Shown piece by piece: positions 1 through 64,000 of a stretch of DNA of 64,000 nt. Each line of letters begins with the position of its first letter. Positions within the stretch are counted from its first letter, which is position 1. The translations under genes and the position numbers were made by a program. The DNA lies in the NCBI GenBank assembly GCA_015069095.1, contig SVJH01000010.1:1-64000 (forward strand), written 5' to 3'. This DNA comes from Oscillospiraceae bacterium (lineage in GTDB: Bacteria; Bacillota; Clostridia; UMGS1810). The notes under the pieces are model-generated. The model was not told where the DNA came from, searched no databases, and saw only the letters and a program-made list of their open reading frames with translations.

Positions 1-98
1 AAACGACACAGGGCTCCGCCCTGGACCCGTTTTTAAAGTTATAGTTTTCTTTCTGGTTAAAATCCCTAACACGTACCCACGTATGGCGTTTTTTTTGT
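1..98. other. Intergenic window edge with a GC-rich hairpin
   Basis: No gene is visible. A small hairpin, CAGGG-ctccg-CCCTG, lies at about 9-23, in sequence richer in GC than its surroundings. It resembles the GC-rich hairpin (21333-21349) before one copy of the composite intergenic repeat, but the rest of that element is absent here, so membership is not claimed. Confidence 0.35.
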
Positions 99-1085
99 TT
101 ATTCTTCAAAATACTCTTGCACTTGAGTGTAATCTAAAATTGCTGCGTCAGCATTTCCTGATTTAACTTCTTCGATTGCTTCTTTAGAAGTTTCAACTAA
201 TATCAAATTGGCATTTTTTAAATTATCATCATACATTATAGTACTTTCAGCCAAAGAATTTGCTTCTGCAACAATGTATGCATCTTTAAGTGATGCAGTA
301 TCTTTGTATTTGTTTGCGTCTCCTTTTCTTATTACAACAACTTGTTTGTTTAAAATGTATGGAACTGTAAAGTCAAGATTTTCTTCTCTTTCTTCTGTTA
401 TAACAAATCCGTTCCAGATACAGTCGATATTTTTAGAGTTTAATTCCATTTCTTTTGTATCCCAGTTGATTTCAACAAATTCAGGTTCCACACCAAGTTT
501 TTCACAAACTGCTTTTGCATATTCTGTGTCAAATCCAACAAATTCGCCTTTGTCATTTGTAAAGTTTAATGGGTCGTAAACTGTGTACCCAATTACAAGT
601 TTTCCTTTTTCTTTAATATATTCAAGGTCGGATTCGCCGCTTGACCTATCTTTTGCTTCGCCAATTTCCAACAAGTTATCTGCTAAATCGTATTTTGCAG
701 CAATTTCTTTAAGTGTTCCGTCTTTGTATAGTTCTTTAGTAATTTTGTTTACTTCTGGAACAATGTCGCTGCCTTCTCTAAATCCAATTCCGTACTCTTC
801 TACTGCTAAATCAAGGCCCCTTATTACCATCAAGCCGTCATCTTTTTCATCGTCGCTACTTTTAGCATTATCATCATCTTTTTCATCTTTTTCATCTTTA
901 TTACTTTGTGAAGATGTAGTTTTTGTATCGTTATCAGAGTCATCTGAATCATCTGATTTACCAAGGTTCATTCCTATTACAAATGCAGCACTGACTAAAG
1001 TAATCACAAGTATTATTGAAAGAACTATAATCATTGCTTTTCCTTTTTTTGTTTTTTTACTGTTTTGTTGATTATTATTTTCCAT
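99..1085 (-). CDS. Membrane-tethered SBP_bac_3 solute-binding protein, segments in permuted order
   Basis: The parts of an amino-acid-type ABC transporter binding protein (SBP_bac_3) are recognisable. The ATG at 1085 is chosen because GGAGG sits five bases before it; the longer reading frame from 1106 overlaps the upstream gene. Order from the N-terminus: basic stretch, one membrane helix at about 17-39, and an acidic Asp/Ser/Lys-rich linker at about 44-84. Next comes a segment with EEYGIGFREGSD and an EVNKITKELYKDGTLKEI helix (about 95-135), which normally ends such proteins. The usual N-terminal part follows (KGKLVIGYTVYDPLNF, GFDTEYAKAV, FTVPY), and the protein stops at DYTQVQEYFEE, where the first segment would normally continue. 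There is no lipobox. It lies 13 bases behind the Nudix gene. No permease or ATPase is adjacent. Family is fairly sure; ligand unknown. Confidence 0.8.
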   Translation of the reverse strand: MENNNQQNSKKTKKGKAMIIVLSIILVITLVSAAFVIGMNLGKSDDSDDSDNDTKTTSSQSNKDEKDEKDDDNAKSSDDEKDDGLMVIRGLDLAVEEYGIGFREGSDIVPEVNKITKELYKDGTLKEIAAKYDLADNLLEIGEAKDRSSGESDLEYIKEKGKLVIGYTVYDPLNFTNDKGEFVGFDTEYAKAVCEKLGVEPEFVEINWDTKEMELNSKNIDCIWNGFVITEEREENLDFTVPYILNKQVVVIRKGDANKYKDTASLKDAYIVAEANSLAESTIMYDDNLKNANLILVETSKEAIEEVKSGNADAAILDYTQVQEYFEE

Positions 1086-1098
1086 TTCTGCCTCCGTT

Positions 1099-1719
1099 TT
1101 AATCAAATTCTATTTGCCAGTTTATATCGTCTTTTGCATCAAAACACATTTTGATTTGCTCTTTTGTAGTTTTACTTTCTGCCAGTGGCGGAAGATTATC
1201 AAGCGAAAAATATCCGCTTCCAAGTGTTTCAATATTTTCTTTAAACTCACCGCTTATGTATGTGCAAAGTACAAAAACTTTGCATATGTTATGAATGAAA
1301 GTGCCTTTGTTTCGCTTGTTGCGGTCATGTAGTGCAATTACTCTTTCGGCTTTAACTTTAACTCCTGCTTCTTCATATGCTTCTTTTTCAACATTTGTCT
1401 TAACAGATTGCATCTCATCAACCCATCCGCCAGGAAGTGCCCAAAGTCCGTCATCTTCTTTTACAAGAAGAATTTTGTTGCCTTCAAAAATTGCAGCTCT
1501 TGTTTCAATTTTTGGTGTTTGGAACCCTTTTTCATTGCAGAATAAATCTTTAACTGTTTCTATTGGAATTTCTGTTTTGTGCGATACTATTTCTGCAGAA
1601 ATTTCTCTTATCCTTTCAAATCGTTCAATATCAAATTTATCCTTTGAGTAGGCAAGTCCTGCCTGTGCTAAAAACTGAAGTTCTCTTGCCCAGTCAAGCC
1701 ATAAATTATACTTATCCAT
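1099..1719 (-). CDS. Nudix hydrolase with N-terminal accessory domain
   Basis: A 206-residue cytosolic hydrolase of the type with a helical N-terminal domain before the Nudix fold (ADP-ribose or nucleoside-diphosphate-linked substrates in characterised relatives). The Nudix box is at about residues 112-135: GGWVDEMQS, then KEAYEEAGV. The EEAGV half is canonical. The first half has the GGW form typical of this subgroup and lacks the usual glutamate. The start is preceded by GAGGG. It is the first gene of a two-gene operon with the binding protein and has a promoter at 1752-1780. The substrate cannot be read from sequence. Confidence 0.87.
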   Translation of the reverse strand: MDKYNLWLDWARELQFLAQAGLAYSKDKFDIERFERIREISAEIVSHKTEIPIETVKDLFCNEKGFQTPKIETRAAIFEGNKILLVKEDDGLWALPGGWVDEMQSVKTNVEKEAYEEAGVKVKAERVIALHDRNKRNKGTFIHNICKVFVLCTYISGEFKENIETLGSGYFSLDNLPPLAESKTTKEQIKMCFDAKDDINWQIEFD

Positions 1720-1751
1720 TTTCAGCCCTCATATCTTTTAGTTTTGCTTTT

Positions 1752-1780
1752 ATAATAGCACGTTTTTTTTGCTAAATCAA
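1752..1780 (-). promoter_or_regulatory. Sigma-A-type promoter for the Nudix operon
   Basis: On the minus strand TTGATT (1775-1780) is followed by a 17-base spacer and TATTAT (1752-1757), upstream of the Nudix start. It is divergent from the promoter at 1792-1820. Confidence 0.65.
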
Positions 1781-1791
1781 CACTCAATTTG

Positions 1792-1820
1792 TTGACTTTT
1801 GCTATTATTAGTAGTAAAAT
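1792..1820 (+). promoter_or_regulatory. Sigma-A-type promoter for trmN6-rsmI-polC
   Basis: TTGACT (1792-1797), 17-base spacer, TAAAAT (1815-1820), about 50 bases before the ATG at 1870. Confidence 0.7.
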
Positions 1821-1869
1821 AAATATTATAATATAATGGCAGGAAATTATCTTTTTTGGAGACATAAAT

Positions 1870-2592
1870 ATGGAAAGAATAGATGATTTAGGTGTAAATA
1901 ATTTAAAACTTATACAAAACAGCGATTATTTTTGTTTTGGCACAGATGCAGTACTTCTTGCAAATTTTGCTACTGTTAAACCCAATTCATCAGTTGTTGA
2001 TTTATGCACGGGAAACGGCATTATTCCGTTTCTTTTGTACGGAAAAACAAATGCAAAAAAAATTACAGGAATTGAAATTCAAAAAGAAAATTACTCTCTT
2101 GCAAAAAGAAGCGTAGAACTAAATAACGCATCGGACAGAGTAAATTTTATTTTAGATGATGCAAAAAATATAGAAAATTACTTTGAAAGAGAAAGTGTTG
2201 GAACTGTTACTTGCAATCCTCCGTATATGGAAGGAAACTGGGGATTTATAAGTCCTAATGATTTAAAAGCAATTGCAAGACATGAACTTTACATAAATAT
2301 TGATGATGTTGTGTGTATTAGTGCATATCTTTTGAAATTCGGAGGATACTTGTCGCTCATTCATAAAAGCGACCGACTTTGTGATATAATTTGCGCAATG
2401 CGAAAATACAACATTGAACCAAAAAGAATAAGATTTGTTCATTCGCATATTTTTGATGCACCAAAACTTGTTTTGGTAGAGGGCATAAAAGGTGCCAAAA
2501 AATCACTTAAAATTTTAAATCCTTTATGTATTTACAATGATGACGGAACATACACTGACGAAGTTAAAAAACTTTACGATGGAGAAAAATAA
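1870..2592 (+). CDS. trmN6: TrmN6/YabB-like tRNA adenine-N6 methyltransferase
   Basis: A SAM-dependent methyltransferase of the tRNA1(Val) A37 N6-methylase type (YabB/TrmN6), 240 residues. Near the N-terminus LIQNSDYFCFGTDAVLLANF matches the family's entry motif. A SAM-binding stretch, VVDLCTGNGIIPFLL, follows, and the amino-methylating NPPY motif lies at about residue 116 (CNPPYMEG). Its stop is one base before the start of rsmI, as in the Bacillus yabB-yabC pair, which supports the call. The RBS is TTGGAG, about 8 bases upstream. The modified tRNA itself is inferred from the family. Confidence 0.87.
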   Translation: MERIDDLGVNNLKLIQNSDYFCFGTDAVLLANFATVKPNSSVVDLCTGNGIIPFLLYGKTNAKKITGIEIQKENYSLAKRSVELNNASDRVNFILDDAKNIENYFERESVGTVTCNPPYMEGNWGFISPNDLKAIARHELYINIDDVVCISAYLLKFGGYLSLIHKSDRLCDIICAMRKYNIEPKRIRFVHSHIFDAPKLVLVEGIKGAKKSLKILNPLCIYNDDGTYTDEVKKLYDGEK

Positions 2593-2593
2593 T

Positions 2594-3445
2594 ATGGAAT
2601 ACGGAAAACTATATCTTTGTGCTACACCGATTGGAAATCTTGATGATATAACATATAGAACACTGGAAACACTTAAAATGGTTGATTTAATAGCGTGTGA
2701 AGACACAAGATATTCAAAAAAACTTCTTAATCATTTTGAAATATCAAAGCCACTTACAAGTTACTTTGAACACAACAAAATTGAAAAAGGTCTTGTGATT
2801 ATAGAAGAACTTAAAAAAGGAAAAAATGTGGCACTTATTACAGATGCAGGAACACCTGCAATATCGGACCCCGGCGAAGATTTGGTAAGACAGTGTGCCG
2901 ACGAGAAAATAGATGTAGTACCAATTCCGGGATGTGTTGCATTTGTAAATGCTCTTATTGTATCGGGTCTTCCTACGGGAAGATTTACATTTGAAGGTTT
3001 TTTGAGTGTTAACAGAAAAAACAGAATGAAGCATTTAGAAGATGTAAAAGATGATGTAAGAACACTTATTTTTTACGAAGCACCTCACAAACTTTTAAAA
3101 ACGCTTAAAGATATGTTTGCTTATTTTGGCAACAGAAAAATAGCCTTGGTAAGAGAACTTACAAAACTACACGAAGAAGTAAAAAGAACGACATTTGAAG
3201 AAGCAATAGTGTATTACGAAGAAAATCAGCCAAAAGGCGAATTTGTGCTTGTTATAGAAGGCAAAAATGAAGAAGAGATAATAGAAGAAAAATCAAAAGA
3301 ATACGATAGTATTCCGCTTGCAGAACACGTAGATTTACTCATAAAAGACGGGATGGATAAAAAAAGTGCAATTAAAGAAGTTGCAATCCTTAGAAATATG
3401 AGCAAACGTGATGTTTACAATTTATACGAAAATGAAAGAGATTGA
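2594..3445 (+). CDS. rsmI: 16S rRNA (cytidine-1402-2'-O)-methyltransferase RsmI
   Basis: A tetrapyrrole-methylase-fold enzyme that 2'-O-methylates C1402 in the decoding centre. The N-terminus GKLYLCATPIGNLDDIT is the family signature. ACEDTRYSKKLLNHF, LITDAGTPAISDPGE and VPIPGCVAFVNALIVSGLP follow in the expected order. The ATG at 2594 is preferred over upstream in-frame ATGs because GGAGA lies 9 bases before it and the protein then begins just before the conserved strand. At 283 residues it has normal family length. It is the middle gene of a compact housekeeping run. Confidence 0.95.
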   Translation: MEYGKLYLCATPIGNLDDITYRTLETLKMVDLIACEDTRYSKKLLNHFEISKPLTSYFEHNKIEKGLVIIEELKKGKNVALITDAGTPAISDPGEDLVRQCADEKIDVVPIPGCVAFVNALIVSGLPTGRFTFEGFLSVNRKNRMKHLEDVKDDVRTLIFYEAPHKLLKTLKDMFAYFGNRKIALVRELTKLHEEVKRTTFEEAIVYYEENQPKGEFVLVIEGKNEEEIIEEKSKEYDSIPLAEHVDLLIKDGMDKKSAIKEVAILRNMSKRDVYNLYENERD

Positions 3446-3454
3446 GGTAAAAAT

Positions 3455-6400
3455 ATGCCAGATTTAAATCTTGGGGATATATTTACAAGTGTAAATGTTC
3501 CTATTCCGCTTAAAGATATAAAGGTTTTAAGTGTTAATGCCAATAAAGAAGAAAAAAGCGTAAGTGTAGTTATACTTACAAAAAAAGTAATCGAATATGC
3601 AATTATTGAAAATTACAAAGAAGAAGTAAAGAGGGCAGAAAACCTTAACAGCCTTGTTATAAAACTTAAATACGATAATGTTAAACTCGAAGAAATTGCA
3701 GGCAAAAAGTATTTTGAAAATCTTATGTTTTATGTAAATACTTTATCGCCGGGTACAGATAACCTTTTTATAGACAGCGATTGGGAATACGAAAACGGCA
3801 AAATAACCGTAAGATGCAAAAACGGTTTGGAAATGATAAATGCAACACACTGTAAAGATTTAATTAAAAAACTTGTACTTGCTCAGGTTGGTCAAAATGT
3901 TGAAGTTGAGTTTATTGATGAATACGATGTCGAAAAATATTTAAAACAAAGGCAGGAAATTGTAGATTCATTCGAGCCTATTGTTGTTCCAGTAAGGGAT
4001 GAAATAAAATACGAAATGGAAAATGGCGAAGAAGATAAAGACGCTATTATTTACGGAAAATACATATTTGAAAAACCTGTAAAAATTTCAAGAATTACAA
4101 ATGACACGACGTACGCAGTTGTTGAAGGCGAAATTTTTTCACTTGAAGATAGAGAAACAAAATCTGGAAGAATTATAGTTTCGTATTGCATTACAGACCT
4201 TTCAAGTTCGTATAACGTTAAAATGTTTCTTACAAAAAAGAAATATGAAGAACTAAAAAACAGCGGATTTAAAAATGGTATATATGCAAAAATCAGCGGT
4301 GGAGTTGAATATGACGAATACTCCAAAGAAATGGTGATTATTGCTAAAAATATAAATAAAGCCGAAAAAGTAGTAAGAAGCGATAATGCCGAAAGAAAAA
4401 GAGTAGAACTTCATATGCACACAAAAATGAGTGCAATGGATGGTATGACAGATGTTAAAACACTTATAGCAAAAGCAGCAGAGTGGGGACATAAGGCAGT
4501 TGCAGTTACAGACCACGGAAACGTTCAGGCATTTCCTGATGCAGCGATTGCGGCATCAAAAAACGGAATAAAAGTAATTTACGGTGTTGAATGTTATCTT
4601 GTAAGCGACAGTCTGCAAATTGTATACAACACAAAAGATATTACAACAGACGGAGAATTTATAGTATTTGATATTGAAACAACAGGGCTTAATCCAGCAA
4701 CAGATACAATTACGGAAATTGGTGCTGTAAGAGTTAAAGATAAACAGGTTTTAGATGTATTCCAGACATTTGTAAATCCAGAAAGAAAAATACCTAAAAA
4801 CATTGTTGAACTTACAGGTATTACAGATGAAATGGTTGCAGATGCACCAAAAATAGATGAGGCGCTTGAAAGTTTTTATGAGTTTGTAGGCGATGCGGCA
4901 CTTGTTGCGCATAATGCAACATTTGATACAGGTTTTATAAAAGCGGCTGCATCGAAGTGTAATATGGATTTTAACTTCTGTTTTATCGATACTGTTGAAT
5001 TTTCAAGAGCATTACTTAAAAACCAGGTTAAAAATCACAAACTAAATACACTTGCGGCATATCTTAACATAAGTTTGGAAAATCATCACAGAGCAAGTGA
5101 TGATGCAACAGCAACAGCGCATATTTTTATAAAACTTATAGAAATGACTGAGGAAAAAGGCATTTATAATATTTCTCAGTTCAATACAGATTTTGCAAAA
5201 GATGCTGACGAAAAAAATCAGAAAACGCATCATGCAATAATACTTGTTAAAAACTATACAGGTCTTAAAAACTTATATCACATTATTTCAAAATCACATC
5301 TTGACCATTTTTATAAAAGACCAAGAGTGCCAAAAAGCCTTCTTAATGAGTACCGTGAGGGACTCCTTTTAGGCTCAGCGTGTGAGGCCGGTGAACTTTA
5401 TAGCGCCATTATTGACGGAAAGCCTTTTGGCGAAATAATGAACATCATAAAATATTATGATTATCTTGAAATTCAACCGCTTGGAAACAACCAGTTTTTA
5501 ATTGATAATGGCAGAGTTTCAAGTGAAATGGATTTAAAACAGATAAATAAAAACATAATTGAATGGGGAAAAAGAAATAATAAACTTACAGTTGCAACTT
5601 GCGACGTTCACTTTTTAAATCCCGAAGACGAAGTTTTCAGAAGAATACTTATGGCAGGTCAAGGGTTTTCAGATGCAGACAATCAGGCACCACTATATTT
5701 TAGAACAACCGAAGAAATGCTTGAAGAATTTAAGTATCTTGGCGATGCACTTGCCGAGGAAGTTGTTATTGACAATCCAAATAAAATAAGCGATATGTGC
5801 GAAGAGATTCTTCCTGTTCCTGATGAAACCGCACCGCCTGTTATTGACGGAAGTGATGATGAACTTAGAGACAGCACAATGTCAAAGGCATACGAACTAT
5901 ATGGAGAAGATTTACATCCGATAATTAAAGACAGAATTGATGCTGAACTTACATCAATTATTGATAATGGATATTCTGTTCTTTATATTATTGCGAGACG
6001 TCTTGTGCAAAAATCATTAAGTGATGGATACCTTGTTGGTTCAAGGGGTTCTGTTGGTTCATCTTTTGTTGCATTCCTTTCGGGAATAACAGAAGTTAAC
6101 TCACTTGCAGCACATTACATTTGTAAAAAGTGTAAATATTTAGAATTTAATAAAGACCCGAAATATTCTTGCGGATTTGACCTTCCAAAGAAAAAATGCC
6201 CTGTTTGTGGCGAGGAACTTACAGGAGATGGCCACGATATTCCGTTTGAAACTTTCCTTGGATTTGGCGGCGGTAAAGAGCCAGATATTGACCTTAACTT
6301 CTCGGGTGATTATCAGAGTGTTGCCCATAAGTATACAGAAGAACTTTTTGGCGAAGGGTACGTTTTCAGGGCAGGTACAATAGGTACAATTGCCGAAAAA

Positions 6401-7708
6401 ACTGCATACGGATTTGTTAAAAAATACTTTGAGTCAAAAGGCATAAGTGTGTGTAGTGCGGAAATCAATCGTCTTGTGCAAGGATGCGCAGGTGTTAAAA
6501 GAACAACAGGACAGCATCCTGGCGGTGTAATGATAGTACCGCGAACAAGAGATGTTCATGAATTTACACCTATTCAGTACCCTGCAGATGATTCGTCGAG
6601 CGGAACAATTACAACACACTTTGATTATCACTCAATCAGCGGACGTCTTTTAAAACTTGATATACTCGGACACGACGACCCGACCGTTATAAGAATGCTC
6701 GAAGACCTTACAAAAACAAACGCGAGAGAAATTCCGTTTTCTGATGAAAAGGTTATGAGTCTTTTCCATTCAACCGAGGCGCTTGGTGTTAAAAGTGAAG
6801 ATATCAACAGTGTTGTAGGAACGTATGCGGTTCCTGAATTTGGTACAAACTTTGTAAGAAAGATGCTTGTTGATACAAAACCAAGTACATTTGCAGAAAT
6901 TGTTCGTATTTCAGGACTTTCTCACGGAACAGACGTTTGGCTTAACAATGCGCAGGACCTTATTACATCGGGAACTACAACACTTAGCGAAGCAATCTGT
7001 ACGCGTGATGACATTATGCTTTACCTTATATCAAAAGGAGTAGAGCCGAAAATGTCGTTTAAAATAATGGAAAGTGTAAGAAAAGGTAAAGGCTTAAACG
7101 ACGAATGGGAAGCGGCAATGAGGGAAAATAATGTTCCCCAGTGGTATATTGATTCTTGTAAAAAAATTAAATATATGTTCCCTAAAGCGCATGCTGTTGC
7201 ATATGTTACAATGGCATATAGAATTGCGTGGTACAAAGTTAATTATCCTAAAGAGTTTTACTCAACCTACTTTACAGTAAGGGCAGACGACTTTGATGCA
7301 CAGATGATGATAAACGGAAGAGAAACAGTTCTTGAAAATATAGCAATGCTTGAAGCAAAAGGAAATGCAATTTCAGCAAAAGAAAAAAACGTACTTACAA
7401 TACTTGAAGTATGTAACGAGATGTATTCAAGAGGACTTAAATTTTTACCTATACACGTTTATACATCGGAAGCATTTAAGTTTGTTCCAACAGAAGAAGG
7501 TATAGTACCACCGCTAAATGCAATTGCGGGACTTGGAACAAATGCTGCACTTAGCATTGTTGAAGAAAGAGACAAAAAACAATTTACAACAATAGATGAC
7601 CTTACAGAAAGAGCAAAAGTAAATAAAACTGTTATTGCTGTTATGAAAGAGCAAGGATGCCTTGACGGAATACCAAACAGCAACCAGATGAGTTTTTTTG
7701 ATATGTAA
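3455..7708 (+). CDS. polC: DNA polymerase III alpha subunit, PolC type
   Basis: The Gram-positive replicative polymerase, 1417 residues, full length for PolC. It has an N-terminal region and an OB-like segment. The PHP domain (VELHMHTKMSAMDG, about 316) is interrupted by a DEDD 3'-5' exonuclease (FIVFDIETTGLNP, about 402; HNATFDTGF; HRASDDATATA). A four-cysteine zinc site follows (CKKCKY ... CPVCGEE), and the palm motif PDIDLNFSGDYQ at about 943 carries catalytic aspartates. The helix-hairpin and C-terminal beta-binding-like end (NQMSFFDM) is intact. The start follows GAGGT. PolC marks the window as Firmicute or a close relative. Confidence 0.98.
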   Translation: MPDLNLGDIFTSVNVPIPLKDIKVLSVNANKEEKSVSVVILTKKVIEYAIIENYKEEVKRAENLNSLVIKLKYDNVKLEEIAGKKYFENLMFYVNTLSPGTDNLFIDSDWEYENGKITVRCKNGLEMINATHCKDLIKKLVLAQVGQNVEVEFIDEYDVEKYLKQRQEIVDSFEPIVVPVRDEIKYEMENGEEDKDAIIYGKYIFEKPVKISRITNDTTYAVVEGEIFSLEDRETKSGRIIVSYCITDLSSSYNVKMFLTKKKYEELKNSGFKNGIYAKISGGVEYDEYSKEMVIIAKNINKAEKVVRSDNAERKRVELHMHTKMSAMDGMTDVKTLIAKAAEWGHKAVAVTDHGNVQAFPDAAIAASKNGIKVIYGVECYLVSDSLQIVYNTKDITTDGEFIVFDIETTGLNPATDTITEIGAVRVKDKQVLDVFQTFVNPERKIPKNIVELTGITDEMVADAPKIDEALESFYEFVGDAALVAHNATFDTGFIKAAASKCNMDFNFCFIDTVEFSRALLKNQVKNHKLNTLAAYLNISLENHHRASDDATATAHIFIKLIEMTEEKGIYNISQFNTDFAKDADEKNQKTHHAIILVKNYTGLKNLYHIISKSHLDHFYKRPRVPKSLLNEYREGLLLGSACEAGELYSAIIDGKPFGEIMNIIKYYDYLEIQPLGNNQFLIDNGRVSSEMDLKQINKNIIEWGKRNNKLTVATCDVHFLNPEDEVFRRILMAGQGFSDADNQAPLYFRTTEEMLEEFKYLGDALAEEVVIDNPNKISDMCEEILPVPDETAPPVIDGSDDELRDSTMSKAYELYGEDLHPIIKDRIDAELTSIIDNGYSVLYIIARRLVQKSLSDGYLVGSRGSVGSSFVAFLSGITEVNSLAAHYICKKCKYLEFNKDPKYSCGFDLPKKKCPVCGEELTGDGHDIPFETFLGFGGGKEPDIDLNFSGDYQSVAHKYTEELFGEGYVFRAGTIGTIAEKTAYGFVKKYFESKGISVCSAEINRLVQGCAGVKRTTGQHPGGVMIVPRTRDVHEFTPIQYPADDSSSGTITTHFDYHSISGRLLKLDILGHDDPTVIRMLEDLTKTNAREIPFSDEKVMSLFHSTEALGVKSEDINSVVGTYAVPEFGTNFVRKMLVDTKPSTFAEIVRISGLSHGTDVWLNNAQDLITSGTTTLSEAICTRDDIMLYLISKGVEPKMSFKIMESVRKGKGLNDEWEAAMRENNVPQWYIDSCKKIKYMFPKAHAVAYVTMAYRIAWYKVNYPKEFYSTYFTVRADDFDAQMMINGRETVLENIAMLEAKGNAISAKEKNVLTILEVCNEMYSRGLKFLPIHVYTSEAFKFVPTEEGIVPPLNAIAGLGTNAALSIVEERDKKQFTTIDDLTERAKVNKTVIAVMKEQGCLDGIPNSNQMSFFDM

Positions 7709-7739
7709 AAAAGGTTAATTTTTATGTCTAAAATGGACA

Positions 7740-7768
7740 TTGGTTTTTAAAAATAAGTATGATAGAAT
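7740..7768 (+). promoter_or_regulatory. Promoter for the 7790-9244 gene pair
   Basis: TTGGTT (7740-7745), 17-base spacer, TAGAAT (7763-7768). A near-perfect dyad, TGTCTA-aaa-TGGACA, lies at about 7725-7739 just upstream of the -35 and could be an operator. Confidence 0.5.
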
Positions 7769-7789
7769 AAGATAAGGAGTCGAAAAAAT

Positions 7790-8026
7790 ATGAGTTATTC
7801 ATTAAAAAGTGTAAAAAGCTGGTACAGATTTATAAGAAATAAAGTTGGCTTTTTAGATGTTTACGACATCGCAATTCTAATAACAGGAATGTTGTCGCTT
7901 GGAATTTTAATTGGAACATTTTTTTCAAAAACAATTAAAAAATTTGCATCTATTTTTGCGTTTATAGGTGCAATCGGTTCTGTGTTTATTTTTATAAAAG
8001 TATTTTTAAAGGATACTGTTTTATAA
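7790..8026 (+). CDS. Small two-helix membrane protein, unknown function
   Basis: A 78-residue protein with a basic, aromatic N-terminus (KSVKSWYRFIRNK) and two predicted membrane helices at about 24-45 and 51-74. AAGGAG is placed correctly before the ATG. The cytosolic esterase begins 15 bases after its stop, so the two are probably cotranscribed. I do not recognise the family. Confidence 0.65.
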   Translation: MSYSLKSVKSWYRFIRNKVGFLDVYDIAILITGMLSLGILIGTFFSKTIKKFASIFAFIGAIGSVFIFIKVFLKDTVL

Positions 8027-8041
8027 AATCGGAGGCTAAAA

Positions 8042-9244
8042 ATGGAAAGTTATAAAAACACAATTGATTTTTCCTTATGGGAAGATGATGAAGTTTTATT
8101 AAAAGTTTCAGATGGTGGCGGATTTGGTGGAGATGTTACAATTATAGACGATGAAAAGTTTAAAAAATGTCTTTTGATGGACGGAATAAAACATCCGTAT
8201 GAAAGAATAAAATTTGTAACTGCCATAGAAGGCGCAACAAGTGGAAATAAATACCTTATAAAAGTATGGTTAAAACTTCCGTCTTATGCAAAAGTAGAAA
8301 AGGCAGATGCTTTAATCGGAAATATGGGACTTTTTGATATAAAGCACGAAAACAAAAAATGCTTTGAAATTTCAAAAGAATGGACAGAGTGTGAGTTTGA
8401 CTTTACGTTAAAAGATAGATTAAACTATACAATAAGTGTAGAACAGAGCGAAGAAAGTGCGAAATTTACCGACGAAATTTTAATCGGTAAAATGGAAGTT
8501 TGTCTTATTGAAGGTACAGTTTCAAAAGAAAAAGAAATAAAAGATTTATCATTTAAAGAAAGCACAAAAAACACACTGCACTTAATTGGCGATTCAATTG
8601 TAACAAAATACGGTTATGATACAATAACACGCGGATGGGGAATGTTTATCGGCGAAAATTTTGATGATGAAAAACTTATTGTAAACAATGTGGCTGTTGG
8701 CGGCTGGAGTACAAAAACATATTTAAAAACAATAGCAGGGCAAAAAAGATGGAATTACGTTAAAGACAATTTAAAAGAAGGAGATTTTGTTATAATTTCG
8801 CTTGGCATTAACGATATGTCAAATTCAAAAGAAACTGTACGCGTTACAGTTGATGAATATAAACAAAATCTTCAAAGAATGTTTGATGAGTTAAATGAAG
8901 ATGGTGTAACTATAATATTTGCAACCCCTACCATTACACTAAATGACGGAAAAATAGAAAATTTCAGACGTTGTATGGCAGATGCAATGATTGAAGTTTA
9001 TGAAAACAATAAAGACAAAGAAAATCTTTATTTAATCGATTTAAACAAACTTATGTTTGAAAGACTAAAAGAACTTGAAGAAAAAATAGGGTACGACAAA
9101 ATTCTTGAAACTTACTACTCTGTAGGTGTAGACGGATTGCCTGATACAACTCATCAAAGAGAAGCAGGCTCAAGGTACATAATTTCTTTAATTTTAGAAC
9201 TTTTAGATAAAACAGATTGCAAAATAAATAATTACATAAAATAA
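8042..9244 (+). CDS. Cytosolic SGNH (CE12-like) carbohydrate esterase with binding module
   Basis: A 400-residue protein with a beta-sandwich, CBM4/9-like N-terminal half (about 1-170). An SGNH hydrolase follows that resembles rhamnogalacturonan acetylesterases (CE12). Catalytic blocks are visible: LIGDSIV (about 180-186, nucleophile Ser), a glycine block in VAVGGWSTKTYL, GIND (about 254) and DTTHQ (about 365, Asp/His). It has no signal peptide and GGAGG before the start fixes it, so it should act inside the cell on imported acetylated oligosaccharides. The next two genes encode longer, secreted relatives. The exact ester substrate is inferred. Confidence 0.82.
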   Translation: MESYKNTIDFSLWEDDEVLLKVSDGGGFGGDVTIIDDEKFKKCLLMDGIKHPYERIKFVTAIEGATSGNKYLIKVWLKLPSYAKVEKADALIGNMGLFDIKHENKKCFEISKEWTECEFDFTLKDRLNYTISVEQSEESAKFTDEILIGKMEVCLIEGTVSKEKEIKDLSFKESTKNTLHLIGDSIVTKYGYDTITRGWGMFIGENFDDEKLIVNNVAVGGWSTKTYLKTIAGQKRWNYVKDNLKEGDFVIISLGINDMSNSKETVRVTVDEYKQNLQRMFDELNEDGVTIIFATPTITLNDGKIENFRRCMADAMIEVYENNKDKENLYLIDLNKLMFERLKELEEKIGYDKILETYYSVGVDGLPDTTHQREAGSRYIISLILELLDKTDCKINNYIK

Positions 9245-9271
9245 TTCGAAAAAGTTTCGTAGCTCAATTTG

Positions 9272-9300
9272 TTGACATAAGACTTATATGAATTTATAAT
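9272..9300 (+). promoter_or_regulatory. Consensus sigma-A promoter
   Basis: TTGACA (9272-9277), exactly 17 bases, TATAAT (9295-9300): a perfect match to the vegetative consensus, driving the secreted esterase at 9332. Confidence 0.85.
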
Positions 9301-9331
9301 AAATGTAACTAATACCAAAGGGGAAGTAAAA

Positions 9332-11410
9332 ATGAAAAAAATAATTTCAATGTGTTTAGTACTTACACTTGTACTTTCAATGATGTGTGTACCAGCATCA
9401 TTTGCAGCGGTTGGTAAACCTGAATGGGCAAACATGACATTTGATGACTGGACGGCTATTAACACAAACCGTGTAGAATACGGCGGACAAAACGATTCAG
9501 CGTATCCACTTGCACTTTCAGAAGATGGAAGAAACGGCTCGCAGTGTATAACTGCAAAATTTTATGTGCATAACACCAAGGTAAGATTCAAAAATGTATT
9601 TTCAAATCTTCAACTTGGAGAAAGATATTTAATTACACTTTGGGTTAAGTCGATAGATAATACAGATAAGGCTTTAAATCTTGGAATACATACTTCAAGT
9701 GGTGGTAATGACGCAAAAATAACTTTAACAACGGCAAATCTTACAGATGATTGGGTAAAAATTTCAGGACTGTTTGTAGTAACAGAAGATACACTTGATG
9801 CTAATAAAATTGGTTTGATTACTAGTGGCAGTTCGGGTGCTGCGGGAGCAGTTTTAATTGATGATGTCAGCATTACAATGCTTGAAGGCGAAGAAAAAGA
9901 AGACATAAATACAGCAAGAAAAACATATTTTTCTTTTGATAAATGGAACAATGATAAATTAAATACAACAATGTCACTTGGAGGTAACGCTGCATATGGC
10001 GATGTTGTACTTGCATATGAGCAGTGCCGCGGCGAAGTAGGAAGTGCTCTTCATTTTAAAAACAGGGAAGAATTAACTGACAGACTTAAACTTGTAGATG
10101 TTGCAAAAAGTCCTGCACCGGGTAACACGTATAGATATACAGCATATGCAAAAATCGGCGATGATGCAAGCATTAGTGAAGCATCAATAAACTTTGGTGC
10201 GTGCGACCGTTATGTTAAGTATTCTGAAAGATTTAAAATCAATAAAACAGACTACACAAAAATGGAATTTACATACACAATAAAAGATGACGATGTTACA
10301 GGTGTTAGTTTTGACCAGAGCGCAGGCTTAGGACTAATTAGTGAAATTCTGATTGACGATGTAACAGTTGAATGTATTTACAGAGCACCAACACCTGATT
10401 ATGATATTGAAGAAACAGAAAAAGGTTACAAAATAAAAGCACATATTGAAGATTATTATGATGAAAATGGCGCAACAAAAACATATCAGCCAATCGTTGC
10501 AAAATACGGAGAAAATGGTCTTATAACTGCAAAAGTCGGAAGTAAGGTTACACTTGCAAACGATTTGACATATCCTTTAAATCAGGATGTAATACTTGAA
10601 ACAGATAAACTTGAAGAAGGCGAATATATTAAAGTATTTGCACTTACTGATGTTCTTGATATGTATCCAATGTCAAAAGCAGGGACACACAATCCGTTTG
10701 ACGCAGATTACAAACAAAAAACACTTTACCTTCTTGGCGATTCTATCGTAACAGACTATTCAAGTAAAATTGCAGAAAACCCTACATATGCTACACGCGG
10801 TTGGGGTATGTTTATACAGGAATATTTTGACGAAAAAGATGTAAAAGTTATAAACAAAGCAAGAGGCGGAGAAAGTACAAAATCTTTCCTATACGGCAAC
10901 GTAATGGATGGCTGGAAAGAAATTGAAAACGGTCTTGAAAAAGGCGACTATTTCATGATGAGTTTTGGTATTAACGACTCTAGTTCGTCTGCTGCTTACA
11001 GAAGATGTACAATAGGCGAATATAAAACAAATATCCAAAAATACATCGACAAAGTAACCCAAAAAGGTGCTTATGTAATTCTTCTTAGCTGTACACCAAC
11101 AATTAAAAGTACACAAGAACAATTTGAAGCGGCCGGTAACCACAGAAGAGACTGGGCAGAAGCAATGGAAGAAGTTGCAAAAGCCAATAGTGATAATCCT
11201 TTAGTGTACTATTTTGATTTAAACCAGACGATGTATGATGATCTTCTTGCAAAAATAGAAACAATGGGATTTGAAACATTTAAAACAACATACTTTGCAC
11301 CAGATGATTCTACTCACCAGAATGAAACAGGTTCAAGATGGGTACTTTCAATAATTATGGATTTAATCAGTAAATCTGATTGTCCGCTAAACAATTATGT
11401 AAAAAAATAA
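9332..11410 (+). CDS. Secreted SGNH (CE12-like) esterase with two binding modules
   Basis: A 692-residue secreted protein. The signal peptide (MKK, leucine/valine core, ASFA) ends near residue 25. Two CBM4/9-like beta-sandwich modules follow at about 30-185 (MTFDDW start, VLIDDVSI end) and 190-345 (FSFDKW start, ILIDDVTVE end). After a short beta domain comes a C-terminal SGNH domain with LLGDSIVTDYS (Ser about 470), GGESTKSF, GINDSS (about 546) and DSTHQ (about 659). The family deacetylates pectin or hemicellulose; which polymer is unknown. There is no anchor motif. It is paralogous to 8042-9244 and 11496-13580. Confidence 0.87.
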   Translation: MKKIISMCLVLTLVLSMMCVPASFAAVGKPEWANMTFDDWTAINTNRVEYGGQNDSAYPLALSEDGRNGSQCITAKFYVHNTKVRFKNVFSNLQLGERYLITLWVKSIDNTDKALNLGIHTSSGGNDAKITLTTANLTDDWVKISGLFVVTEDTLDANKIGLITSGSSGAAGAVLIDDVSITMLEGEEKEDINTARKTYFSFDKWNNDKLNTTMSLGGNAAYGDVVLAYEQCRGEVGSALHFKNREELTDRLKLVDVAKSPAPGNTYRYTAYAKIGDDASISEASINFGACDRYVKYSERFKINKTDYTKMEFTYTIKDDDVTGVSFDQSAGLGLISEILIDDVTVECIYRAPTPDYDIEETEKGYKIKAHIEDYYDENGATKTYQPIVAKYGENGLITAKVGSKVTLANDLTYPLNQDVILETDKLEEGEYIKVFALTDVLDMYPMSKAGTHNPFDADYKQKTLYLLGDSIVTDYSSKIAENPTYATRGWGMFIQEYFDEKDVKVINKARGGESTKSFLYGNVMDGWKEIENGLEKGDYFMMSFGINDSSSSAAYRRCTIGEYKTNIQKYIDKVTQKGAYVILLSCTPTIKSTQEQFEAAGNHRRDWAEAMEEVAKANSDNPLVYYFDLNQTMYDDLLAKIETMGFETFKTTYFAPDDSTHQNETGSRWVLSIIMDLISKSDCPLNNYVKK

Positions 11411-11412
11411 TA

Positions 11413-11441
11413 TTTACTAATTTAAAATGTTGTGATAAAAT
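11413..11441 (+). promoter_or_regulatory. Promoter directly upstream of a terminator hairpin
   Basis: TTTACT (11413-11418), 17-base spacer, TAAAAT (11436-11441) with an extended TGA before it. Initiation would fall near 11448, inside the hairpin at 11442-11470, and would serve the esterase gene at 11496. Confidence 0.5.
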
Positions 11442-11470
11442 AAAAGCACAGGAAAATTCCTGTGCTTTTT
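11442..11470 (+). terminator. Rho-independent terminator
   Basis: Stem AGCACAGGAA / TTCCTGTGCT with a 2-base AA loop, then a T run, 35 bases after the stop of the 9332 gene. Confidence 0.85.
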
Positions 11471-11495
11471 AAATTTAAAATGGGAGAAATCAAAA

Positions 11496-13580
11496 ATGAA
11501 AAAATTTGTTAGTTTGTTGTTAACTTTAATGCTTGTTCTTAGCACATTGGTAATTCTACCTGTATTTTCGCAAAGTGGGGAGTTTAAACTTACCTTTGAT
11601 GATTGGGAAAGTATAGATAATGCCCAGGCAAAAGCCGTTATTGACCTTGGTGGTCAGCCTACAGGAACTATTGAAATTACAACCGAAGGCAGAAATGGAA
11701 AGGCAATTATTTTTAATCAGCCAGACGATAATTCAAAATTAAGATTTAAAAATGCTTTTTCTAATCTTACATCAGGCGAAACTTATACAGTTACACTATA
11801 TGCAAAAAGTGCAAGTGACGCAAAAGGCGAAATATCACTTGGATTGTACAAAGATTCAAATGCAAATCCAGTTGCAACAATTGCAAAAGAAAAAATTGAT
11901 AACACAAAGTGGACAAAAATTTCAGCAAACTTCGTTGTGAGTGAAAATCAGACTGATGTAACTAAAATAGGTATTATTCAGTCGGGAATGCAGGAAGGTG
12001 ATTCTTTGATAGGCAAAATTATGATTGATGATGTAAGTGTCCAAAAACTTGGCTCATCAGGAAAAGAAGATACCGATACTTTAAGAGTTAAAGGAATAAC
12101 TTTTGATAAATGGGATAGCTCTGTTTTACAATCACATCTTTCAACAGGCGGAACTCAGCCATATGAAAACATAATGCTTACAAATATTGAAGCACGTGGC
12201 GATGAAGGTATGTGTTTGAAAGTTGGCGGAAGAAAAAATACATATGACAGAGCAAAACTTGTACGTGTTGCAAAAAGTGCTGCTGCCGGAAATGAATATA
12301 ACTACAGCGCATATGTAAAAATACCAAATGAAGCAAATATAGATACTGCAACAATAATAATGGGTGTTTCAGACCTTAACAAAACAGATTCAGTATATAT
12401 GGTAGAAAAAGAAATAAACAAAAAAGAATGGACAAAGATAGAATTTACATATACTTTAAAAAATGACAGCGAAGATTCAATAGCATTTGAGCAAAAAAGT
12501 GAAGATAAAACTGTACTTACAGAATATCTTGTTGACGATGTTACGGTAGAATGCACAAAAAGAGTACCGACTGTTTCATACGATGTAGATAAAACTGATA
12601 GTGGCTATGTTATAAATGCATCTTTGGATGATTATTATGAAGAAGGAAAAACAAAATATATTCAGACAATTGCAGTAAAATATAACGGAACAGAACTTGT
12701 TGCTGCAAAAATGGGCGAGAAAAAAGTATTCTCAAGTAAAACAACATATCCTTTAAATGATACAATTAACCTTGAAACACAACCGCTTAAAGAAGGAGAA
12801 TACATTAAGGTATACTCAATGTCGGATGCAGATGAAAATCTCCCTATTTTATCATCTTACAAATACAATCCGTTCGACCCTGCATTTAACCAGAAAACAC
12901 TTCATTTAATAGGCGATTCAATAGTTGCTGACTATTCTGAACAAATTGCTAAAAAGCCTGAAAGTGTAACACGCGGTTGGGGTATGTATATTCAGGAATA
13001 TTTTAACGAGAACGATGTAAAAGTAAACAATCAGGCAAAATCTGGCGAAAGTACAAAATCCTTTCTTTATACAAATGTTGTACAAAGGTGGCTTAATGTT
13101 AAAAACAGTTTAGAAGAAGGCGATTACGTAATAATTTGTCTTGGTATAAATGACTTTGGCTCAAAAAGTCCTACAAGAAAAGTAACAGTGCAGGAATACA
13201 AGCAAAATCTTCAGAGATTTATTGATGAAATAAGCGCCAAAGGCGGAAAAACAATACTTTTAACACTTACAACAACACTTAACTCTACAAAAGAAGAATA
13301 CGCTAAAAACGGCAATTTCAGACGTAGCATGGCAGATGCAATGATTGAAGTTGCAAATAACAATAAAGATAATGAAAATGTTTACTGCTATGACCTTAAT
13401 CAGTATATGCTTGACAAAATGCTTAAACTTATTGATGAAAAAGGTTATGATGAGTTTAAAAGTGAGTATTTTGCAGATAATACCCACCAGACAGAAAAAG
13501 GTTCAAGATGGGTTCTTTCGCTTATAATTGACTTAATAAAAAATTCTGATTGTGATTTGAAAGATTACTTAATAAAATAA
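11496..13580 (+). CDS. Secreted SGNH (CE12-like) esterase, second copy
   Basis: A 694-residue paralogue of the preceding gene with the same layout: signal peptide (cleavage near LPVFS), two CBM4/9-like modules (LTFDDW ... IMIDDVSV and ITFDKW ... YLVDDVTVE), a beta linker and an SGNH domain. Catalytic blocks are LIGDSIVADYS (about 468), GESTKSF, GINDFGS (about 549) and DNTHQ (about 661). Sequence divergence between the copies suggests an old duplication. The GGAGA before the ATG fixes the start. Probably a cell-surface or extracellular deacetylase of plant polysaccharide; the polymer is inferred only from neighbouring GH10 genes. Confidence 0.87.
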   Translation: MKKFVSLLLTLMLVLSTLVILPVFSQSGEFKLTFDDWESIDNAQAKAVIDLGGQPTGTIEITTEGRNGKAIIFNQPDDNSKLRFKNAFSNLTSGETYTVTLYAKSASDAKGEISLGLYKDSNANPVATIAKEKIDNTKWTKISANFVVSENQTDVTKIGIIQSGMQEGDSLIGKIMIDDVSVQKLGSSGKEDTDTLRVKGITFDKWDSSVLQSHLSTGGTQPYENIMLTNIEARGDEGMCLKVGGRKNTYDRAKLVRVAKSAAAGNEYNYSAYVKIPNEANIDTATIIMGVSDLNKTDSVYMVEKEINKKEWTKIEFTYTLKNDSEDSIAFEQKSEDKTVLTEYLVDDVTVECTKRVPTVSYDVDKTDSGYVINASLDDYYEEGKTKYIQTIAVKYNGTELVAAKMGEKKVFSSKTTYPLNDTINLETQPLKEGEYIKVYSMSDADENLPILSSYKYNPFDPAFNQKTLHLIGDSIVADYSEQIAKKPESVTRGWGMYIQEYFNENDVKVNNQAKSGESTKSFLYTNVVQRWLNVKNSLEEGDYVIICLGINDFGSKSPTRKVTVQEYKQNLQRFIDEISAKGGKTILLTLTTTLNSTKEEYAKNGNFRRSMADAMIEVANNNKDNENVYCYDLNQYMLDKMLKLIDEKGYDEFKSEYFADNTHQTEKGSRWVLSLIIDLIKNSDCDLKDYLIK

Positions 13581-13581
13581 C

Positions 13582-13616
13582 AAAAAAGCAGGCATCTTAT
13601 GATGCCTGCTTTTTTT
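13582..13616 (+). terminator. Rho-independent terminator
   Basis: Stem AAAGCAGGCATC / GATGCCTGCTTT, loop TTAT, then a T run. Confidence 0.92.
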
Positions 13617-13645
13617 GTGAAAAATAAACAAAAACTTTCCTTTCT

Positions 13646-13692
13646 TTTTGACGTATTTTTCAATTTACTACCTTTTTGATTTGTGATATAAT
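13646..13692 (+). promoter_or_regulatory. Promoter with 25-base upstream block shared with 15289-15313
   Basis: TTTACT (13664-13669), 17-base spacer, extended -10 TGATATAAT (13684-13692). The block 13646-13670 reads TTTTGAC, 8 bases, CAATTTACTA. The same two words with the same spacing precede the 15432 gene. Confidence 0.65.
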
Positions 13693-13730
13693 TATTATGT
13701 CATTATATTACAATAAAGGAGAGGTTAAAT

Positions 13731-15212
13731 ATGAAAAAACTTATTTCAATAATGATGACAGTTATTATGGTAGTATCATGTTTTGCATGCACAGGCGTAT
13801 TTGCAGATGATGCTATTAAAGTAATAATTGACGGTAAAGAATTAACAATGGATCAGCCACCGGTACTTAAAGATGGCAGAACACTTGTACCACTTCGTGC
13901 AATTTTTGAAGCACTTGGCGCAACTGTAGGTTGGGATGATGCTACTAAAACTGCTACTGGTACAAAAGATGGTAAAGAAATCAAAATTGCAATTGATAAC
14001 ACTGTAGCAAAAGTAGACGGAAAAGAAGTAAAACTTGATGTTCCTGCACAGATTATAAACTCAAGAACACTTGTTCCTGTAAGATTTATTTCTGAATCAC
14101 TTGGTGCATCAGTTGCTTGGAACGGCGAAACAAAAACTGTTACAATTACAAGTGCAAAAGTTGAAGAAAAAGTGCTATACGCAGAAAACTTTGACAACAA
14201 AGCATCATTTACATATAACACAGATTTTATAATCGGTGGTGTTTACAAAGCAGAAAACGTATCACTTTCAACAGAAGTTGACCATACAACAGGCAGTGGT
14301 AAATCATTAAAAATGGGTGGCAGAACAAGTGCTAACGACCGAGTAAAATTCAAAAATGCATTCAGCGGTGCTGTAAATGGAACAACATATGTAGTTTCTG
14401 CTTATGTTTATACTCCTGTTGATGCTGTTAAAGTAGGAATCAGCGTATTTGGAGATAAAGGAACTGCTACTGCATATAACTCACCTGCAAGAAAAACATA
14501 TGATATTAAAGCAAATACATGGACTTTAATTGAAGTTGAATATACATATGATAATGCAGAAATCACACAGATTGGTATTGACCAGTCAGATACAAAAGCA
14601 ACTGTAATCGAAACAATTTACGTTGACGATGTAAGAGTTGCAACAAAAGGCGCTTCTGCTTCTTTAACACCAGAAAAACCTAACGAACCATCTAAGCCAA
14701 CAGTAGAACCAACTCCTGTTATAACAGGTAATGGACTTTTAGATTTAACATTTGACGCTTTAACTTCATTTGTTGAAAAAACAAACTTTATCACAGGTGC
14801 ATCTTACCAGGGTAAAGGCGTATCACTTTCAACAGAAGTTGACCATACAACAGGAAAAGGTAAAGCACTTAAAATTGCAGATAGATCTAAATTTGACCAC
14901 AGGGTTAAATTCACAAATGCATTTGACGGCGCTAAAACAGGAGATAAATTTGAAATTACAATGTGGGTATATTCAGAAACAGATGCTCCAAAAGTTCGTG
15001 TTGGTGTATATGGCGATGTAGGAACAAGTACAGCATTTAAAGCACCAAAAAATACTACTGTTGATGTTAAAGCAAAAACATGGACAGAAATAAAACTTGA
15101 ATACACATACGACAATGCTGAAATTACTCAACTTGGTATAGACCAGTCTGACGGAAAACTTGAAGTTGCTCCTGTACTTTACGTTGATGACGTGAAAATT
15201 GTAAAAAAATAA
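13731..15212 (+). CDS. Secreted non-catalytic protein: stalk domain plus two binding modules
   Basis: A 493-residue protein with a signal peptide (about 1-26, GVFA) and a Cu_amine_oxidN1-type stalk domain (about 27-145). The stalk carries the twin signatures GRTLVPLRAIFEALGA and SRTLVPVRFISESLGA. A CBM4/9/22-like module (about 150-305), a Pro/Thr/Glu linker and a second copy (about 330-493) follow. No catalytic domain is present. Both modules match the one in the next gene (TGxxY, DHTTGxGK, DHRVKF, YVDDVxV). Likely role, inferred: hold substrate or scaffold the surface near the GH10 enzymes. The stalk domain is common in secreted Clostridia proteins; its function is poorly defined, and no copper-oxidase activity is implied. 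Confidence 0.82.
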   Translation: MKKLISIMMTVIMVVSCFACTGVFADDAIKVIIDGKELTMDQPPVLKDGRTLVPLRAIFEALGATVGWDDATKTATGTKDGKEIKIAIDNTVAKVDGKEVKLDVPAQIINSRTLVPVRFISESLGASVAWNGETKTVTITSAKVEEKVLYAENFDNKASFTYNTDFIIGGVYKAENVSLSTEVDHTTGSGKSLKMGGRTSANDRVKFKNAFSGAVNGTTYVVSAYVYTPVDAVKVGISVFGDKGTATAYNSPARKTYDIKANTWTLIEVEYTYDNAEITQIGIDQSDTKATVIETIYVDDVRVATKGASASLTPEKPNEPSKPTVEPTPVITGNGLLDLTFDALTSFVEKTNFITGASYQGKGVSLSTEVDHTTGKGKALKIADRSKFDHRVKFTNAFDGAKTGDKFEITMWVYSETDAPKVRVGVYGDVGTSTAFKAPKNTTVDVKAKTWTEIKLEYTYDNAEITQLGIDQSDGKLEVAPVLYVDDVKIVKK

Positions 15213-15226
15213 TTAAACAAACTCAA

Positions 15227-15260
15227 AAATTCCCCGACGTTTTTGTCGGGGAATTTTTTT
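15227..15260 (+). terminator. Rho-independent terminator
   Basis: Stem AAATTCCCCGAC / GTCGGGGAATTT, loop GTTTTT, then a T run. Confidence 0.92.
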
Positions 15261-15288
15261 GTGCATTTTAAACAAAAAAAAACACTAA

Positions 15289-15336
15289 TTTTGACATTTT
15301 AATCAATTTACTAAATGCTGTGTCTTATGGTATAAT
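15289..15336 (+). promoter_or_regulatory. Promoter with shared upstream block
   Basis: TTTACT (15307-15312), 18-base spacer, extended -10 TGGTATAAT (15328-15336). The 25-base block TTTTGAC-N8-CAATTTACTA (15289-15313) repeats that at 13646-13670. Confidence 0.62.
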
Positions 15337-15431
15337 GATATAGCAGTGTTGCCTGTTTTTTGGTAAAGAATATATCCAGAAAAAAGGTATCATAAAAAAC
15401 AATCAATATTTTAAAAAAGGAGAAAGTATTT

Positions 15432-18302
15432 ATGAAAAAACTAGTATCACTGATTTTAGTTTTTGCAATGCTTGTTACATGTTTTTCATGTGTAGCGTTT
15501 GCAGAAGATGAAATCAAAATTATGCTTAACGGCAAAGCACTTACAATGGATCAGCCTCCTGTTATTGTAAATGACAGAACACTTGTTCCACTTCGTGCAA
15601 TATTTGAAGGTCTTGGTGCAACTGTAACATGGGACGATAGCACCAAAACTGCTACAGGTATTAAGGATGGTAAAGAAATTAAAATTACAATTGATAATAC
15701 TGTTGCAAAAGTAGATGGAAAAGACGTTACACTTGACGTTCCTGCACAGATTATCAGCAGTCGTACAATGGTTCCTGTAAGATTTATTTCTGAATCTTTA
15801 GGATGCAAGGTTGACTGGGATGGCACTACAAAAACAGTTATTATTGAAAGTGCACAAGGTGCAATTTTTGAATTAACATTTGATGGTCTTAGCGAATTTG
15901 CAAATAACAAAGATTTCATCACAGGTGCAACTTACGACGCTAAAGGCGTTTCTTTAACTGATGAATATGACCATACAACAGGCGAAGGTATATCTTTAAA
16001 ACTTGCAAATAGAACGAAATCAGACCACAGAATTAAATTCTTAAATGCATTTAAAGATGCTGTTGTTGGCGAAACATACGTTGTTTCGGCTTTCGTATAT
16101 GCTCCTGAAGGTGCAGAAAAAGTTGGTATCGGTACATATTCAGATACAGGTACAGCCAATGCATTCAGTCCTGCTGCAAACAAAGAATACGATATAGCAG
16201 CAAACAAATGGACTTTAATTGAAGTTGAATATACACATAAAGATGCAGCTATTACACAGGTTGGTATCGACCAGAGACCTGCAAGTGTAAAATGCGCTCC
16301 AACTCTTTATGTTGACGATGTTAAAGTTGTTAAAAAAGCAGTTTCTGCTCCGGTAGAACCAGAATCAACTACACTTATTCCTGTAACATTAAGAGAAGGT
16401 AAAAGACCAACTCCATCTTCTAACGGGCTTGGCAAAACTTACGATGACCTTATTTTCTACGACAGAGCATTTGAAACTGATGGCGAAAAGAAAGATTCTG
16501 AAACAATGTTTAATGCACTTCCAAAGAACCCAAAAGTTATGGCAGATCATAGCGATATGGTTGCCTCTAAACTTCAGGGAAGTGAAGCATCACTTGCTTC
16601 GGTTGAAAAAGTCAGTGTAGAAGGTATGCCTTTTACAGAAGCATTAAAAGCAAAAGTAACAGGTGTTCCTAAATATGCATATAATACTCAAATGGTACTT
16701 GAATCTTTAGAAGACGGTACATTTGAAGATGGCGACAACATGCTTATTGTTTTCTATTTAAGAACACTTTCTGCAGAAAATGAAATGCAGATGGGTCAGG
16801 TTCAGCTTATTGTTGAACAGGAAGTTGCTCCTAATAACAAAGTTTTAAAAGAAGATGTTAAAACATTTGCTGGTGCAGGTTGGAAAAAAGTTTATCTTCC
16901 ATTCGTTGCACAAAAAGGATACACACGTCTTTGCATCCGTCTTGGATACTACGTACAGGAAATTGAATTTGGCGGATACCAGATTTTAAACTATGGTAAA
17001 AATGTGAAATTTGATGATCTTCCAACTGATACAGTAATGGAAATCTACGACAAAAAAGATCTTTTCGAAAAAGACATTGATTGGAGAAAAGAAGCCTGGG
17101 AAAGAATTGAAGAAATCAGACGCGGTGACATCAAAGTTGTTGTAAAAGATGAAAACGGTAATGTAATCGAAAATGCAGACGTTAAAATTGACATGTACGA
17201 CCATGAATTTAAATGGGGTACAGCATTTAACGGAAATGCATTTAGTGAAACTGAAAAAGGCGATAAATACCGTGAAGCAGTTTCAACACTATTTAACACA
17301 GTAGTTAGTGAATCTTCACATAAACCTGCAGAGTATTTAATGAATCCCGAACCTGCTAAAAAACAGGTTGAAATTGCAAAACAACTTGGTATGAAACATT
17401 TTAGAGGACATACTCTTGTTTGGGACAGACCTCTTGACAGAACATACGATGTAGCAAATGATGAATGGATTAAAAATACTACTGTAACAGAAGAACTTGC
17501 AAAACTTACAATTGCAAATGATGAAGCAGGTATTGATAAATACATTGAAAACACAATAAAAACACTTGCCGAAGATTTTAAAGGTCAGCTTTGTGATTGG
17601 GATGTTGTTAACGAACTTCTTGTTAACAACGAAATCAGAACACGTTTTGGTAATCAGGTTCTTAACAAATGGTATGACTGGGCTCGTAAATATGATCCGA
17701 ATGCAACACTTTACATTAACGAAACAGGTATCGTAGGTCAACCAAACAATCAAAAAGTAGAAAATTTCAAAGTTGTACTTGATTATATGACTCAGAACGG
17801 TGTTGATTTTGACGGTATTGGTATTCAGAGTCACTTTGGTACATTTGTATCTCCAAAAGCATTCTATGATGAACTTATGGAAATTGCTGCATATGGTAAA
17901 GAAATGAAAATCACAGAATATGACTGCTCATTTGATATGAACGCACAAGATCCTGAAGCAGAAGCAAGTTTTACTCGTGATATTATGATTTTAGCATATT
18001 CAATGCAGCAGATGGATGGTTTCTTAATGTGGGGATTCTGGGATGGATCACACTGGTTAAAAAATGCTCCTGTATTTGATGATGACTGGTCGCTTAAACT
18101 TTCAGGTGAGCAGTACATCGACCTTGTTTACAACAAATGGTGGACACAGGAAGATGGTAAAACAAATACAGATGGTACTTATGCTACAAAAGGTTACTAC
18201 GGTGATTATTTAATTACAGCATCAAAAGATGGTAAAACTGCAACAGCAGATGTTAAATGCTACAAAGGAAACGATAACACAATCGAAATCGTACTTAAAT
18301 AA
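15432..18302 (+). CDS. Secreted GH10 glycosidase (xylanase-type), copy 1
   Basis: A 956-residue protein with a signal peptide (about 1-24), stalk domain (about 25-140) and CBM4/9/22-like module (about 145-300). A second jelly-roll-like region follows (about 312-535, VTLREGKRPTPSSNGLG to YQILNYGKNV), then a beta lead-in (RRGDIKVVVKDENGN) and a GH10 barrel (about 575-900). The acid/base is Glu728 in WDVVNELL and the nucleophile Glu829 in ITEYD. The usual RGHTLVWH reads RGHTLVWD (Asp665), changing a residue that lines the sugar-binding cleft in GH10 xylanases. The last 60 residues (KWWTQEDGK to the end) are almost the same in all three copies. Expected to cut beta-1,4-xylan-type chains outside the cell; true specificity is unproven. 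Confidence 0.87.
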   Translation: MKKLVSLILVFAMLVTCFSCVAFAEDEIKIMLNGKALTMDQPPVIVNDRTLVPLRAIFEGLGATVTWDDSTKTATGIKDGKEIKITIDNTVAKVDGKDVTLDVPAQIISSRTMVPVRFISESLGCKVDWDGTTKTVIIESAQGAIFELTFDGLSEFANNKDFITGATYDAKGVSLTDEYDHTTGEGISLKLANRTKSDHRIKFLNAFKDAVVGETYVVSAFVYAPEGAEKVGIGTYSDTGTANAFSPAANKEYDIAANKWTLIEVEYTHKDAAITQVGIDQRPASVKCAPTLYVDDVKVVKKAVSAPVEPESTTLIPVTLREGKRPTPSSNGLGKTYDDLIFYDRAFETDGEKKDSETMFNALPKNPKVMADHSDMVASKLQGSEASLASVEKVSVEGMPFTEALKAKVTGVPKYAYNTQMVLESLEDGTFEDGDNMLIVFYLRTLSAENEMQMGQVQLIVEQEVAPNNKVLKEDVKTFAGAGWKKVYLPFVAQKGYTRLCIRLGYYVQEIEFGGYQILNYGKNVKFDDLPTDTVMEIYDKKDLFEKDIDWRKEAWERIEEIRRGDIKVVVKDENGNVIENADVKIDMYDHEFKWGTAFNGNAFSETEKGDKYREAVSTLFNTVVSESSHKPAEYLMNPEPAKKQVEIAKQLGMKHFRGHTLVWDRPLDRTYDVANDEWIKNTTVTEELAKLTIANDEAGIDKYIENTIKTLAEDFKGQLCDWDVVNELLVNNEIRTRFGNQVLNKWYDWARKYDPNATLYINETGIVGQPNNQKVENFKVVLDYMTQNGVDFDGIGIQSHFGTFVSPKAFYDELMEIAAYGKEMKITEYDCSFDMNAQDPEAEASFTRDIMILAYSMQQMDGFLMWGFWDGSHWLKNAPVFDDDWSLKLSGEQYIDLVYNKWWTQEDGKTNTDGTYATKGYYGDYLITASKDGKTATADVKCYKGNDNTIEIVLK

Positions 18303-18314
18303 ATAAAATCAATT

Positions 18315-18347
18315 AAAATTCCGCTGCTTTCGTAGCGGAATTTTTTT
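18315..18347 (+). terminator. Rho-independent terminator
   Basis: Stem AAATTCCGCT / AGCGGAATTT, short loop, then a run of seven T, following the first GH10 gene. Confidence 0.9.
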
Positions 18348-18399
18348 AAATACTCTATGATTTGTAGATTTTTTTAAAAAATACGAACAAGCCAAGGGG

Positions 18400-18428
18400 T
18401 TTACAACATTTGTGCTGCATGGTATAAT
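18400..18428 (+). promoter_or_regulatory. Promoter for GH10 copy 2
   Basis: TTTACA (18400-18405), 17-base spacer, TATAAT (18423-18428) with an ATGG immediately before it (extended TGn form). Confidence 0.75.
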
Positions 18429-18454
18429 AAATTATGTGAATGGAGGAGATATAA

Positions 18455-21328
18455 ATGAAAAAAGTAATATCAGTACTGTTAGCGTTGATTATGACATTAT
18501 CATGCTTTTTTTGTGTAAATGTTTTTGCAGATGAAGGCATTAAAGTTATAATTAACAAAAAAGCACTTACAATGGATCAGATGCCTGTTATAGTAAATGG
18601 CAGAACTCTTGTACCACTTCGTGCAATTTTTGAAGCGCTTGGTGCAACTGTAGGTTGGGACGACGCTACTAAAACAGCAACAGGCGTTTTAGACGATACA
18701 ACAGTATCACTACAGATTGACAATACGAACGCAAAAGTAAACGGAAAAGACGTTACACTTGATGTTCCTGCACAGATTGTTGGCTCAAGAACACTTGTTC
18801 CTGTAAGATTTATTTCCGAATCTTTAGGATGCAAGGTTGACTGGGATGGCGCTACAAAAACAGTTATTATTGAAAGTGCTAAGGATGCAATTTTTAATTT
18901 AACATTTGACAATCTTAGTTCATTTGAAAATAACAAAGATTTTATCACAGGTGCAGCTTACGATGAAAAAGGCTTATCTTTAACAAATGAGTACGACCAC
19001 ACTTTGGGCAGTGGTAAATCACTAAAAATGGATAACAGAACAAAAAATGAACACAGAGTAAAATTCTTAAATGCTTTAGCTAATGCAAAGAAGGGCGAAA
19101 CATATATTATTTCTGCTTTTATTTATGCAACAGATGGAGCAGAAAAAGTTCGTATTGGTGCATACTCAGACACGGGAACATCAAATGCATATACTCCTAT
19201 AGCAAAGAAAGACTATGACATCTTAGCAAATCAATGGACTCTAGTTGAAGTTGAATATACACATAAAAATGATGAAATCAGCCAGATTGGCATCGACCAG
19301 TATGCAGTAGATGCAAAATGTGCCCCTACACTTTACATCGACGATGTTAAAGTTGTTAAAAAAGCAAGTGAAGTAGTTGTAACCCCTGAAAAGACTACAC
19401 TTATTCCTGTTACACAAAGAGAAGGTAAAAGACCAACTCCTTTAGTTACAGGTATAGGCAAAACTTACGATGATCTTATTTTCTATGACAGAGTATTTGA
19501 AGCTGCAGGCGAAAAGAAAGACTCTGAAACAATGTTTAATGCTCTTCCAAAAAACCCGAAAGTTATGGCAGACAATGACGATATGTTAGCATCTAAACTT
19601 TCCGGAATTAAGACATCTTATGCAAAAGTTGAAAAAGTCAGCGTAGAAGGTATGCCATTTACAGAAGCACTTAAAGCAAAAGTTAAAGAAGTTCCGGAAA
19701 GTCCGTATCATACACAGATGGTACTTGAATCTCTTGGAGATGATACATACGAAGATGGCGACAATATGCTTATCATTTTCTATTTAAGAACACTTTCAGT
19801 AGAAAATGAAAGTGCAATGGGTCAGGTTCAGCTTGTTGTTGAACAGGAAGTTCCTCCAAACAACAAAGTTTTACAGGAAAATGTTAAAACAGTTGCAGGC
19901 GCAGGTTGGAAAAAAGTTTATCTTCCATTTGTTGCACAAAAAGGATATACACGTCTTTGCATAAGACTTGGATACTATGTTCAGGAAGTTGAATTTGGCG
20001 GATACCAGATTTTAAACTACGGTAAAAATGTAAAATTTGAAGACCTTCCTTCAGATACAGTAATGGAAATCTACGACAAAAAAGAACTTTTCGAAAAAGA
20101 TGTTGACTGGCGTAAAGAAGCATGGGCAAGAATTGAAGAAATCAGACGCGGTGACATCAAAGTTATTGTAAAAGATGAAAATGGCAATGTAGTTCCTGAT
20201 GCAGACGTTAAAATTGATATGTACGACCATGAGTTTAAATGGGGCACAGCATTTAACGGAACTGCATTTTATGAAAGTGAAAAAGGCGAAAAATACCGCG
20301 AAGCAGTTTCAACACTATTTAACACAGTAGTTAGTGAAATTGCACATAAACCGGCAGAGTATTTAAAAAATCCCGAACCTGCTAAAAAACAGGTTGAATT
20401 TGCAAAACAACTTGGTATGAAACATTTTAGAGGACATGCACTTGTTTGGGACAGACCAATTGGTAAAACATTTGATGCCGAAAAAGACGAATGGATTGAA
20501 AATACCAGTGTAACAGAAGAACTTGCAAGACTTATAATTGCAAATGATGAAGCAGGTATTGATAAATATATTGAAGAATCAATCAAAAAAATGGCAGGAG
20601 ATTTTAACGGTCAACTTTGCGATTGGGATGTTGTTAACGAACTTCTTGTTAACAACGAAATCAGATCTCGTTTTGGTAATCAGGTTCTTAATAAGTGGTT
20701 TGAGTGGGCACAGAAATACGATACAACTGCAAAAATGTATATTAACGAAACAAGTATCATAGGTCAACCAAGTAATAATAAACTAAAAAGTTTCAAAGTT
20801 GTACTTGATTATATGGTACAAAATGGTGTTGATTTTGATGGTATTGGTATGCAGGGACACTTTGGTACATTTGTATCTCCAAAAGGATTTTACGATGAAC
20901 TTATGGAACTTACTGAATATGGTAAAGAAATAAAAATTACAGAATTTGATTGTGCATTTGATATGAATGCACAAGACCCTGAAGCAGAAGCAAGTTTTAC
21001 TCGTGATATTATGATTTTAGCATACTCAATGCAGCAGATGGACGGTTTCTTAATGTGGGGATTCTGGGATGGATCACACTGGCTAAAAAATGCTCCTGTA
21101 TTTGACGATGACTGGTCACTTAAAGAAAGCGGTAAACAGTACATTGACCTTGTTTACAATAAATGGTGGACACAGGAAGACGGTAAAACAGCCGCTGACG
21201 GTACATATGCTACAAAAGGTTACTACGGCGATTATTTAATTACAGCATCAAAAGACGGTAAAACTGCAACAGCAGATGTTAAATGCTATAAAGGTAACGA
21301 TAACACAATCGAAATCGTACTTAAATGA
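18455..21328 (+). CDS. Secreted GH10 glycosidase (xylanase-type), copy 2
   Basis: A 957-residue paralogue of the previous gene with the same domain order: signal peptide ending near NVFA, stalk domain, one CBM4/9/22-like module, jelly-roll-like region, GH10 barrel and conserved tail. Acid/base Glu is at about 729 (WDVVNELL) and nucleophile Glu at about 830 (ITEFD). The cleft motif is RGHALVWD, again Asp in place of His. The two proteins are colinear throughout, but the stalk differs (LDDTTVSLQIDNT), so the copies have diverged rather than being freshly duplicated. It has its own promoter, and GGAGG precedes the start. It is followed by a copy of the composite intergenic element. Confidence 0.87.
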   Translation: MKKVISVLLALIMTLSCFFCVNVFADEGIKVIINKKALTMDQMPVIVNGRTLVPLRAIFEALGATVGWDDATKTATGVLDDTTVSLQIDNTNAKVNGKDVTLDVPAQIVGSRTLVPVRFISESLGCKVDWDGATKTVIIESAKDAIFNLTFDNLSSFENNKDFITGAAYDEKGLSLTNEYDHTLGSGKSLKMDNRTKNEHRVKFLNALANAKKGETYIISAFIYATDGAEKVRIGAYSDTGTSNAYTPIAKKDYDILANQWTLVEVEYTHKNDEISQIGIDQYAVDAKCAPTLYIDDVKVVKKASEVVVTPEKTTLIPVTQREGKRPTPLVTGIGKTYDDLIFYDRVFEAAGEKKDSETMFNALPKNPKVMADNDDMLASKLSGIKTSYAKVEKVSVEGMPFTEALKAKVKEVPESPYHTQMVLESLGDDTYEDGDNMLIIFYLRTLSVENESAMGQVQLVVEQEVPPNNKVLQENVKTVAGAGWKKVYLPFVAQKGYTRLCIRLGYYVQEVEFGGYQILNYGKNVKFEDLPSDTVMEIYDKKELFEKDVDWRKEAWARIEEIRRGDIKVIVKDENGNVVPDADVKIDMYDHEFKWGTAFNGTAFYESEKGEKYREAVSTLFNTVVSEIAHKPAEYLKNPEPAKKQVEFAKQLGMKHFRGHALVWDRPIGKTFDAEKDEWIENTSVTEELARLIIANDEAGIDKYIEESIKKMAGDFNGQLCDWDVVNELLVNNEIRSRFGNQVLNKWFEWAQKYDTTAKMYINETSIIGQPSNNKLKSFKVVLDYMVQNGVDFDGIGMQGHFGTFVSPKGFYDELMELTEYGKEIKITEFDCAFDMNAQDPEAEASFTRDIMILAYSMQQMDGFLMWGFWDGSHWLKNAPVFDDDWSLKESGKQYIDLVYNKWWTQEDGKTAADGTYATKGYYGDYLITASKDGKTATADVKCYKGNDNTIEIVLK

Positions 21329-21332
21329 TAAT

Positions 21333-21349
21333 GCGGACGCTGTCCGCAC
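21333..21349 (+). repeat. GC-rich hairpin before repeat copy A
   Basis: TGCGGAC-gct-GTCCGCA, a perfect 7-base stem, four bases after the GH10 copy 2 stop. Only this copy of the composite element has a GC-rich leading hairpin. Confidence 0.6.
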
Positions 21350-21350
21350 C

Positions 21351-21410
21351 TGCCAACTTTTTTTAAAAAGTTGGATCAAAAACTTACATTAAGCAAAACA
21401 TATGTTTTGC
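21351..21410 (+). repeat. Composite intergenic element, copy A
   Basis: A hairpin CCAACTTTTT / AAAAAGTTGG (21353-21374) is followed by ATCAAAAACTTACATTAAGC and the terminal hairpin GCAAAAC-atat-GTTTTGC ending at 21410. Only one AT-rich hairpin is present, against two in copies B-D. It leads into the terminator at 21422. Confidence 0.82.
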
Positions 21411-21421
21411 TCATACATAAA

Positions 21422-21457
21422 TAAGCATCTTCCTTATGGAAGATGCTTGTTTTTTTG
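21422..21457 (+). terminator. Rho-independent terminator after repeat copy A
   Basis: Stem AAGCATCTTCC / GGAAGATGCTT, loop TTAT, then GT and a T run. Confidence 0.9.
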
Positions 21458-21520
21458 TAAAATTAAGGGAAAATCAACAGATTGATGCGTGTATAATACA
21501 TCTTTTTGGTGTATGCTATA

Positions 21521-21549
21521 TTGTTTGAGTATAATTGTGATGATATAAT
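21521..21549 (+). promoter_or_regulatory. Promoter for GH10 copy 3
   Basis: TTGTTT (21521-21526), 17-base spacer, extended -10 TGATATAAT (21541-21549). A small dyad, ATACA-tctttttgg-TGTAT, lies upstream at about 21496-21514. Confidence 0.65.
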
Positions 21550-21573
21550 ACAAATATAAGAATATTTAAGGAG

Positions 21574-24500
21574 ATGAAAAAAATGAAAAAATTAGTTTCA
21601 TTGGTATTAGCATTGGTTATGATTATTTCGTGCTTTACTGTTTCAACAGTTTTTGCGTCGGATGAAATTAAAGTCTTAATCAATGGTACATCGCTTACAA
21701 TGGATCAAGCGCCTGTAATTGTAAATGACAGAACACTTGTTCCACTTCGCGCAATATTTGAAGGACTTGGCGCAACTGTAACATGGAATGATGCTACAAA
21801 GACAGCAACAGGTGTTAAAGATGGCAAAGAAATCAAAATTTCAATTGATTCGACAATAGCATTTGTAGGTGGTAAATTGGTATCACTTGATGTTCCAGCG
21901 CAGATTGTTGGCAGTCGAACAATGGTTCCGGTAAGATTTATTTCTGAATCTTTAGGATGCAGGGTTGACTGGGACGGTGCTACAAAAACAGTTATTATTA
22001 CAAGTGGTGCAACTAATACAAGCGGTACATCTGGTGCGATATTCGAATTGAATTTTGACACTGTAAATACACTTGAAATGAATAAAGACTTTATTACAGG
22101 TGCAGCGTACGAAGCAAGCGGATTTTCTGTAACAAATGAAATCGATCATACATCTGGCAGTGGCAAATCTGCTAAAATGGGTGGCAGAAAAGCACCTGAC
22201 CACAGAGTAAAATTTTTAAATGCGTTTAAAGACGCAACAATTGGCGAAACATACATAGTTTCTGCTTATGTTTACACTAAAGAAGATGCCAAAAATGTAA
22301 GCCTTGGTGTATTTGGTAATACAGGAACAAAATATGCATACACACCTGCAGAAAGTAAATCTGTAAATGTAAAAGCAAATGAATGGACTTACATTGAGTT
22401 TGAATACAAACACGAAGACGCTATAGTAGAACAGATTGGCGTTGACCAAAGACCTGCAAAAGAAAGTCCACTCGTTGAAACAATTTACATAGACGATGTA
22501 AAGGTTGTTAAAAAAGGCGGAGCAGTAATCAGCGACAGCCCGAAAGTATTTGAATTGAATTTTGATACTGTAAACACACTTGAAATGAATAAAGATTTCA
22601 TCACAGGTGCATCGTACGAAGCAAGCGGATTTTCTCTAACAAATGAAATCGACCATACATCGGGCAGTGGTAAATCTGCTAAAATGGGTGGCAGAAAAAG
22701 CCCTGACCACAGAGTGAAATTTTTAAATGCGTTTAAAAACGCAACAATTGGCGAAACATACATAGTTTCTGCTTATGTTTACACTAAAGAAGATGCTAAA
22801 AATGTAAGCCTTGGTGTATTTGGTAATACAGGAACAAAATATGCATACACACCTGCAGAAAGTAAATCTGTAAATGTAAAAGCAAATGAATGGACTTACA
22901 TTGAATTTGAATATAAACACGAGGACGCTATAGTAGAACAGATTGCTATTGACCAAAGACCTGTAAAAGAAAGTCCACTCGTTGAAACAATTTACATAGA
23001 TGATGTAAAAGTTGAAAAAAAAAACAGTGAATTAACTGAAAAACAAACACTTGTACCCGTTACATTAAGAGCAGGCAAAAGACCAACTCCATCTTCTAAC
23101 GGGCTTGGCAAAACATACGATGACCTTATTTTTTACGAAAGAACTTTTGAAGAAAAAGTAGATAATAAAAAAGATTCAGAAGCAATGTTTGCTATGCTCC
23201 CTAATAATCCTAAAGTTATGGCAGATAACCAAGATTTGCTTGCATCAAGATTAACAGGGAAAGAGTATGCTTCTGTTGAAAAAGTTGCGGTTGAAAATAT
23301 GCCGTTTAAAGAAGCATTAAGAGCAGATGTAACAAAACTTTCTCCAAATGTTTACGACACACAATTGGTACTTGATTCACTTGATGATGCCTCGTTTGAA
23401 GAAGGCGACAATATGCTTGTAGTTTTCTACTTAAGAACAATTGCTGCCGATAACGAGTTTACAACAGGCCAGGTTCAACTTGTTGTTGAACAGGAAGCTG
23501 CTCCTAATGATAAAGTTTTGCAGGAAAATGTTAAAACACTTGAAGGTGCACCTTGGAAAAAAGTTTATCTTCCGTTTACTGCAAAAAAAGGATTTACACG
23601 TCTTTGCATAAGACTTGGCTATTACATACAAACGGTTGAATTTGGCGGATATCAAATTTTAAACTATGGTAAAGATGTAAAATTTGAAGACCTTCCAACA
23701 GATACAGTAATGGAAGAATATGACGGCAGAGAACTTTTTGAAAAAGACGTTGACTGGAGACGCGAAGCCTGGGCAAGAATTGAACAGATTCGTCGCGGCG
23801 ATATTAAAGTTATTGTAAAAGATGAAAATGGTAATGTAATTCCTGATGCAGATGTTAAAATTGATATGTATGACCACGAGTTCCAGTGGGGGACAGCGGT
23901 TGGCAGTACTGTTCTTGCAGATGGAACAAAAGGCGAAAAATATCGTGAGGCACTTTCAACATTCTTTAATACAGGTGTTGCCGAGTCATCATTTAAGCCT
24001 GCAGCATATATGTCAAGCCCTGAAACTGCAAGGAAAAAACTTGATATATCAAAAACGCTTGGTCTTAAATATTTTAGAGGTCATGCGTTTGTTTGGGACA
24101 GAGGTCTTCACAAAACATATGATGCTAAAAACGATAAGTGGATTGAAAACACAACAACAACCGAAGAACTTGTAAGATTAACTCTTGCAAACGATGAAAA
24201 AGGCATTGATGCGTATATTGAAAATACAATAAAAACAATGGCAGAAACTTTTGAAGGAAAACTTTGCGATTGGGATGTTGTTAATGAAATCATTGTCAAT
24301 AATGAGTTAAAAACAAGATTTGGCTCAGGCGTGCTTAAAAAATGGTTTGAATGGGCGCAAAAATATGACGAAACTGCCGATATGTATATCAATGAAACAA
24401 GCATTTCAGGTCGCCCTGAAAACGGTAAAGTAAGACAGTTTAAAATGATTCTTGATGAAATGGTAAACATGGGTGTTGATTTTGATGGAATTGGTATTCA

Positions 24501-24963
24501 GGGGCATATAAGTATTGTATCTCCAAAAGCGTTCTATGATGAAATCGTGCAGTTTACGCAGTACGGCAAAAAGATGAAAATTACCGAGTTTGACACGGGT
24601 CTTATTGAAGATAAAGAGCTTGATGCAAGTTTCATTCGAGATGTAATAATTCTTATGTATTCTATTGAAGAAGTAGAAGGGTTCTTAATGTGGGGATTCT
24701 GGGACGGACAACAATGGCGAAGCAACGGACCGCTATTTGACAGAGATTGGAATTTAAAACTTTCGGGCGAGCAGTATCTTGACCTTGTTTACAACAAATG
24801 GTGGACACAGGAAGATGGTAAAACAGCATCTGACGGAACATATGCTACAAAAGGTTACTACGGCGATTATTTAATTACTGCATCAAAAGACGGTAAAACT
24901 CAAACTGTAGATGTTAAATGCTACAAAGGAAAAGATAACACAATCGAAATAGTACTTAAATAA
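21574..24963 (+). CDS. Secreted GH10 glycosidase (xylanase-type), copy 3, duplicated binding module
   Basis: The 1129-residue, most diverged GH10 copy. Signal peptide and stalk domain (about 27-150) are followed by two almost identical CBM4/9/22-like modules (about 157-315 and 326-485) instead of one. The jelly-roll-like region (about 490-720), GH10 barrel and shared tail follow. Acid/base Glu905 is in WDVVNEII and nucleophile Glu1005 in ITEFD. The cleft motif is RGHAFVWD. The loop after the nucleophile is shorter than in copies 1 and 2, and the HFGTF motif before it reads HISIV. Either ATG at 21574 or 21583 (MKKLVSL) could be used; GGAG is nearer the first. The stop is 8 bases before repeat copy B, with no terminator between this gene and the truncated ORF downstream. 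Confidence 0.86.
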   Translation: MKKMKKLVSLVLALVMIISCFTVSTVFASDEIKVLINGTSLTMDQAPVIVNDRTLVPLRAIFEGLGATVTWNDATKTATGVKDGKEIKISIDSTIAFVGGKLVSLDVPAQIVGSRTMVPVRFISESLGCRVDWDGATKTVIITSGATNTSGTSGAIFELNFDTVNTLEMNKDFITGAAYEASGFSVTNEIDHTSGSGKSAKMGGRKAPDHRVKFLNAFKDATIGETYIVSAYVYTKEDAKNVSLGVFGNTGTKYAYTPAESKSVNVKANEWTYIEFEYKHEDAIVEQIGVDQRPAKESPLVETIYIDDVKVVKKGGAVISDSPKVFELNFDTVNTLEMNKDFITGASYEASGFSLTNEIDHTSGSGKSAKMGGRKSPDHRVKFLNAFKNATIGETYIVSAYVYTKEDAKNVSLGVFGNTGTKYAYTPAESKSVNVKANEWTYIEFEYKHEDAIVEQIAIDQRPVKESPLVETIYIDDVKVEKKNSELTEKQTLVPVTLRAGKRPTPSSNGLGKTYDDLIFYERTFEEKVDNKKDSEAMFAMLPNNPKVMADNQDLLASRLTGKEYASVEKVAVENMPFKEALRADVTKLSPNVYDTQLVLDSLDDASFEEGDNMLVVFYLRTIAADNEFTTGQVQLVVEQEAAPNDKVLQENVKTLEGAPWKKVYLPFTAKKGFTRLCIRLGYYIQTVEFGGYQILNYGKDVKFEDLPTDTVMEEYDGRELFEKDVDWRREAWARIEQIRRGDIKVIVKDENGNVIPDADVKIDMYDHEFQWGTAVGSTVLADGTKGEKYREALSTFFNTGVAESSFKPAAYMSSPETARKKLDISKTLGLKYFRGHAFVWDRGLHKTYDAKNDKWIENTTTTEELVRLTLANDEKGIDAYIENTIKTMAETFEGKLCDWDVVNEIIVNNELKTRFGSGVLKKWFEWAQKYDETADMYINETSISGRPENGKVRQFKMILDEMVNMGVDFDGIGIQGHISIVSPKAFYDEIVQFTQYGKKMKITEFDTGLIEDKELDASFIRDVIILMYSIEEVEGFLMWGFWDGQQWRSNGPLFDRDWNLKLSGEQYLDLVYNKWWTQEDGKTASDGTYATKGYYGDYLITASKDGKTQTVDVKCYKGKDNTIEIVLK
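22045..22513 (+). repeat. Direct DNA repeat, binding-module unit 1
   Basis: Coding repeat starting GAATTGAATTTTGA. It realigns with 22552-23020 at a constant offset of 507 bases with only scattered substitutions, giving the two near-identical modules of GH10 copy 3. Confidence 0.9.
22552..23020 (+). repeat. Direct DNA repeat, binding-module unit 2
   Basis: Second unit of the duplication. Differences are mostly silent; visible replacements include Lys-Ala to Lys-Ser (GGRKxPDH) and Gly-Val to Ala-Ile (EQIxxDQRP). Confidence 0.9.
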
Positions 24964-24971
24964 ATTTTATA

Positions 24972-25057
24972 CTTCTTTTTAAAAAAGAAGCAAAATCGTT
25001 ACTTTTTTTCAAAAAAGTAACACAAAAAACTTTCATTAAGCAAAACGTACGTTTTGC
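24972..25057 (+). repeat. Composite intergenic element, copy B (junction copy)
   Basis: Hairpin CTTCTTTTT / AAAAAGAAG (24972-24990), spacer CAAAATC, hairpin GTTACTTTTTT / AAAAAAGTAAC (24998-25021), then ACAAAAAACTTTCATTAAGC and terminal hairpin GCAAAAC-gtac-GTTTTGC (25040-25057). Unlike the other copies it is not followed by a terminator but fuses to a truncated coding sequence. Confidence 0.87.
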
Positions 25058-25968
25058 ACAGTAAAATTGAACTTAAAGATGATGTTACATTTAATACTCA
25101 AGTCGAATTAAACAATGACGCTACAAACATTGAACTTGACCTTGGCGAAAACACAATCACTTTTGATAACGTCAACGCTTTTATGCTAAAAAAAGGAACA
25201 CTTACTGTTAAAAATGGTAAATTGGTAAATGTTTCTGCATCAACACATTTTATATTTACATTTGATGCTAATGCAAGTTATGCAAGAAATGCTACTCTTA
25301 ACTTAACAGATGTAGAAATTGATGCAACAGATAACGAACGTCCTGTATACTTTAAAAGTAACGCTAATGCACAGCACTCACAGCATACATTAAACCTTAC
25401 AGACGTTACTTTAAATGCTACAGCAAACTCAGATAACAGAATGATTTATTCTGATGGTGCAAATCACGCAACAGTAAATATTTACAGCGGTAATTATACA
25501 GGTACTTGTAAATATTTAAGTTACAACGAATCTGCAAATGTATACGGTGGAACATTTACAGATAAAAACGTTAAAAACTACGTTGCAGACGGATATAAAG
25601 TTGTTACTAATGACAATAATGGTAGATACTCTGTTGTTGAAGACACAGTTGTAAATGTAACAGATGATTTGGAAGCAGTTTATGCTGACGGAAACGAAAC
25701 ATATACATACAGATTCTTTGCTGTAATTGCAGACTATGAACTTTATGCAAAAGCCGGCTTTAAAGTTACTGCAATAGTTTCTGGCGAAGAATATGAATGG
25801 AATATTGAACTTAATGAAGTTTATGAAACTGTTAATGTTAATGACACAGATTACGATGCCGAAGGTTACATTTTAACAGGTGCTATTGGTGAAGTTCCAA
25901 CTGATGATGTCAAGTTTACTGTTGTACCTTACGTTGTAGACTTTGAAGGCAACGAAATCGAGTTATAA
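25058..25968 (+). pseudogene. 5'-truncated secreted beta-helix-type protein
   Basis: An open frame of about 300 codons whose only usable start is a TTG (25054) inside the repeat hairpin with no ribosome binding site. It has no signal peptide, although its composition (Asn/Thr/Asp-rich repeats) is that of a secreted surface protein. The first 190 residues contain repeated strands such as NLTDVEIDAT, NLTDVTLNAT and NIYSGNYTG, typical of right-handed parallel beta-helices. A second beta domain (about 200-304) ends VVPYVVDFEGNEIEL. The 5' part was probably lost when the sequence was joined to repeat copy B. The specific family is not recognised. The reading frame is otherwise intact, so the loss may be recent. 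Confidence 0.75.
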
Positions 25969-25986
25969 TAGAGGAGGTAAAAGAAT

Positions 25987-26151
25987 ATGAATAAAAAATA
26001 TGTATCTCCTTATGCAGAGGTAAAAAACTTTATTACTGAAGATGTTATTGCTTCTTCAGGCGTAAATAATAAAGATAAACTAACTGCAATGGCATTAAAA
26101 TCATTTAACGTTGCAGATTCAGACGCTAAATGGGGCGACGTTGTTAAGTAA
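25987..26151 (+). CDS. 54-residue peptide, EDVI-type small ORF
   Basis: A short gene with an excellent ribosome binding site (GAGGAGG) 18 bases after the truncated ORF. The protein begins MNKKYVSPYAEVKNFITEDV, continues IASSGVNNKDKLTAMALK and ends WGDVVK. The leader-like Y-x-x-P-x-x-E-V-x-x-F-x-x-E-D-V-I pattern followed by Ser/Gly is one I associate with short proteins of unknown function in gut Clostridia; this is from memory. It has no signal peptide, membrane helix or cysteine. It could be a precursor peptide, a small structural protein or a remnant. The stop is 4 bases before repeat copy C. Confidence 0.7.
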   Translation: MNKKYVSPYAEVKNFITEDVIASSGVNNKDKLTAMALKSFNVADSDAKWGDVVK

Positions 26152-26155
26152 TAGT

Positions 26156-26238
26156 CTTCTTTTTAAAAAAGAAGTAAAATCGAAACTTTTTGAAAAAGTT
26201 TCATCAAAAACTTACATTAAGCAAAACATACGTTTTGC
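26156..26238 (+). repeat. Composite intergenic element, copy C
   Basis: Hairpin CTTCTTTTT / AAAAAGAAG (26156-26174), spacer TAAAATC, hairpin GAAACTTTTT / AAAAAGTTTC (26182-26202), then ATCAAAAACTTACATTAAGC and terminal hairpin GCAAAAC-atac-GTTTTGC (26221-26238). A terminator follows after 12 bases. Confidence 0.87.
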
Positions 26239-26250
26239 TTTGGGTAAAAT

Positions 26251-26278
26251 AAAAGGCACTCGGTTGAGTGCCTTTTTT
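26251..26278. terminator. Terminator between convergent genes
   Basis: Stem AAAAGGCACTC / GAGTGCCTTTT, loop GGTT, followed by T's on the plus strand and preceded by A's. It can serve both the 54-residue ORF and lysA, whose stop overlaps it. Confidence 0.88.
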
Positions 26279-27574
26279 ATATATCGTTTCTTAAAATATC
26301 TTCGTATGTTTCTCTTTTAACTGCAAGTTCATCTTTTCCGTCTTTTACAAAAACTACTGCAGGACGGCAAAGTCTGTTATAATTACTTGACATTGAATAG
26401 TTATATGCTCCCGTACTCATTACTGCTAAGATATCTCCGCTTTCCATTTTCGGAAGGCAAGCATCTTTCATAATTATATCTCCGCTTTCGCAGCATTTTC
26501 CGCAAACTGTAACTACATCGTCTGCTATTGCGTCAGTTCTGTTTGCAACAACGCCGTCATATTCAGCTTCGTATAAAATATATCGTGGATTATCCGCCAT
26601 ACCGCCGTCAACAGATACGTATTTTCTCACGTTTTTAATATCTTTTACACATCCTACTGTATAAAGCGTTACACCTGCATCGCCGACAATAGAGCGCCCT
26701 GGTTCCATAAGAATAAATGGAAGTTTAATACTATGTTCTTTGCATTTTTCGTTTAAAACTTTAGATACTTCTTCGATATATCTGTCGTACTTAACCGGTT
26801 TATCGTTTTCTAAATATTTAATACCAAATCCACCGCCAAGGTTAAGTTTTTCAATTTCAATACCAAGTTCATCTTTATTTTTGCCATAAAATCAACCATA
26901 ACTTTGGCTGCTTCTTTAAAAGGTTCAAGTTCAAATATTTGAGATCCGATATGACAATGAATACCTACAATTTTTACATTTTCTTTTTCTTTTGCGATTT
27001 TTATTATTTCGTATGCTTCGTCATTTTCAAGAGCAACGCCAAATTTTGAATCGATTTGTCCTGTACTTATAAATTCATGAGTATGAGCATCAACACCCGG
27101 TTTAATTCTGAAAAGAATGTTAGTTTTTGTGTTGTGTTTTTTTGAAATTTCATCAATCAAATTAAGTTCGTATATACTGTCAACAACAATTTGACCTATA
27201 CCGTTTTCAATGGCAAATTCAAGTTCCTCGAATGTTTTATTATTTCCGTGGAAATATACGTTTTTAAGATCAAATCCTGCCTTTATAGCCGTATACAATT
27301 CTCCGCCCGACACAACATCAACACCGATTTTTTCTTCTTTTGCAATACGATAAATTTTAAGCGCACAAAATGCTTTGCTTGCATAAAGTACCATTCCGTT
27401 TGAATTGTAGTATTTTTCTATTGAATTTTTATACGTCCTCATATTTTTTCTGATAACATTTTCATCCATAACATAAAGCGGAGTTCCGTATTTTTTTGCA
27501 AGATAAACACAGTCGCAACCGCCTATTTCAAGGTGATTTTCGTTGTTTACAGAAAAATTTTCGTGAATGTACAT
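26277..27574 (-). pseudogene. lysA: Diaminopimelate decarboxylase with one frameshift
   Basis: Last step of lysine synthesis: PLP-dependent decarboxylation of meso-diaminopimelate. Frame 1 (27574 to about 26883) carries the PLP lysine (LYASKAFC, Lys67) and HCHIGSQIF. Frame 2 carries GGGFGIKY, MEPGRSIVG, SVDGGMADNPRY and CESGDI. The frames are out of register by one base at a T run (26878-26882; A5 on the coding strand). One extra A would restore AKNKDELGIE and a full-length protein of about 432 residues. All active-site motifs are intact, so this is either a very recent mutation or a homopolymer sequencing error. AGGAGG precedes the start; it is cotranscribed behind the 27602-27916 gene. Confidence 0.9.
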
Positions 27575-27601
27575 ATATATAATGCCTCCTAAAATGAATA
27601 A

Positions 27602-27916
27602 TTATCTTTTGCAGTTTTTAATACCTTTTTTATGTAATGCTATTACATAAAGAATAATAAATACAAAAAATATAAGTGAAACTGTAATTTTTACTGTATC
27701 GGAAAAACTACAGTTTAAAAACCATAAAAATAGTGAAAGCATGGCTGTAAAAATTAAAAGTGATATCCCCATATTTACAGATACTTTTGATTTTGAATAT
27801 GTTTCTTTTTCTTCTTCGGAAAGTGTATTATACCATGGAGATAATATATATCCGCCACCCAAAAAAGAGAATATACAAATTATAGAAAGAATTGCAACAA
27901 TAATCCAACCTATCAT
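27602..27916 (-). CDS. DUF3784-like small membrane protein
   Basis: A 104-residue protein from the ATG at 27916, chosen because GGAGGG lies 9 bases upstream; the longer frame to 27991 has no RBS. It has three membrane helices at about 2-22, 49-67 and 75-93. The first loop reads GGGYILSPWYNTLSEEEKE followed by Tyr-Ser-Lys, which matches my memory of DUF3784 proteins. It is 27 bases upstream of lysA and shares its promoter; the functional link is unknown. Confidence 0.72.
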   Translation of the reverse strand: MIGWIIVAILSIICIFSFLGGGYILSPWYNTLSEEEKETYSKSKVSVNMGISLLIFTAMLSLFLWFLNCSFSDTVKITVSLIFFVFIILYVIALHKKGIKNCKR

Positions 27917-27962
27917 CAAAACAAACCCTCCTTGATAAAATAAAAATAAATATTCATAATAC

Positions 27963-27991
27963 ATTATAATGTTTTTGATTAAAAATGTCAA
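27963..27991 (-). promoter_or_regulatory. Consensus promoter for the DUF3784-lysA unit
   Basis: On the minus strand TTGACA (27986-27991), 17 bases, TATAAT (27963-27968): a perfect sigma-A consensus. Confidence 0.82.
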
Positions 27992-28057
27992 ATTCTATTG
28001 AAAAAATCTTATTGTTGAGTTAAAATGTGTGTATAGATATTTTGCGGAGATGATTAC

Positions 28058-29410
28058 ATGAAACAATACGAATCTGATATGTGCAGCGGAGCGATATTTA
28101 AAAAAATACTTCTTTTTTCTATACCGCTTATGTTTTCAAGTATACTTCAACTTTTATATAATATGGTTGATATTATTGTTGTAGGGCAGTTTGCAGGTAA
28201 AGAAGCACTTGCCGCAGTTGGTTCTACAAGCAGTCTTATAAATCTTATAACAAATCTTTTTATAGGTGTTTCAGAAGGAACGTGTATTGTAATTGCCACT
28301 TATTATGGTGCGCAAAAATATGACAGAATGTCAAAAAGTGTACATACATCTGTTGCAATCGCTTTTTTAAGCGGAGTTGTACTTGCACTTGTTGGTTATT
28401 TTGCATCTGAGTTTTTATTAGGTCTTATGGGGACACCATCTGATGTAATTAAACTTTCAACACTTTATATGAAGATATACTTTTTAGGAATGCCGTTTTT
28501 TATGGTATTTAACTTTGGAAGTTCAATCTTAAATGCGATGGGCGATACTAAAAGACCTTTGTATTATCTTACAGTTTCAGGTATTGTAAATGTTGTGTTG
28601 AATTTAATTTTTGTAATATATTTTAAACAGGGAGTAAAAGGTGTTGCAATAGCAACGGTAGTTTCTCAAATTATTTCGTCTGTTTTAATTGTTAATTGTC
28701 TTGTAAAAATAGACGGCGTTTACAGACTTAATGTAAAGGAATTAAAAATAGATAAAACAGAACTTTTAAATATATTCAAAAACGGGATTCCATGCGGAAT
28801 TTCACGTTCACTTTTCTCATTTTCAAACGTAATTATACAGTCTTCAATCAACTCGCTCGGTTCGGCAGTTATGGCAGGAAGCGCCGCTGCGGCAAATATT
28901 GAAGGTATCGTCTACGTTTCAATGTATTCTATAGCAAGAACCGCACTTACATTTACCAGCCAGAATTTCGGTGCAAAAAACTATGACAGAATAAAAAAAG
29001 GTTTTGGTATATGTATGGTATTTATTTCCCTTGTAGGACTTTCACTCGGTTTGTTAGCGTATATATTCGGCGAGCCGCTTTTGAAAATTTATTCAAATGA
29101 TGCAAACATTATACCTTCAGGACTTATAAGACTAAAATATGTTTGTGTTCCGTATTTCTTATGTGGAATGATGGATGTCGGAACATCGGCTTTAAGAGGT
29201 ATGGGATATTCAATCTTTACAATGGTTGCACCGCTTCTATGTGTTTGCGGAATAAGGATTTTGTGGATATTTACTGTTTTTGCAAATGTAAGAACATTAG
29301 AAACAATATTTATATCTTACCCTATAACATGGGCAATTATGGCACTTATTAGCATATTTACTTTTATAGTAGTAATGAAAAAGAAAACAAAGGAGTTATG
29401 TAATGAGTGA
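28058..29410 (+). CDS. MATE family efflux transporter
   Basis: A 450-residue membrane protein of the MATE/DinF group, which export drugs or metabolites using ion gradients. Twelve hydrophobic segments are visible. The N-terminal half contains IPLMFSSILQLLYNMVD and VGQFAGKEALAAVGS, and the second half repeats the theme (FKNGIPCGISRSLFSFSN, NFGAKNYDRI). It has normal family length. GGAG lies before the ATG. The next gene overlaps it by 8 bases, so it heads a coupled run with an acyltransferase and a secreted GH26-like protein. Substrate unknown; export of a polysaccharide-related compound is possible from context. Confidence 0.9.
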   Translation: MKQYESDMCSGAIFKKILLFSIPLMFSSILQLLYNMVDIIVVGQFAGKEALAAVGSTSSLINLITNLFIGVSEGTCIVIATYYGAQKYDRMSKSVHTSVAIAFLSGVVLALVGYFASEFLLGLMGTPSDVIKLSTLYMKIYFLGMPFFMVFNFGSSILNAMGDTKRPLYYLTVSGIVNVVLNLIFVIYFKQGVKGVAIATVVSQIISSVLIVNCLVKIDGVYRLNVKELKIDKTELLNIFKNGIPCGISRSLFSFSNVIIQSSINSLGSAVMAGSAAAANIEGIVYVSMYSIARTALTFTSQNFGAKNYDRIKKGFGICMVFISLVGLSLGLLAYIFGEPLLKIYSNDANIIPSGLIRLKYVCVPYFLCGMMDVGTSALRGMGYSIFTMVAPLLCVCGIRILWIFTVFANVRTLETIFISYPITWAIMALISIFTFIVVMKKKTKELCNE

Positions 29411-30440
29411 AGTGGTTTTAGAAAAGAAAAAACGCTATCCGTATGTTGATTTTATAAGAGTTTTTGCAATTGTTATGGTGATGCTTCTTCATTGTATATG
29501 TGATTATTATAACGATATTGCAAATTCATCAAATTCACTTTGGAAAGTACTCTCTTACATAAATGAACTTGCAAGAACAGGTGTTCCCTTGTTTTTTATG
29601 ATAAGCGGATTTTTGCTTTTAAACGATGATATAAAAAGTACATCATCATTTTATAAAAAAAGATTTTTAAAAGTTCTTATTCCGTTTTTAGTTTATGATA
29701 TTTTCTACTATGGACTTTACAGTTACATAAATAAAAATCCTATGACGATAGTCGGATTTTTTAAAGAACTTTTAGTAAGCGGAAGTGCATATCATCTTTG
29801 GTTTATATATTCAATTTTGATACTGTATCTTTTTATTCCGTTCATTAAAAAAATAGTTGATGCATCAAGTCAGAAAATGCTTTGGTTGTTTTTGGTGCTT
29901 GTAACTTTTCAAACAACACTAAGACCTTTTATAAATACCATTTTTAAAGATAATGTTTATATTTATTTTGCAGATGACGGATTTGTAGGATATTTAGGTT
30001 ATATGATTCTTGGCTATATTTTAGGGAAATATGATTATAAAAAATTGACAAATCTAATAATTATACTGCTTGGAATTGTATCGTTTATATGCGTTCCTCT
30101 TGTAACGATGACAGATGCAGTGAAAATTGGTCAGTTTACTTTTAATGGTGGATATTCGTTAAATCATTATGTTGAGGCAGCGGCGTTATTTATAATTTTC
30201 AAGTTGATTATAAAAAACGAAAACAAATTTGTTTCAAAACTTTCACTCGTTACATTTGGTGCATATTTCATTCATGTATTTGTAATACTTGCCATAAAGA
30301 AAATAAACTTTGTTAATTTATCTCCTGCGTATTTAATGATTATATGGACTGTTTTAACTGTAATAATAAGTTTTGCGTGGGGATTTATAGAAAAATTTAT
30401 TACAAATTCTTTTAGGAGGTTAAAATGTTTAAAAAAATAA
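29403..30440 (+). CDS. Membrane acyltransferase, acyltransferase-3 family
   Basis: A 345-residue integral membrane protein with about ten helices. It opens with the family signature RYPYVDFIRVFAIVMVMLLH, whose Arg and His are the conserved catalytic-region residues of OafA/WecH-type O-acyltransferases, then FFMISGFLLL. Such enzymes transfer acetyl or similar groups to exported glycans, lipids or peptides. It overlaps the MATE gene by 8 bases and the following gene by 16, so translation is probably coupled. The acceptor is unknown. Confidence 0.87.
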   Translation: MSEVVLEKKKRYPYVDFIRVFAIVMVMLLHCICDYYNDIANSSNSLWKVLSYINELARTGVPLFFMISGFLLLNDDIKSTSSFYKKRFLKVLIPFLVYDIFYYGLYSYINKNPMTIVGFFKELLVSGSAYHLWFIYSILILYLFIPFIKKIVDASSQKMLWLFLVLVTFQTTLRPFINTIFKDNVYIYFADDGFVGYLGYMILGYILGKYDYKKLTNLIIILLGIVSFICVPLVTMTDAVKIGQFTFNGGYSLNHYVEAAALFIIFKLIIKNENKFVSKLSLVTFGAYFIHVFVILAIKKINFVNLSPAYLMIIWTVLTVIISFAWGFIEKFITNSFRRLKCLKK

Positions 30441-32137
30441 TATCATTTCTTCTTATATTCGTTTTATGTTTTTCCGTAAACTCTTATGCTTTTTCATTTC
30501 CAAGTCCCGATTGGGGAGAGCTTTATAAAGAGAAGCAACAAATGGTTTTAAACGAAGAACTTGAACTTTATGTTGAAGCTCCAATAGATGAAGCGCCATA
30601 TTATGGCGAAGAACTTGAACCGATAGGCGGAGCATACATAGGAACTGTTCCTGAAGATACAAGACATCTTTTACTCCCTGTAAGTTCGTTCCTTACAAAT
30701 ATAGATAATATGAATCAGGACGATTTATATTATCCTACAAACGTACTTGTAGAAAGTAATAACGTTGTAACAATGGCAGGGTGGACAATTGATGACCTTG
30801 GAAAAGTTGATTATAATCATATAAGAAGAACGCTTGATAATTTAAGCAAATATAACAAGCCTATTTTTATAAGGTTTGCAAACGAAATGAATGTGTCGCC
30901 GATAGGTGATAACCCCCAGTTATATATTGAGATTTTTAGAAATGTAGCAAATATGGTGCACGAGTATCCTAATTTTGCAGTTGTCTGGTCGCCAAATGAT
31001 TTAGGTGCGCTTGACAGACCATTTGAGTACTATTATCCTGGCGATGAATATGTTGACTGGATTGGTGTAAGTAACTATATGGTAAAATATTTTCAGGGTA
31101 AAAAGAACACTCAGTATAAAGATACCATATACTTTATGACAGGAGATTATTCATGGGCTACAAATAAAATTAAACCTATAATGGATTTTATTGAAAAAAA
31201 CAATATCAAAAAGCCTGTTATGATTAGCGAAGGAGGAGTTTCAACAAGTAACAGTTACGGCGAAAACAACGAAGACTGGGCAACACCAAGACTAAGAAAT
31301 ATGCTTTGGTATCTTGCGATGAAATATCCGCAAATCAAAATGATAAACTATTTTGATGTGCATAGAGCAAACGAGGTAGAAAAGTTTAATATTTCAGATT
31401 ATCAATATGCAATTGACATATTTAACGAGGCAAAAAACTGCGGTGCATATATTAAAGAGTTTGGACAAAATTCAGATTTTGTATTCAAAAAAGCATACGA
31501 TGCTCCTATGATGGAGGCAAAAGATGGAGTAGTTTCTCTTTATTCATTTGTATATGTTCCAAATCAGCCGAATTTAACTGTTAATTATCGCATAGATGAT
31601 GTATGGTACCATATGTCAAATGAAATACCGTATAAATGTAATCTTGATTTAAACTCAATTTCTGACGGTTGGCATACACTTGAAATATCAACGCTAAATT
31701 ACAAAAAAGCATATTCATTCTACAAAATGGAAAACTATATTGAGTTTGGCAATGATGATTCCACCGTGTACAATGTTCAGTCGGCTGCCACAGATATAAA
31801 AGTATATGTCAACGGTAAAAAGATTAAGTTTGAAACATCGCCCGTTATAGAAGATGGAAGAACGCTTGTTCCGCTTCGTGCTATTTTTGAAGCGCTTGGT
31901 GCAGAAGTTTCATGGAATAGTATTACAAACACTGTAACAAGTAAAAAGGGCGATACAACTGTAAAACTTACAATAGGCGATGACACTCTTTATGTAAATG
32001 AAAAAAATATAAAACTTGATGTAAAAGCAAAAATAATAAATTCGAGAACTTTTGTTCCGCTTCGTGCAGTAAGTGAAGCATTTAATTTAAACGTTGAATG
32101 GGACGGTAATACAAAATCTGTATATATTACAGAATAG
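30425..32137 (+). CDS. Secreted GH26-like glycosidase with C-terminal stalk domain
   Basis: A 570-residue protein with signal peptide (about 1-23, NSYA) and a barrel resembling GH26 mannanase-type enzymes. Candidate acid/base Glu154 is in FIRFANEMN and candidate nucleophile Glu269 in PVMISEGG; WSPND and DWIGVSNY lie between them as in GH26. A beta-sandwich follows (about 350-440), then a C-terminal Cu_amine_oxidN1-type stalk domain (about 455-570, GRTLVPLRAIFEALGA and SRTFVPLRAVSEAF). The stalk is at the opposite end from that in the GH10 proteins. AGGAGG lies at 30415-30420 inside the acyltransferase gene. Homology to GH26 is by motif reading only; GH39 or an uncharacterised clan A family is possible. 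Confidence 0.75.
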   Translation: MFKKIISFLLIFVLCFSVNSYAFSFPSPDWGELYKEKQQMVLNEELELYVEAPIDEAPYYGEELEPIGGAYIGTVPEDTRHLLLPVSSFLTNIDNMNQDDLYYPTNVLVESNNVVTMAGWTIDDLGKVDYNHIRRTLDNLSKYNKPIFIRFANEMNVSPIGDNPQLYIEIFRNVANMVHEYPNFAVVWSPNDLGALDRPFEYYYPGDEYVDWIGVSNYMVKYFQGKKNTQYKDTIYFMTGDYSWATNKIKPIMDFIEKNNIKKPVMISEGGVSTSNSYGENNEDWATPRLRNMLWYLAMKYPQIKMINYFDVHRANEVEKFNISDYQYAIDIFNEAKNCGAYIKEFGQNSDFVFKKAYDAPMMEAKDGVVSLYSFVYVPNQPNLTVNYRIDDVWYHMSNEIPYKCNLDLNSISDGWHTLEISTLNYKKAYSFYKMENYIEFGNDDSTVYNVQSAATDIKVYVNGKKIKFETSPVIEDGRTLVPLRAIFEALGAEVSWNSITNTVTSKKGDTTVKLTIGDDTLYVNEKNIKLDVKAKIINSRTFVPLRAVSEAFNLNVEWDGNTKSVYITE

Positions 32138-32151
32138 AGGAGTGTGAAAAT

Positions 32152-32760
32152 ATGAAAAAACTAATAGCGTTATTCTTAAGTTTAGTAATGTGCGTATGTA
32201 CGTTTTCGGGGTGTGATGTAGACGACATTATAGAAGACGAATTTGAAAACACCAGAAAACATGAAAAGGGAGAAAGAGTAAGATTACCCATAAAAGATGA
32301 TATGGAATTTATGTTTTCAAGCGGAGCTGGCGGTTGGAGAACTGAACTTTCCTTAGATCCTGACGGAGAATTTGAAGGCGAATATACAGATTCCGAAATG
32401 GGAAGTACAGGTGAAGGATATCCGCGAGGAACACTATATGAATGTGAATTTGAAGGATATTTTACAGATATCAAAAAAATAAATGATTATTCTTATTCAA
32501 TGAAAATTGGTCAAATTGCACTTGATGATGAGCCTGAACGTGAGTGGATTGAAGACGGCATACTTCATATAGCATCTATTCCATACGGAATAGAAGGCGG
32601 AGAGGAATTTATTTTCTATACTCCTGACACTCCTATTAGTGAACTTGATGAAGGTCTTTTAATGTGGTGGCCTGGCAGATTTGAAGAAGTAAAAAGTGAT
32701 ACACTTTCTTATTATGCAATATATAATGTAAAAGAACAACAAGCATTTTTCTCATATTGA
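32152..32760 (+). CDS. Putative lipoprotein, unknown function
   Basis: A 202-residue protein with a lipoprotein signal (MKKLIALFLSLVMCVCTFSG before Cys21, lipobox FSGC). An acidic mature region follows with no recognised domain; notable stretches are FSSGAGGWRTELSL and LLMWWPGRFEEV. GAGGAG precedes the ATG, 14 bases after the GH26-like gene, so it is probably the last gene of that operon. It would sit on the outer face of the membrane. Confidence 0.72.
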   Translation: MKKLIALFLSLVMCVCTFSGCDVDDIIEDEFENTRKHEKGERVRLPIKDDMEFMFSSGAGGWRTELSLDPDGEFEGEYTDSEMGSTGEGYPRGTLYECEFEGYFTDIKKINDYSYSMKIGQIALDDEPEREWIEDGILHIASIPYGIEGGEEFIFYTPDTPISELDEGLLMWWPGRFEEVKSDTLSYYAIYNVKEQQAFFSY

Positions 32761-32765
32761 TAATA

Positions 32766-32800
32766 ATGCCTTTCCTAAGTTTTAGGAAAGGCAATTTTTA
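32766..32800 (+). terminator. Rho-independent terminator
   Basis: Stem TGCCTTTCCTAA / TTAGGAAAGGCA, then ATTTTT, closing the MATE-to-lipoprotein operon. Confidence 0.88.
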
Positions 32801-32807
32801 TAAGTGT

Positions 32808-32892
32808 AACTATTTAGAAAAACATCTAAATAGTTATTGACAACAAATTGCTTTTGTGTTAAAATCTATTTAGAAGTATTTCTAAATAGATT
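32808..32892 (+). promoter_or_regulatory. sdpRI promoter with two palindromic operators
   Basis: Promoter TTGACA (32837-32842), 17 bases, TAAAAT (32860-32865). Palindrome 1, AACTATTTAGA / TCTAAATAGTT, is at 32808-32818 and 32825-32835, ending one base before the -35. Palindrome 2, AATCTATTTAGAA / TTCTAAATAGATT, is at 32863-32875 and 32880-32892, starting inside the -10. Both share CTATTTAGA. This geometry fits autorepression by the ArsR-family product encoded just downstream. Confidence 0.87.
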
Positions 32893-32906
32893 AGGATGTG
32901 AAACAA

Positions 32907-33176
32907 ATGGGAATGAACGAAACATTAAAAGCAATATCTGATTCTGCACGGCGCGATATTCTTGCAATGCTAAAAGACGGGAAAAAATCTGCAGGCGAAA
33001 TTGCAGAAAAATTTAATTTGACAGGTGCAACCGTTTCATATCATTTGTCGAAACTTAAAAAAGCAGACCTTATAGTAGAACAAAAATATAAAAACTTTAT
33101 TTATTACGAACTTAATACATCTGTGTTTGAAGAAGTGCTTACGTGGCTTTATTCGATAGGAGGTAGTAAAAAATGA
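32907..33176 (+). CDS. sdpR: SdpR-like ArsR family autorepressor
   Basis: A winged-helix repressor of about 89 residues. It contains LKAISDSARRDILAMLKDG, GEIAEKFNLTGATVSYHLSK as recognition helix-turn-helix, and the wing VEQKYKNFIYYEL. It has no metal-binding cysteines, as in the SdpR/autorepressor branch. AGGA lies 10 bases before the ATG at 32907; an in-frame GTG at 32898 is too close to it. The stop overlaps the next start by four bases (ATGA), the classic sdpR-sdpI arrangement in which the immunity protein relieves repression. Confidence 0.9.
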   Translation: MGMNETLKAISDSARRDILAMLKDGKKSAGEIAEKFNLTGATVSYHLSKLKKADLIVEQKYKNFIYYELNTSVFEEVLTWLYSIGGSKK

Positions 33177-33784
33177 AATTTATAAAATGGAAATCACTTA
33201 TTATTACATCGCTTGTTTGTCTTTTACCAATTCTTTTAGGTGTAGGCTTGTGGGATAAATTGCCTGATACTATGGCAATTCATTTTAACATAAATAATGA
33301 GCCCGACAACTTTGCTTCAAAGGGATTTGTTGTGTTTTTTATGCCTGTTTTAATGATGTTTTTACAATGGATTAGTTGTGTAATAAACGACGTAAATGCT
33401 TATAAACACGGAAGCCGCACAAAATTTGAATATGTAACAAAATGGATTATACCTGTTTTAACAATTGTTTTGCAGATTATAACTTTTGGGTATGCTCTTG
33501 GTTGGAATGTAGATATAAGAAAATCGTGCGCTATAATTGTGGGTGTAATGTTCATTGTAATAGGTAACTATCTGCCAAAATTTGACTATATAAAAAACTA
33601 TAATGTTGACACCGAAAAAGCAAGAAAAATAAATAGATTTATAGGTATAGAAACAGTCATTATGGGAATTTTGATGCTCATCAGTATATTTTTGCCACCA
33701 ATAGCAACTGTAATTTGGCTATTTCTCCTTATTCCATATTCAATTATAAGCGTAATTTATGGAATAAAAGTTGGCAGAAAATAA
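33173..33784 (+). CDS. sdpI: SdpI-family membrane protein
   Basis: A 203-residue membrane protein with about six helices. The DUF1648 signature LPDTMAIHFNINNEPDNFAS is near residue 30, and GNYLPKFDYIKNYNVDTEKA plus IGIETVIMGILML form the SdpI domain. In Bacillus SdpI gives immunity to the SdpC toxin and sequesters SdpR. No sdpC-like toxin gene is adjacent, so here it may protect against toxins made by neighbours or sense envelope stress. It is translationally coupled to sdpR. Confidence 0.9.
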   Translation: MKFIKWKSLIITSLVCLLPILLGVGLWDKLPDTMAIHFNINNEPDNFASKGFVVFFMPVLMMFLQWISCVINDVNAYKHGSRTKFEYVTKWIIPVLTIVLQIITFGYALGWNVDIRKSCAIIVGVMFIVIGNYLPKFDYIKNYNVDTEKARKINRFIGIETVIMGILMLISIFLPPIATVIWLFLLIPYSIISVIYGIKVGRK

Positions 33785-33791
33785 TAAATTT

Positions 33792-33826
33792 AAAAGAGTT
33801 TTAGTCAAAAAACTAAAACTCTTTTT
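33792..33826 (+). terminator. Rho-independent terminator
   Basis: Stem AAAAGAGTTTTAGT / ACTAAAACTCTTTT, loop CAAAAA, then T's, after sdpI. Confidence 0.88.
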
Positions 33827-33850
33827 GTATTATAATGATAATATAGAATA

Positions 33851-33915
33851 TTTTGTCATAGTGCATAAAGAAAAAAGTAATAATCCTTGACTTTTTGTCA
33901 TATTTGTAGTATAAT
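33851..33915 (+). promoter_or_regulatory. mgtC promoter with spaced direct repeats
   Basis: TTGACT (33887-33892), 17 bases, TATAAT (33910-33915). The word TTTTGTCATA occurs at 33851-33860 and 33893-33902, 42 bases (four helical turns) apart, the second copy inside the spacer. Confidence 0.7.
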
Positions 33916-33947
33916 TTGTTTTTATAATAAAAGAAAGGAGTGAGAAA

Positions 33948-34679
33948 ATGGAAAATATAAATCAGCTTATAGCATTATTTAACGCCGGAGATGTAATGGG
34001 GATTATACGCTTTTTAAATCTTCATTATTTTTTAAGAATAATCATTGCTGCATTTTGCGGTTTTATGATTGGTAGAGAGAGAAAAAACAGAGCAAAAGAA
34101 GCCGGCGTAAGAACACACTGTATAGTTGCACTTGCATCAGCACTTATGATGATTATATCAAAATATGCTTATTTTGATTTAATATCAGGCAATCTTTTCC
34201 CTGGAGCAGACATAAGACTTGACCCTTCAAGAGTTGCATCAACAATAGTCAGCGGTATCGGTTTTTTAGGTGCGGGTATGATTTTTGTTCAGCGTCAGAC
34301 TGTAACAGGACTTACAACCGCAGCCGGAATATGGGCTACTGCAGGTATTGGTATGGCAATAGGTGCAGGAATGTATCCGGTTGGAATAGTTGCAACAGTA
34401 CTCATACTTATCATCCAAAGCGTTCTTCATAAGTCTTCTAACTTTAGTAAACCTGTTTCTACAAAATCATTTTATATTGAAAATGTAGAAGATATTAACT
34501 TTAGAGACGAAGTTGTAAAGTTTTTTGCAGATAATTCAATAAATATAACTGCAACATATATGGAGAGAAAAAACGGAGTTTACAATATGGAATTTATTAT
34601 TGACCTTCCGCACGATTTTGATAAGAAAATAATATTTAATAACTTTGAAGGCGACTGTTCATTAAGACAGGTTAACTGA
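33948..34679 (+). CDS. mgtC: MgtC/SapB family membrane protein
   Basis: A 243-residue protein. The conserved MgtC membrane domain (about 20-160) contains FCGFMIGRERKNRAKEAGVR, TIVSGIGFLGAGMIF and TGLTTAAGIWATAGIGMAIG. A cytosolic ACT-like C-terminal domain follows (about 175-243). MgtC proteins are tied to growth at low magnesium and to envelope or ATP-synthase control. No magnesium transporter lies alongside. GGAG precedes the start, and the gene is monocistronic between two terminators. Confidence 0.92.
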   Translation: MENINQLIALFNAGDVMGIIRFLNLHYFLRIIIAAFCGFMIGRERKNRAKEAGVRTHCIVALASALMMIISKYAYFDLISGNLFPGADIRLDPSRVASTIVSGIGFLGAGMIFVQRQTVTGLTTAAGIWATAGIGMAIGAGMYPVGIVATVLILIIQSVLHKSSNFSKPVSTKSFYIENVEDINFRDEVVKFFADNSINITATYMERKNGVYNMEFIIDLPHDFDKKIIFNNFEGDCSLRQVN

Positions 34680-34720
34680 TAAACCACATTACAAGAAGTA
34701 ATGTGGTTTATTGTTTTTTA
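34680..34720 (+). terminator. Rho-independent terminator
   Basis: Stem AAACCACATTAC / GTAATGTGGTTT with a short AAGAA loop, followed by a T-rich run. Confidence 0.85.
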
Positions 34721-34770
34721 TTGAATAAATTATTTTGTTGTGTTACAATGGAAATAAAAAAGGAAAGAAT

Positions 34771-35823
34771 GTGATAAAAATGAAAAAACTTGCAGATATT
34801 CACGTTCATATAGATTCGTTAAGTATAGATGCAGTTAAAGGTATGTTTGATTTTTTAAAAGAACTTGGAGTTACTGATTTAACAATTTTAGCACTTTGCA
34901 AACATGGAATTTTTCAGAATTTGGCATCGCTTTACTGGAAGAATAAGTATAAAGATATAAATATTTCATCGTTTGGTTCTCTTCATCAAAACGATATTTA
35001 TTCAGATATTCCATATGAAAAACAAGTAGAAACTCTTCTTGATATGGGAATGGACGGAATGAAGTTTTTAGAAATGAAACCTGATTTTAGAAAAACACTT
35101 ACAGAAGGTGTAAATTCTAAAAAATATGATAAAATGTTTTCTCTTTTAGAAGAGCGAAATATACCAACTCTTTTCCACGTTAACGACCCTGAAGAATTTT
35201 GGGATTTGCAGAAAATCCCGAAAAACCATTTGGAAAGAGGCTGGTTTTACGGAGACGGAACATATCTTTCAAAACAGGAAATTTACGATGAAGTATTCAA
35301 AATGCTTGATAAACATCCAAAGTTAAATGTAGTTTTTGCACACTTTTTCTTTATGTCAAATAATATAGATGAAGCAACGCGTATAATGGAAAAATATCCT
35401 AATGTCAGATTTGATTTGACACCGGGCACAGAAATGTTCAAAGGCTTTTCAAAAAATATTGATGCTTGGCATAACTTTTTTGAAAAGTACTCCAACAGAA
35501 TTTTATACGGTACAGATTCAAATGTAGCAAAAATACCAAGGATTCTTGATGAAATAAGCCGTACTGTAAAAATGGTACTTTCAAACGAAAAGACCTGGTT
35601 TAATATGCCGATGTGGCCGAGATTTGAAGTTAAGGGATTGAATCTTAGCGATGAAACAGTAGAAAAAATTTGTTATAAAAATTACCATGATTTTGTTGGC
35701 ACACCAAATAAAGCAGATATGAATAAAGTTTTAGAATATGCAAATAAAATGATTTGTGATTTGAAAAATGACGAAAAATATGTCGATGCGGTAAAATATC
35801 TTGAAAGTATAATGAATAAGTAA
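34771..35823 (+). CDS. Amidohydrolase-family metal-dependent hydrolase
   Basis: About 350 residues in a TIM-barrel hydrolase of the amidohydrolase-2 type. The metal site DIHVHID is at the N-terminus, GMDGMKFLEMKPDF (Lys) and TLFHVNDPEEFWD (His) are central, VVFAHFFFMS (His) follows, and LYGTDSNV gives the catalytic Asp. The reaction is not predictable. Start choice: AGGAAAG at 34761-34767 fits the GTG at 34771 better than the ATG at 34780; either gives almost the same protein. It stands alone between terminators. Confidence 0.8.
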   Translation: MIKMKKLADIHVHIDSLSIDAVKGMFDFLKELGVTDLTILALCKHGIFQNLASLYWKNKYKDINISSFGSLHQNDIYSDIPYEKQVETLLDMGMDGMKFLEMKPDFRKTLTEGVNSKKYDKMFSLLEERNIPTLFHVNDPEEFWDLQKIPKNHLERGWFYGDGTYLSKQEIYDEVFKMLDKHPKLNVVFAHFFFMSNNIDEATRIMEKYPNVRFDLTPGTEMFKGFSKNIDAWHNFFEKYSNRILYGTDSNVAKIPRILDEISRTVKMVLSNEKTWFNMPMWPRFEVKGLNLSDETVEKICYKNYHDFVGTPNKADMNKVLEYANKMICDLKNDEKYVDAVKYLESIMNK

Positions 35824-35825
35824 TT

Positions 35826-35860
35826 TAAAGGCTGTTGCAAATGCAACGGTCTTTTTTTTG
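35826..35860 (+). terminator. Rho-independent terminator
   Basis: Imperfect stem AGGCTGTTGC / GCAACGGTCT around AAAT, with G-T pairs, then a run of eight T's. Confidence 0.75.
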
Positions 35861-35879
35861 TGAAAAAATAAATTTTAAC

Positions 35880-35928
35880 AAAACTTAAACATTTTTTAAA
35901 ACTTTTAAAAACATACACTCATTATAAT
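35880..35928 (+). promoter_or_regulatory. Upstream region with AAAACTTAAACATTT box and -10
   Basis: AAAACTTAAACATTT (35880-35894) and a second AAAACTT at 35899 precede TATAAT (35923-35928). A 15-base word differing at one position precedes the response-regulator gene (36653-36667), making a shared binding site plausible. Confidence 0.5.
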
Positions 35929-35960
35929 AAACTCATAAACTTAGAAAAGAGGTAATGAAA

Positions 35961-36326
35961 ATGAATAAAAACGAACAGGAATTTTTAGTACAGAAAATAC
36001 GCACACAGTATACAGAAAAAGAACATACAGAACTTGACAAATTAAAGGAACTTGACAGAAAAGTTAAAAAAAGTGCAAATGTATTTGCATATGTTTTCGG
36101 AACAATATCTGCACTTATTATGGGAAGTGGTATGAGTCTTGTAATGACAGATATCTCCGTAATGCTCTCAATACCAAATTCAATGGTGATAGGAATAATA
36201 ATTGGTATAATTGGTATGTTTATGGCAATTATAAATTATCCTATTTATAAAAGAATTTTAGACTCTCGCAGAAAAAAATACGCTAAAGAAATAATTGAAA
36301 TCAGCGATAAAATATTGAAGGGTTGA
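35961..36326 (+). CDS. Small membrane protein, paralogue of 39348-39722
   Basis: A 121-residue protein. A charged coiled N-terminal half (EKEHTELDKLKELDRKVKK) is followed by two membrane helices (about 36-58 and 71-92) joined by a short loop, and a basic amphipathic tail (RRKKYAKEIIEISDKIL). The layout and the motif G-x-x-x-A/T-L-I-M-G-x-G-M-S match the gene at 39348, beyond the two-component pair. The ATG at 35961 is preferred over 35955 for its spacing to AGAGG. Function unknown. Confidence 0.7.
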   Translation: MNKNEQEFLVQKIRTQYTEKEHTELDKLKELDRKVKKSANVFAYVFGTISALIMGSGMSLVMTDISVMLSIPNSMVIGIIIGIIGMFMAIINYPIYKRILDSRRKKYAKEIIEISDKILKG

Positions 36327-36332
36327 TGTGTT

Positions 36333-36584
36333 ATGAAAGAATTTTTCAAAAAAGCGTTTAACGATATGAAAGAAAGCGCAAAAGCGCAACACGAGGTTGA
36401 TAAGGCTCAATTTGCCGCTGTAAAGGCAGAATCAAAAGCCAGATGGGAAGAAGCAAAAGCAATGGGAAACCCAAATACACAAAAAGAAATGATGCAAAAA
36501 GAACGCGATGAAAAAATAAAAGAGGCAAATATAAGAAAAGAAGAAGCAGAATCTCGTATAGAGGCGGCAAAAGGAAATAAATAA
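36333..36584 (+). CDS. Small charged coiled-coil protein
   Basis: An 83-residue, highly charged, almost wholly helical protein (KAQHEVDKAQFAAVKAESKA, RWEEAKAMGNPNTQ, KERDEKIKEANIRKEEAE). It has no membrane helix or signal. It follows the membrane protein by 6 bases and is probably coexpressed; the RBS is weak (GAAGGG about 12 bases upstream). I do not recognise a function. Confidence 0.62.
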   Translation: MKEFFKKAFNDMKESAKAQHEVDKAQFAAVKAESKARWEEAKAMGNPNTQKEMMQKERDEKIKEANIRKEEAESRIEAAKGNK

Positions 36585-36587
36585 ATT

Positions 36588-36616
36588 AAGCGGGATGCTT
36601 TGCATTCCGCCATTTT
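36588..36616 (+). terminator. Rho-independent terminator
   Basis: Stem GCGGGATGC / GCATTCCGC (one G-T pair), loop TTT, then CATTTTT. Confidence 0.82.
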
Positions 36617-36652
36617 TATGCAAAAATTTCGTATTTTTACTAAAATTTAAAT

Positions 36653-36679
36653 AAAACTTTAACATTTATATGTTATAAT
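36653..36679 (+). promoter_or_regulatory. Response-regulator operon promoter
   Basis: Extended -10 TGTTATAAT (36671-36679) without a good -35. Instead AAAACTTTAACATTT (36653-36667) occupies the -35 zone and repeats the box at 35880-35894, consistent with activation by a bound regulator. Confidence 0.6.
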
Positions 36680-36708
36680 GTAAGTAGTAATTATGCGGAG
36701 GTAACATA

Positions 36709-37380
36709 ATGTTTAAGATATTAGTTGTAGAAGATGACAGAGAACTTAATAAAACAGTGTGTGCATTTTTAAATCAAAATGGATATGAAACTGTAGGATG
36801 TTTAGACGCAAATGAAGCATATGACAAAATGTACTCAAATATTTTTGACATAATTATATCTGACATTATGATGCCCGGTATAGACGGGTTTGAATTTGCA
36901 AAAACTGTTCGCGAATTTGACAGTGAAATTCCTATATTGTTTATGACGGCGCGCGATGATATTTTTTCAAAACAAAAAGGATTTAAAATAGGCGTTGATG
37001 ATTATATGGTAAAACCTATTGACCTTGATGAGTTGTATTTAAGAATTGGCGCTCTTCTTAGAAGGGCAAAAATTGCCCAGAGCAGAAAACTTGAAATAGG
37101 CTCGTTTGTTATGGATGTTGACGAACATACAGTTTATCTTAACGGCGAAGAAATATCTCTTACAAGCAGAGAGTTTAGCATTTTGTATAAACTGCTGTCT
37201 TATCCTAAAAAAACATTTACAAGAACTCAGCTTATGGACGAGTTCTGGGATGCCGATACAGAAACAGCGCCAAGAGCAGTTGATGTTTATATGACAAAAC
37301 TTCGTTCAAAATTTTCTTCTTGTGAAGACTTTGAAATAAAGACTGTTCACGGTCTTGGATACAAGGCGGTGATTAAGTGA
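36709..37380 (+). CDS. OmpR/PhoB-type response regulator
   Basis: A 223-residue two-component regulator. The receiver domain has the acidic pair ED (about 8-9), phospho-acceptor Asp52 in IIISDIMMPG, Thr in MTAR and Lys in VKPID. The C-terminal winged helix (about 125-222) contains SLTSREFSILYKLLSYP and VDVYMTKLRSKF. GGAGG precedes the ATG. It overlaps the kinase gene by four bases. Probable targets by motif sharing are its own promoter and that of 35961; not proven. Confidence 0.95.
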   Translation: MFKILVVEDDRELNKTVCAFLNQNGYETVGCLDANEAYDKMYSNIFDIIISDIMMPGIDGFEFAKTVREFDSEIPILFMTARDDIFSKQKGFKIGVDDYMVKPIDLDELYLRIGALLRRAKIAQSRKLEIGSFVMDVDEHTVYLNGEEISLTSREFSILYKLLSYPKKTFTRTQLMDEFWDADTETAPRAVDVYMTKLRSKFSSCEDFEIKTVHGLGYKAVIK

Positions 37381-38453
37381 AAAAAAGAAGCAAGTTAATA
37401 AGAAATATCTTAAAAGGTATTAACCATTATTTTTTGTTTTTCTTGCTTGTTGCTTTTGTTATAACTTGTTGTACAATGCTTTTTGTAAGTGTTCTTAAAG
37501 AAAGTTTAAACTTAACACTTACCGACGAAAATATCGGTTTTGCCGCTAAAATTACTTTTTGGAATGTGGTACTTTTAAGTTTAATATTTACAGTAATAGA
37601 TGCAATAAGAAGAAAAATTACTTTTGAACGTCCTGTAAAACAAATAATAAATGCAGCCGAAAAAATAATACAGGGAGATTTTTCTGTTCGTGTAAAAGCA
37701 AAAACAAAATTTGGCGCAGACGAAACACTTAACCGCGTTATTGACTGTTTTAATAAAATGGCAGAAGAACTTGGTAGTGTAGAAATGCTTCGAACTGATT
37801 TTATATCAAATGTATCTCACGAAATGAAAACACCGCTTTCTGTTATGCAAAATTACGGAACACTTATGCAATCGCCTGATTTATCGGACGAAAAACGAAT
37901 AGAGTATGCAAAAGCAATTAGCGAAACTTCTCGCCGTATGGCAGATATGATGACAAATATATTAAAACTTAATCGCCTTGAAAATCAGCAGATATATCCT
38001 AAAACAGAAGAGTTTGACCTTGGTGAACAACTTTGTGAATGTCTTTTGCAATATGAAAACATATGGGAAAATAAAAAAATTGAAATATCTACAGATATAG
38101 AAGAAAATGTAAATGTAAAAGCCGATGCAGAACTTTTAAGTTTAGTCTGGAATAATTTATTTTCAAATGCTTTTAAGTTTACAAAAGAAGGCGATACTGT
38201 AAGCGTTTTTCTTACGTCAACTAAAAATCACGCAATTGTTATGGTGAATGACACAGGATGTGGTATGACAAGTGAAGTTGGAAAACATATATTTGAAAAA
38301 TTCTATCAGGGAGATACATCTCACTCAACGCAAGGAAACGGACTTGGTCTTGCACTTGTAAAAAAAGTAATAGATGTTATGCACGGAGAAATAAGTGTTG
38401 AAAGCGCAGTAGGAGTGGGGACCACGTTTACTGTGAAAATACGGAGGAATTAG
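37377..38453 (+). CDS. Sensor histidine kinase
   Basis: A 358-residue membrane kinase. Two helices (about 17-40 and 60-77) enclose a very short outside loop of roughly 20 residues. HAMP follows, then a HisKA dimerisation domain with His148 in SNVSHEMKTPLS and HATPase_c motifs N (WNNLFSNAFKF), G1 (VNDTGCGM) and G2 (GNGLGLALV). The short sensory loop suggests signal sensing within the membrane or through a partner, for example one of the adjacent membrane proteins. Cognate of the preceding regulator. Confidence 0.94.
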   Translation: MKKRSKLIRNILKGINHYFLFFLLVAFVITCCTMLFVSVLKESLNLTLTDENIGFAAKITFWNVVLLSLIFTVIDAIRRKITFERPVKQIINAAEKIIQGDFSVRVKAKTKFGADETLNRVIDCFNKMAEELGSVEMLRTDFISNVSHEMKTPLSVMQNYGTLMQSPDLSDEKRIEYAKAISETSRRMADMMTNILKLNRLENQQIYPKTEEFDLGEQLCECLLQYENIWENKKIEISTDIEENVNVKADAELLSLVWNNLFSNAFKFTKEGDTVSVFLTSTKNHAIVMVNDTGCGMTSEVGKHIFEKFYQGDTSHSTQGNGLGLALVKKVIDVMHGEISVESAVGVGTTFTVKIRRN

Positions 38454-38454
38454 T

Positions 38455-39348
38455 ATGGATTTTAAAAGAATAGGAAAACATCTTTTATTTCCGCATATTG
38501 CAATTATGGTGCTTCTTATTCCTTTTGCAACAGTATTTTTAGTGTATTCAATGATAAATTTTTCTTCAGATTCTGTTGCTGCAATAATTTCTTATGTTAT
38601 TGCTTTTTATACTTTGATGGTATGGTGCATAAAACTTCCGCAACTTATAAAGTTTTTCAAAACAGTAAAAAATGAAAATAAATATGCGAAAATATGGCAG
38701 GAAGATACAAGACTGCGTGTAAAAGTATCACTTTATGGAACACTTGTTTTTAATAGCGCTTATGCTGTTTTTCAGTTTGGATTGGGATACTTTCATCATA
38801 CTTTCTGGTATTATTCTCTGGCACTTTACTACGCTTTACTTGCTGTTATGAGGTTCTTTTTACTAAGGCATACAAAAAAACACATTCCAGGTACACAAAT
38901 GAAAAAAGAACTTATCAAATACCGTGCTTGCGGGATTATATTTCTTATTATGAATTTAGCCCTTACAACGATAATATTTTTTATGGTGTATTGGAATAGA
39001 ACTTTTGTTCATCATAAAATTACTACTATTGCGATGGCGGCGTACACATTCACATCGCTTGTGGTGGCAATAATAAATACAGTAAGATATCAAAAATACA
39101 ATAGTCCCGTATATTCGGCGTCAAAAGCAATTAGCCTTGCTTCTGCCTGTGTGTCAATCCTTACACTTGAAGCAACTATGCTTACAACTTTTGATGACGG
39201 AACGATGAGTATTGTTACTCGCAGAATTTTTCTTGCTACAAGTGGTGGGGCAATTTCTGTATTTATAATTGCGATGGCTGTTTACATGATAATTCAGAGC
39301 AATAAAAAACTAAAACTTATAAAGGAGTCAAAGGAGTTTTTAAGGTAA
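38455..39348 (+). CDS. Multi-pass membrane protein of the two-component locus
   Basis: A 297-residue protein with about eight membrane helices (for example VLLIPFATVFLVYSMINF and IIFLIMNLALTTIIFFMVYW) and basic loops. I recognise no catalytic motif. GGAGG sits within the last codons of the kinase gene, one base separates the genes and its last base overlaps the next ATG, so it belongs to the operon. It could be the output target or an accessory sensor of the kinase. Confidence 0.72.
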   Translation: MDFKRIGKHLLFPHIAIMVLLIPFATVFLVYSMINFSSDSVAAIISYVIAFYTLMVWCIKLPQLIKFFKTVKNENKYAKIWQEDTRLRVKVSLYGTLVFNSAYAVFQFGLGYFHHTFWYYSLALYYALLAVMRFFLLRHTKKHIPGTQMKKELIKYRACGIIFLIMNLALTTIIFFMVYWNRTFVHHKITTIAMAAYTFTSLVVAIINTVRYQKYNSPVYSASKAISLASACVSILTLEATMLTTFDDGTMSIVTRRIFLATSGGAISVFIIAMAVYMIIQSNKKLKLIKESKEFLR

Positions 39349-39722
39349 TGGAAAATAACGAGAAATTTAATTATACTTATTCTGCAAAAGAACAAGAAGA
39401 ATTAAAAAAAATCCGTCAGAAATATATGCCGCAAGAGGAAGAAGATTCAATGCAAAAAATAAGGCAACTCGATGCAGGCGTTTATAACAAGGCAACAACA
39501 TATTCTTTGATTTTAGGAATTATTGGTACACTTATTATGGGATTGGGTATGAGTTGTTGTATGGTGTGGATGGACAAATTGTTTATTCCCGGTATTTTTA
39601 TAGGTGTTTTAGGAATTGTACTTGTTTGTTTTGCATATCCTGTATACAATAAAACACTAAAAAAAGAACGCGAAAAAATCGCACCTGAAATAATACGTTT
39701 AACAGATGAACTTTTAAAATAA
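39348..39722 (+). CDS. Small membrane protein, paralogue of 35961-36326
   Basis: A 124-residue protein: charged helical N-terminus (SAKEQEELKKIRQKY), two helices (about 48-70 and 78-98; GTLIMGLGMS matches LIMGSGMS in the paralogue) and a charged tail (KEREKIAPEIIRLTDELLK). Last gene of the regulator-kinase operon. The paired presence at both ends of the locus suggests a shared role in the response. Confidence 0.7.
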   Translation: MENNEKFNYTYSAKEQEELKKIRQKYMPQEEEDSMQKIRQLDAGVYNKATTYSLILGIIGTLIMGLGMSCCMVWMDKLFIPGIFIGVLGIVLVCFAYPVYNKTLKKEREKIAPEIIRLTDELLK

Positions 39723-39753
39723 AAAAATCCAAGCAAAATTGCTTGGATTTTTT
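39722..39753. terminator. Bidirectional terminator
   Basis: Stem AAAAAATCCAAGCA / TGCTTGGATTTTTT, loop AAAT, between convergent genes. Confidence 0.92.
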
Positions 39754-39757
39754 GTTT

Positions 39758-39991
39758 TTAATCATCAAAATATAACAATTTATATGGTTGTATTTCAAGT
39801 GCTTTTGCTATTTTAAATAAAGTATCTAATGAAATAGCTTTATAAATATTTGGAGCTTCAATTTGTCCAATGAATGAGACTCCGCAGTCTAATATTTCAG
39901 CTAACTGTTCCTGTGTTAAAGATTTTAATTTCCTATAATACGATATTTTTAGTCCTATTTTAATATAGTTATCTTTAAATTCTATGTTCAC
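39758..39991 (-). CDS. XRE-family helix-turn-helix regulator
   Basis: A 77-residue protein that is almost only an HTH_3 domain: IGLKISYYRKLKSLTQEQLA, EILDCGVSFIGQIEAPN, LDTLFKIAKALEI. Start is GTG at 39991 with GGGTG about 8 bases upstream. Divergent from the 40107 gene, with which it shares an AT-rich intergenic region, so it may regulate that cluster. Confidence 0.87.
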   Translation of the reverse strand: MNIEFKDNYIKIGLKISYYRKLKSLTQEQLAEILDCGVSFIGQIEAPNIYKAISLDTLFKIAKALEIQPYKLLYFDD

Positions 39992-40019
39992 TTAAATCAC
40001 CCACTTTAATTTTATTATA

Positions 40020-40081
40020 TTGACAAGTAAATATAAATATGATAAAATTAGCATAATTATTACCAAATAAATAATAATTAT
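40020..40081 (+). promoter_or_regulatory. Promoter and dyad of the zinc-ribbon cluster
   Basis: TTGACA (40020-40025), 17 bases, TAAAAT (40043-40048). An inverted repeat ATAATTATT (40053-40061) / AATAATTAT (40073-40081) follows, a possible site for the divergent XRE regulator. Confidence 0.62.
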
Positions 40082-40106
40082 ACTAATTTTATAAAGGTGG
40101 ATTTTT

Positions 40107-40475
40107 ATGACAAAACAAGAAAACGTAAAAGTAAAGGGGGATATATTGGAAAAATGGTTTAAAAAGGATTTAAAAAAGACTGTATTACTGTTTTATTTAA
40201 TTATTGTATTGATATCACTTGCATATTGGCTTATTGCATCTCAGCAAACAGACAATAATCAACCATCTAAGGAATATGTTTATTGCTCGTACTGTGATTA
40301 TGGAAAAGTACGAGGTGATCAATGCTTAGTGTGCAAAGGTATGGGTTCTGTAAAATATTATCGCACCAATCTTGACTGGGATTATGAGTGGGGAGAATGT
40401 ACATCATGCGAAGGAAGAGGATACTACACAGAAGAATGTACTCATTGCGACGGAAGAGGTGGATACTATGAATAA
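40107..40475 (+). CDS. Membrane-anchored DnaJ-type zinc-ribbon protein
   Basis: A 122-residue protein. A basic N-terminus, one membrane helix (about 28-46) and a C-terminal region with four CxxC pairs in the DnaJ zinc-finger style: CSYCDYGKV, CLVCKGMGS, CTSCEGRGY, CTHCDGRGG. No J-domain is present. The ribbon probably faces the outside if the positive-inside rule holds. GGTGG precedes the ATG. The following gene starts inside its last codons. Confidence 0.75.
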   Translation: MTKQENVKVKGDILEKWFKKDLKKTVLLFYLIIVLISLAYWLIASQQTDNNQPSKEYVYCSYCDYGKVRGDQCLVCKGMGSVKYYRTNLDWDYEWGECTSCEGRGYYTEECTHCDGRGGYYE

Positions 40476-40653
40476 AGATATAGACAGGTTGAAAGAAGAT
40501 ATTATTGACTATTATGGAACTGCAATATCAAGTGATTTATTTCCTGCTTTGGTTGAGATTGTAAATGTTGATAAAATGACAGGTGAAGAATTGCTATCGT
40601 TAGCGCAAGAGTTAGGATTCAATATTGATAATTATAGAAAATATGAGTTTTAA
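40468..40653 (+). CDS. Small acidic protein, unknown function
   Basis: A 61-residue protein beginning MNKDIDRLKEDIIDYYG and including VDKMTGEELLSLAQELGF. It overlaps the zinc-ribbon gene by 8 bases with AGAGGTGG upstream, so it is translationally coupled. The N-terminal half is helical and acidic; no family recognised. Confidence 0.6.
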   Translation: MNKDIDRLKEDIIDYYGTAISSDLFPALVEIVNVDKMTGEELLSLAQELGFNIDNYRKYEF

Positions 40654-40654
40654 A

Positions 40655-40858
40655 ATGAAAAGAATATTTATAAAATTGATTGAATTTTACCAATTACATA
40701 TTTCCAAAAATATTAAGCCTCGGTGCAGGTTTTATCCAACATGTTCGGAATATATGAAATTAGCAATTGAAAAATATGGTGTTATAAAAGGAATAAAAAA
40801 AGGTATTCAAAGAATAAATAGATGTGAACCGCCAAATGGCGGTGTAGATTTTCCCTGA
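40655..40858 (+). CDS. yidD: YidD-family membrane protein insertion factor
   Basis: A 67-residue protein with the full YidD signature: IEFYQLHISKNIKPRCRFYP, TCSEYMKLAIEKYGVIKGI, RINRCEPPNGGVDFP (three cysteines). YidD assists YidC insertase and normally lies between rnpA and yidC. Here it is in an accessory cluster with a zinc-ribbon and an XRE gene, so it may be a second copy with a special client. ATG at 40655, one base after the previous stop; no clear RBS of its own. Confidence 0.88.
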   Translation: MKRIFIKLIEFYQLHISKNIKPRCRFYPTCSEYMKLAIEKYGVIKGIKKGIQRINRCEPPNGGVDFP

Positions 40859-40872
40859 AAGGAGGAATTAAT

Positions 40873-41073
40873 ATGAACGCTAATGGTCAATATGAATCGT
40901 GGGATGAAGGGTGTAAAGATTTGTTTGGTAAAGGGATATTCTTAGCAATAGTTATTTTTATTCTAATCTTGTGCATGGCATCTCTAGAAATTGCAACATT
41001 TGTTATCGGTATGGTGATAATGTCTGTTGTAATATGGATTGATCACAATAAGAAAAATAAAGATGACCAGTAA
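40873..41073 (+). CDS. Small two-helix membrane protein
   Basis: A 66-residue protein with AAAGGAGG before the ATG and two membrane helices (about 21-38 and 40-56) between a polar N-terminus (ESWDEGCKDLFGKG) and a charged tail (DHNKKNKDDQ). Last gene of the XRE-linked cluster; no family recognised. Confidence 0.6.
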   Translation: MNANGQYESWDEGCKDLFGKGIFLAIVIFILILCMASLEIATFVIGMVIMSVVIWIDHNKKNKDDQ

Positions 41074-41094
41074 TATTAATTGGTCATCTTTATT
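41056..41094. terminator. Bidirectional terminator
   Basis: Perfect 14-base stem AATAAAGATGACCA / TGGTCATCTTTATT around an 11-base AT loop. It ends both the plus-strand cluster and azlD on the minus strand. Confidence 0.88.
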
Positions 41095-41426
41095 TAAATA
41101 AACACCGTTCTTATAAGTATCATATAAAGTGCGGTTGAGCATCCTATACTTAAAAGCGTACTTCCGAATTTGTAGTGTAGTAAAAATGCAGCGGCGCACG
41201 AAATAAGTTGAGGATATAAGTTTGGCGAAAATGAAGTAGTATCGCCTTTTAAACAATAAATTATAAGTATTGCAATCATTGCTGTTGGAAGAACGTTTCC
41301 TAAAAAGATTACGTTTTTAGGAGTGGAATTTCCTCTGCCGAAAATTATAAAAGGGCAAAGTCTTAAAAGAAAAGTACATATTGCAATTGATGCAACTATA
41401 AGTGATAAATATAGTGTCTGTGGCAT
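41094..41426 (-). CDS. azlD: AzlD branched-chain amino acid exporter subunit
   Basis: A 110-residue membrane protein with four hydrophobic segments; TFLLRLCPFIIFGRG and LGNVLPTAMIAILIIYCLKG are typical of AzlD. Together with AzlC it forms an exporter for branched-chain amino acids or analogues. Its start follows GAGGAGG in the end of azlC, from which it is separated by no bases. Confidence 0.9.
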   Translation of the reverse strand: MPQTLYLSLIVASIAICTFLLRLCPFIIFGRGNSTPKNVIFLGNVLPTAMIAILIIYCLKGDTTSFSPNLYPQLISCAAAFLLHYKFGSTLLSIGCSTALYMILIRTVFI

Positions 41427-42116
41427 TTACTTTTCCTCCTCTTTAATTAAAATTTTCGGTTTTAAAAGCATTAAAAGTGATATTGTTACAACAAGCGTCG
41501 GAAGAAGAAACTTAGACGGACCTAAAACAAATAAGAATATTATTGCGCTTATAATTCCTATTATTTGCGGCATATGGCTTTTTGCACTTTTCCACTGTTC
41601 AACAAAAACGACAATAAAAAGTGCTGTCATAGAAAACTCTATTCCTGTAAGGTCGTATGTAATAAGGTCTCCGACTATTGTTCCTGATGTGCATCCGATA
41701 ATCCAATACATATGGTCTAAAAAAGCAAGTAAAAAAGATGCTTTTTTAAGGTCGACACCTTCGGTTTCTTTAAATGCACACATAATTGAATACGTTTCAT
41801 CAGTAAGAGTGAAAATCATGTAAGGTCGGGATTTCATTTTCTTAAATTTATCAATAAATGAAAGTCCGTAAAACATATAACGGCAATTTATAAGTAGAGT
41901 CATTATAATCACGGTTGCAATAGCAGGTGGATTTTTAAAAAAGTCTACTATAATAAACTGCATTGTGCCTGAAATTATAGATGCAGATGATGCAAATGAC
42001 CAAATCCATCCAAATCCTGCTTCACTCATGAGTATCCCGGCTGCAAAGCCCATAAAAAGATATCCCAGCATAACCGGGATACTCTTTTTAAAGGCAAAAA
42101 TAAATGTCTTTTTCAT
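41427..42116 (-). CDS. azlC: AzlC branched-chain amino acid exporter subunit
   Basis: A 229-residue protein with about six helices. Motifs match AzlC: IPVMLGYLFMGFAAGILM, SGTMQFI, INCRYMFYGLSFIDKFK and FTLTDETYSIMC. GGAG lies before the ATG. It begins 14 bases after the GH31 gene and runs into azlD, so the three are probably one transcript. The link between an alpha-glucosidase and amino-acid export is unexplained. Confidence 0.92.
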   Translation of the reverse strand: MKKTFIFAFKKSIPVMLGYLFMGFAAGILMSEAGFGWIWSFASSASIISGTMQFIIVDFFKNPPAIATVIIMTLLINCRYMFYGLSFIDKFKKMKSRPYMIFTLTDETYSIMCAFKETEGVDLKKASFLLAFLDHMYWIIGCTSGTIVGDLITYDLTGIEFSMTALFIVVFVEQWKSAKSHMPQIIGIISAIIFLFVLGPSKFLLPTLVVTISLLMLLKPKILIKEEEK

Positions 42117-42130
42117 ATTTTTGCTCCATA

Positions 42131-44563
42131 TTAGTTGTCTGAAATAATCATTTCTAAAATTACGTCTTTAATTTCCTGACTTATTGGCTCTGAAATTTTT
42201 GAAACTTTTACAAATTCTGTTAATTCAGATATTTTTTCGCAAATTGATCTGTTTCCTGTTACAACTCTGTAAAGTTTGTCTTTTTCGCCATTACCCATTT
42301 GTGCTTTAAGAAGGAAATCAAAAATCATTTTGTCTGTGTTGTTTTTAATAACTTCGCATTTTTCAAAAATAATTTCAATTTCTTTATTTTCACATTCAAC
42401 ACTTAATTTAATTGTGTCGTTTTCATAAGTTTTTTCTGCTTTAATTTCTTTTCCATCTACCAAAACTTTAACATCACAATCGGCAAAACGTATAAATTCA
42501 AAATTGAATTCTCTTTTTGTAGGAACAAGTGATAAATCGCCTGTTGGAATAACTTTAAATGATTTGTTATCCCAGTCAAGATTAAGTTTTGTAATGGCGA
42601 ATTTTCCGTCTTTGTAGTCAAAACTTACGCCGTCATCTTCGTAAAGTTCAAACGAGTTATTTGCACCTGCAAATACTTCAATTTTAAGTTTATTCGGATT
42701 TGAAATATCGTTAATTCTTTCTTCGTTTATGTACGAAGTAGGAATAATTGCGCCACCTTTTGCAAAAACAGGGATAGAATCCATTGTTCTGTGCATTTTT
42801 GTGTTTCTTTTTCCGTTATAAAGTGTGTGAGTAAAATAGTCAAACCATATTCCGTCAGGTAAATACACATTTTCTGCTGCCATAAGAGTTTCGTTGTTTA
42901 TTTTATGTGTAACAGGTTTAACTAAAAGTTCTGTTCCAAAATAGTATTCATCTTTGTACTGGGCATCGTAACAGTTTCTGTCATTTGGATGAATAAAATA
43001 TAAAGGACGCATTATAGCATAGTTTTTAGTATGTGTAAGATAGTTCATTGTGTATGTGTATGGAATAAGTTTATATCTTAGCTGCATAAATTCTGTAATG
43101 ATTTTTGCAGTTTCATCTGAAAAATTCCAAGGTTCTCTTCCAAGGAAAGGACTGTCTGTGCTATGCATACGGTTAATAGGGGAGAATGTTCCAAATTGAA
43201 CCCATCTTGCAGTAAGTTCGTTATCTTTTTTGCCCTGATGATGACCTCCTATATCATGACTCCACCAGTCGTAACCAAGGTTAGATGCAGCAACAGTAAA
43301 CTTAGTCTGATATTTAAGGGATTCCCACGTAATAAATGTATCTCCCGAAAAACCGATAGGGTATCTTTGTGAACCATAACCGGAAAATCTTGAAAGTATA
43401 AGACCACGTTTTCCGTCTCTTGTGTTATCTATGTAATGATAGTGGTTAAGTGCCCAAAGAGGGTCTAAACTTGGCATTTTTGTAGTTTTGCCCTGTTGCC
43501 AGTCCATCCACCAGAATGTTACACCATCTTCTTCATTTTTGTGATGTAAACATTCAAGATATGGTTCTAAAAATGCAGGATTTGCTATATCAAAATCAAC
43601 TTTTTTCTCTGTTTTCGGGTCAATACCCATTCTTGTTGCCATTTCTTCGTAGCAGTCTTCATGAGATGCAACACCTTCTGCAGGGTGAAGGTTTAGAGTA
43701 ACAGCCATATCACGATTATTAAGCCATTTTAGAAAACGTTTTGGGTCTGGGAAGAAATCTTTATTCCAAGTATATCCTGTCCATCCGCTTCCGTATTTTG
43801 CATCGATATCAACAAGATGCCAGTCCATATCTATAACTGCAACAGATAAAGGAACTTTAATTTTTTCAAAATCAAGCATTAACTTTGTATATTCTTCTTC
43901 TGTGTATTTATGATATCTGCTCCACCAGTTTCCAAGAGCAAATCTTGGAAGAAGCGGATTTTTGCCTGTAAGAGTATGATAAGCATCAATTGCACCCTGG
44001 AAATCTTCTTTATAACCGAAAATATACATATCAATAACTTTGTTCGGTCTTTCTTCCATCCAGCCGTCATCTGCAATTAAAATAGTTTTGCTATCATCCA
44101 TAACAGCAAATTCACCGTCGGATAGGATGCTATTTGTAAGTGATACTTTTTCGCCGGTTGCAACTTTTGTATCTCCGTTATATCCGTCAAGTGTTCTTCC
44201 TGTTCCCATAAATGCTTTGTCTGGATCGCCAAAACGCCAGTCGCGTCTGCAGGAGTACGGACCGCAATATTCAAAATGAAGCGTATTTTTTGCAAATTCG
44301 CCGTAGTTATATGTAACAGTAACGTATTTTGTTGTAATTCTTAAGTATTCATCAGTTTTTTCAACATCATAAGAAGGTACATCAAAATTTCTGTTTACAA
44401 CAGCCTCTGTTGCTTTATCTGTAAATTTTCCTTCTTTGTCGTATTCAATTCTTATAAGTCTGTCCGTAAGAATTGTAAAACGGTATTTATCGCCTTTAAC
44501 TATTGCTTTTTCATTTGCTAAAGGTGATGTTTTGAAGTTTAGTCTTTCATTTATTCTTCCCAC
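42131..44563 (-). CDS. GH31 alpha-glucosidase-type glycoside hydrolase
   Basis: About 810 residues, cytosolic. The GTG at 44563 is the start: AGGAGG lies 7 bases upstream, and the longer ATG frame runs through the promoter. An N-terminal beta-sandwich (about 1-215) precedes the barrel. The barrel has VAVIDMDWH, nucleophile Asp in FWWMDWQQG (about 352), RFSGYGSQRYPIGFSGDTFI (acid/base Asp about 406) and HDIGGH. Proximal and distal beta domains follow (FAKGGAIIPTSY, ELYEDDG), plus a C-terminal extension of some 60 residues (FDFLLKAQMGNGEKDKLYRV). GH31 includes alpha-glucosidases and alpha-xylosidases; the long barrel insert and context do not decide between them. Confidence 0.92.
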   Translation of the reverse strand: MGRINERLNFKTSPLANEKAIVKGDKYRFTILTDRLIRIEYDKEGKFTDKATEAVVNRNFDVPSYDVEKTDEYLRITTKYVTVTYNYGEFAKNTLHFEYCGPYSCRRDWRFGDPDKAFMGTGRTLDGYNGDTKVATGEKVSLTNSILSDGEFAVMDDSKTILIADDGWMEERPNKVIDMYIFGYKEDFQGAIDAYHTLTGKNPLLPRFALGNWWSRYHKYTEEEYTKLMLDFEKIKVPLSVAVIDMDWHLVDIDAKYGSGWTGYTWNKDFFPDPKRFLKWLNNRDMAVTLNLHPAEGVASHEDCYEEMATRMGIDPKTEKKVDFDIANPAFLEPYLECLHHKNEEDGVTFWWMDWQQGKTTKMPSLDPLWALNHYHYIDNTRDGKRGLILSRFSGYGSQRYPIGFSGDTFITWESLKYQTKFTVAASNLGYDWWSHDIGGHHQGKKDNELTARWVQFGTFSPINRMHSTDSPFLGREPWNFSDETAKIITEFMQLRYKLIPYTYTMNYLTHTKNYAIMRPLYFIHPNDRNCYDAQYKDEYYFGTELLVKPVTHKINNETLMAAENVYLPDGIWFDYFTHTLYNGKRNTKMHRTMDSIPVFAKGGAIIPTSYINEERINDISNPNKLKIEVFAGANNSFELYEDDGVSFDYKDGKFAITKLNLDWDNKSFKVIPTGDLSLVPTKREFNFEFIRFADCDVKVLVDGKEIKAEKTYENDTIKLSVECENKEIEIIFEKCEVIKNNTDKMIFDFLLKAQMGNGEKDKLYRVVTGNRSICEKISELTEFVKVSKISEPISQEIKDVILEMIISDN

Positions 44564-44600
44564 TGTATAACCTCCTAAAGTTATATAAATAGTCATAATA

Positions 44601-44629
44601 ATTATAGTGTATACGCACTTTTTTGTCAA
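44601..44629 (-). promoter_or_regulatory. Consensus promoter for GH31-azlCD
   Basis: On the minus strand TTGACA (44624-44629), 17 bases, TATAAT (44601-44606): perfect consensus, 38 bases before the GTG start. Confidence 0.87.
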
Positions 44630-44676
44630 TCGTTGTAGCGTATTTTGAAAAATATAAAAATATTTTAAAAAATGTA

Positions 44677-44705
44677 TTGCATTTTGGTAAAATATGTGGT
44701 ACAAT
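44677..44705 (+). promoter_or_regulatory. rpsB-tsf promoter
   Basis: TTGCAT (44677-44682), 17 bases, TACAAT (44700-44705) with TGG before the -10. Confidence 0.72.
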
Positions 44706-44729
44706 ACTAACGCTATTTAAAAATACACA

Positions 44730-44779
44730 CGCAAAAGTTTCCTTGCCATGTTGCTTTTTAAAAGTCGGCATATTTTGCG
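44730..44779 (+). promoter_or_regulatory. Candidate structured rpsB leader
   Basis: In the roughly 95-base leader, CGCAAAA (44730-44736) pairs with TTTTGCG (44773-44779), enclosing TGTTG (44749-44753) / CGGCA (44766-44770). The outer stem ends at an SD-like GGAGGT; the true SD, AAAGGAGG, follows. It may mediate feedback by S2; inferred from structure only. Confidence 0.4.
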
Positions 44780-44807
44780 GAGGTATAAACTAAAGGAGGA
44801 TAAAAAA

Positions 44808-45536
44808 ATGGCAGTAATTTCAATGAAACAATTATTGGAAGCAGGTGTTCACTTCGGACACCAGACAAGAAGATGGAATCCGAAAATGGCGGAATACATC
44901 TACACAGAAAGAAATGGTATTTATATCATCAATCTTCAGAAAACAGTTAAAAAAATCGAAGAAGCTTACAGCTTCATCAGAGAAGTAGCTGAAAACGGTC
45001 AGGACGTACTTTTCGTAGGTACAAAAAAACAGGCTCAGGATTCTATTAAAGAAGAAGCTGAAAGAGTTGGTATGTACTTCGTTAATGCAAGATGGCTTGG
45101 CGGTATGATGACAAACTTCAAAACAATCAAACAGAGAATCGAAAGATTAAACCAGCTTAGAAAAATGCAGGAAGATGGCACATTCGATCTTCTTCCTAAA
45201 AAAGAAGTTAGCAAATTACTTCTTGAAATCGAAAAACTTGACAAATACCTTGGCGGTATCAAAGACATGAAAAAACTTCCTGGTGCTTTGTTTGTAGTTG
45301 ACCCAAGAAAAGAAAAAATTGCAGTAGCAGAAGCTAAAAAACTTGGTATTCCTGTTGTTGCTATTGTTGATACAAACTGTGACCCTGATGAAGTAGATTA
45401 CGTTATCCCTGGTAACGACGATGCTATCAGAGCCGTAAAACTTATCTCTTCTACAATTGCAAACGCAATTATCGAAGGCAGACAGGGCGAACAGATGACA
45501 GTTGAAACAGAAGAAGCAGAAGAAGACGCTGAATAA
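44808..45536 (+). CDS. rpsB: 30S ribosomal protein S2
   Basis: A small-subunit ribosomal protein of 242 residues. The N-terminus [20 protein letters not shown] is diagnostic, with [23 protein letters not shown] and [15 protein letters not shown] following. AAAGGAGG precedes the ATG at 44808; the frame extends to an ATG at 44748 but that part is leader. Followed by tsf after 23 bases, the usual order. The acidic C-terminal tail ([10 protein letters not shown]) is normal. Confidence 0.98.
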
Positions 45537-45559
45537 TTAACTTTAGGAGGTAATTTAGA

Positions 45560-46453
45560 ATGTTTACAGCTAAAGACGTTAAAGAACTTAGAGAAATGAC
45601 AGGCTGCGGTATGATGGACTGTAAAAAAGCTCTTACAGAAACAAACGGCGACAAAGAAAAAGCTGTTGAATTTTTAAGAGAAAAAGGTCTTGCAACAGCT
45701 GCTAAAAAATCTAGCAGAATTGCTGCAGAAGGTATAGTTAAAGACTACGTTGCAAATAACGTAGGTGTTATATTAGAAGTAAATGCAGAAACTGACTTCG
45801 TTGCTAAAAACGACCAGTTCCTTGATTTTGTTGATGTTGTTGCTAAAGCAGTTGCAGAAAGCAACCCTCAGGATGTTGAAGCACTTAAAGCAGTTAGCGT
45901 TGATGGAACAACAATCGGCGATATGCTTACAGAAAAAATTGCTACAATCGGCGAAAACATGAACATCAGAAGATTTGTTCGCTACGAAGGCGATGTTGCA
46001 ACATACATCCATGCAGGCGGTAAAATCGGTGTTCTTGTAAAATTTGATACAGACGTTGCTTCAAACGAAGGATTTAAAGATTTTGCAAAAGATATTGCAA
46101 TGCAGATTGCTGCTGCAAACCCAACATATGTAAGATCAAACGAAGTTCCTTCTGAAGTAGTAGAAAAAGAAAAAGAAATTCTTATGGCTCAGGCTATTAA
46201 CGAAGGAAAACCTGCTAACATTGCAGAAAAAATGGTTGCAGGAAGAATTCAGAAATACTACAAAGAAGTTTGTCTTGTAGAACAGCCATTCATTAAAGAC
46301 GGCGATTTAAGTGTTGCTAAATATGCAGAAGCAAAAGCAAAAGAATTTGGCGGCAAAATTGAAATCGTAAGCTTTGCAAGATTCGAAAAAGGCGAAGGTC
46401 TTGAAAAGAAAGAAGATAACTTTGCTGACGAAGTTGCAAGCATGGTAAAATAA
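45560..46453 (+). CDS. tsf: Elongation factor Ts
   Basis: The guanine nucleotide exchange factor for EF-Tu, 297 residues. The UBA-like N-terminus [20 protein letters not shown] is followed by the core signature ETDFVAKND and two subdomains ending in the C-terminal module. TAGGAGG lies before the ATG. Standard rpsB-tsf operon. Use of GCT and GGT codons is higher than in accessory genes, as expected for high expression. Confidence 0.98.
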
Positions 46454-46469
46454 TAAAGTATAACTTAAT

Positions 46470-46558
46470 AGGGGAGCTTGTTATAGCAGGCTGAGAGGAA
46501 GTAATTAACTTCGACCCTTAAACCTGATTTGGGTAATGCCAACGTAGGGATTTTAACC
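46470..46558 (+). promoter_or_regulatory. TPP riboswitch (THI box)
   Basis: The conserved thiamine pyrophosphate aptamer is readable: GGGGAGC, GCTGAGAGGAAG, CTTCGACCCTTAAACCTGAT, TTGGGTAATGCCAACGTAGGG. It sits between tsf and thiT. TPP binding would favour the terminator at 46570-46604 and shut off thiT. Confidence 0.95.
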
Positions 46559-46569
46559 TATACAAATTA

Positions 46570-46604
46570 AAGCGGTGTACCCATAGAGTACATCGCTTTT
46601 TGTT
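46570..46604 (+). terminator. Riboswitch-controlled terminator
   Basis: Stem AGCGGTGTAC / GTACATCGCT (one G-T pair) then TTTTTGTTTT, directly between the TPP aptamer and thiT. Confidence 0.9.
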
Positions 46605-46643
46605 TTAGGAAAAATCTCTTATATGAAAAAGGAGAGATTTATA

Positions 46644-47198
46644 ATGAAAACAAAAAAACTTACAGTAAGTGCACTTATGATTGCACTTGCACAAATTCTT
46701 TCAATACTTGCAGTGTTTCAGGCACCAAACGGTGGCGATATAACACTTGGTGGTTCTGTACCTATAATAATAGTATCGCTTATGTATGGAACAAGATGGG
46801 GAATATTTACAGCACTTGTATCAACACTTGTTAATATGCTTTTAAAAGGTGTAATTACAACACTTCCAACAGATTTAAGTACATATTTTTTAATGATACT
46901 GCTTGATTATGTTCTTGCTTTTGGCGTAATGGGACTTGCTGGATTTTTCTTTAATAAAATGGGCAAGGGACGTTTTGCAATAATAACCTCAAGCGCAATT
47001 GTTATATTTTTAAGATTTGTATGCCACTTTGCATCAGGAATTATTCTGTGGGGTTCATTTGCACCCAAAGGACAACCTGTGTGGCTTTATTCAATAATCT
47101 ATAATGGGGGATATATGCTCCCTGAAATGATAATAACTGTAATTATAATGTCAGTACTATCTGTTAAAATAATTCCGAAACTTATAAAAGAAAAATAA
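46644..47198 (+). CDS. thiT: Thiamine ECF transporter S component ThiT
   Basis: The 184-residue substrate-binding membrane subunit of an energy-coupling-factor transporter for thiamine, with six helices. Visible motifs include ALMIALAQILSILAVFQAP, GGDITLGGSVPIIIVSLMYG, RWGIFTALVS, and the thiamine-site region FVCHFASGIILWG with YNGGYMLPE. The ATG at 46644 follows GGAGAG; the upstream ATG at 46623 lacks an RBS. It works with shared EcfA/A'/T energising proteins encoded elsewhere. Regulation by the TPP riboswitch upstream confirms the substrate. Confidence 0.96.
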   Translation: MKTKKLTVSALMIALAQILSILAVFQAPNGGDITLGGSVPIIIVSLMYGTRWGIFTALVSTLVNMLLKGVITTLPTDLSTYFLMILLDYVLAFGVMGLAGFFFNKMGKGRFAIITSSAIVIFLRFVCHFASGIILWGSFAPKGQPVWLYSIIYNGGYMLPEMIITVIIMSVLSVKIIPKLIKEK

Positions 47199-47227
47199 AA
47201 AACGGACGAATATTTCGTCCGTTTTTT
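47197..47227 (+). terminator. Rho-independent terminator
   Basis: Stem AAAAAACGGACGAA / TTCGTCCGTTTTTT, loop TAT, overlapping the thiT stop. Confidence 0.92.
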
Positions 47228-47262
47228 GTTTTGTATAATCAAATTTATTTTTGAACATGAAA

Positions 47263-47291
47263 ATAAACCTCCAACAGTATTGGGGGTTTAT
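47263..47291 (-). terminator. Terminator of rpsT
   Basis: Stem ATAAACCTCCAA / TTGGGGGTTTAT (one mismatch-type G-T pair), loop CAGTA; on the minus strand it is followed by T-rich sequence, about 50 bases past the rpsT stop. Confidence 0.65.
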
Positions 47292-47342
47292 ATTTTTAAC
47301 CAAAATTGGTTTACTGAGACACATTTATTTTTTAATTAAAAC

Positions 47343-47609
47343 TTAAGCACAAATTTTGTTTAGTTTGCTTGAAAGCTGAGATTTCTTTCTTGCAACAGTG
47401 TTTTTGTGCATAACACCTTTAGCTACTGCCTGGTCAAGTTTTTTAACAACGAGTTTGAAAGCTTCTAAAGCGTTTTCTTTTTCAGCTTTTGCAACACATT
47501 CTTCAAACTTTTTGATGCAAGTTTTAATGTTTGTTTTGATCATTTGGTTCTGTAGAGTTTTTGTGCTGATTACTTTAACTCTTTTCTTTGCTGATTTAAT
47601 GTTTGGCAT
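47343..47609 (-). CDS. rpsT: 30S ribosomal protein S20
   Basis: An 88-residue, basic, helical ribosomal protein: MPNIKSAKKRVKVISTKTLQ, NQMIKTNIKTCIKKF, KGVMHKNTVARKKSQLSSKL. GGAGG is correctly placed before the ATG at 47609. Monocistronic with its own promoter (47643-47671) and terminator. Confidence 0.97.
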   Translation of the reverse strand: MPNIKSAKKRVKVISTKTLQNQMIKTNIKTCIKKFEECVAKAEKENALEAFKLVVKKLDQAVAKGVMHKNTVARKKSQLSSKLNKICA

Positions 47610-47642
47610 TTAATTCACCTCCACACATAATGTAACTATCAC

Positions 47643-47671
47643 ATTATAACAAACAAATTTAAAAATTGCAA
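47643..47671 (-). promoter_or_regulatory. rpsT promoter
   Basis: On the minus strand TTGCAA (47666-47671), 17 bases, TATAAT (47643-47648). Confidence 0.8.
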
Positions 47672-47816
47672 GTGTTTTTTTGAAAAATATTATTTTTTTA
47701 CCTTATTTTTACTTTTTTTCGGCACTATTATGCATAATGTCAAAAAAACAGAGTTTTTTTTGTTAAAAATATACATCGTAAAATTGCAAAAAAGAGTAGA
47801 TTTTCTGGTTTTTTTA

Positions 47817-47825
47817 TGATATAAT
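47817..47825 (+). promoter_or_regulatory. Extended -10 promoter of the hydrogenase operon
   Basis: TGATATAAT with no convincing -35, about 100 bases before the hndA ATG. Confidence 0.6.
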
Positions 47826-47841
47826 GACAATGTTGTATTAT

Positions 47842-47891
47842 GCGTAGATTATATTGATGTGTTATTTTTTTAACAATCTATTTTAATACGC
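47842..47891 (+). promoter_or_regulatory. Structured leader of the hydrogenase operon
   Basis: Nested complementary segments: GCGTA (47842-47846) with TACGC (47887-47891), AGATT (47846-47850) with AATCT (47875-47879), TGTTA (47860-47864) with TAACA (47871-47875). They could fold as one interrupted hairpin capped by a T loop. Function unknown. Confidence 0.4.
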
Positions 47892-47925
47892 TAAATTTTT
47901 ATACATTTTTAAGGAGGTATATGTG

Positions 47926-48417
47926 ATGAGTGAAACAAACACAATGGTAGGAACCAAAGAGCAGTTTTTAGAACTTGAAAAAATTATTGCAAAGTATAAA
48001 GACACACAGGGTGCTCTTATTCCGGTGCTTCACGAAGCTCAGGAAGTTTTTGGTTATCTTCCTTTGGAAGTTCAGGAAAAAATTTCAGAAGGATTAAATG
48101 TTTCGATGGCTGAAGTATACGGGGTTGTTACTTTCTATACACAGTTCTCAATCAATCCAAAAGGTAAGTACAAAATTGGGGTTTGCCTTGGTACAGCATG
48201 TTATGTTAAAGGCTCTGGCGATATTTTGGAAAAAATTAAAGAAAAACTTGGCATTGAAGTTGGAGAATGTACAGCTGACGGTAAATTTTCTCTTGATGCA
48301 ACACGTTGTATAGGTGCGTGCGGTCTTGCTCCTGTACTTACTGTTAACGACGATGTATACGGCAGATTAGTTGTTGACGATGTTGACTCAATCTTAGAAA
48401 AATATATGGATTTATGA
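47926..48417 (+). CDS. hndA: NuoE-like [2Fe-2S] subunit of electron-bifurcating-type hydrogenase
   Basis: A 163-residue subunit homologous to complex I NuoE, HndA and HydC. It carries one [2Fe-2S] cluster through CLGTACYVKG and CIGACGLAP. The helical N-terminal half includes LIPVLHEAQEVFGYLP and SMAEVYGVVTFYTQF. GGAGG lies 8 bases before the ATG at 47926; a GTG one codon earlier is less likely. First gene of a five-gene operon ending in the [FeFe]-hydrogenase. It passes electrons within the NAD(P)H-linked module. Confidence 0.94.
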   Translation: MSETNTMVGTKEQFLELEKIIAKYKDTQGALIPVLHEAQEVFGYLPLEVQEKISEGLNVSMAEVYGVVTFYTQFSINPKGKYKIGVCLGTACYVKGSGDILEKIKEKLGIEVGECTADGKFSLDATRCIGACGLAPVLTVNDDVYGRLVVDDVDSILEKYMDL

Positions 48418-48959
48418 TAGAAATTGCGCTTCATTTGTTAGATATTGTGCAAAATTCTATTATGGCGAATGCTAAAAATATAAAAATTTCTGTGTACGAA
48501 AACACAAGTGAAAATATCTTGTCGCTTGAAGTTGAAGATGACGGAAACGGAATGGACGAAGAAACTTTAAAAAGAGCAAAAAGTCCTTTTTACACGACCA
48601 ACGATGTAAAACGTATTGGTCTTGGAATTTCTCTTTTAAAGACTGCGTGTGAAAATGCAGAAGGTTCGTTTTATATAACTTCGAAAAAAGGCGAGGGTAC
48701 ACATATAAAAGCAGATTTTAAATATGACAGTGTTAACAGACAACCGCTTGGAGATATGGCGACTACTGTTTCAAATCTCCTTATGTGCAACAGAAATGTT
48801 GGTTTTATATATAAGCACACATATAACGGAAATTATTTTATATTTGACAGCGATGAGTATTCTCCAATTGCTACCGAAGTAGTTAAAAGAGGAGAGAATG
48901 TGCTTCAATGGCTTATTGACACATTAAACGAAAAAATAAATACGATTTATTCAAAATAA
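48414..48959 (+). CDS. HATPase-fold protein of hydrogenase operon
   Basis: A 181-residue protein with a GHKL ATPase domain: LHLLDIVQNSIMANAKNIKI (N-box), VEDDGNGMDEETL (G1), FYTTNDVKRIGLGISLL (G2), KGEGTHIKADF. It has no phospho-acceptor histidine, receiver or membrane part. Such genes recur inside [FeFe]-hydrogenase operons of anaerobes, between the NuoE-like and ferredoxin-like subunits, but their role is not settled. It overlaps hndA by four bases (ATGA), so it is coexpressed. Possible roles: regulatory kinase or chaperone-like ATPase. Confidence 0.88.
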   Translation: MIEIALHLLDIVQNSIMANAKNIKISVYENTSENILSLEVEDDGNGMDEETLKRAKSPFYTTNDVKRIGLGISLLKTACENAEGSFYITSKKGEGTHIKADFKYDSVNRQPLGDMATTVSNLLMCNRNVGFIYKHTYNGNYFIFDSDEYSPIATEVVKRGENVLQWLIDTLNEKINTIYSK

Positions 48960-48985
48960 TAATCACTCTGAAAGGAATGAAAGCA

Positions 48986-49342
48986 ATGAAAACTTTGTCT
49001 GAACTTAACCAGATTAAAGAAAGCAAACAGGCACAAGTTAATCTTAGAGAAGAAAACTTTGGTCTTGTAAAAGTAAAAGTTTCAATGGGCACATGCGGTA
49101 TAGCTGCCGGTGCAAGAGAAGTTGTTAAGGCAATACTTAACGAAGCAAGAAAAGATAACTTACACAATATACAGATTTTCCAGACACCATGTATGGGAAA
49201 ATGTGATCTAGAACCTGTGGTAGAAATTCACTATCCTGGTAAAGATGTAATAACATATGTTCACGTTAAACCTGAAATGTCAGAAAGAATTATAAAAGAA
49301 ACAGTTCTAAACGGAACAGTAATCGAAGAATTTACTAAGTAA
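48986..49342 (+). CDS. hndB: Thioredoxin-like [2Fe-2S] ferredoxin subunit
   Basis: A 118-residue protein with four cysteines in a thioredoxin-like ferredoxin pattern: MGTCGIAAGAREV and TPCMGKCDLEPVVEI (the first region has one Cys, the second two; one further cluster ligand is not obvious). The ATG at 48986 is preferred because AGGA lies 10 bases upstream; that at 48977 is too close. HndB equivalents accompany NADP-reducing hydrogenases. Its cluster may be incomplete. Confidence 0.87.
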   Translation: MKTLSELNQIKESKQAQVNLREENFGLVKVKVSMGTCGIAAGAREVVKAILNEARKDNLHNIQIFQTPCMGKCDLEPVVEIHYPGKDVITYVHVKPEMSERIIKETVLNGTVIEEFTK

Positions 49343-49356
49343 GGGGGATAAGACAC

Positions 49357-51153
49357 ATGGAATTAGCAAGAGCACACGTTTTGGTCTGCGGTGGTACAGG
49401 TTGTACTTCTTCAGGCTGTGAAAAAATCATAAATGAGCTTAATGTAAACCTTGAAAAATATGGTTTAACAGATGAAATCAACGTAATTAAAACAGGTTGC
49501 TTCGGTCTTTGTGCATTAGGCCCTGTTGTAATTGTATATCCTGAAGGTTGTTTCTATAGCAGAGTAACACCTGAAGATGTAGAAAAAATTGTTGAAGAAC
49601 ATCTATTAAAAGGAAGAATTGTTAAAGAGCTTCTTTATTCTGAAACAGTTGTTGAAGGTCAGGATGATGTTAAATCACTTAACGAAACACAATTCTACAA
49701 AAAACAGATGAGAATAGCACTTAGAAACTGTGGTGTTATTTCTCCTGAAGATATCGAAGAATACATTGCATTTGACGGTTATAAAGCACTTGGAAAAGTT
49801 CTTACCCAAATGAAACCTCAGGATGTAATTGACGAAATCAAAAAATCTGGTCTTAGAGGCCGTGGGGGCGGTGGATTCCCAACAGGTATGAAATGGGAAT
49901 TTGCATCTAAATCTGTTAATGAACAGAAATATGTTGCATGTAACGCCGACGAAGGGGACCCTGGTGCATTCATGGATAGATCTATCCTTGAAGGAGACCC
50001 ACATTCTCTAATTGAAGCTATGGCAATTGCAGGTTATGCAATCGGTGCAAATCAGGGTTATGTTTATATTAGAGCAGAATATCCTATCGCTGTTGCAAGA
50101 CTTCAGATTGCTATCAATCAGGCAAAAGAATACGGAATGCTTGGTGAAAACATTTTCGGTTCAGACTTTAGTTTTGATTTAGGCATCCGTCTTGGTGCAG
50201 GTGCGTTTGTATGTGGTGAAGAAACAGCTCTTATGACTTCTATTGAAGGTCATAGAGGTGAACCAAGACCACGTCCTCCATTCCCTGCAGTTAAAGGTTT
50301 GTTTGGAAAACCTACAGTATTAAATAACGTTGAAACATACGCTAATATCCCTGTAATTATTAACAATGGTGCAGATTGGTTTACAGGTATCGGTACAGAA
50401 AAAAGTAAAGGTACAAAAGTATTTGCTGTTGGTGGTAAAATCAACAACACAGGTCTTGTTGAAGTTCCAATGGGTACAACACTACGCGAAATCGTTTACG
50501 AAATCGGTGGCGGTATTCCAAACGGCAAAAAATTCAAAGCTGCCCAGACAGGTGGTCCTTCAGGCGGATGTATTCCTGATAGCCTAATCGATGTTGCAAT
50601 CGATTACGACTCACTTATCAGCATTGGTTCTATGATGGGTAGTGGTGGTCTTATCGTTATGGACGAAGACACATGTATGGTTGATATTGCTAAATTCTTC
50701 CTTGAATTTACAGTTGATGAATCATGCGGTAAATGTGCTCCTTGTAGAATTGGTACAAAGAGAATGTATGAAATTCTTGAAAAAATTACAAACGGTAACG
50801 GTACACTTGAAGATATCGAAAAACTTAAAGAGCTTTGCTACAGCGTTAAAAACGGTGCGCTTTGCGGACTTGGACAGACTGCTCCAAACCCAATTCTTAG
50901 CACATTAAGATACTTTGAAGATGAATACATTGCGCACGTTGTTGACAAAAAATGTCCTGCCGGTGTATGTAAAGCACTTGTTTCCTACAAGATTGACCCA
51001 GAAAAATGTAAAGGTTGTAGCCTTTGCGCAAGAAATTGCCCTGTTAATGCTATCAGTGGCGAAATCAAACAACCATACACAATTGATACAACAAAATGTA
51101 TTAAATGTGGTGCTTGTGTTGAAAAATGTAGATTTGGTGCAATAAGCAAATAA
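49357..51153 (+). CDS. hndC: NuoF-like flavoprotein subunit of the hydrogenase
   Basis: A 598-residue NAD(P)H-binding subunit. The N-terminal thioredoxin-like [2Fe-2S] domain (CGGTGCTSSGC, CFGLCALGP) is followed by the NuoF core with the glycine-rich site GLRGRGGGGFPTG and FMN/NADH region ADEGDPGAFMDR, an SLBB domain, and the [4Fe-4S] motif ESCGKCAPCRIG. Two C-terminal [4Fe-4S] motifs follow (CKGCSLCARNCP, CIKCGACVEKC). This is the form found in bifurcating or NADP-reducing [FeFe] hydrogenases. GGGGGA precedes the ATG. It joins nicotinamide, flavin and ferredoxin electrons. Confidence 0.96.
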   Translation: MELARAHVLVCGGTGCTSSGCEKIINELNVNLEKYGLTDEINVIKTGCFGLCALGPVVIVYPEGCFYSRVTPEDVEKIVEEHLLKGRIVKELLYSETVVEGQDDVKSLNETQFYKKQMRIALRNCGVISPEDIEEYIAFDGYKALGKVLTQMKPQDVIDEIKKSGLRGRGGGGFPTGMKWEFASKSVNEQKYVACNADEGDPGAFMDRSILEGDPHSLIEAMAIAGYAIGANQGYVYIRAEYPIAVARLQIAINQAKEYGMLGENIFGSDFSFDLGIRLGAGAFVCGEETALMTSIEGHRGEPRPRPPFPAVKGLFGKPTVLNNVETYANIPVIINNGADWFTGIGTEKSKGTKVFAVGGKINNTGLVEVPMGTTLREIVYEIGGGIPNGKKFKAAQTGGPSGGCIPDSLIDVAIDYDSLISIGSMMGSGGLIVMDEDTCMVDIAKFFLEFTVDESCGKCAPCRIGTKRMYEILEKITNGNGTLEDIEKLKELCYSVKNGALCGLGQTAPNPILSTLRYFEDEYIAHVVDKKCPAGVCKALVSYKIDPEKCKGCSLCARNCPVNAISGEIKQPYTIDTTKCIKCGACVEKCRFGAISK

Positions 51154-51167
51154 GGAGGTCAATATAA

Positions 51168-52904
51168 ATGGAAATGATTAACATTAAAATCAATGATAAA
51201 CCTGTCAGCGTTCCAAAAGGCTATACAATCCTTGATGCTGCCAGAGAAGTTGGTATTCACATTCCAACATTATGTTATCTTAAAGATATTAACGAAATCG
51301 GCGCATGTAGAATGTGTCTTGTAGAAATTAAAGGTGCAAGAGCTCTTCAGGCTGCTTGTGTATATCCGGTAAGTGAAGGACTTGAAATTTACACAAATTC
51401 TCCACAGGTTAGAGCAGCAAGAAAAGCAACACTTGAACTTATTTTATCAAACCACGAAAGAAAATGTTTAACTTGTATCAGAAACAGAAACTGTGAACTT
51501 CAGAATCTATGTGAAGAACTTGGAATTGAAGATATCCCATACGATGGTGAAAATATTCATTATGAACTTGATACTTCTTCTCCATCACTTGTTAGAGATA
51601 ACAATAAATGTGTACTTTGCAGAAGATGTATTGCTGCTTGTAAAAATCAGACAATTTCTGTTATTGACTGTATTGAAAGAGGATTTAACACACACATTGG
51701 TTCTCACTTTGAAAAACCAATTAATGATGTATCTTGTATCTACTGCGGTCAGTGTATAGTTTCTTGTCCTGTTGGTGCTCTTTACGAAAAGAACGATATC
51801 CCTCAGGTTATGGAAGCAATCGATAACAGTGAAAAACACGTTGTTGTTCAGACAGCTCCTGCAGTAAGAGCTGCACTTGGCGAAGAATTTGGTCTTCCAA
51901 TCGGAACACCTGTTACAGGTAAAATGGTTGCAGCACTAAGAAGACTTGGATTTGACAAAGTATTTGATACAGATACAGGTGCTGACCTTACAATTATGGA
52001 AGAAGGAACAGAGTTTATTGAAAGATTTACTGCTCAGAAAAATCTTCCTCTTATTACTTCTTGTAGCCCGGGTTGGGTAAAATTCTGTGAACACAATTAT
52101 CCAGAATTTTTAAATAACCTATCTTCTTGTAAATCTCCTATGGAAATGTTTGGTGCAGTAATTAAATCTTACTACGCTGACAAAGCAGGAATTAACAAAG
52201 ACGATATTTATTCAGTTGCTATTATGCCTTGTACTTCAAAGAAATTTGAATCAAGCAGAGAAGAAATGAATTCAAGCGGTTCAAGGGATATCGATGCTTC
52301 ACTTACAACAAGAGAACTTGCAAGAATGATTAAACAGGCAGGTATTGATTTTGTAAATCTTCCTGATGAAGAATTCGACCAGCCATTTGGCGAAGCTACT
52401 GGTGCAGGCGTTATCTTCGGTACAACAGGTGGTGTTATGGAAGCTGCTATCCGTACAGTATATGAAATACTTGAAGGAAAACCGCTTGATAACATTAACG
52501 TTGAAGCTGTAAGAGGTCTTGACGGTGTTAAAGAAGCAACACTTAAAATTGCAGGTAAAGATGTTAAAATTGCAGTTGCTCATGGCATTAAAAATGCAAG
52601 AGAAGTTCTTGAAAAAGTTAAAGCCGGCGAAAAATATGATTTCATCGAAATTATGGCTTGTCCTGGCGGATGTATCAATGGTGGCGGTCAGCCTATTGTT
52701 GATGCAAGAACAAAAGCAACTGTTGATGTAAAAGCACTAAGAGCGAAAGCACTTTACACAGAAGACGAAAGAGCTACACTTAGAAAATCACATGAAAATC
52801 CTAATATAGATTTACTATATAAAGATTTCTTTGAAAAACCGGGTAGCCATAAAGCTCATAAGCTTCTTCACACACATTATACAGATAGAAGTAATATAAA
52901 ATAA
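51168..52904 (+). CDS. hndD: [FeFe]-hydrogenase catalytic subunit
   Basis: A 578-residue catalytic subunit. A plant-type [2Fe-2S] domain (CYLKDINEIGACRMC), the His/Cys cluster NHERKCLTCIRNRNC and two [4Fe-4S] clusters (CVLCRRCIAAC, CIYCGQCIVSC) precede the H-cluster domain. All three H-cluster signatures are intact: TSCSPGW (about 297), MPCTSKKFE (about 353) and EIMACPGGCINGGGQP (about 493). A small-subunit-like C-terminus follows (TLRKSHENP). With hndABC it probably makes H2 while oxidising NAD(P)H, possibly together with ferredoxin. AAGGAGG precedes the start. The maturation genes hydEFG are not in the window. Confidence 0.98.
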   Translation: MEMINIKINDKPVSVPKGYTILDAAREVGIHIPTLCYLKDINEIGACRMCLVEIKGARALQAACVYPVSEGLEIYTNSPQVRAARKATLELILSNHERKCLTCIRNRNCELQNLCEELGIEDIPYDGENIHYELDTSSPSLVRDNNKCVLCRRCIAACKNQTISVIDCIERGFNTHIGSHFEKPINDVSCIYCGQCIVSCPVGALYEKNDIPQVMEAIDNSEKHVVVQTAPAVRAALGEEFGLPIGTPVTGKMVAALRRLGFDKVFDTDTGADLTIMEEGTEFIERFTAQKNLPLITSCSPGWVKFCEHNYPEFLNNLSSCKSPMEMFGAVIKSYYADKAGINKDDIYSVAIMPCTSKKFESSREEMNSSGSRDIDASLTTRELARMIKQAGIDFVNLPDEEFDQPFGEATGAGVIFGTTGGVMEAAIRTVYEILEGKPLDNINVEAVRGLDGVKEATLKIAGKDVKIAVAHGIKNAREVLEKVKAGEKYDFIEIMACPGGCINGGGQPIVDARTKATVDVKALRAKALYTEDERATLRKSHENPNIDLLYKDFFEKPGSHKAHKLLHTHYTDRSNIK

Positions 52905-52910
52905 TAACCT

Positions 52911-52940
52911 AAAGGCATCTTCTTATGGAGATGCCTTTTA
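52911..52940 (+). terminator. Rho-independent terminator
   Basis: Stem AAAGGCATCT / AGATGCCTTT around TCTTATGG, then T's, closing the hydrogenase operon. Confidence 0.85.
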
Positions 52941-52943
52941 GTA

Positions 52944-52972
52944 TTGCATAATTTGTAAACTTATGGTATAAT
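52944..52972 (+). promoter_or_regulatory. Promoter for the DMT transporter
   Basis: TTGCAT (52944-52949), 17 bases, TATAAT (52967-52972) with extended TGG. Confidence 0.75.
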
Positions 52973-52998
52973 CATCAAGTAAAATATGAGGTGATAAA

Positions 52999-53874
52999 AT
53001 GTTTAATGTATTACTAGCAGTTTTAAGTAATTCGCTAAAGGGATTTTGCACAAAAACTATAAGCAACGATATAAAGTCAATATGGAATAATGTTTTTGCA
53101 AATATACTTCGAAGTGCTCTTGCAGCGCTTATTGGTGCAATTATAGTTGTTATAGGTTCGGGGATTAGTGCTTTTAAAGTGCAAACTTTAGAACTTTTAA
53201 TTTGTGCTGTTTCAGGAGTAGCAATGGCGTTTTTTCTTATGAGTTGGGTGTTTTCTCTAAAAAGTGATGCCTATATGCTTGTAAGTGCATCAGGCTCGGC
53301 AAGTTTTATTGTACCTATTATTTTTGGAGTATTTGTAATTGGCGAAAAATTTACTGTTTTAAAAGTTATTGCACTTGTTCTTATTTGCCTTGCTATTTTC
53401 TTTTTGCTGCGATACAATACCGATATAAAAGGTAAGGTTTCAAAATCCCAGTATTTAATGCTTGTGGTGATAACACTTTCTCAAGGGCTTAATCAGGCAA
53501 TGCAAAAACTTTATACACATTATTTTCCGAGTAATGATGTAGCAATATTTTCAGTTTACACATTTTTATTTGCCTGTGTATCACTTTTAATTTATGGTAT
53601 TTTTGTAAATAAAGATGCGACAGATGATAAAAAATCATTGCCGAAAAAAGTATATGTATTTACTTTGATTATAGCGATTACACAGTTTACGGCTTCGTAT
53701 TTTCAATCACTTGCTGCAAAACAAATTGATGCAATCGTGCTTTATCCTATTTTGAATGCATTTTCGCTTGTTTCGGGCAGTTTAATGGCAACGTTTATTT
53801 TTAAAGAAAAAATGAAACGCGATGCTATAATTGGCATAATACTAACACTTTTTGCAGTGATACTTTCTAAATGA
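52999..53874 (+). CDS. DMT/EamA-type transporter
   Basis: A 291-residue membrane protein with about ten helices in two repeats. The N-terminus LLAVLSNSLKGFCTKT and the end of the second repeat (LYPILNAFSLVSGSLMATFI, FKEKMKRDAIIGIILTLF) are typical of the EamA/drug-metabolite superfamily. Substrate unknown. GAGGTG lies before the ATG. Monocistronic between terminators. Confidence 0.85.
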   Translation: MFNVLLAVLSNSLKGFCTKTISNDIKSIWNNVFANILRSALAALIGAIIVVIGSGISAFKVQTLELLICAVSGVAMAFFLMSWVFSLKSDAYMLVSASGSASFIVPIIFGVFVIGEKFTVLKVIALVLICLAIFFLLRYNTDIKGKVSKSQYLMLVVITLSQGLNQAMQKLYTHYFPSNDVAIFSVYTFLFACVSLLIYGIFVNKDATDDKKSLPKKVYVFTLIIAITQFTASYFQSLAAKQIDAIVLYPILNAFSLVSGSLMATFIFKEKMKRDAIIGIILTLFAVILSK

Positions 53875-53898
53875 CATCTTTTTAAGATGTCATTTTTT
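53869..53898 (+). terminator. Rho-independent terminator
   Basis: Stem AAATGACATCTT / AAGATGTCATTT, loop TTT, then T's; it overlaps the transporter stop codon. Confidence 0.9.
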
Positions 53899-53996
53899 GA
53901 TGTCTGTTTTTGTTAATTTTTGTGTCTGATTTATGACTTTATTCATTTCTCTTTATATGATAAAATTATTATATATCCTTTTTGGAGGTGAAAAAA

Positions 53997-54893
53997 GTGG
54001 ATTATAATGAAATTTCAAAAATAACAGTAATAGCATCAAGCCCTCAGTTTGATTTAAGAGTTGGTATGACAGTAAGTGAAGGCGGAACTACCTCACAGTA
54101 TTACAAACACTTTGACCTTCACAAAATATATTATGTGTGTGAAGGCGAGGCAACACTTGAAACGGATGATGGTTCTTTTAAACTTAAAAAAGGTGTTTTA
54201 GGTTTTGTTGGATATAACAGAACAAGCCGACTTATAAATGTAAGTGATGACTTTAAAAGAGTCGTTATATGCTTATACAGAGTTAACAAAAACAGTAATA
54301 TGATATTTAATTTAATAGATAAAGAAATAGCCGATAAAAATATTTATCCAGTTTCTAAAAATTTTCAAAACTGTATAGAATATATAATGGACTATATGAA
54401 AAATGAATATGACAATTATATCCCTGCAATAGAGTATATGGCAATCCCGTTGCTTTATGAATTTTTTAATATAACAAAACTTAAGTTTAATTTTTCATAT
54501 AAAAATATAGAAAAAGAATCTGACGACAGAAAAGTTAAAATGGAAAAGTATATATATAAAAATATTTACCGTAAAATTTCTGCAGAAGAAGTTGCAAAAT
54601 ATATGAATATGAGTTTAAGGCAGCTTAACCGAATTTTAAACAATACTTGCGGGTGGACTGTAAAACATCAGATTGACGGTATGAAATATAACGAAGCAAA
54701 AAAAATTTTAGTAAATACAAAACTTAATTTGGTTGAAATTTCATCAAAACTTGGTTTTTCAAGTGAACACTCTTTTATTACGTTTTTTAAAAGAATGAGT
54801 GGCATTACTCCAAAAAATTATAGAGAAAATCATATGAAACCGGACTTTGATTTAAGTTCAACAGAAAGGCGAAAGTATGTTCCAAAAGAATAA
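53997..54893 (+). CDS. AraC-family transcription regulator
   Basis: A regulator of about 298 residues. The cupin-like sensor half contains YYKHFDLHKIYYVCEGEATL, and the C-terminal double HTH contains SAEEVAKYMNMSLRQLNRIL and LVEISSKLGFSSEHSFITFF, then KRMSGITPKNYRE. Start is the GTG at 53997, 8 bases after GGAGG; the TTG-started longer frame would overlap that RBS. Such regulators usually control neighbouring sugar-use genes. The 3' remnant of a deacetylase gene and then the intact large deacetylase gene follow, a likely target. Confidence 0.92.
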   Translation: MDYNEISKITVIASSPQFDLRVGMTVSEGGTTSQYYKHFDLHKIYYVCEGEATLETDDGSFKLKKGVLGFVGYNRTSRLINVSDDFKRVVICLYRVNKNSNMIFNLIDKEIADKNIYPVSKNFQNCIEYIMDYMKNEYDNYIPAIEYMAIPLLYEFFNITKLKFNFSYKNIEKESDDRKVKMEKYIYKNIYRKISAEEVAKYMNMSLRQLNRILNNTCGWTVKHQIDGMKYNEAKKILVNTKLNLVEISSKLGFSSEHSFITFFKRMSGITPKNYRENHMKPDFDLSSTERRKYVPKE

Positions 54894-54914
54894 AGTTGTT
54901 ATTTTAATTAGGTA

Positions 54915-54979
54915 GTGTAATGTTTATGACACCTCATCAGTACTATACCTGGACAAAATGGAAAGAAAATAATAAATAA
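54915..54979 (+). pseudogene. 3' remnant of a deacetylase-like gene
   Basis: From ATG 54920 the frame reads MFMTPHQYYTWTKWKENNK then stop. This is the C-terminus of the large gene at 55155-59882 (MFMTPHQYYTWTKWKENK) with a few base changes; similarity starts at TGTAATG just upstream. No other part of such a gene is present, so this is a deletion scar of a lost tandem paralogue. Confidence 0.85.
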
Positions 54980-54987
54980 TAAAGTTG

Positions 54988-55016
54988 ACACCACTTTTTT
55001 AAAGTGGTGTTTTTTT
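54988..55016 (+). terminator. Rho-independent terminator
   Basis: Stem ACACCACTTT / AAAGTGGTGT with short loop, then a T run, after the remnant. Confidence 0.9.
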
Positions 55017-55075
55017 AAAAATGTTTTTAGTAATTATTTATAATATATAAGTGAAAAATTTATAAAAAATCACAA

Positions 55076-55103
55076 TTGAAAAAAATAGCGCTTGTGGTAT
55101 AAT
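55076..55103 (+). promoter_or_regulatory. Promoter of the large deacetylase gene
   Basis: TTGAAA (55076-55081), 16 bases, TATAAT (55098-55103), preceded by TGG (extended -10). Confidence 0.7.
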
Positions 55104-55154
55104 AAAAAAGTAATATGCTATATTGTAAGTAAAAAAATTAAAGGAGAAATTTTT

Positions 55155-58100
55155 ATGAAAAAACTTATCTGTTTATTTTTAAGTTTGTGTTTAATTCTTC
55201 CTGTTATGACATTACCAACACCTGTAAATGCAACATATGAAATAAACCCTAAAATAGCAATACTTAAACTTGACGATTTAAAAGCCGATGAAGGTATTTT
55301 TTCAAGTTTTAAAAATGCTATAGAAGTTCTTGATAAATACGGAGTAAAGGCGGGTATAGGGCTGATTGCAAAAACTTTTGCAGAGGGCACTGATGAGGTA
55401 GCATTATCAGAATACTACAATCAGATTAAAGAATGGGATGCAAACGGGCACGAAATATGGCATCACGGATATTCTCATACCCAGCCTGAATACAATGTCG
55501 CAAAATCGGAAACAGAGGACGGCACATTTACTACAACTTACGATACAATGTATGAATCATTTAAAGCTGCACACGATGTTGTGTACGAAAATACAGGCAT
55601 AGAAATGGTTACATTCGGAAGTCCGTTTAACAATGCTGATGCTACGTTTGTTAGGATGATAAATGAAAAATTCCCAAATTATGAAACACTTCTTTTAGTA
55701 TCAAAATCGCATGCATCACTTGCGCCGGATAAATTGTTTATAAACAGTAATATAAATCCCGAAGGCGATTCTACAGGTAATCCTAAGTACGATACTTTTG
55801 TAGAAAAATATGCGGATATAACTTCTGATGTGTTTGCAATTCAGATGCACGCAGCATACTTTAATAATAATGACCTTTTGGAGTTTGAAAAAATTGTAAA
55901 ACACCTTTTGGATGACGGTGTTGTTATAATGACACCACACGAGTATTATACATATGTAAACGGAGCAAAACCAACTATTCATTCTCCGCTTATTGAATTT
56001 AACTCATCAAGTGATGTAGTTACAGATTCTACAACTGCAACAACATGGTGCTCAAATGGTGCTTCGCATATTTCATATAATGAAAACGGATATGCAAGAG
56101 TTTTTAAAACAAGTGTTAATAACGGAAGCAGTCAGGTATATGCGAATTTTATAAATAATATAGAAAAAATTACAACAAATAAAAAACTGGTTGTAAAAGC
56201 AAAAATCCATCCGGGCGGTATAAATTCGAAATTCAGAATAAGATATACATATCCTAAAGATAATGGTGATGGAACAACTACTGATACAACTTCATCGGTA
56301 CTGCTTTTTACTGCCGACGGAACAGCAGGAAGCCTAACTGCGCAAATAGCCAATTCTGCAGGAGCAACAGGAACGTATCCTGAGCAAACTGTAAAAAGTG
56401 TGTCCGGTATTACCGATATAGGAAATGATGGCTGGCTTGATTGCACAGCGGTTATAGATATGGATGTTACAAAATCTACATATCCTGTAACTGTTTACTA
56501 TGACGGCATAAAAAAAGCAACAGGTGCACTTCACGAAAATCTTGCACTTGCTGCAACAAAAGGCACAATATTTGCATTAAATATGCAAAATTCCGAAGCA
56601 ACTACAGCAACATCTACTACAACTTATGTTGATGATACAATGGCATATTCTGTTGAAAGCTCGGATATTCCGATGCTTTATGCAGTTAATAATGAAAAAA
56701 GCTTTATATTCTCAAATGAGGTTATGGTTGCGGATCTTATAAACAGTGCTGACAGTTCGCTTAGCGTAATTAAACTTAATGGCGAGTATCTTTCACTTAG
56801 TGAAATTAAAAATGAAAAAGGTGGAAGTATACTTACAATTGATTCAAATAAATTTGTAGTTGGAAAAAATACAGTAGATTTATCTGAAGTAAAAGATATT
56901 TTTGGTAACTCTCTTATAGGTTCAACAAGTTTTACTGTTTTATATAAAGATAAAACAGTTCATTCACCGCTTATTGAGTTTAATTCATCAAGTGATGTGG
57001 CTATTTCTTCTTCTGTATTACCAACTTGGCATGCCATAGGTTCATCTCATATTTCATATGATGAAAATGGATATGCTAAAATTTTCGGTTCAGGTATCAG
57101 TGCGTGGAGTTCGGCAACAAATGTAGGATTTAAAAATACTCCTGCACCTCTTTACTCAAACAGGAAAATGGTAGTTAAGGCACAGATTCATCCTGGCGGC
57201 GTTTCTACTCGTTACAGAATAAGATATAATTATGAAGCCGATGACGGAACAACCTCTGTAAAGTCGCATATTATATTTGCAGCAGGCGGAAGTGAAGGTG
57301 CACTGGGTGCATACATAGGCAACAATTCAAAAGCTGCAGGCGATGGAAAAACTGCTGTTTCGGGTGTAAATGATATTTATAATGGCTGGGTGGATTGTAC
57401 TGCTGTTATAGATATGACACCTAATGAGAATGAAAACTATTCTGTAACAGTTTATTATAACAGTGATTTAAAAGCAACAAGCACGCTTCATGCTAATTTT
57501 TCACAAGGTGCAGTTCGCGGAAATTTAATAGGTATGAATACACAAAATGAATTAGCTTCAACAGGAAAAACATATCTTGATAATACAATGACATATTCTG
57601 TAACAAGTAGCGATTTGCCACCGCTTAGTGCAACAGGTGGTACGTCTAAAATTGTATTTTCAAATGAAGTTATGAAAGCGGACCTTGTAAATGGGACAGA
57701 TTCTACTTTATCTGTAATCAAAGCAAACGGAACATATATTCCGCTTAGCGCATTAAAAGCAGATATGGGCGGACTTTCATTTACAATCGCGGATGAATAT
57801 TTAAACGCAGGGTACAACACAATAGATGTTTCAGAAGTCAAAGATATATTTGGTCAAAATGTAGTGGAAGATACAAAAACTGTAAAAGTAATAAAATATA
57901 CAAAATCTAAAATGGTAATTATGCCACTTGATGATTTTTCTGACCCTGACAAAGTTTACCCTACTGTTACCGGGTATGGATATGAAACAGAGTGGGGTGG
58001 ACAAAGCGGACACGGGATTGTATGGCAGGAAGGTAACTTTGCAAGAATTTTCAATAATACAGCGGGAGCATGGAACTCACAGGCAAGAAGAAAATTTGAA

Positions 58101-59882
58101 AATGCATTCCCTGACGAAAAAACAACAAGTTATAGAATTGTTGGTAAAATGGCAGTAAAATCTGATAATGGTGGTATTTGTTTAAGACTTGTAAATACAA
58201 CACCTTCAACACCCGAAACAATAGGTGCACTGTTTAAAACAAGCAAAGATACATTTTATGTAAGAACATCAAACAGCGCTACAAACGATGCAACAAAAGT
58301 TTTAAGCGGTGTTCCTGATTTATATAACGGCTGGTATGAAATGATGTATGTTATAGACGTAGATGCAATAGGCGACAAAACCGAAACTGCATACCCTGTA
58401 ACAATGTATGTAAACGGTGTAAAATCATCTACAACAATGCCATCAACATTCTTTGCAAATGATTTTAACGGAGTTAGATTCCAGTCAACTGTTGCCAAAG
58501 AGTACTGTTATATTGACGATACCGAGGTATACGCTGTTATAGACGGATATGTTCCTGATTTAACAGTAACAGGTAATACTGTAAATGGATCAGATATTCA
58601 CTTTGACGTATCAAATGAATTGACAATCAGTGAACTTACAGATGAGGTTAATACATCACTTAGCGTAATTAAAGCAAATGGTGTAAAACTTCCTATAGAA
58701 TATATTAAAGTAGATCGCGACAGTTTAGGTTTTACAATTGAAGAAGAAGCATTTAACTATGTTGCAGGAAGTAAAATAACAATTTCTGTTGCTGAAATCA
58801 CAGATATATTGGGCAACAAAATGAGTGGCACAACTTCTTATGAAGTTACTTTAGATAGAGAAATTGACGATATGCTTTCTTATAATACAAATGTTCGTGG
58901 TTTATATAAAGGTGGAAACAGTTTTAAAGTAGAAAAAACACTTGTAAATCACAATTTAACTGCAAAAAAGGTTAATGTTATCGGTGCAATTTATGATAAA
59001 AATGGTGGCCTTTGTATTGCAAAAACTGCAGATAAATCAGAAATCGGTGCACAAAGCAATGCAACATTTTCAGTAGATTTTGGTACATTGCCTAATTATG
59101 TTGATGAGTATTATACTTTGAAATTGTTTGTGTGGGATGAAAAAGGTATTCCATATTTTGCATCTGAAGAAGTTGAAAAATACAACCAGATTGTGCTTTT
59201 GAAATTTGATGATTTGCAGGGAAAATCAGGTGCAATGACAAAAACTCAGAGAACGATTGATATTTTGAAAGAATACGATATTCCAGGTTCATTCGGTGTA
59301 ATCGGTAATACTTTTGAAGACGACGAAACAGATAATGAACATTTAAAAACAATAAAAGGCTGGTATGACGAGGGATATGAAATCTGGCATCACGGTTATT
59401 ACCACTCGCAGGGCGAATATCCTAATACATATGATGGTGAAACAATAACTGCAGACTCAATGAAAGAGTCGTTTGGCAAAACGATGGAGATATTTAAAAA
59501 TGCAGGCGTTCCTATTACAACATTCGGCTCTCCACATAATAATGCAGGAACAACCTTTGTTGAAATGCTTGAAGAAAACTTCCCTGAAATTGAAGTACTG
59601 TTAAAAGTAGCAAACGGAAGCAACATTTCAAGTAAAATGTTCATTACGGATTCGCTTTATATGGAAAATCCAACTTGCTATATGAATTATGACTACTTTG
59701 TAGAAAACTATGATTCATCTAAAAAAGGAGCAGTCCTTGTAGCACAGATGCATCCGCCAAGTTGGAGCGATACTCATTTTGAACAGTTTAAACAGGCGCT
59801 TGATTTACTTGTTGATAATGATGTAATGTTTATGACACCGCATCAGTATTACACCTGGACAAAATGGAAAGAGAATAAATAA
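55155..59882 (+). CDS. Giant secreted protein with deacetylase domains at both ends
   Basis: About 1575 residues from the ATG at 55155 (AAGGAG upstream; the longer frame covers the promoter). Signal peptide about 1-25. An N-terminal NodB-like polysaccharide deacetylase fold (about 30-275) has ILKLDDLK, HEIWHHGYSHTQPEY and FGSPFNN. Three repeats of a LamG/CBM-like sandwich plus an Ig-like domain follow (about 275-600, 600-915, 917-1240; for example HSPLIEFNSSSDV and FSNEVMxADL), then a linker beta domain (about 1240-1340). A second NodB-like domain (about 1345-1575) has LLKFDDLQ, YEIWHHGYYHSQGEY and FGSPHNN. The usual TFDDG motif is changed to K-L/F-D-D-L, but the metal-binding Asp and His pair remain. 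Likely de-esterifies or de-N-acetylates a surface or plant polysaccharide; substrate unknown. Confidence 0.8.
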   Translation: MKKLICLFLSLCLILPVMTLPTPVNATYEINPKIAILKLDDLKADEGIFSSFKNAIEVLDKYGVKAGIGLIAKTFAEGTDEVALSEYYNQIKEWDANGHEIWHHGYSHTQPEYNVAKSETEDGTFTTTYDTMYESFKAAHDVVYENTGIEMVTFGSPFNNADATFVRMINEKFPNYETLLLVSKSHASLAPDKLFINSNINPEGDSTGNPKYDTFVEKYADITSDVFAIQMHAAYFNNNDLLEFEKIVKHLLDDGVVIMTPHEYYTYVNGAKPTIHSPLIEFNSSSDVVTDSTTATTWCSNGASHISYNENGYARVFKTSVNNGSSQVYANFINNIEKITTNKKLVVKAKIHPGGINSKFRIRYTYPKDNGDGTTTDTTSSVLLFTADGTAGSLTAQIANSAGATGTYPEQTVKSVSGITDIGNDGWLDCTAVIDMDVTKSTYPVTVYYDGIKKATGALHENLALAATKGTIFALNMQNSEATTATSTTTYVDDTMAYSVESSDIPMLYAVNNEKSFIFSNEVMVADLINSADSSLSVIKLNGEYLSLSEIKNEKGGSILTIDSNKFVVGKNTVDLSEVKDIFGNSLIGSTSFTVLYKDKTVHSPLIEFNSSSDVAISSSVLPTWHAIGSSHISYDENGYAKIFGSGISAWSSATNVGFKNTPAPLYSNRKMVVKAQIHPGGVSTRYRIRYNYEADDGTTSVKSHIIFAAGGSEGALGAYIGNNSKAAGDGKTAVSGVNDIYNGWVDCTAVIDMTPNENENYSVTVYYNSDLKATSTLHANFSQGAVRGNLIGMNTQNELASTGKTYLDNTMTYSVTSSDLPPLSATGGTSKIVFSNEVMKADLVNGTDSTLSVIKANGTYIPLSALKADMGGLSFTIADEYLNAGYNTIDVSEVKDIFGQNVVEDTKTVKVIKYTKSKMVIMPLDDFSDPDKVYPTVTGYGYETEWGGQSGHGIVWQEGNFARIFNNTAGAWNSQARRKFENAFPDEKTTSYRIVGKMAVKSDNGGICLRLVNTTPSTPETIGALFKTSKDTFYVRTSNSATNDATKVLSGVPDLYNGWYEMMYVIDVDAIGDKTETAYPVTMYVNGVKSSTTMPSTFFANDFNGVRFQSTVAKEYCYIDDTEVYAVIDGYVPDLTVTGNTVNGSDIHFDVSNELTISELTDEVNTSLSVIKANGVKLPIEYIKVDRDSLGFTIEEEAFNYVAGSKITISVAEITDILGNKMSGTTSYEVTLDREIDDMLSYNTNVRGLYKGGNSFKVEKTLVNHNLTAKKVNVIGAIYDKNGGLCIAKTADKSEIGAQSNATFSVDFGTLPNYVDEYYTLKLFVWDEKGIPYFASEEVEKYNQIVLLKFDDLQGKSGAMTKTQRTIDILKEYDIPGSFGVIGNTFEDDETDNEHLKTIKGWYDEGYEIWHHGYYHSQGEYPNTYDGETITADSMKESFGKTMEIFKNAGVPITTFGSPHNNAGTTFVEMLEENFPEIEVLLKVANGSNISSKMFITDSLYMENPTCYMNYDYFVENYDSSKKGAVLVAQMHPPSWSDTHFEQFKQALDLLVDNDVMFMTPHQYYTWTKWKENK

Positions 59883-59886
59883 AACG

Positions 59887-59921
59887 AAAAAAGGTACTGA
59901 AATAATTCAGTACCTTTTCTT
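59887..59921 (+). terminator. Rho-independent terminator
   Basis: Stem AAAAGGTACTGAA / TTCAGTACCTTTT, short AT loop, T-rich tail; also usable by uxuA on the other strand. Confidence 0.88.
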
Positions 59922-59952
59922 GTTTGTATCATTCTCTTTTTATAAACTAAAA

Positions 59953-60990
59953 TTATTTATTTTTTTCAAGTGCTTCGAACAAGCCTGCAATATATGTAGC
60001 GCCAAGTGCTCTGTCAAATAGGCCATAGCCATATCTGCCTTTTTCGCCCCAGATCATTCTTCCGTGGTCAGGACGAACATATCCGTCAAAGCCGTTGTCA
60101 ACAAGTGCTTTTGCAATACCGAACATATCAATAGAGCCACATTCTGTTGGATGTCCAACTTCATAGAATGCTTTGTCGCCTGTAAATTTAATATTTCTTA
60201 AATGTAAGAAATGAATTCTGTCTGCATACTTAGCAGCCATTTTAACAAGGTCATTGTCAATTCCCGCACCAAGTGAACCTGTGCAGAATGTTAAACCATT
60301 GTTTGGAGAATCAACAAGTTTTAAGAATCTGTCAAGATTTTTTTCGCTTGTAATAATTCTTGGAAGACCAAATAGACCCCATGGTGGATCGTCAGGATGT
60401 ATAGCCATTTTAATGTCGTTCTGTTCGGCAACCGGAATAATTGCTTTTAGGAAAGTTTCAAGGTTTTTCCATAGTTGTTCTTCATCTATTTTGCTGTACT
60501 GGTTAAGTAAATCTTTAAGTTGTTCTTTAGTGTAACTTTCGTCCCATCCAGGAAGTGAAAGTTCACTTGTAAGTGGGTTCATAGAAAGAACAGTTTTTTC
60601 GTCATAAGCAAGAGAGTTTGAACCATCTTCTGCTTCTCTTTCAAGTTCTGAACGAAGCCAGTCGAAAACAGGCATAAAGTTATAGCAAATTACTTTAACT
60701 CCTGCTTTTCCAAGTCTTCTAATGTTTTCGCAGTAGTTTTCAATAAGCTCAGGCGCTTTATCTGTGCCAAGTTTAATATCTTCAGGAACAGGAACAGATT
60801 CAACTACTTCAAATTCAAGACCTTTTTCGTTTGCTTTTCTTTTAAGGTCGTTAATGCTTTCTTCACTCCAAACGCCGCCTGCAGGAACATCGTATACTGC
60901 AGATACAATACCTGTCATAGACGGAATCTGACGGATATGGTCAAGGGTAACAGGATCGCTATCGCCGTACCATCTGAATGTAAGTTTCAT
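59953..60990 (-). CDS. uxuA: Mannonate dehydratase
   Basis: A 345-residue TIM-barrel enzyme that dehydrates D-mannonate to 2-keto-3-deoxygluconate in uronate breakdown. The N-terminus MKLTFRWYGDSDPVTLDHIR and IPSMTGIVSAVYDVPAGGVW are family signatures. Metal ligands are visible in MAIHPDDPPWGLFGLPRI, FCTGSLGAG, FLHLRN and VRPDHGRMIWGE. GGAG precedes the ATG. The divergent AraC gene is its probable regulator. It suggests use of glucuronate or galacturonate side groups released from xylan or pectin. Confidence 0.97.
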   Translation of the reverse strand: MKLTFRWYGDSDPVTLDHIRQIPSMTGIVSAVYDVPAGGVWSEESINDLKRKANEKGLEFEVVESVPVPEDIKLGTDKAPELIENYCENIRRLGKAGVKVICYNFMPVFDWLRSELEREAEDGSNSLAYDEKTVLSMNPLTSELSLPGWDESYTKEQLKDLLNQYSKIDEEQLWKNLETFLKAIIPVAEQNDIKMAIHPDDPPWGLFGLPRIITSEKNLDRFLKLVDSPNNGLTFCTGSLGAGIDNDLVKMAAKYADRIHFLHLRNIKFTGDKAFYEVGHPTECGSIDMFGIAKALVDNGFDGYVRPDHGRMIWGEKGRYGYGLFDRALGATYIAGLFEALEKNK

Positions 60991-61019
60991 ATGTCATAAC
61001 TCCTTCCATTTCATATTTA

Positions 61020-61048
61020 ACTATATAATACAATAAATTGAATTGCAA
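61020..61048 (-). promoter_or_regulatory. uxuA promoter
   Basis: On the minus strand TTGCAA (61043-61048), 17 bases, TATAGT (61020-61025). The perfect palindrome GAATTGCAATTC (61040-61051) covers the -35 and is flanked by CAATA / TATTG, a likely operator. Confidence 0.62.
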
Positions 61049-61075
61049 TTCTATTGTTAATTTGTTCATTTTATA

Positions 61076-61104
61076 TTGCAAAAAGATGCATTTTGTGGTA
61101 ATAT
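61076..61104 (+). promoter_or_regulatory. Promoter of the divergent araC gene
   Basis: TTGCAA (61076-61081), 17 bases, TAATAT (61099-61104) with TGG before it. Confidence 0.6.
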
Positions 61105-61125
61105 ATTTTTACGGAGGTGAAAATT

Positions 61126-61956
61126 ATGGCTATTGTATATGAATTTAACTCAAATACGATAGGTTTTCATCACAGTATAGATAAAATACCTTCTGAAGAC
61201 CAGTTTAAAATGCACGCTCACGATGAGTATGAACTTTTGTATTTTGTATCGGGGAACGGAAAGTTTACAATAGAAGGAAATACGTATGAACTAAAAAAAG
61301 ACTCGATATTTTTAATGAGACCTGCCGAAATACACAAAATATCGATTTTGAGTGATACACCGTATGAACGAATGGTTGTTCATTTTAAAAAAGAGGCGCT
61401 TTTAAATATTGATCCGACGGGTATACTTACAAAAGTGTTTGATGAAAGACAAATGGGCGAGGATAACGTATATTTTTTAAATGAATTTGAAGGTCTTGAT
61501 GTCAGAAAACTTTTTTATGCAATGAAAACAGACGGAGAAACAGTCAAAAAGCATCTTGCAATAATTTCAAATTTAATGCCCGTTTTATACAAACTTGAAA
61601 GTATGTCAAAAGAGAGAAAAACGACGCATATTTCAAATAAGCGAAACGATGTACTTGGAGAACTTGTTAATTTTATAAACAGACATTTAAGTGATAATCT
61701 TTCACTTGAAATACTTAGCAATCACTTTTATTTAAGTAAGTCGCAACTTAACAGGATTTTTAAAGTGGGAACGGGTACGTCAATCTGGGAGTATATACTT
61801 TTAAAACGGCTTATGGGAGCAAGAAACTTAATAAAGTCAGGCGTTGGAGTTGTAAAGGCAAGTCAGCAGTTTGGGTTTTCAGACTATTCTGCTTTTTACA
61901 GAGCGTATAAAAAACATTATAATATTTCGCCAAAGAGCGATTTTAAAATGCAGTAA
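61126..61956 (+). CDS. AraC-family regulator, divergent from uxuA
   Basis: A regulator of about 276 residues. The cupin half has KMHAHDEYELLYFVSGNGKF and FLMRPAEIHKI (sugar-pocket type); the C-terminal HTH pair has NLSLEILSNHFYLSKSQLNR and VVKASQQFGFSDYSAFYRAY. GGAGG lies 8 bases before the ATG at 61126; a GTG at 61117 is inside that RBS region. Its position back to back with uxuA suggests control of uronate use. It is followed by mtnN after 14 bases. Confidence 0.92.
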   Translation: MAIVYEFNSNTIGFHHSIDKIPSEDQFKMHAHDEYELLYFVSGNGKFTIEGNTYELKKDSIFLMRPAEIHKISILSDTPYERMVVHFKKEALLNIDPTGILTKVFDERQMGEDNVYFLNEFEGLDVRKLFYAMKTDGETVKKHLAIISNLMPVLYKLESMSKERKTTHISNKRNDVLGELVNFINRHLSDNLSLEILSNHFYLSKSQLNRIFKVGTGTSIWEYILLKRLMGARNLIKSGVGVVKASQQFGFSDYSAFYRAYKKHYNISPKSDFKMQ

Positions 61957-61970
61957 AGGAGATAGTTTTA

Positions 61971-62657
61971 ATGATAGGAATAATTGGTGCAATGCAGGTT
62001 GAAGTTGAAACACTTAAAAATATGGTAGAAGACGCAAAAAAAGAAGTTGTATCAGGTGTTGAATTTACAAGCGGTAAAATTTACGATAAAGATGTTGTAA
62101 TTGCAACAGCAGGAATAGGCAAAGTTTTTGCGGCAATTTGCACAGAAGCAATGATTTTAAAGTATAATCCCGATGTAATAATAAATACTGGGGTAGGAGG
62201 CACGCTTTCGGATAAACTTTCGGTGTTTGACGTAGCGATAAGTGAAAATGTTGTTCAGCACGATATGGATACAAGTCCTCTGGGCGACCCTAAAGGACTT
62301 TTGTCTGGAATAAATATTGTAAAAATTCCTGCAAGTAAAAAGCATGTGATGATAGTTGAAGAAATATTAAAAGAAATGGATATTAACTATGAAATCGGTA
62401 CAATTGCAACCGGCGACCAGTTTATCAGCACAAAAGCGCAAAAGGATTTTATAGTCAGTGAATTTAATGGAATTTCGTGCGAGATGGAAGGCGGAAGCAT
62501 TGGGCACGTTTGCTTTGTGAATGATACTGATTTTGTTGTTATACGTTCAATTTCCGACAGTGCTGACGATAGTGCAGACGTGGATTATCCTACGTTCGTG
62601 AAAAAAGCGGCTGAAAACAGCGTGAATATTGTTAAAAAATTTATAAAACGTAGTTAA
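61971..62657 (+). CDS. mtnN: 5'-methylthioadenosine/S-adenosylhomocysteine nucleosidase
   Basis: A 228-residue enzyme that removes adenine from MTA and SAH in methionine salvage and the activated methyl cycle. GIIGAMQVEVETLKNMVEDA at the N-terminus, GIGKVFAAICTEAMI, NTGVGGTL, TGDQFIS, CEMEGGSIGHVC (catalytic-site Glu/Met) and VIRSISDSADDSADVDY (Asp) are all present. AAAGGAG precedes the ATG. It shares a transcript with the AraC gene and is followed by repeat copy D. Confidence 0.96.
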   Translation: MIGIIGAMQVEVETLKNMVEDAKKEVVSGVEFTSGKIYDKDVVIATAGIGKVFAAICTEAMILKYNPDVIINTGVGGTLSDKLSVFDVAISENVVQHDMDTSPLGDPKGLLSGINIVKIPASKKHVMIVEEILKEMDINYEIGTIATGDQFISTKAQKDFIVSEFNGISCEMEGGSIGHVCFVNDTDFVVIRSISDSADDSADVDYPTFVKKAAENSVNIVKKFIKRS

Positions 62658-62661
62658 AAGC

Positions 62662-62751
62662 GTTACTTTTTAGAAAAGTAACCAAAATCGAAACTTTTTT
62701 GAAAAAAAGTTTCACAAAAAACTTACATAAAGCAAAAACTTACGTTTTTGC
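62662..62751 (+). repeat. Composite intergenic element, copy D
   Basis: Hairpin GTTACTTTT / AAAAGTAAC (62662-62682), spacer CAAAATC, hairpin GAAACTTTTTT / AAAAAAGTTTC (62690-62713), then ACAAAAAACTTACATAAAGC and terminal hairpin GCAAAAAC-ttac-GTTTTTGC (62732-62751). Both arms of the terminal stem have gained one base compared with the other copies. Confidence 0.87.
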
Positions 62752-62761
62752 AAGGGATAAT

Positions 62762-62799
62762 AAAAAGGTATATCCGTATGCGAATATACCTTTATTTTT
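62762..62799 (+). terminator. Rho-independent terminator after repeat copy D
   Basis: Stem AAAGGTATAT / ATATACCTTT around a ten-base loop, then ATTTTTT. Confidence 0.82.
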
Positions 62800-62827
62800 T
62801 ATATTATATAACAATGTAAAAGGTCAA

Positions 62828-64000
62828 ATGGCAAAAGAAGAAATAATTGCAAGGGCCTGTGAAGACATTCTTTCTATGAGTGAGCAAGGAAGAAAGATAT
62901 TCAAATCACTTTCGGAATCCGAGCAGAAAACTCTTGTAGACAAGATAAAAGCAATTATAAATGACCTTTTAAACTGGGTAGATGAACTTCTTCATTCTTA
63001 TAAAGCAACATCAAAAGAAGCACAAATAATGCGAGAATATAAGGAAGAGTTACAGAAGGCAAAAGAAGTATGGGATGCTATGCTTGAAAAGTCTATTGAG
63101 ACGAATCAATCACTTGAAAAAAGTGGAGCATTTAAGCATGATGGAAATACTGAAAATGTGAGATATTCATTAAGAGAAGAAGCGATATCAGAAGTAGAGC
63201 AGGCAATATCCAACAAAAACTATGATAAAGAAATAAAATTAACAGATAGTAGTCCGGCTATTCTCATTTCACAAAAAGGTGTTAAAAATCTTCCTATGAT
63301 GATGGTTGCTTCTCATGTTCGTGAAAATATACTTACAGAAGAAGAAGCAAAGGCACTTGGGTTAACAGTTAATATTCACAAGCATTATCACGGACTTGGA
63401 AAAACTTTGTTTTTGAAAGTTATAGATGGATTGGATAATGTAACTGAAGCATATAGGGGAACTAAAAATGCTGAAGATACTTCACGTCGAGAAAACTATT
63501 TTCTTTTAATTTCTCAATACAAAGATTCTGATGGTAATACCATAAATGTTCCGGTGTATATAAACGAAAAGGGTAGATACAATAAAATATTCATAGATAC
63601 CAACAAAATTGCCACTGTTTTTGGTAGAAATGAATTAAGAAATTATATTAAAAATCAAATTGCGAATGGTAACCTTGTGCGTATGAAAAATAAAAGCACT
63701 CAAGCCAGTGAATCGACATCACTAATCGATGGCGATTATAGCAAGAATGCTTCTAATAATAGTATACTCAATTCTGACAAAAATGTCAAGGAAATGTTTT
63801 CTGAAAAAGAAATAAACGATGACAATACTGTTTATAGTGAGAAGGATTATTCTTATGAAACACTTGTTGCTAAAGGAAATATTGAAATAGCTCCTTTAGA
63901 AAACGTTTCGTCTGCAGAAGTCAGTAAATATGCAGATCGTAATATATTCATTAAGGATATGAAGGAAATCGCAAGAAATGTAGGAAATCCAAAAAACACA
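62828..64000 (+). CDS. Phage/ICE-type polyvalent protein, partial at the 3' end
   Basis: An open frame of 391 codons that runs off the window. A helical charged start (residues 1-95) is followed by the linker VRYSLREE (about 111-118), a style common between domains of large phage or conjugative-element proteins. Next is a domain resembling MuF C-terminal or similar polyvalent-protein modules (about 140-290: LPMMMVASHVRENILTEEEA, HGLGKTLFLKVIDGLD, RRENYFLLISQYKDSDG). A polar linker follows and a new domain begins near VSSAEVSKYADRNIFIKDM. The RBS before the ATG is weak (AAGG) and the frame stays open upstream through the terminator, so the gene may also be truncated at its 5' end. Codon choice is more mixed than in its neighbours. 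Domain naming is by memory and uncertain. Confidence 0.6.
   Translation, partial: MAKEEIIARACEDILSMSEQGRKIFKSLSESEQKTLVDKIKAIINDLLNWVDELLHSYKATSKEAQIMREYKEELQKAKEVWDAMLEKSIETNQSLEKSGAFKHDGNTENVRYSLREEAISEVEQAISNKNYDKEIKLTDSSPAILISQKGVKNLPMMMVASHVRENILTEEEAKALGLTVNIHKHYHGLGKTLFLKVIDGLDNVTEAYRGTKNAEDTSRRENYFLLISQYKDSDGNTINVPVYINEKGRYNKIFIDTNKIATVFGRNELRNYIKNQIANGNLVRMKNKSTQASESTSLIDGDYSKNASNNSILNSDKNVKEMFSEKEINDDNTVYSEKDYSYETLVAKGNIEIAPLENVSSAEVSKYADRNIFIKDMKEIARNVGNPKNT

Follow-up and report, generated by a model that had tools for sequence, protein, structure and literature searches.

A circularly permuted, membrane-anchored amino-acid-type binding protein from an Oscillospiraceae bacterium, and evidence for recurrent permutation of SBP_bac_3 domains in Clostridia

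Circular permutation is usually regarded as a rare and ancient occurrence in nature, and chiefly as a tool of protein engineers. In the 64,000-nucleotide stretch of an Oscillospiraceae bacterium genome analysed here (contig SVJH01000010.1, positions 1 to 64,000; hereafter the window), the gene at 99–1085 appears to encode a solute-binding protein (SBP) that begins with the segment with which such proteins normally end. A first-pass annotation of the DNA proposed a circular permutation, named structure prediction and a search for homologues of the same order as ways to check it, and named a misassembly chimera among the findings that would count against it. We asked whether the rotated order is genuine, how often such orders have arisen and what the protein is likely to do. 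Our answer, which we hold with good confidence, is that the gene encodes an extracytoplasmic, membrane-anchored SBP of the amino-acid type and a genuine natural circular permutation, that this copy is a diverged duplicate that probably still binds a ligand, and that permutation of this kind is recurrent.

We refer to the first part of lobe 1 as segment A, to lobe 2 as segment B and to the part that closes lobe 1 as segment C. The gene runs on the minus strand from an ATG at 1083–1085 to a stop codon at 99–101, with a GGAGG ribosome-binding motif ahead of it at about 1091–1096. Its product matches SBP_bac_3 (PF00497) in two stretches with 113.6 bits, against a curated cut-off of 26.4. When compared with solved SBPs, residues ∼155–327 corresponded to chain residues ∼16–191, and residues ∼93–133 to the C-terminal part of those chains, ∼210–250. 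The order is C-A-B, as opposed to the canonical A-B-C, and the Pfam and solved-SBP matches bear out the original proposal that the closing segment comes first and that the domain ends at the junction where it would usually be joined. R233 stands at the position of the arginine that binds the ligand carboxylate in HisJ/LAO-type SBPs, and D318 at that of the aspartate that binds the ligand amino group. There is no lipobox cysteine in this protein; it has instead a membrane helix, preceded by a lysine-rich N-terminus, so that its topology is likely to be N-in, and an acidic linker that is missing from the paralogue L002 and the other relatives in the alignment. The features of the locus are collected in Table 1.

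Table 1. Features at the permuted SBP locus, in window coordinates; residue numbers are those of the encoded protein.
Feature	Position	Strand	Basis
Dispersed repeat at the contig end, with a GC-rich palindrome	1..100		Five or more near-copies in the rest of the genome, one starting contig C45
Whole gene: membrane-anchored circularly permuted SBP_bac_3 protein, 328 aa	99..1085	minus	ORF, ribosome-binding motif, Pfam, doubling test
Segment B (lobe 2), now C-terminal, residues ∼255–328	102..323	minus	Doubling test, paralogue comparison
D318 of ILDYT	132..134	minus	Alignment to the HisJ/LAO-type amino-group aspartate; invariant in alignment A1
Segment A, N-terminal part of lobe 1 in canonical proteins, residues ∼155–254	324..623	minus	Solved-SBP match, doubling test
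R233 of TEER	387..389	minus	Alignment to the HisJ/LAO-type carboxylate arginine
Linker between segments C and A	624..680	minus	Alignment; lower pLDDT thereabouts
Segment C, normally C-terminal and closing lobe 1, here first, residues ∼85–135	681..833	minus	C-terminal parts of solved SBPs, tails of canonical relatives, model pLDDT
Acidic low-complexity linker, residues ∼43–84	834..959	minus	Sequence
Hydrophobic membrane helix, residues ∼17–42	960..1037	minus	Sequence
Putative NUDIX-type hydrolase gene, directly upstream, 13-bp gap	1099..1719	minus	ORF; NUDIX name from sequence alone

We then examined the order with a doubling test, in which a profile of 106 canonical relatives was used to score each protein alone and again after it had been joined to itself. 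Self-joining raised the score of the window protein from 239 to 303 bits (+64) and that of L002 from 271 to 343 bits; the 106 canonical proteins shifted by −4 to +2 bits. Among the remaining permuted proteins the gain was 29–159 bits, with one exception (L010). In a larger set, 12 entries (nine distinct) showed no gain despite a permuted call from segment order; for most such entries HMMER splits the match at a long linker, and three were weak and were removed. The window domain gave one continuous profile match solely when it was self-joined. This gain, together with the finding of the same order in the paralogue and in other genomes, excludes chance as the source of the order. The possibility that the gene is a fragment of a tandem SBP was ruled out, because the protein is a complete single domain once rotated.

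AlphaFold was supplied with an alignment in which the canonical relatives were given as separate AB and C pieces. The model of window residues 80–328 had a mean pLDDT of 94.2 and a pTM of 0.87, with segment C at pLDDT 93–98 along most of its length; a protein of B-C-A order (L075) gave an acceptable model (pLDDT 83.7, pTM 0.80). In sequence-ordered structure alignment the confident model of the window protein adopts the bilobed type II SBP fold, with 165–178 residues aligned to solved SBPs at Z ∼14–15. Nearly all of the listed solved SBPs matched just model residues ∼70–249, that is A and B, as expected in such an alignment for a displaced C; confidence and secondary structure were the basis for judging the lobe-1 sheet. 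Prediction, a check that the first-pass annotation had named, gives a confident fold that includes segment C.

Three SBP_bac_3 proteins were found in the organism's own genome and all are permuted: the window gene and L002 are C-A-B, and L003, after which permease and ATPase genes come next, is B-C-A. This genome has two polar-amino-acid permeases, one beside L003 and the other, with its ATPase, 128 kb from L002. The latter pair (L153:5672-7074; contig C30, ∼137.7–139.1 kb) lies behind hisS- and aspS-like genes; it has no binding-protein gene with it and is very similar to the pair that follows L002 orthologues. The divergent upstream neighbours of L002 (NifU-like and GGGtGRT-type) recur beside its orthologue in two related genomes, where a permease gene comes directly downstream, with the ATPase gene within the same stretch in one and in the first locus in the other, and permease and ATPase genes follow the orthologues L008–L010 in three genomes. 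Because the orthologues adjoin a permease gene while the pair in this genome lies so far away, we conclude that L002 has been separated from its transporter genes.

L002 retains a lipobox. It and the orthologues are lipoproteins, which makes the window copy's membrane anchor a later change. Because relatives of the same order are lipoproteins, the need to accommodate a membrane helix is not what produced the rotation; permutation and loss of the lipoprotein anchor are separate events. The helix and acidic linker in place of the lipoprotein anchor, noted in the first-pass annotation, are accordingly peculiar to the window copy; its relatives keep the lipobox. Two proteins encoded elsewhere in the same genome (L004 and L005; G000, contig C37) combine a zinc ribbon, a membrane helix and an acidic linker with differing outer domains. 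Their helix-and-linker part resembles the N-terminus of the window protein and is a possible source of it.

The immediate surroundings of the window gene are visible on one side. The NUDIX-type gene upstream is probably co-transcribed with it, and has no counterpart at E 1e-20 in any of the remaining 15 genomes of the family. On the other side the contig begins 98 bases beyond the stop codon, so that the downstream neighbour is not visible, and no transporter gene can be seen beside the window gene. The assembly breaks within the dispersed repeat at window positions 1–100. Contig C45, a candidate continuation past the window start, has 73 bases of the repeat in common and shows no importer genes.

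The wider distribution of permuted proteins was surveyed by running a profile of the C-to-A junction on 293 Clostridia genomes and checking the order on fetched loci. At least 59 of the 293 genomes had matches spanning C to A, and in the fetched loci C preceded A in all but one, which is canonical (L222); one permuted locus was cut by a contig end. Three cut points were found: at the first hinge crossing, where A meets B; within B; and at the B–C boundary. No cut was found inside A or C, so that lobe 1 is always one continuous stretch. The binding proteins of L217, L219, L220, L106, L113 and L144 are cut inside lobe 2, with its halves at opposite ends of the chain. Permease and ATPase genes follow nearly all permuted genes that have enough flank, and in L192, L200 and L070 the B-C-A domains are fused directly to the permease, L070 (L070:13-3000) being a 995-residue protein with three tandem binding domains. 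This conserved operon context points to a continued role of the permuted proteins in import. The members of a second C-A-B clade (L013–L016) have no carboxylate-binding arginine and carry an EEV-type sequence in place of EER; they may bind a different kind of ligand.

The gene lies close to a contig end (98 bases away), beside a dispersed repeat, which might suggest that its rotated order is an artefact of assembly or binning. We regard this as vanishingly unlikely. The junctions of the rotation lie inside the gene, away from the repeat; L002, 79% identical and of the same C-A-B order, lies inside a 140-kb contig; C-A-B orthologues, all lipoproteins, are present in three other family genomes; and the same order occurs in two single-contig genomes (G189 and G213). 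The chimera named in the first-pass annotation is thereby excluded, and the homologues of the same order for which it called are at hand. The permutation itself is upheld by sequence, by a confident model and by retention of the order in independent assemblies. The clearest recent case is also hard to reconcile with an artefact. In one genus (g59), C-A-B proteins occur in 11 of the tree species, nested among canonical ones. Comparison of L046 (C-A-B) with L057 (A-B-C) from this genus showed loci, both flanks included, that are collinear at the DNA level apart from a C segment of ∼150 bp, which has left the 3′ end and now sits immediately after the signal peptide. Given the nesting and the movement of this single piece, the direction of change was from canonical to permuted, at least in g59.

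How many such events there have been is a question for the trees. A tree of 169 un-rotated sequences required 14 changes between canonical and permuted order, at least nine of them forced by well-supported branches; an earlier tree of 135 rows gave 13. The cleaned tree omits three weak ‘CA’ calls (the fourth genes in L101, L126 and L139) and the canonical L222. Counts of changes cannot separate gain from loss, and a number of the permuted clades are old, with long branches, so that all permuted SBP_bac_3 proteins could in principle descend from one ancient permutation followed by many reversions. We consider this very improbable. There are three distinct cut points, canonical sequences are basal around the recent C-A-B clade in g59, and every reversion would itself be a permutation. 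Furthermore, a single permuted ancestor shared by the window clade and the L013 clade, the nearest two C-A-B groups, was rejected by the AU test (p 1.8e-7), for a grouping chosen after the tree had been seen. On these sequences, permutation of SBP_bac_3 in Clostridia appears instead to be recurrent, with several independent origins, three cut points and compatibility with import. A tandem gene that lost its outer parts, as suggested at first, is a possible origin. The domains of L070, the one tandem that turned up, are permuted already, and in the best recent example it is only the C-terminal piece that has been relocated, with signal peptide and flanks on either side unmoved.

What has become of the window copy since duplication is less certain. 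Its segment A is 92% identical to that of L002 with a synonymous divergence of 0.17, whereas the synonymous divergence is 0.92 in segment C and 1.31 in segment B; because it is low in A only, this suggests a gene-conversion tract between the two copies in segment A (324–623). Lobe 2 is 50% identical to that of L002 (dN 0.41), the conserved SAGE and QTDALLEV motifs are gone, and a threonine kept in L002 is here V228, so that binding of the ancestral ligand, or of any ligand, may be absent from the window copy. Its branch is 0.24–0.28 long as compared with 0.06–0.07 for L002, and among the 16 family genomes this second copy was found in its own genome alone. Together with the lack of a visible adjoining transporter gene, these features lend some weight to the view that it is a degenerating duplicate, still translated and folded and no longer the ligand-binding protein of any importer. 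We give this view an appreciable minority share of our belief. Against it, the reading frame is intact and has a ribosome-binding motif, R233 and D318 are retained, and dN/dS is ∼0.3 in lobe 2 and 0.26 overall, below 1 with dS partly saturated. We read this as continued but altered constraint on the protein.

Alternatively, the membrane-anchored copy might be a sensor or receptor whose rotated domain reports ligand through the tether. A single membrane helix with a long linker and no lipid anchor, a new N-terminus at the hinge strand and the lack of transporter genes in view would fit such a role. However, the ∼16 residues inside the cell contain no signalling domain, and membrane anchors commonly stand in for a lipobox; we think a sensor unlikely, and less likely than a degenerating duplicate. 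The reading that we prefer is that of a diverged duplicate that most likely would still bind an amino-acid-like ligand via R233 and D318, with a specificity changed because lobe 2 has diverged.

From the order of the segments and what is known of the fold, we envisage the following arrangement. A short linker would connect the original N- and C-termini, which both lie in lobe 1, and the new opening in the chain would fall where lobe 2 meets the second hinge strand. As a result lobe 1 would be continuous, only one of the two crossings between the lobes would stay covalent, and the tether would enter at the hinge strand and no longer where lobe 1 begins. The lipoprotein ancestor, already permuted, presumably served a polar-amino-acid permease and ATPase of the ordinary kind, as gene order indicates that its relatives still do, and the window copy would be a later duplicate, re-anchored by the membrane helix and linker. 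It is tempting to suppose that permutation has been repeated in Clostridia because it is functionally useful, with a continuous lobe 1, one cut hinge crossing and a tether or permease attached at the hinge or lobe 2 altering opening dynamics and docking, and with a local duplication–deletion or segment-moving process supplying the rotations. We offer this tentatively and would not yet favour it.

By profile the window protein belongs to the same family (SBP_bac_3, PF00497; E 7e-33) as 3hv1, AncQR (4zv1) and the HisJ, LAO and GlnH proteins. It shares with HisJ/LAO/GlnH-type SBPs the fold elements and the ligand-contact arginine and aspartate, and its relatives lie in the same permease–ATPase operons; it differs from canonical members in the site of its termini, at the junction of lobe 2 with the second hinge strand, in its C-A-B order, and in this copy's membrane helix and acidic linker in place of a lipobox. 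Tandem SBP–permease fusions of the GlnPQ type (6h30) contain a contiguous C-then-A stretch, as permuted proteins do, although each of their domains is canonical, whereas the permease-fused domains of L192, L200 and L070 are B-C-A. One further chain, the Plasmodium Venus-flytrap protein PfVFT1 (PDB 5jkq), aligned to model residues 25–248 (210 residues, Z 13.5, 4.2 Å) and was the only listed solved chain to align over that span. It is eukaryotic and 16% identical to the window protein, and from this structural match it may have a similar segment order.

The closest precedent is TpMglB-2 (Tp0684), a circularly permuted glucose-binding protein assigned to ‘Type Ic / Cluster Bc’, with relatives in Gram-positive gut bacteria, which retains ligand binding despite its permutation and for which tethering was proposed as a reason (PMC4990184). 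The two cases are alike as natural circular permutations of a tethered binding protein of the ABC-importer type, and both kinds are found in gut Gram-positives. TpMglB-2 has a type I sugar-binding fold in which the first strands of the N-lobe are at the C-terminus and a fourth crossing has been added (PMC4990184). In contrast, the present case has the type II amino-acid fold, with the last segment moved to the front and one covalent crossing that would be lost, and permutation here has several independent origins. The window protein thus falls outside Type Ic / Cluster Bc, being a type II SBP_bac_3 protein in which the other end of the chain has moved. Full-text literature searches, with few subscription journals among the texts covered, surfaced TpMglB-2 and engineered sensors and no report of a natural permuted SBP_bac_3 protein. 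OpuAC was considered as a permuted precedent; the literature text checked contains no such wording.

One practical consequence is that, where the rotation goes unrecognised, domain annotation and alignment of these proteins can drop part of the chain. Matched canonical and permuted pairs are available for experiments on hinge mechanics, docking and tethering. Above all, a common transporter component is permuted in about one-fifth of the sampled Clostridia genomes, and has become so repeatedly, once within a single genus.
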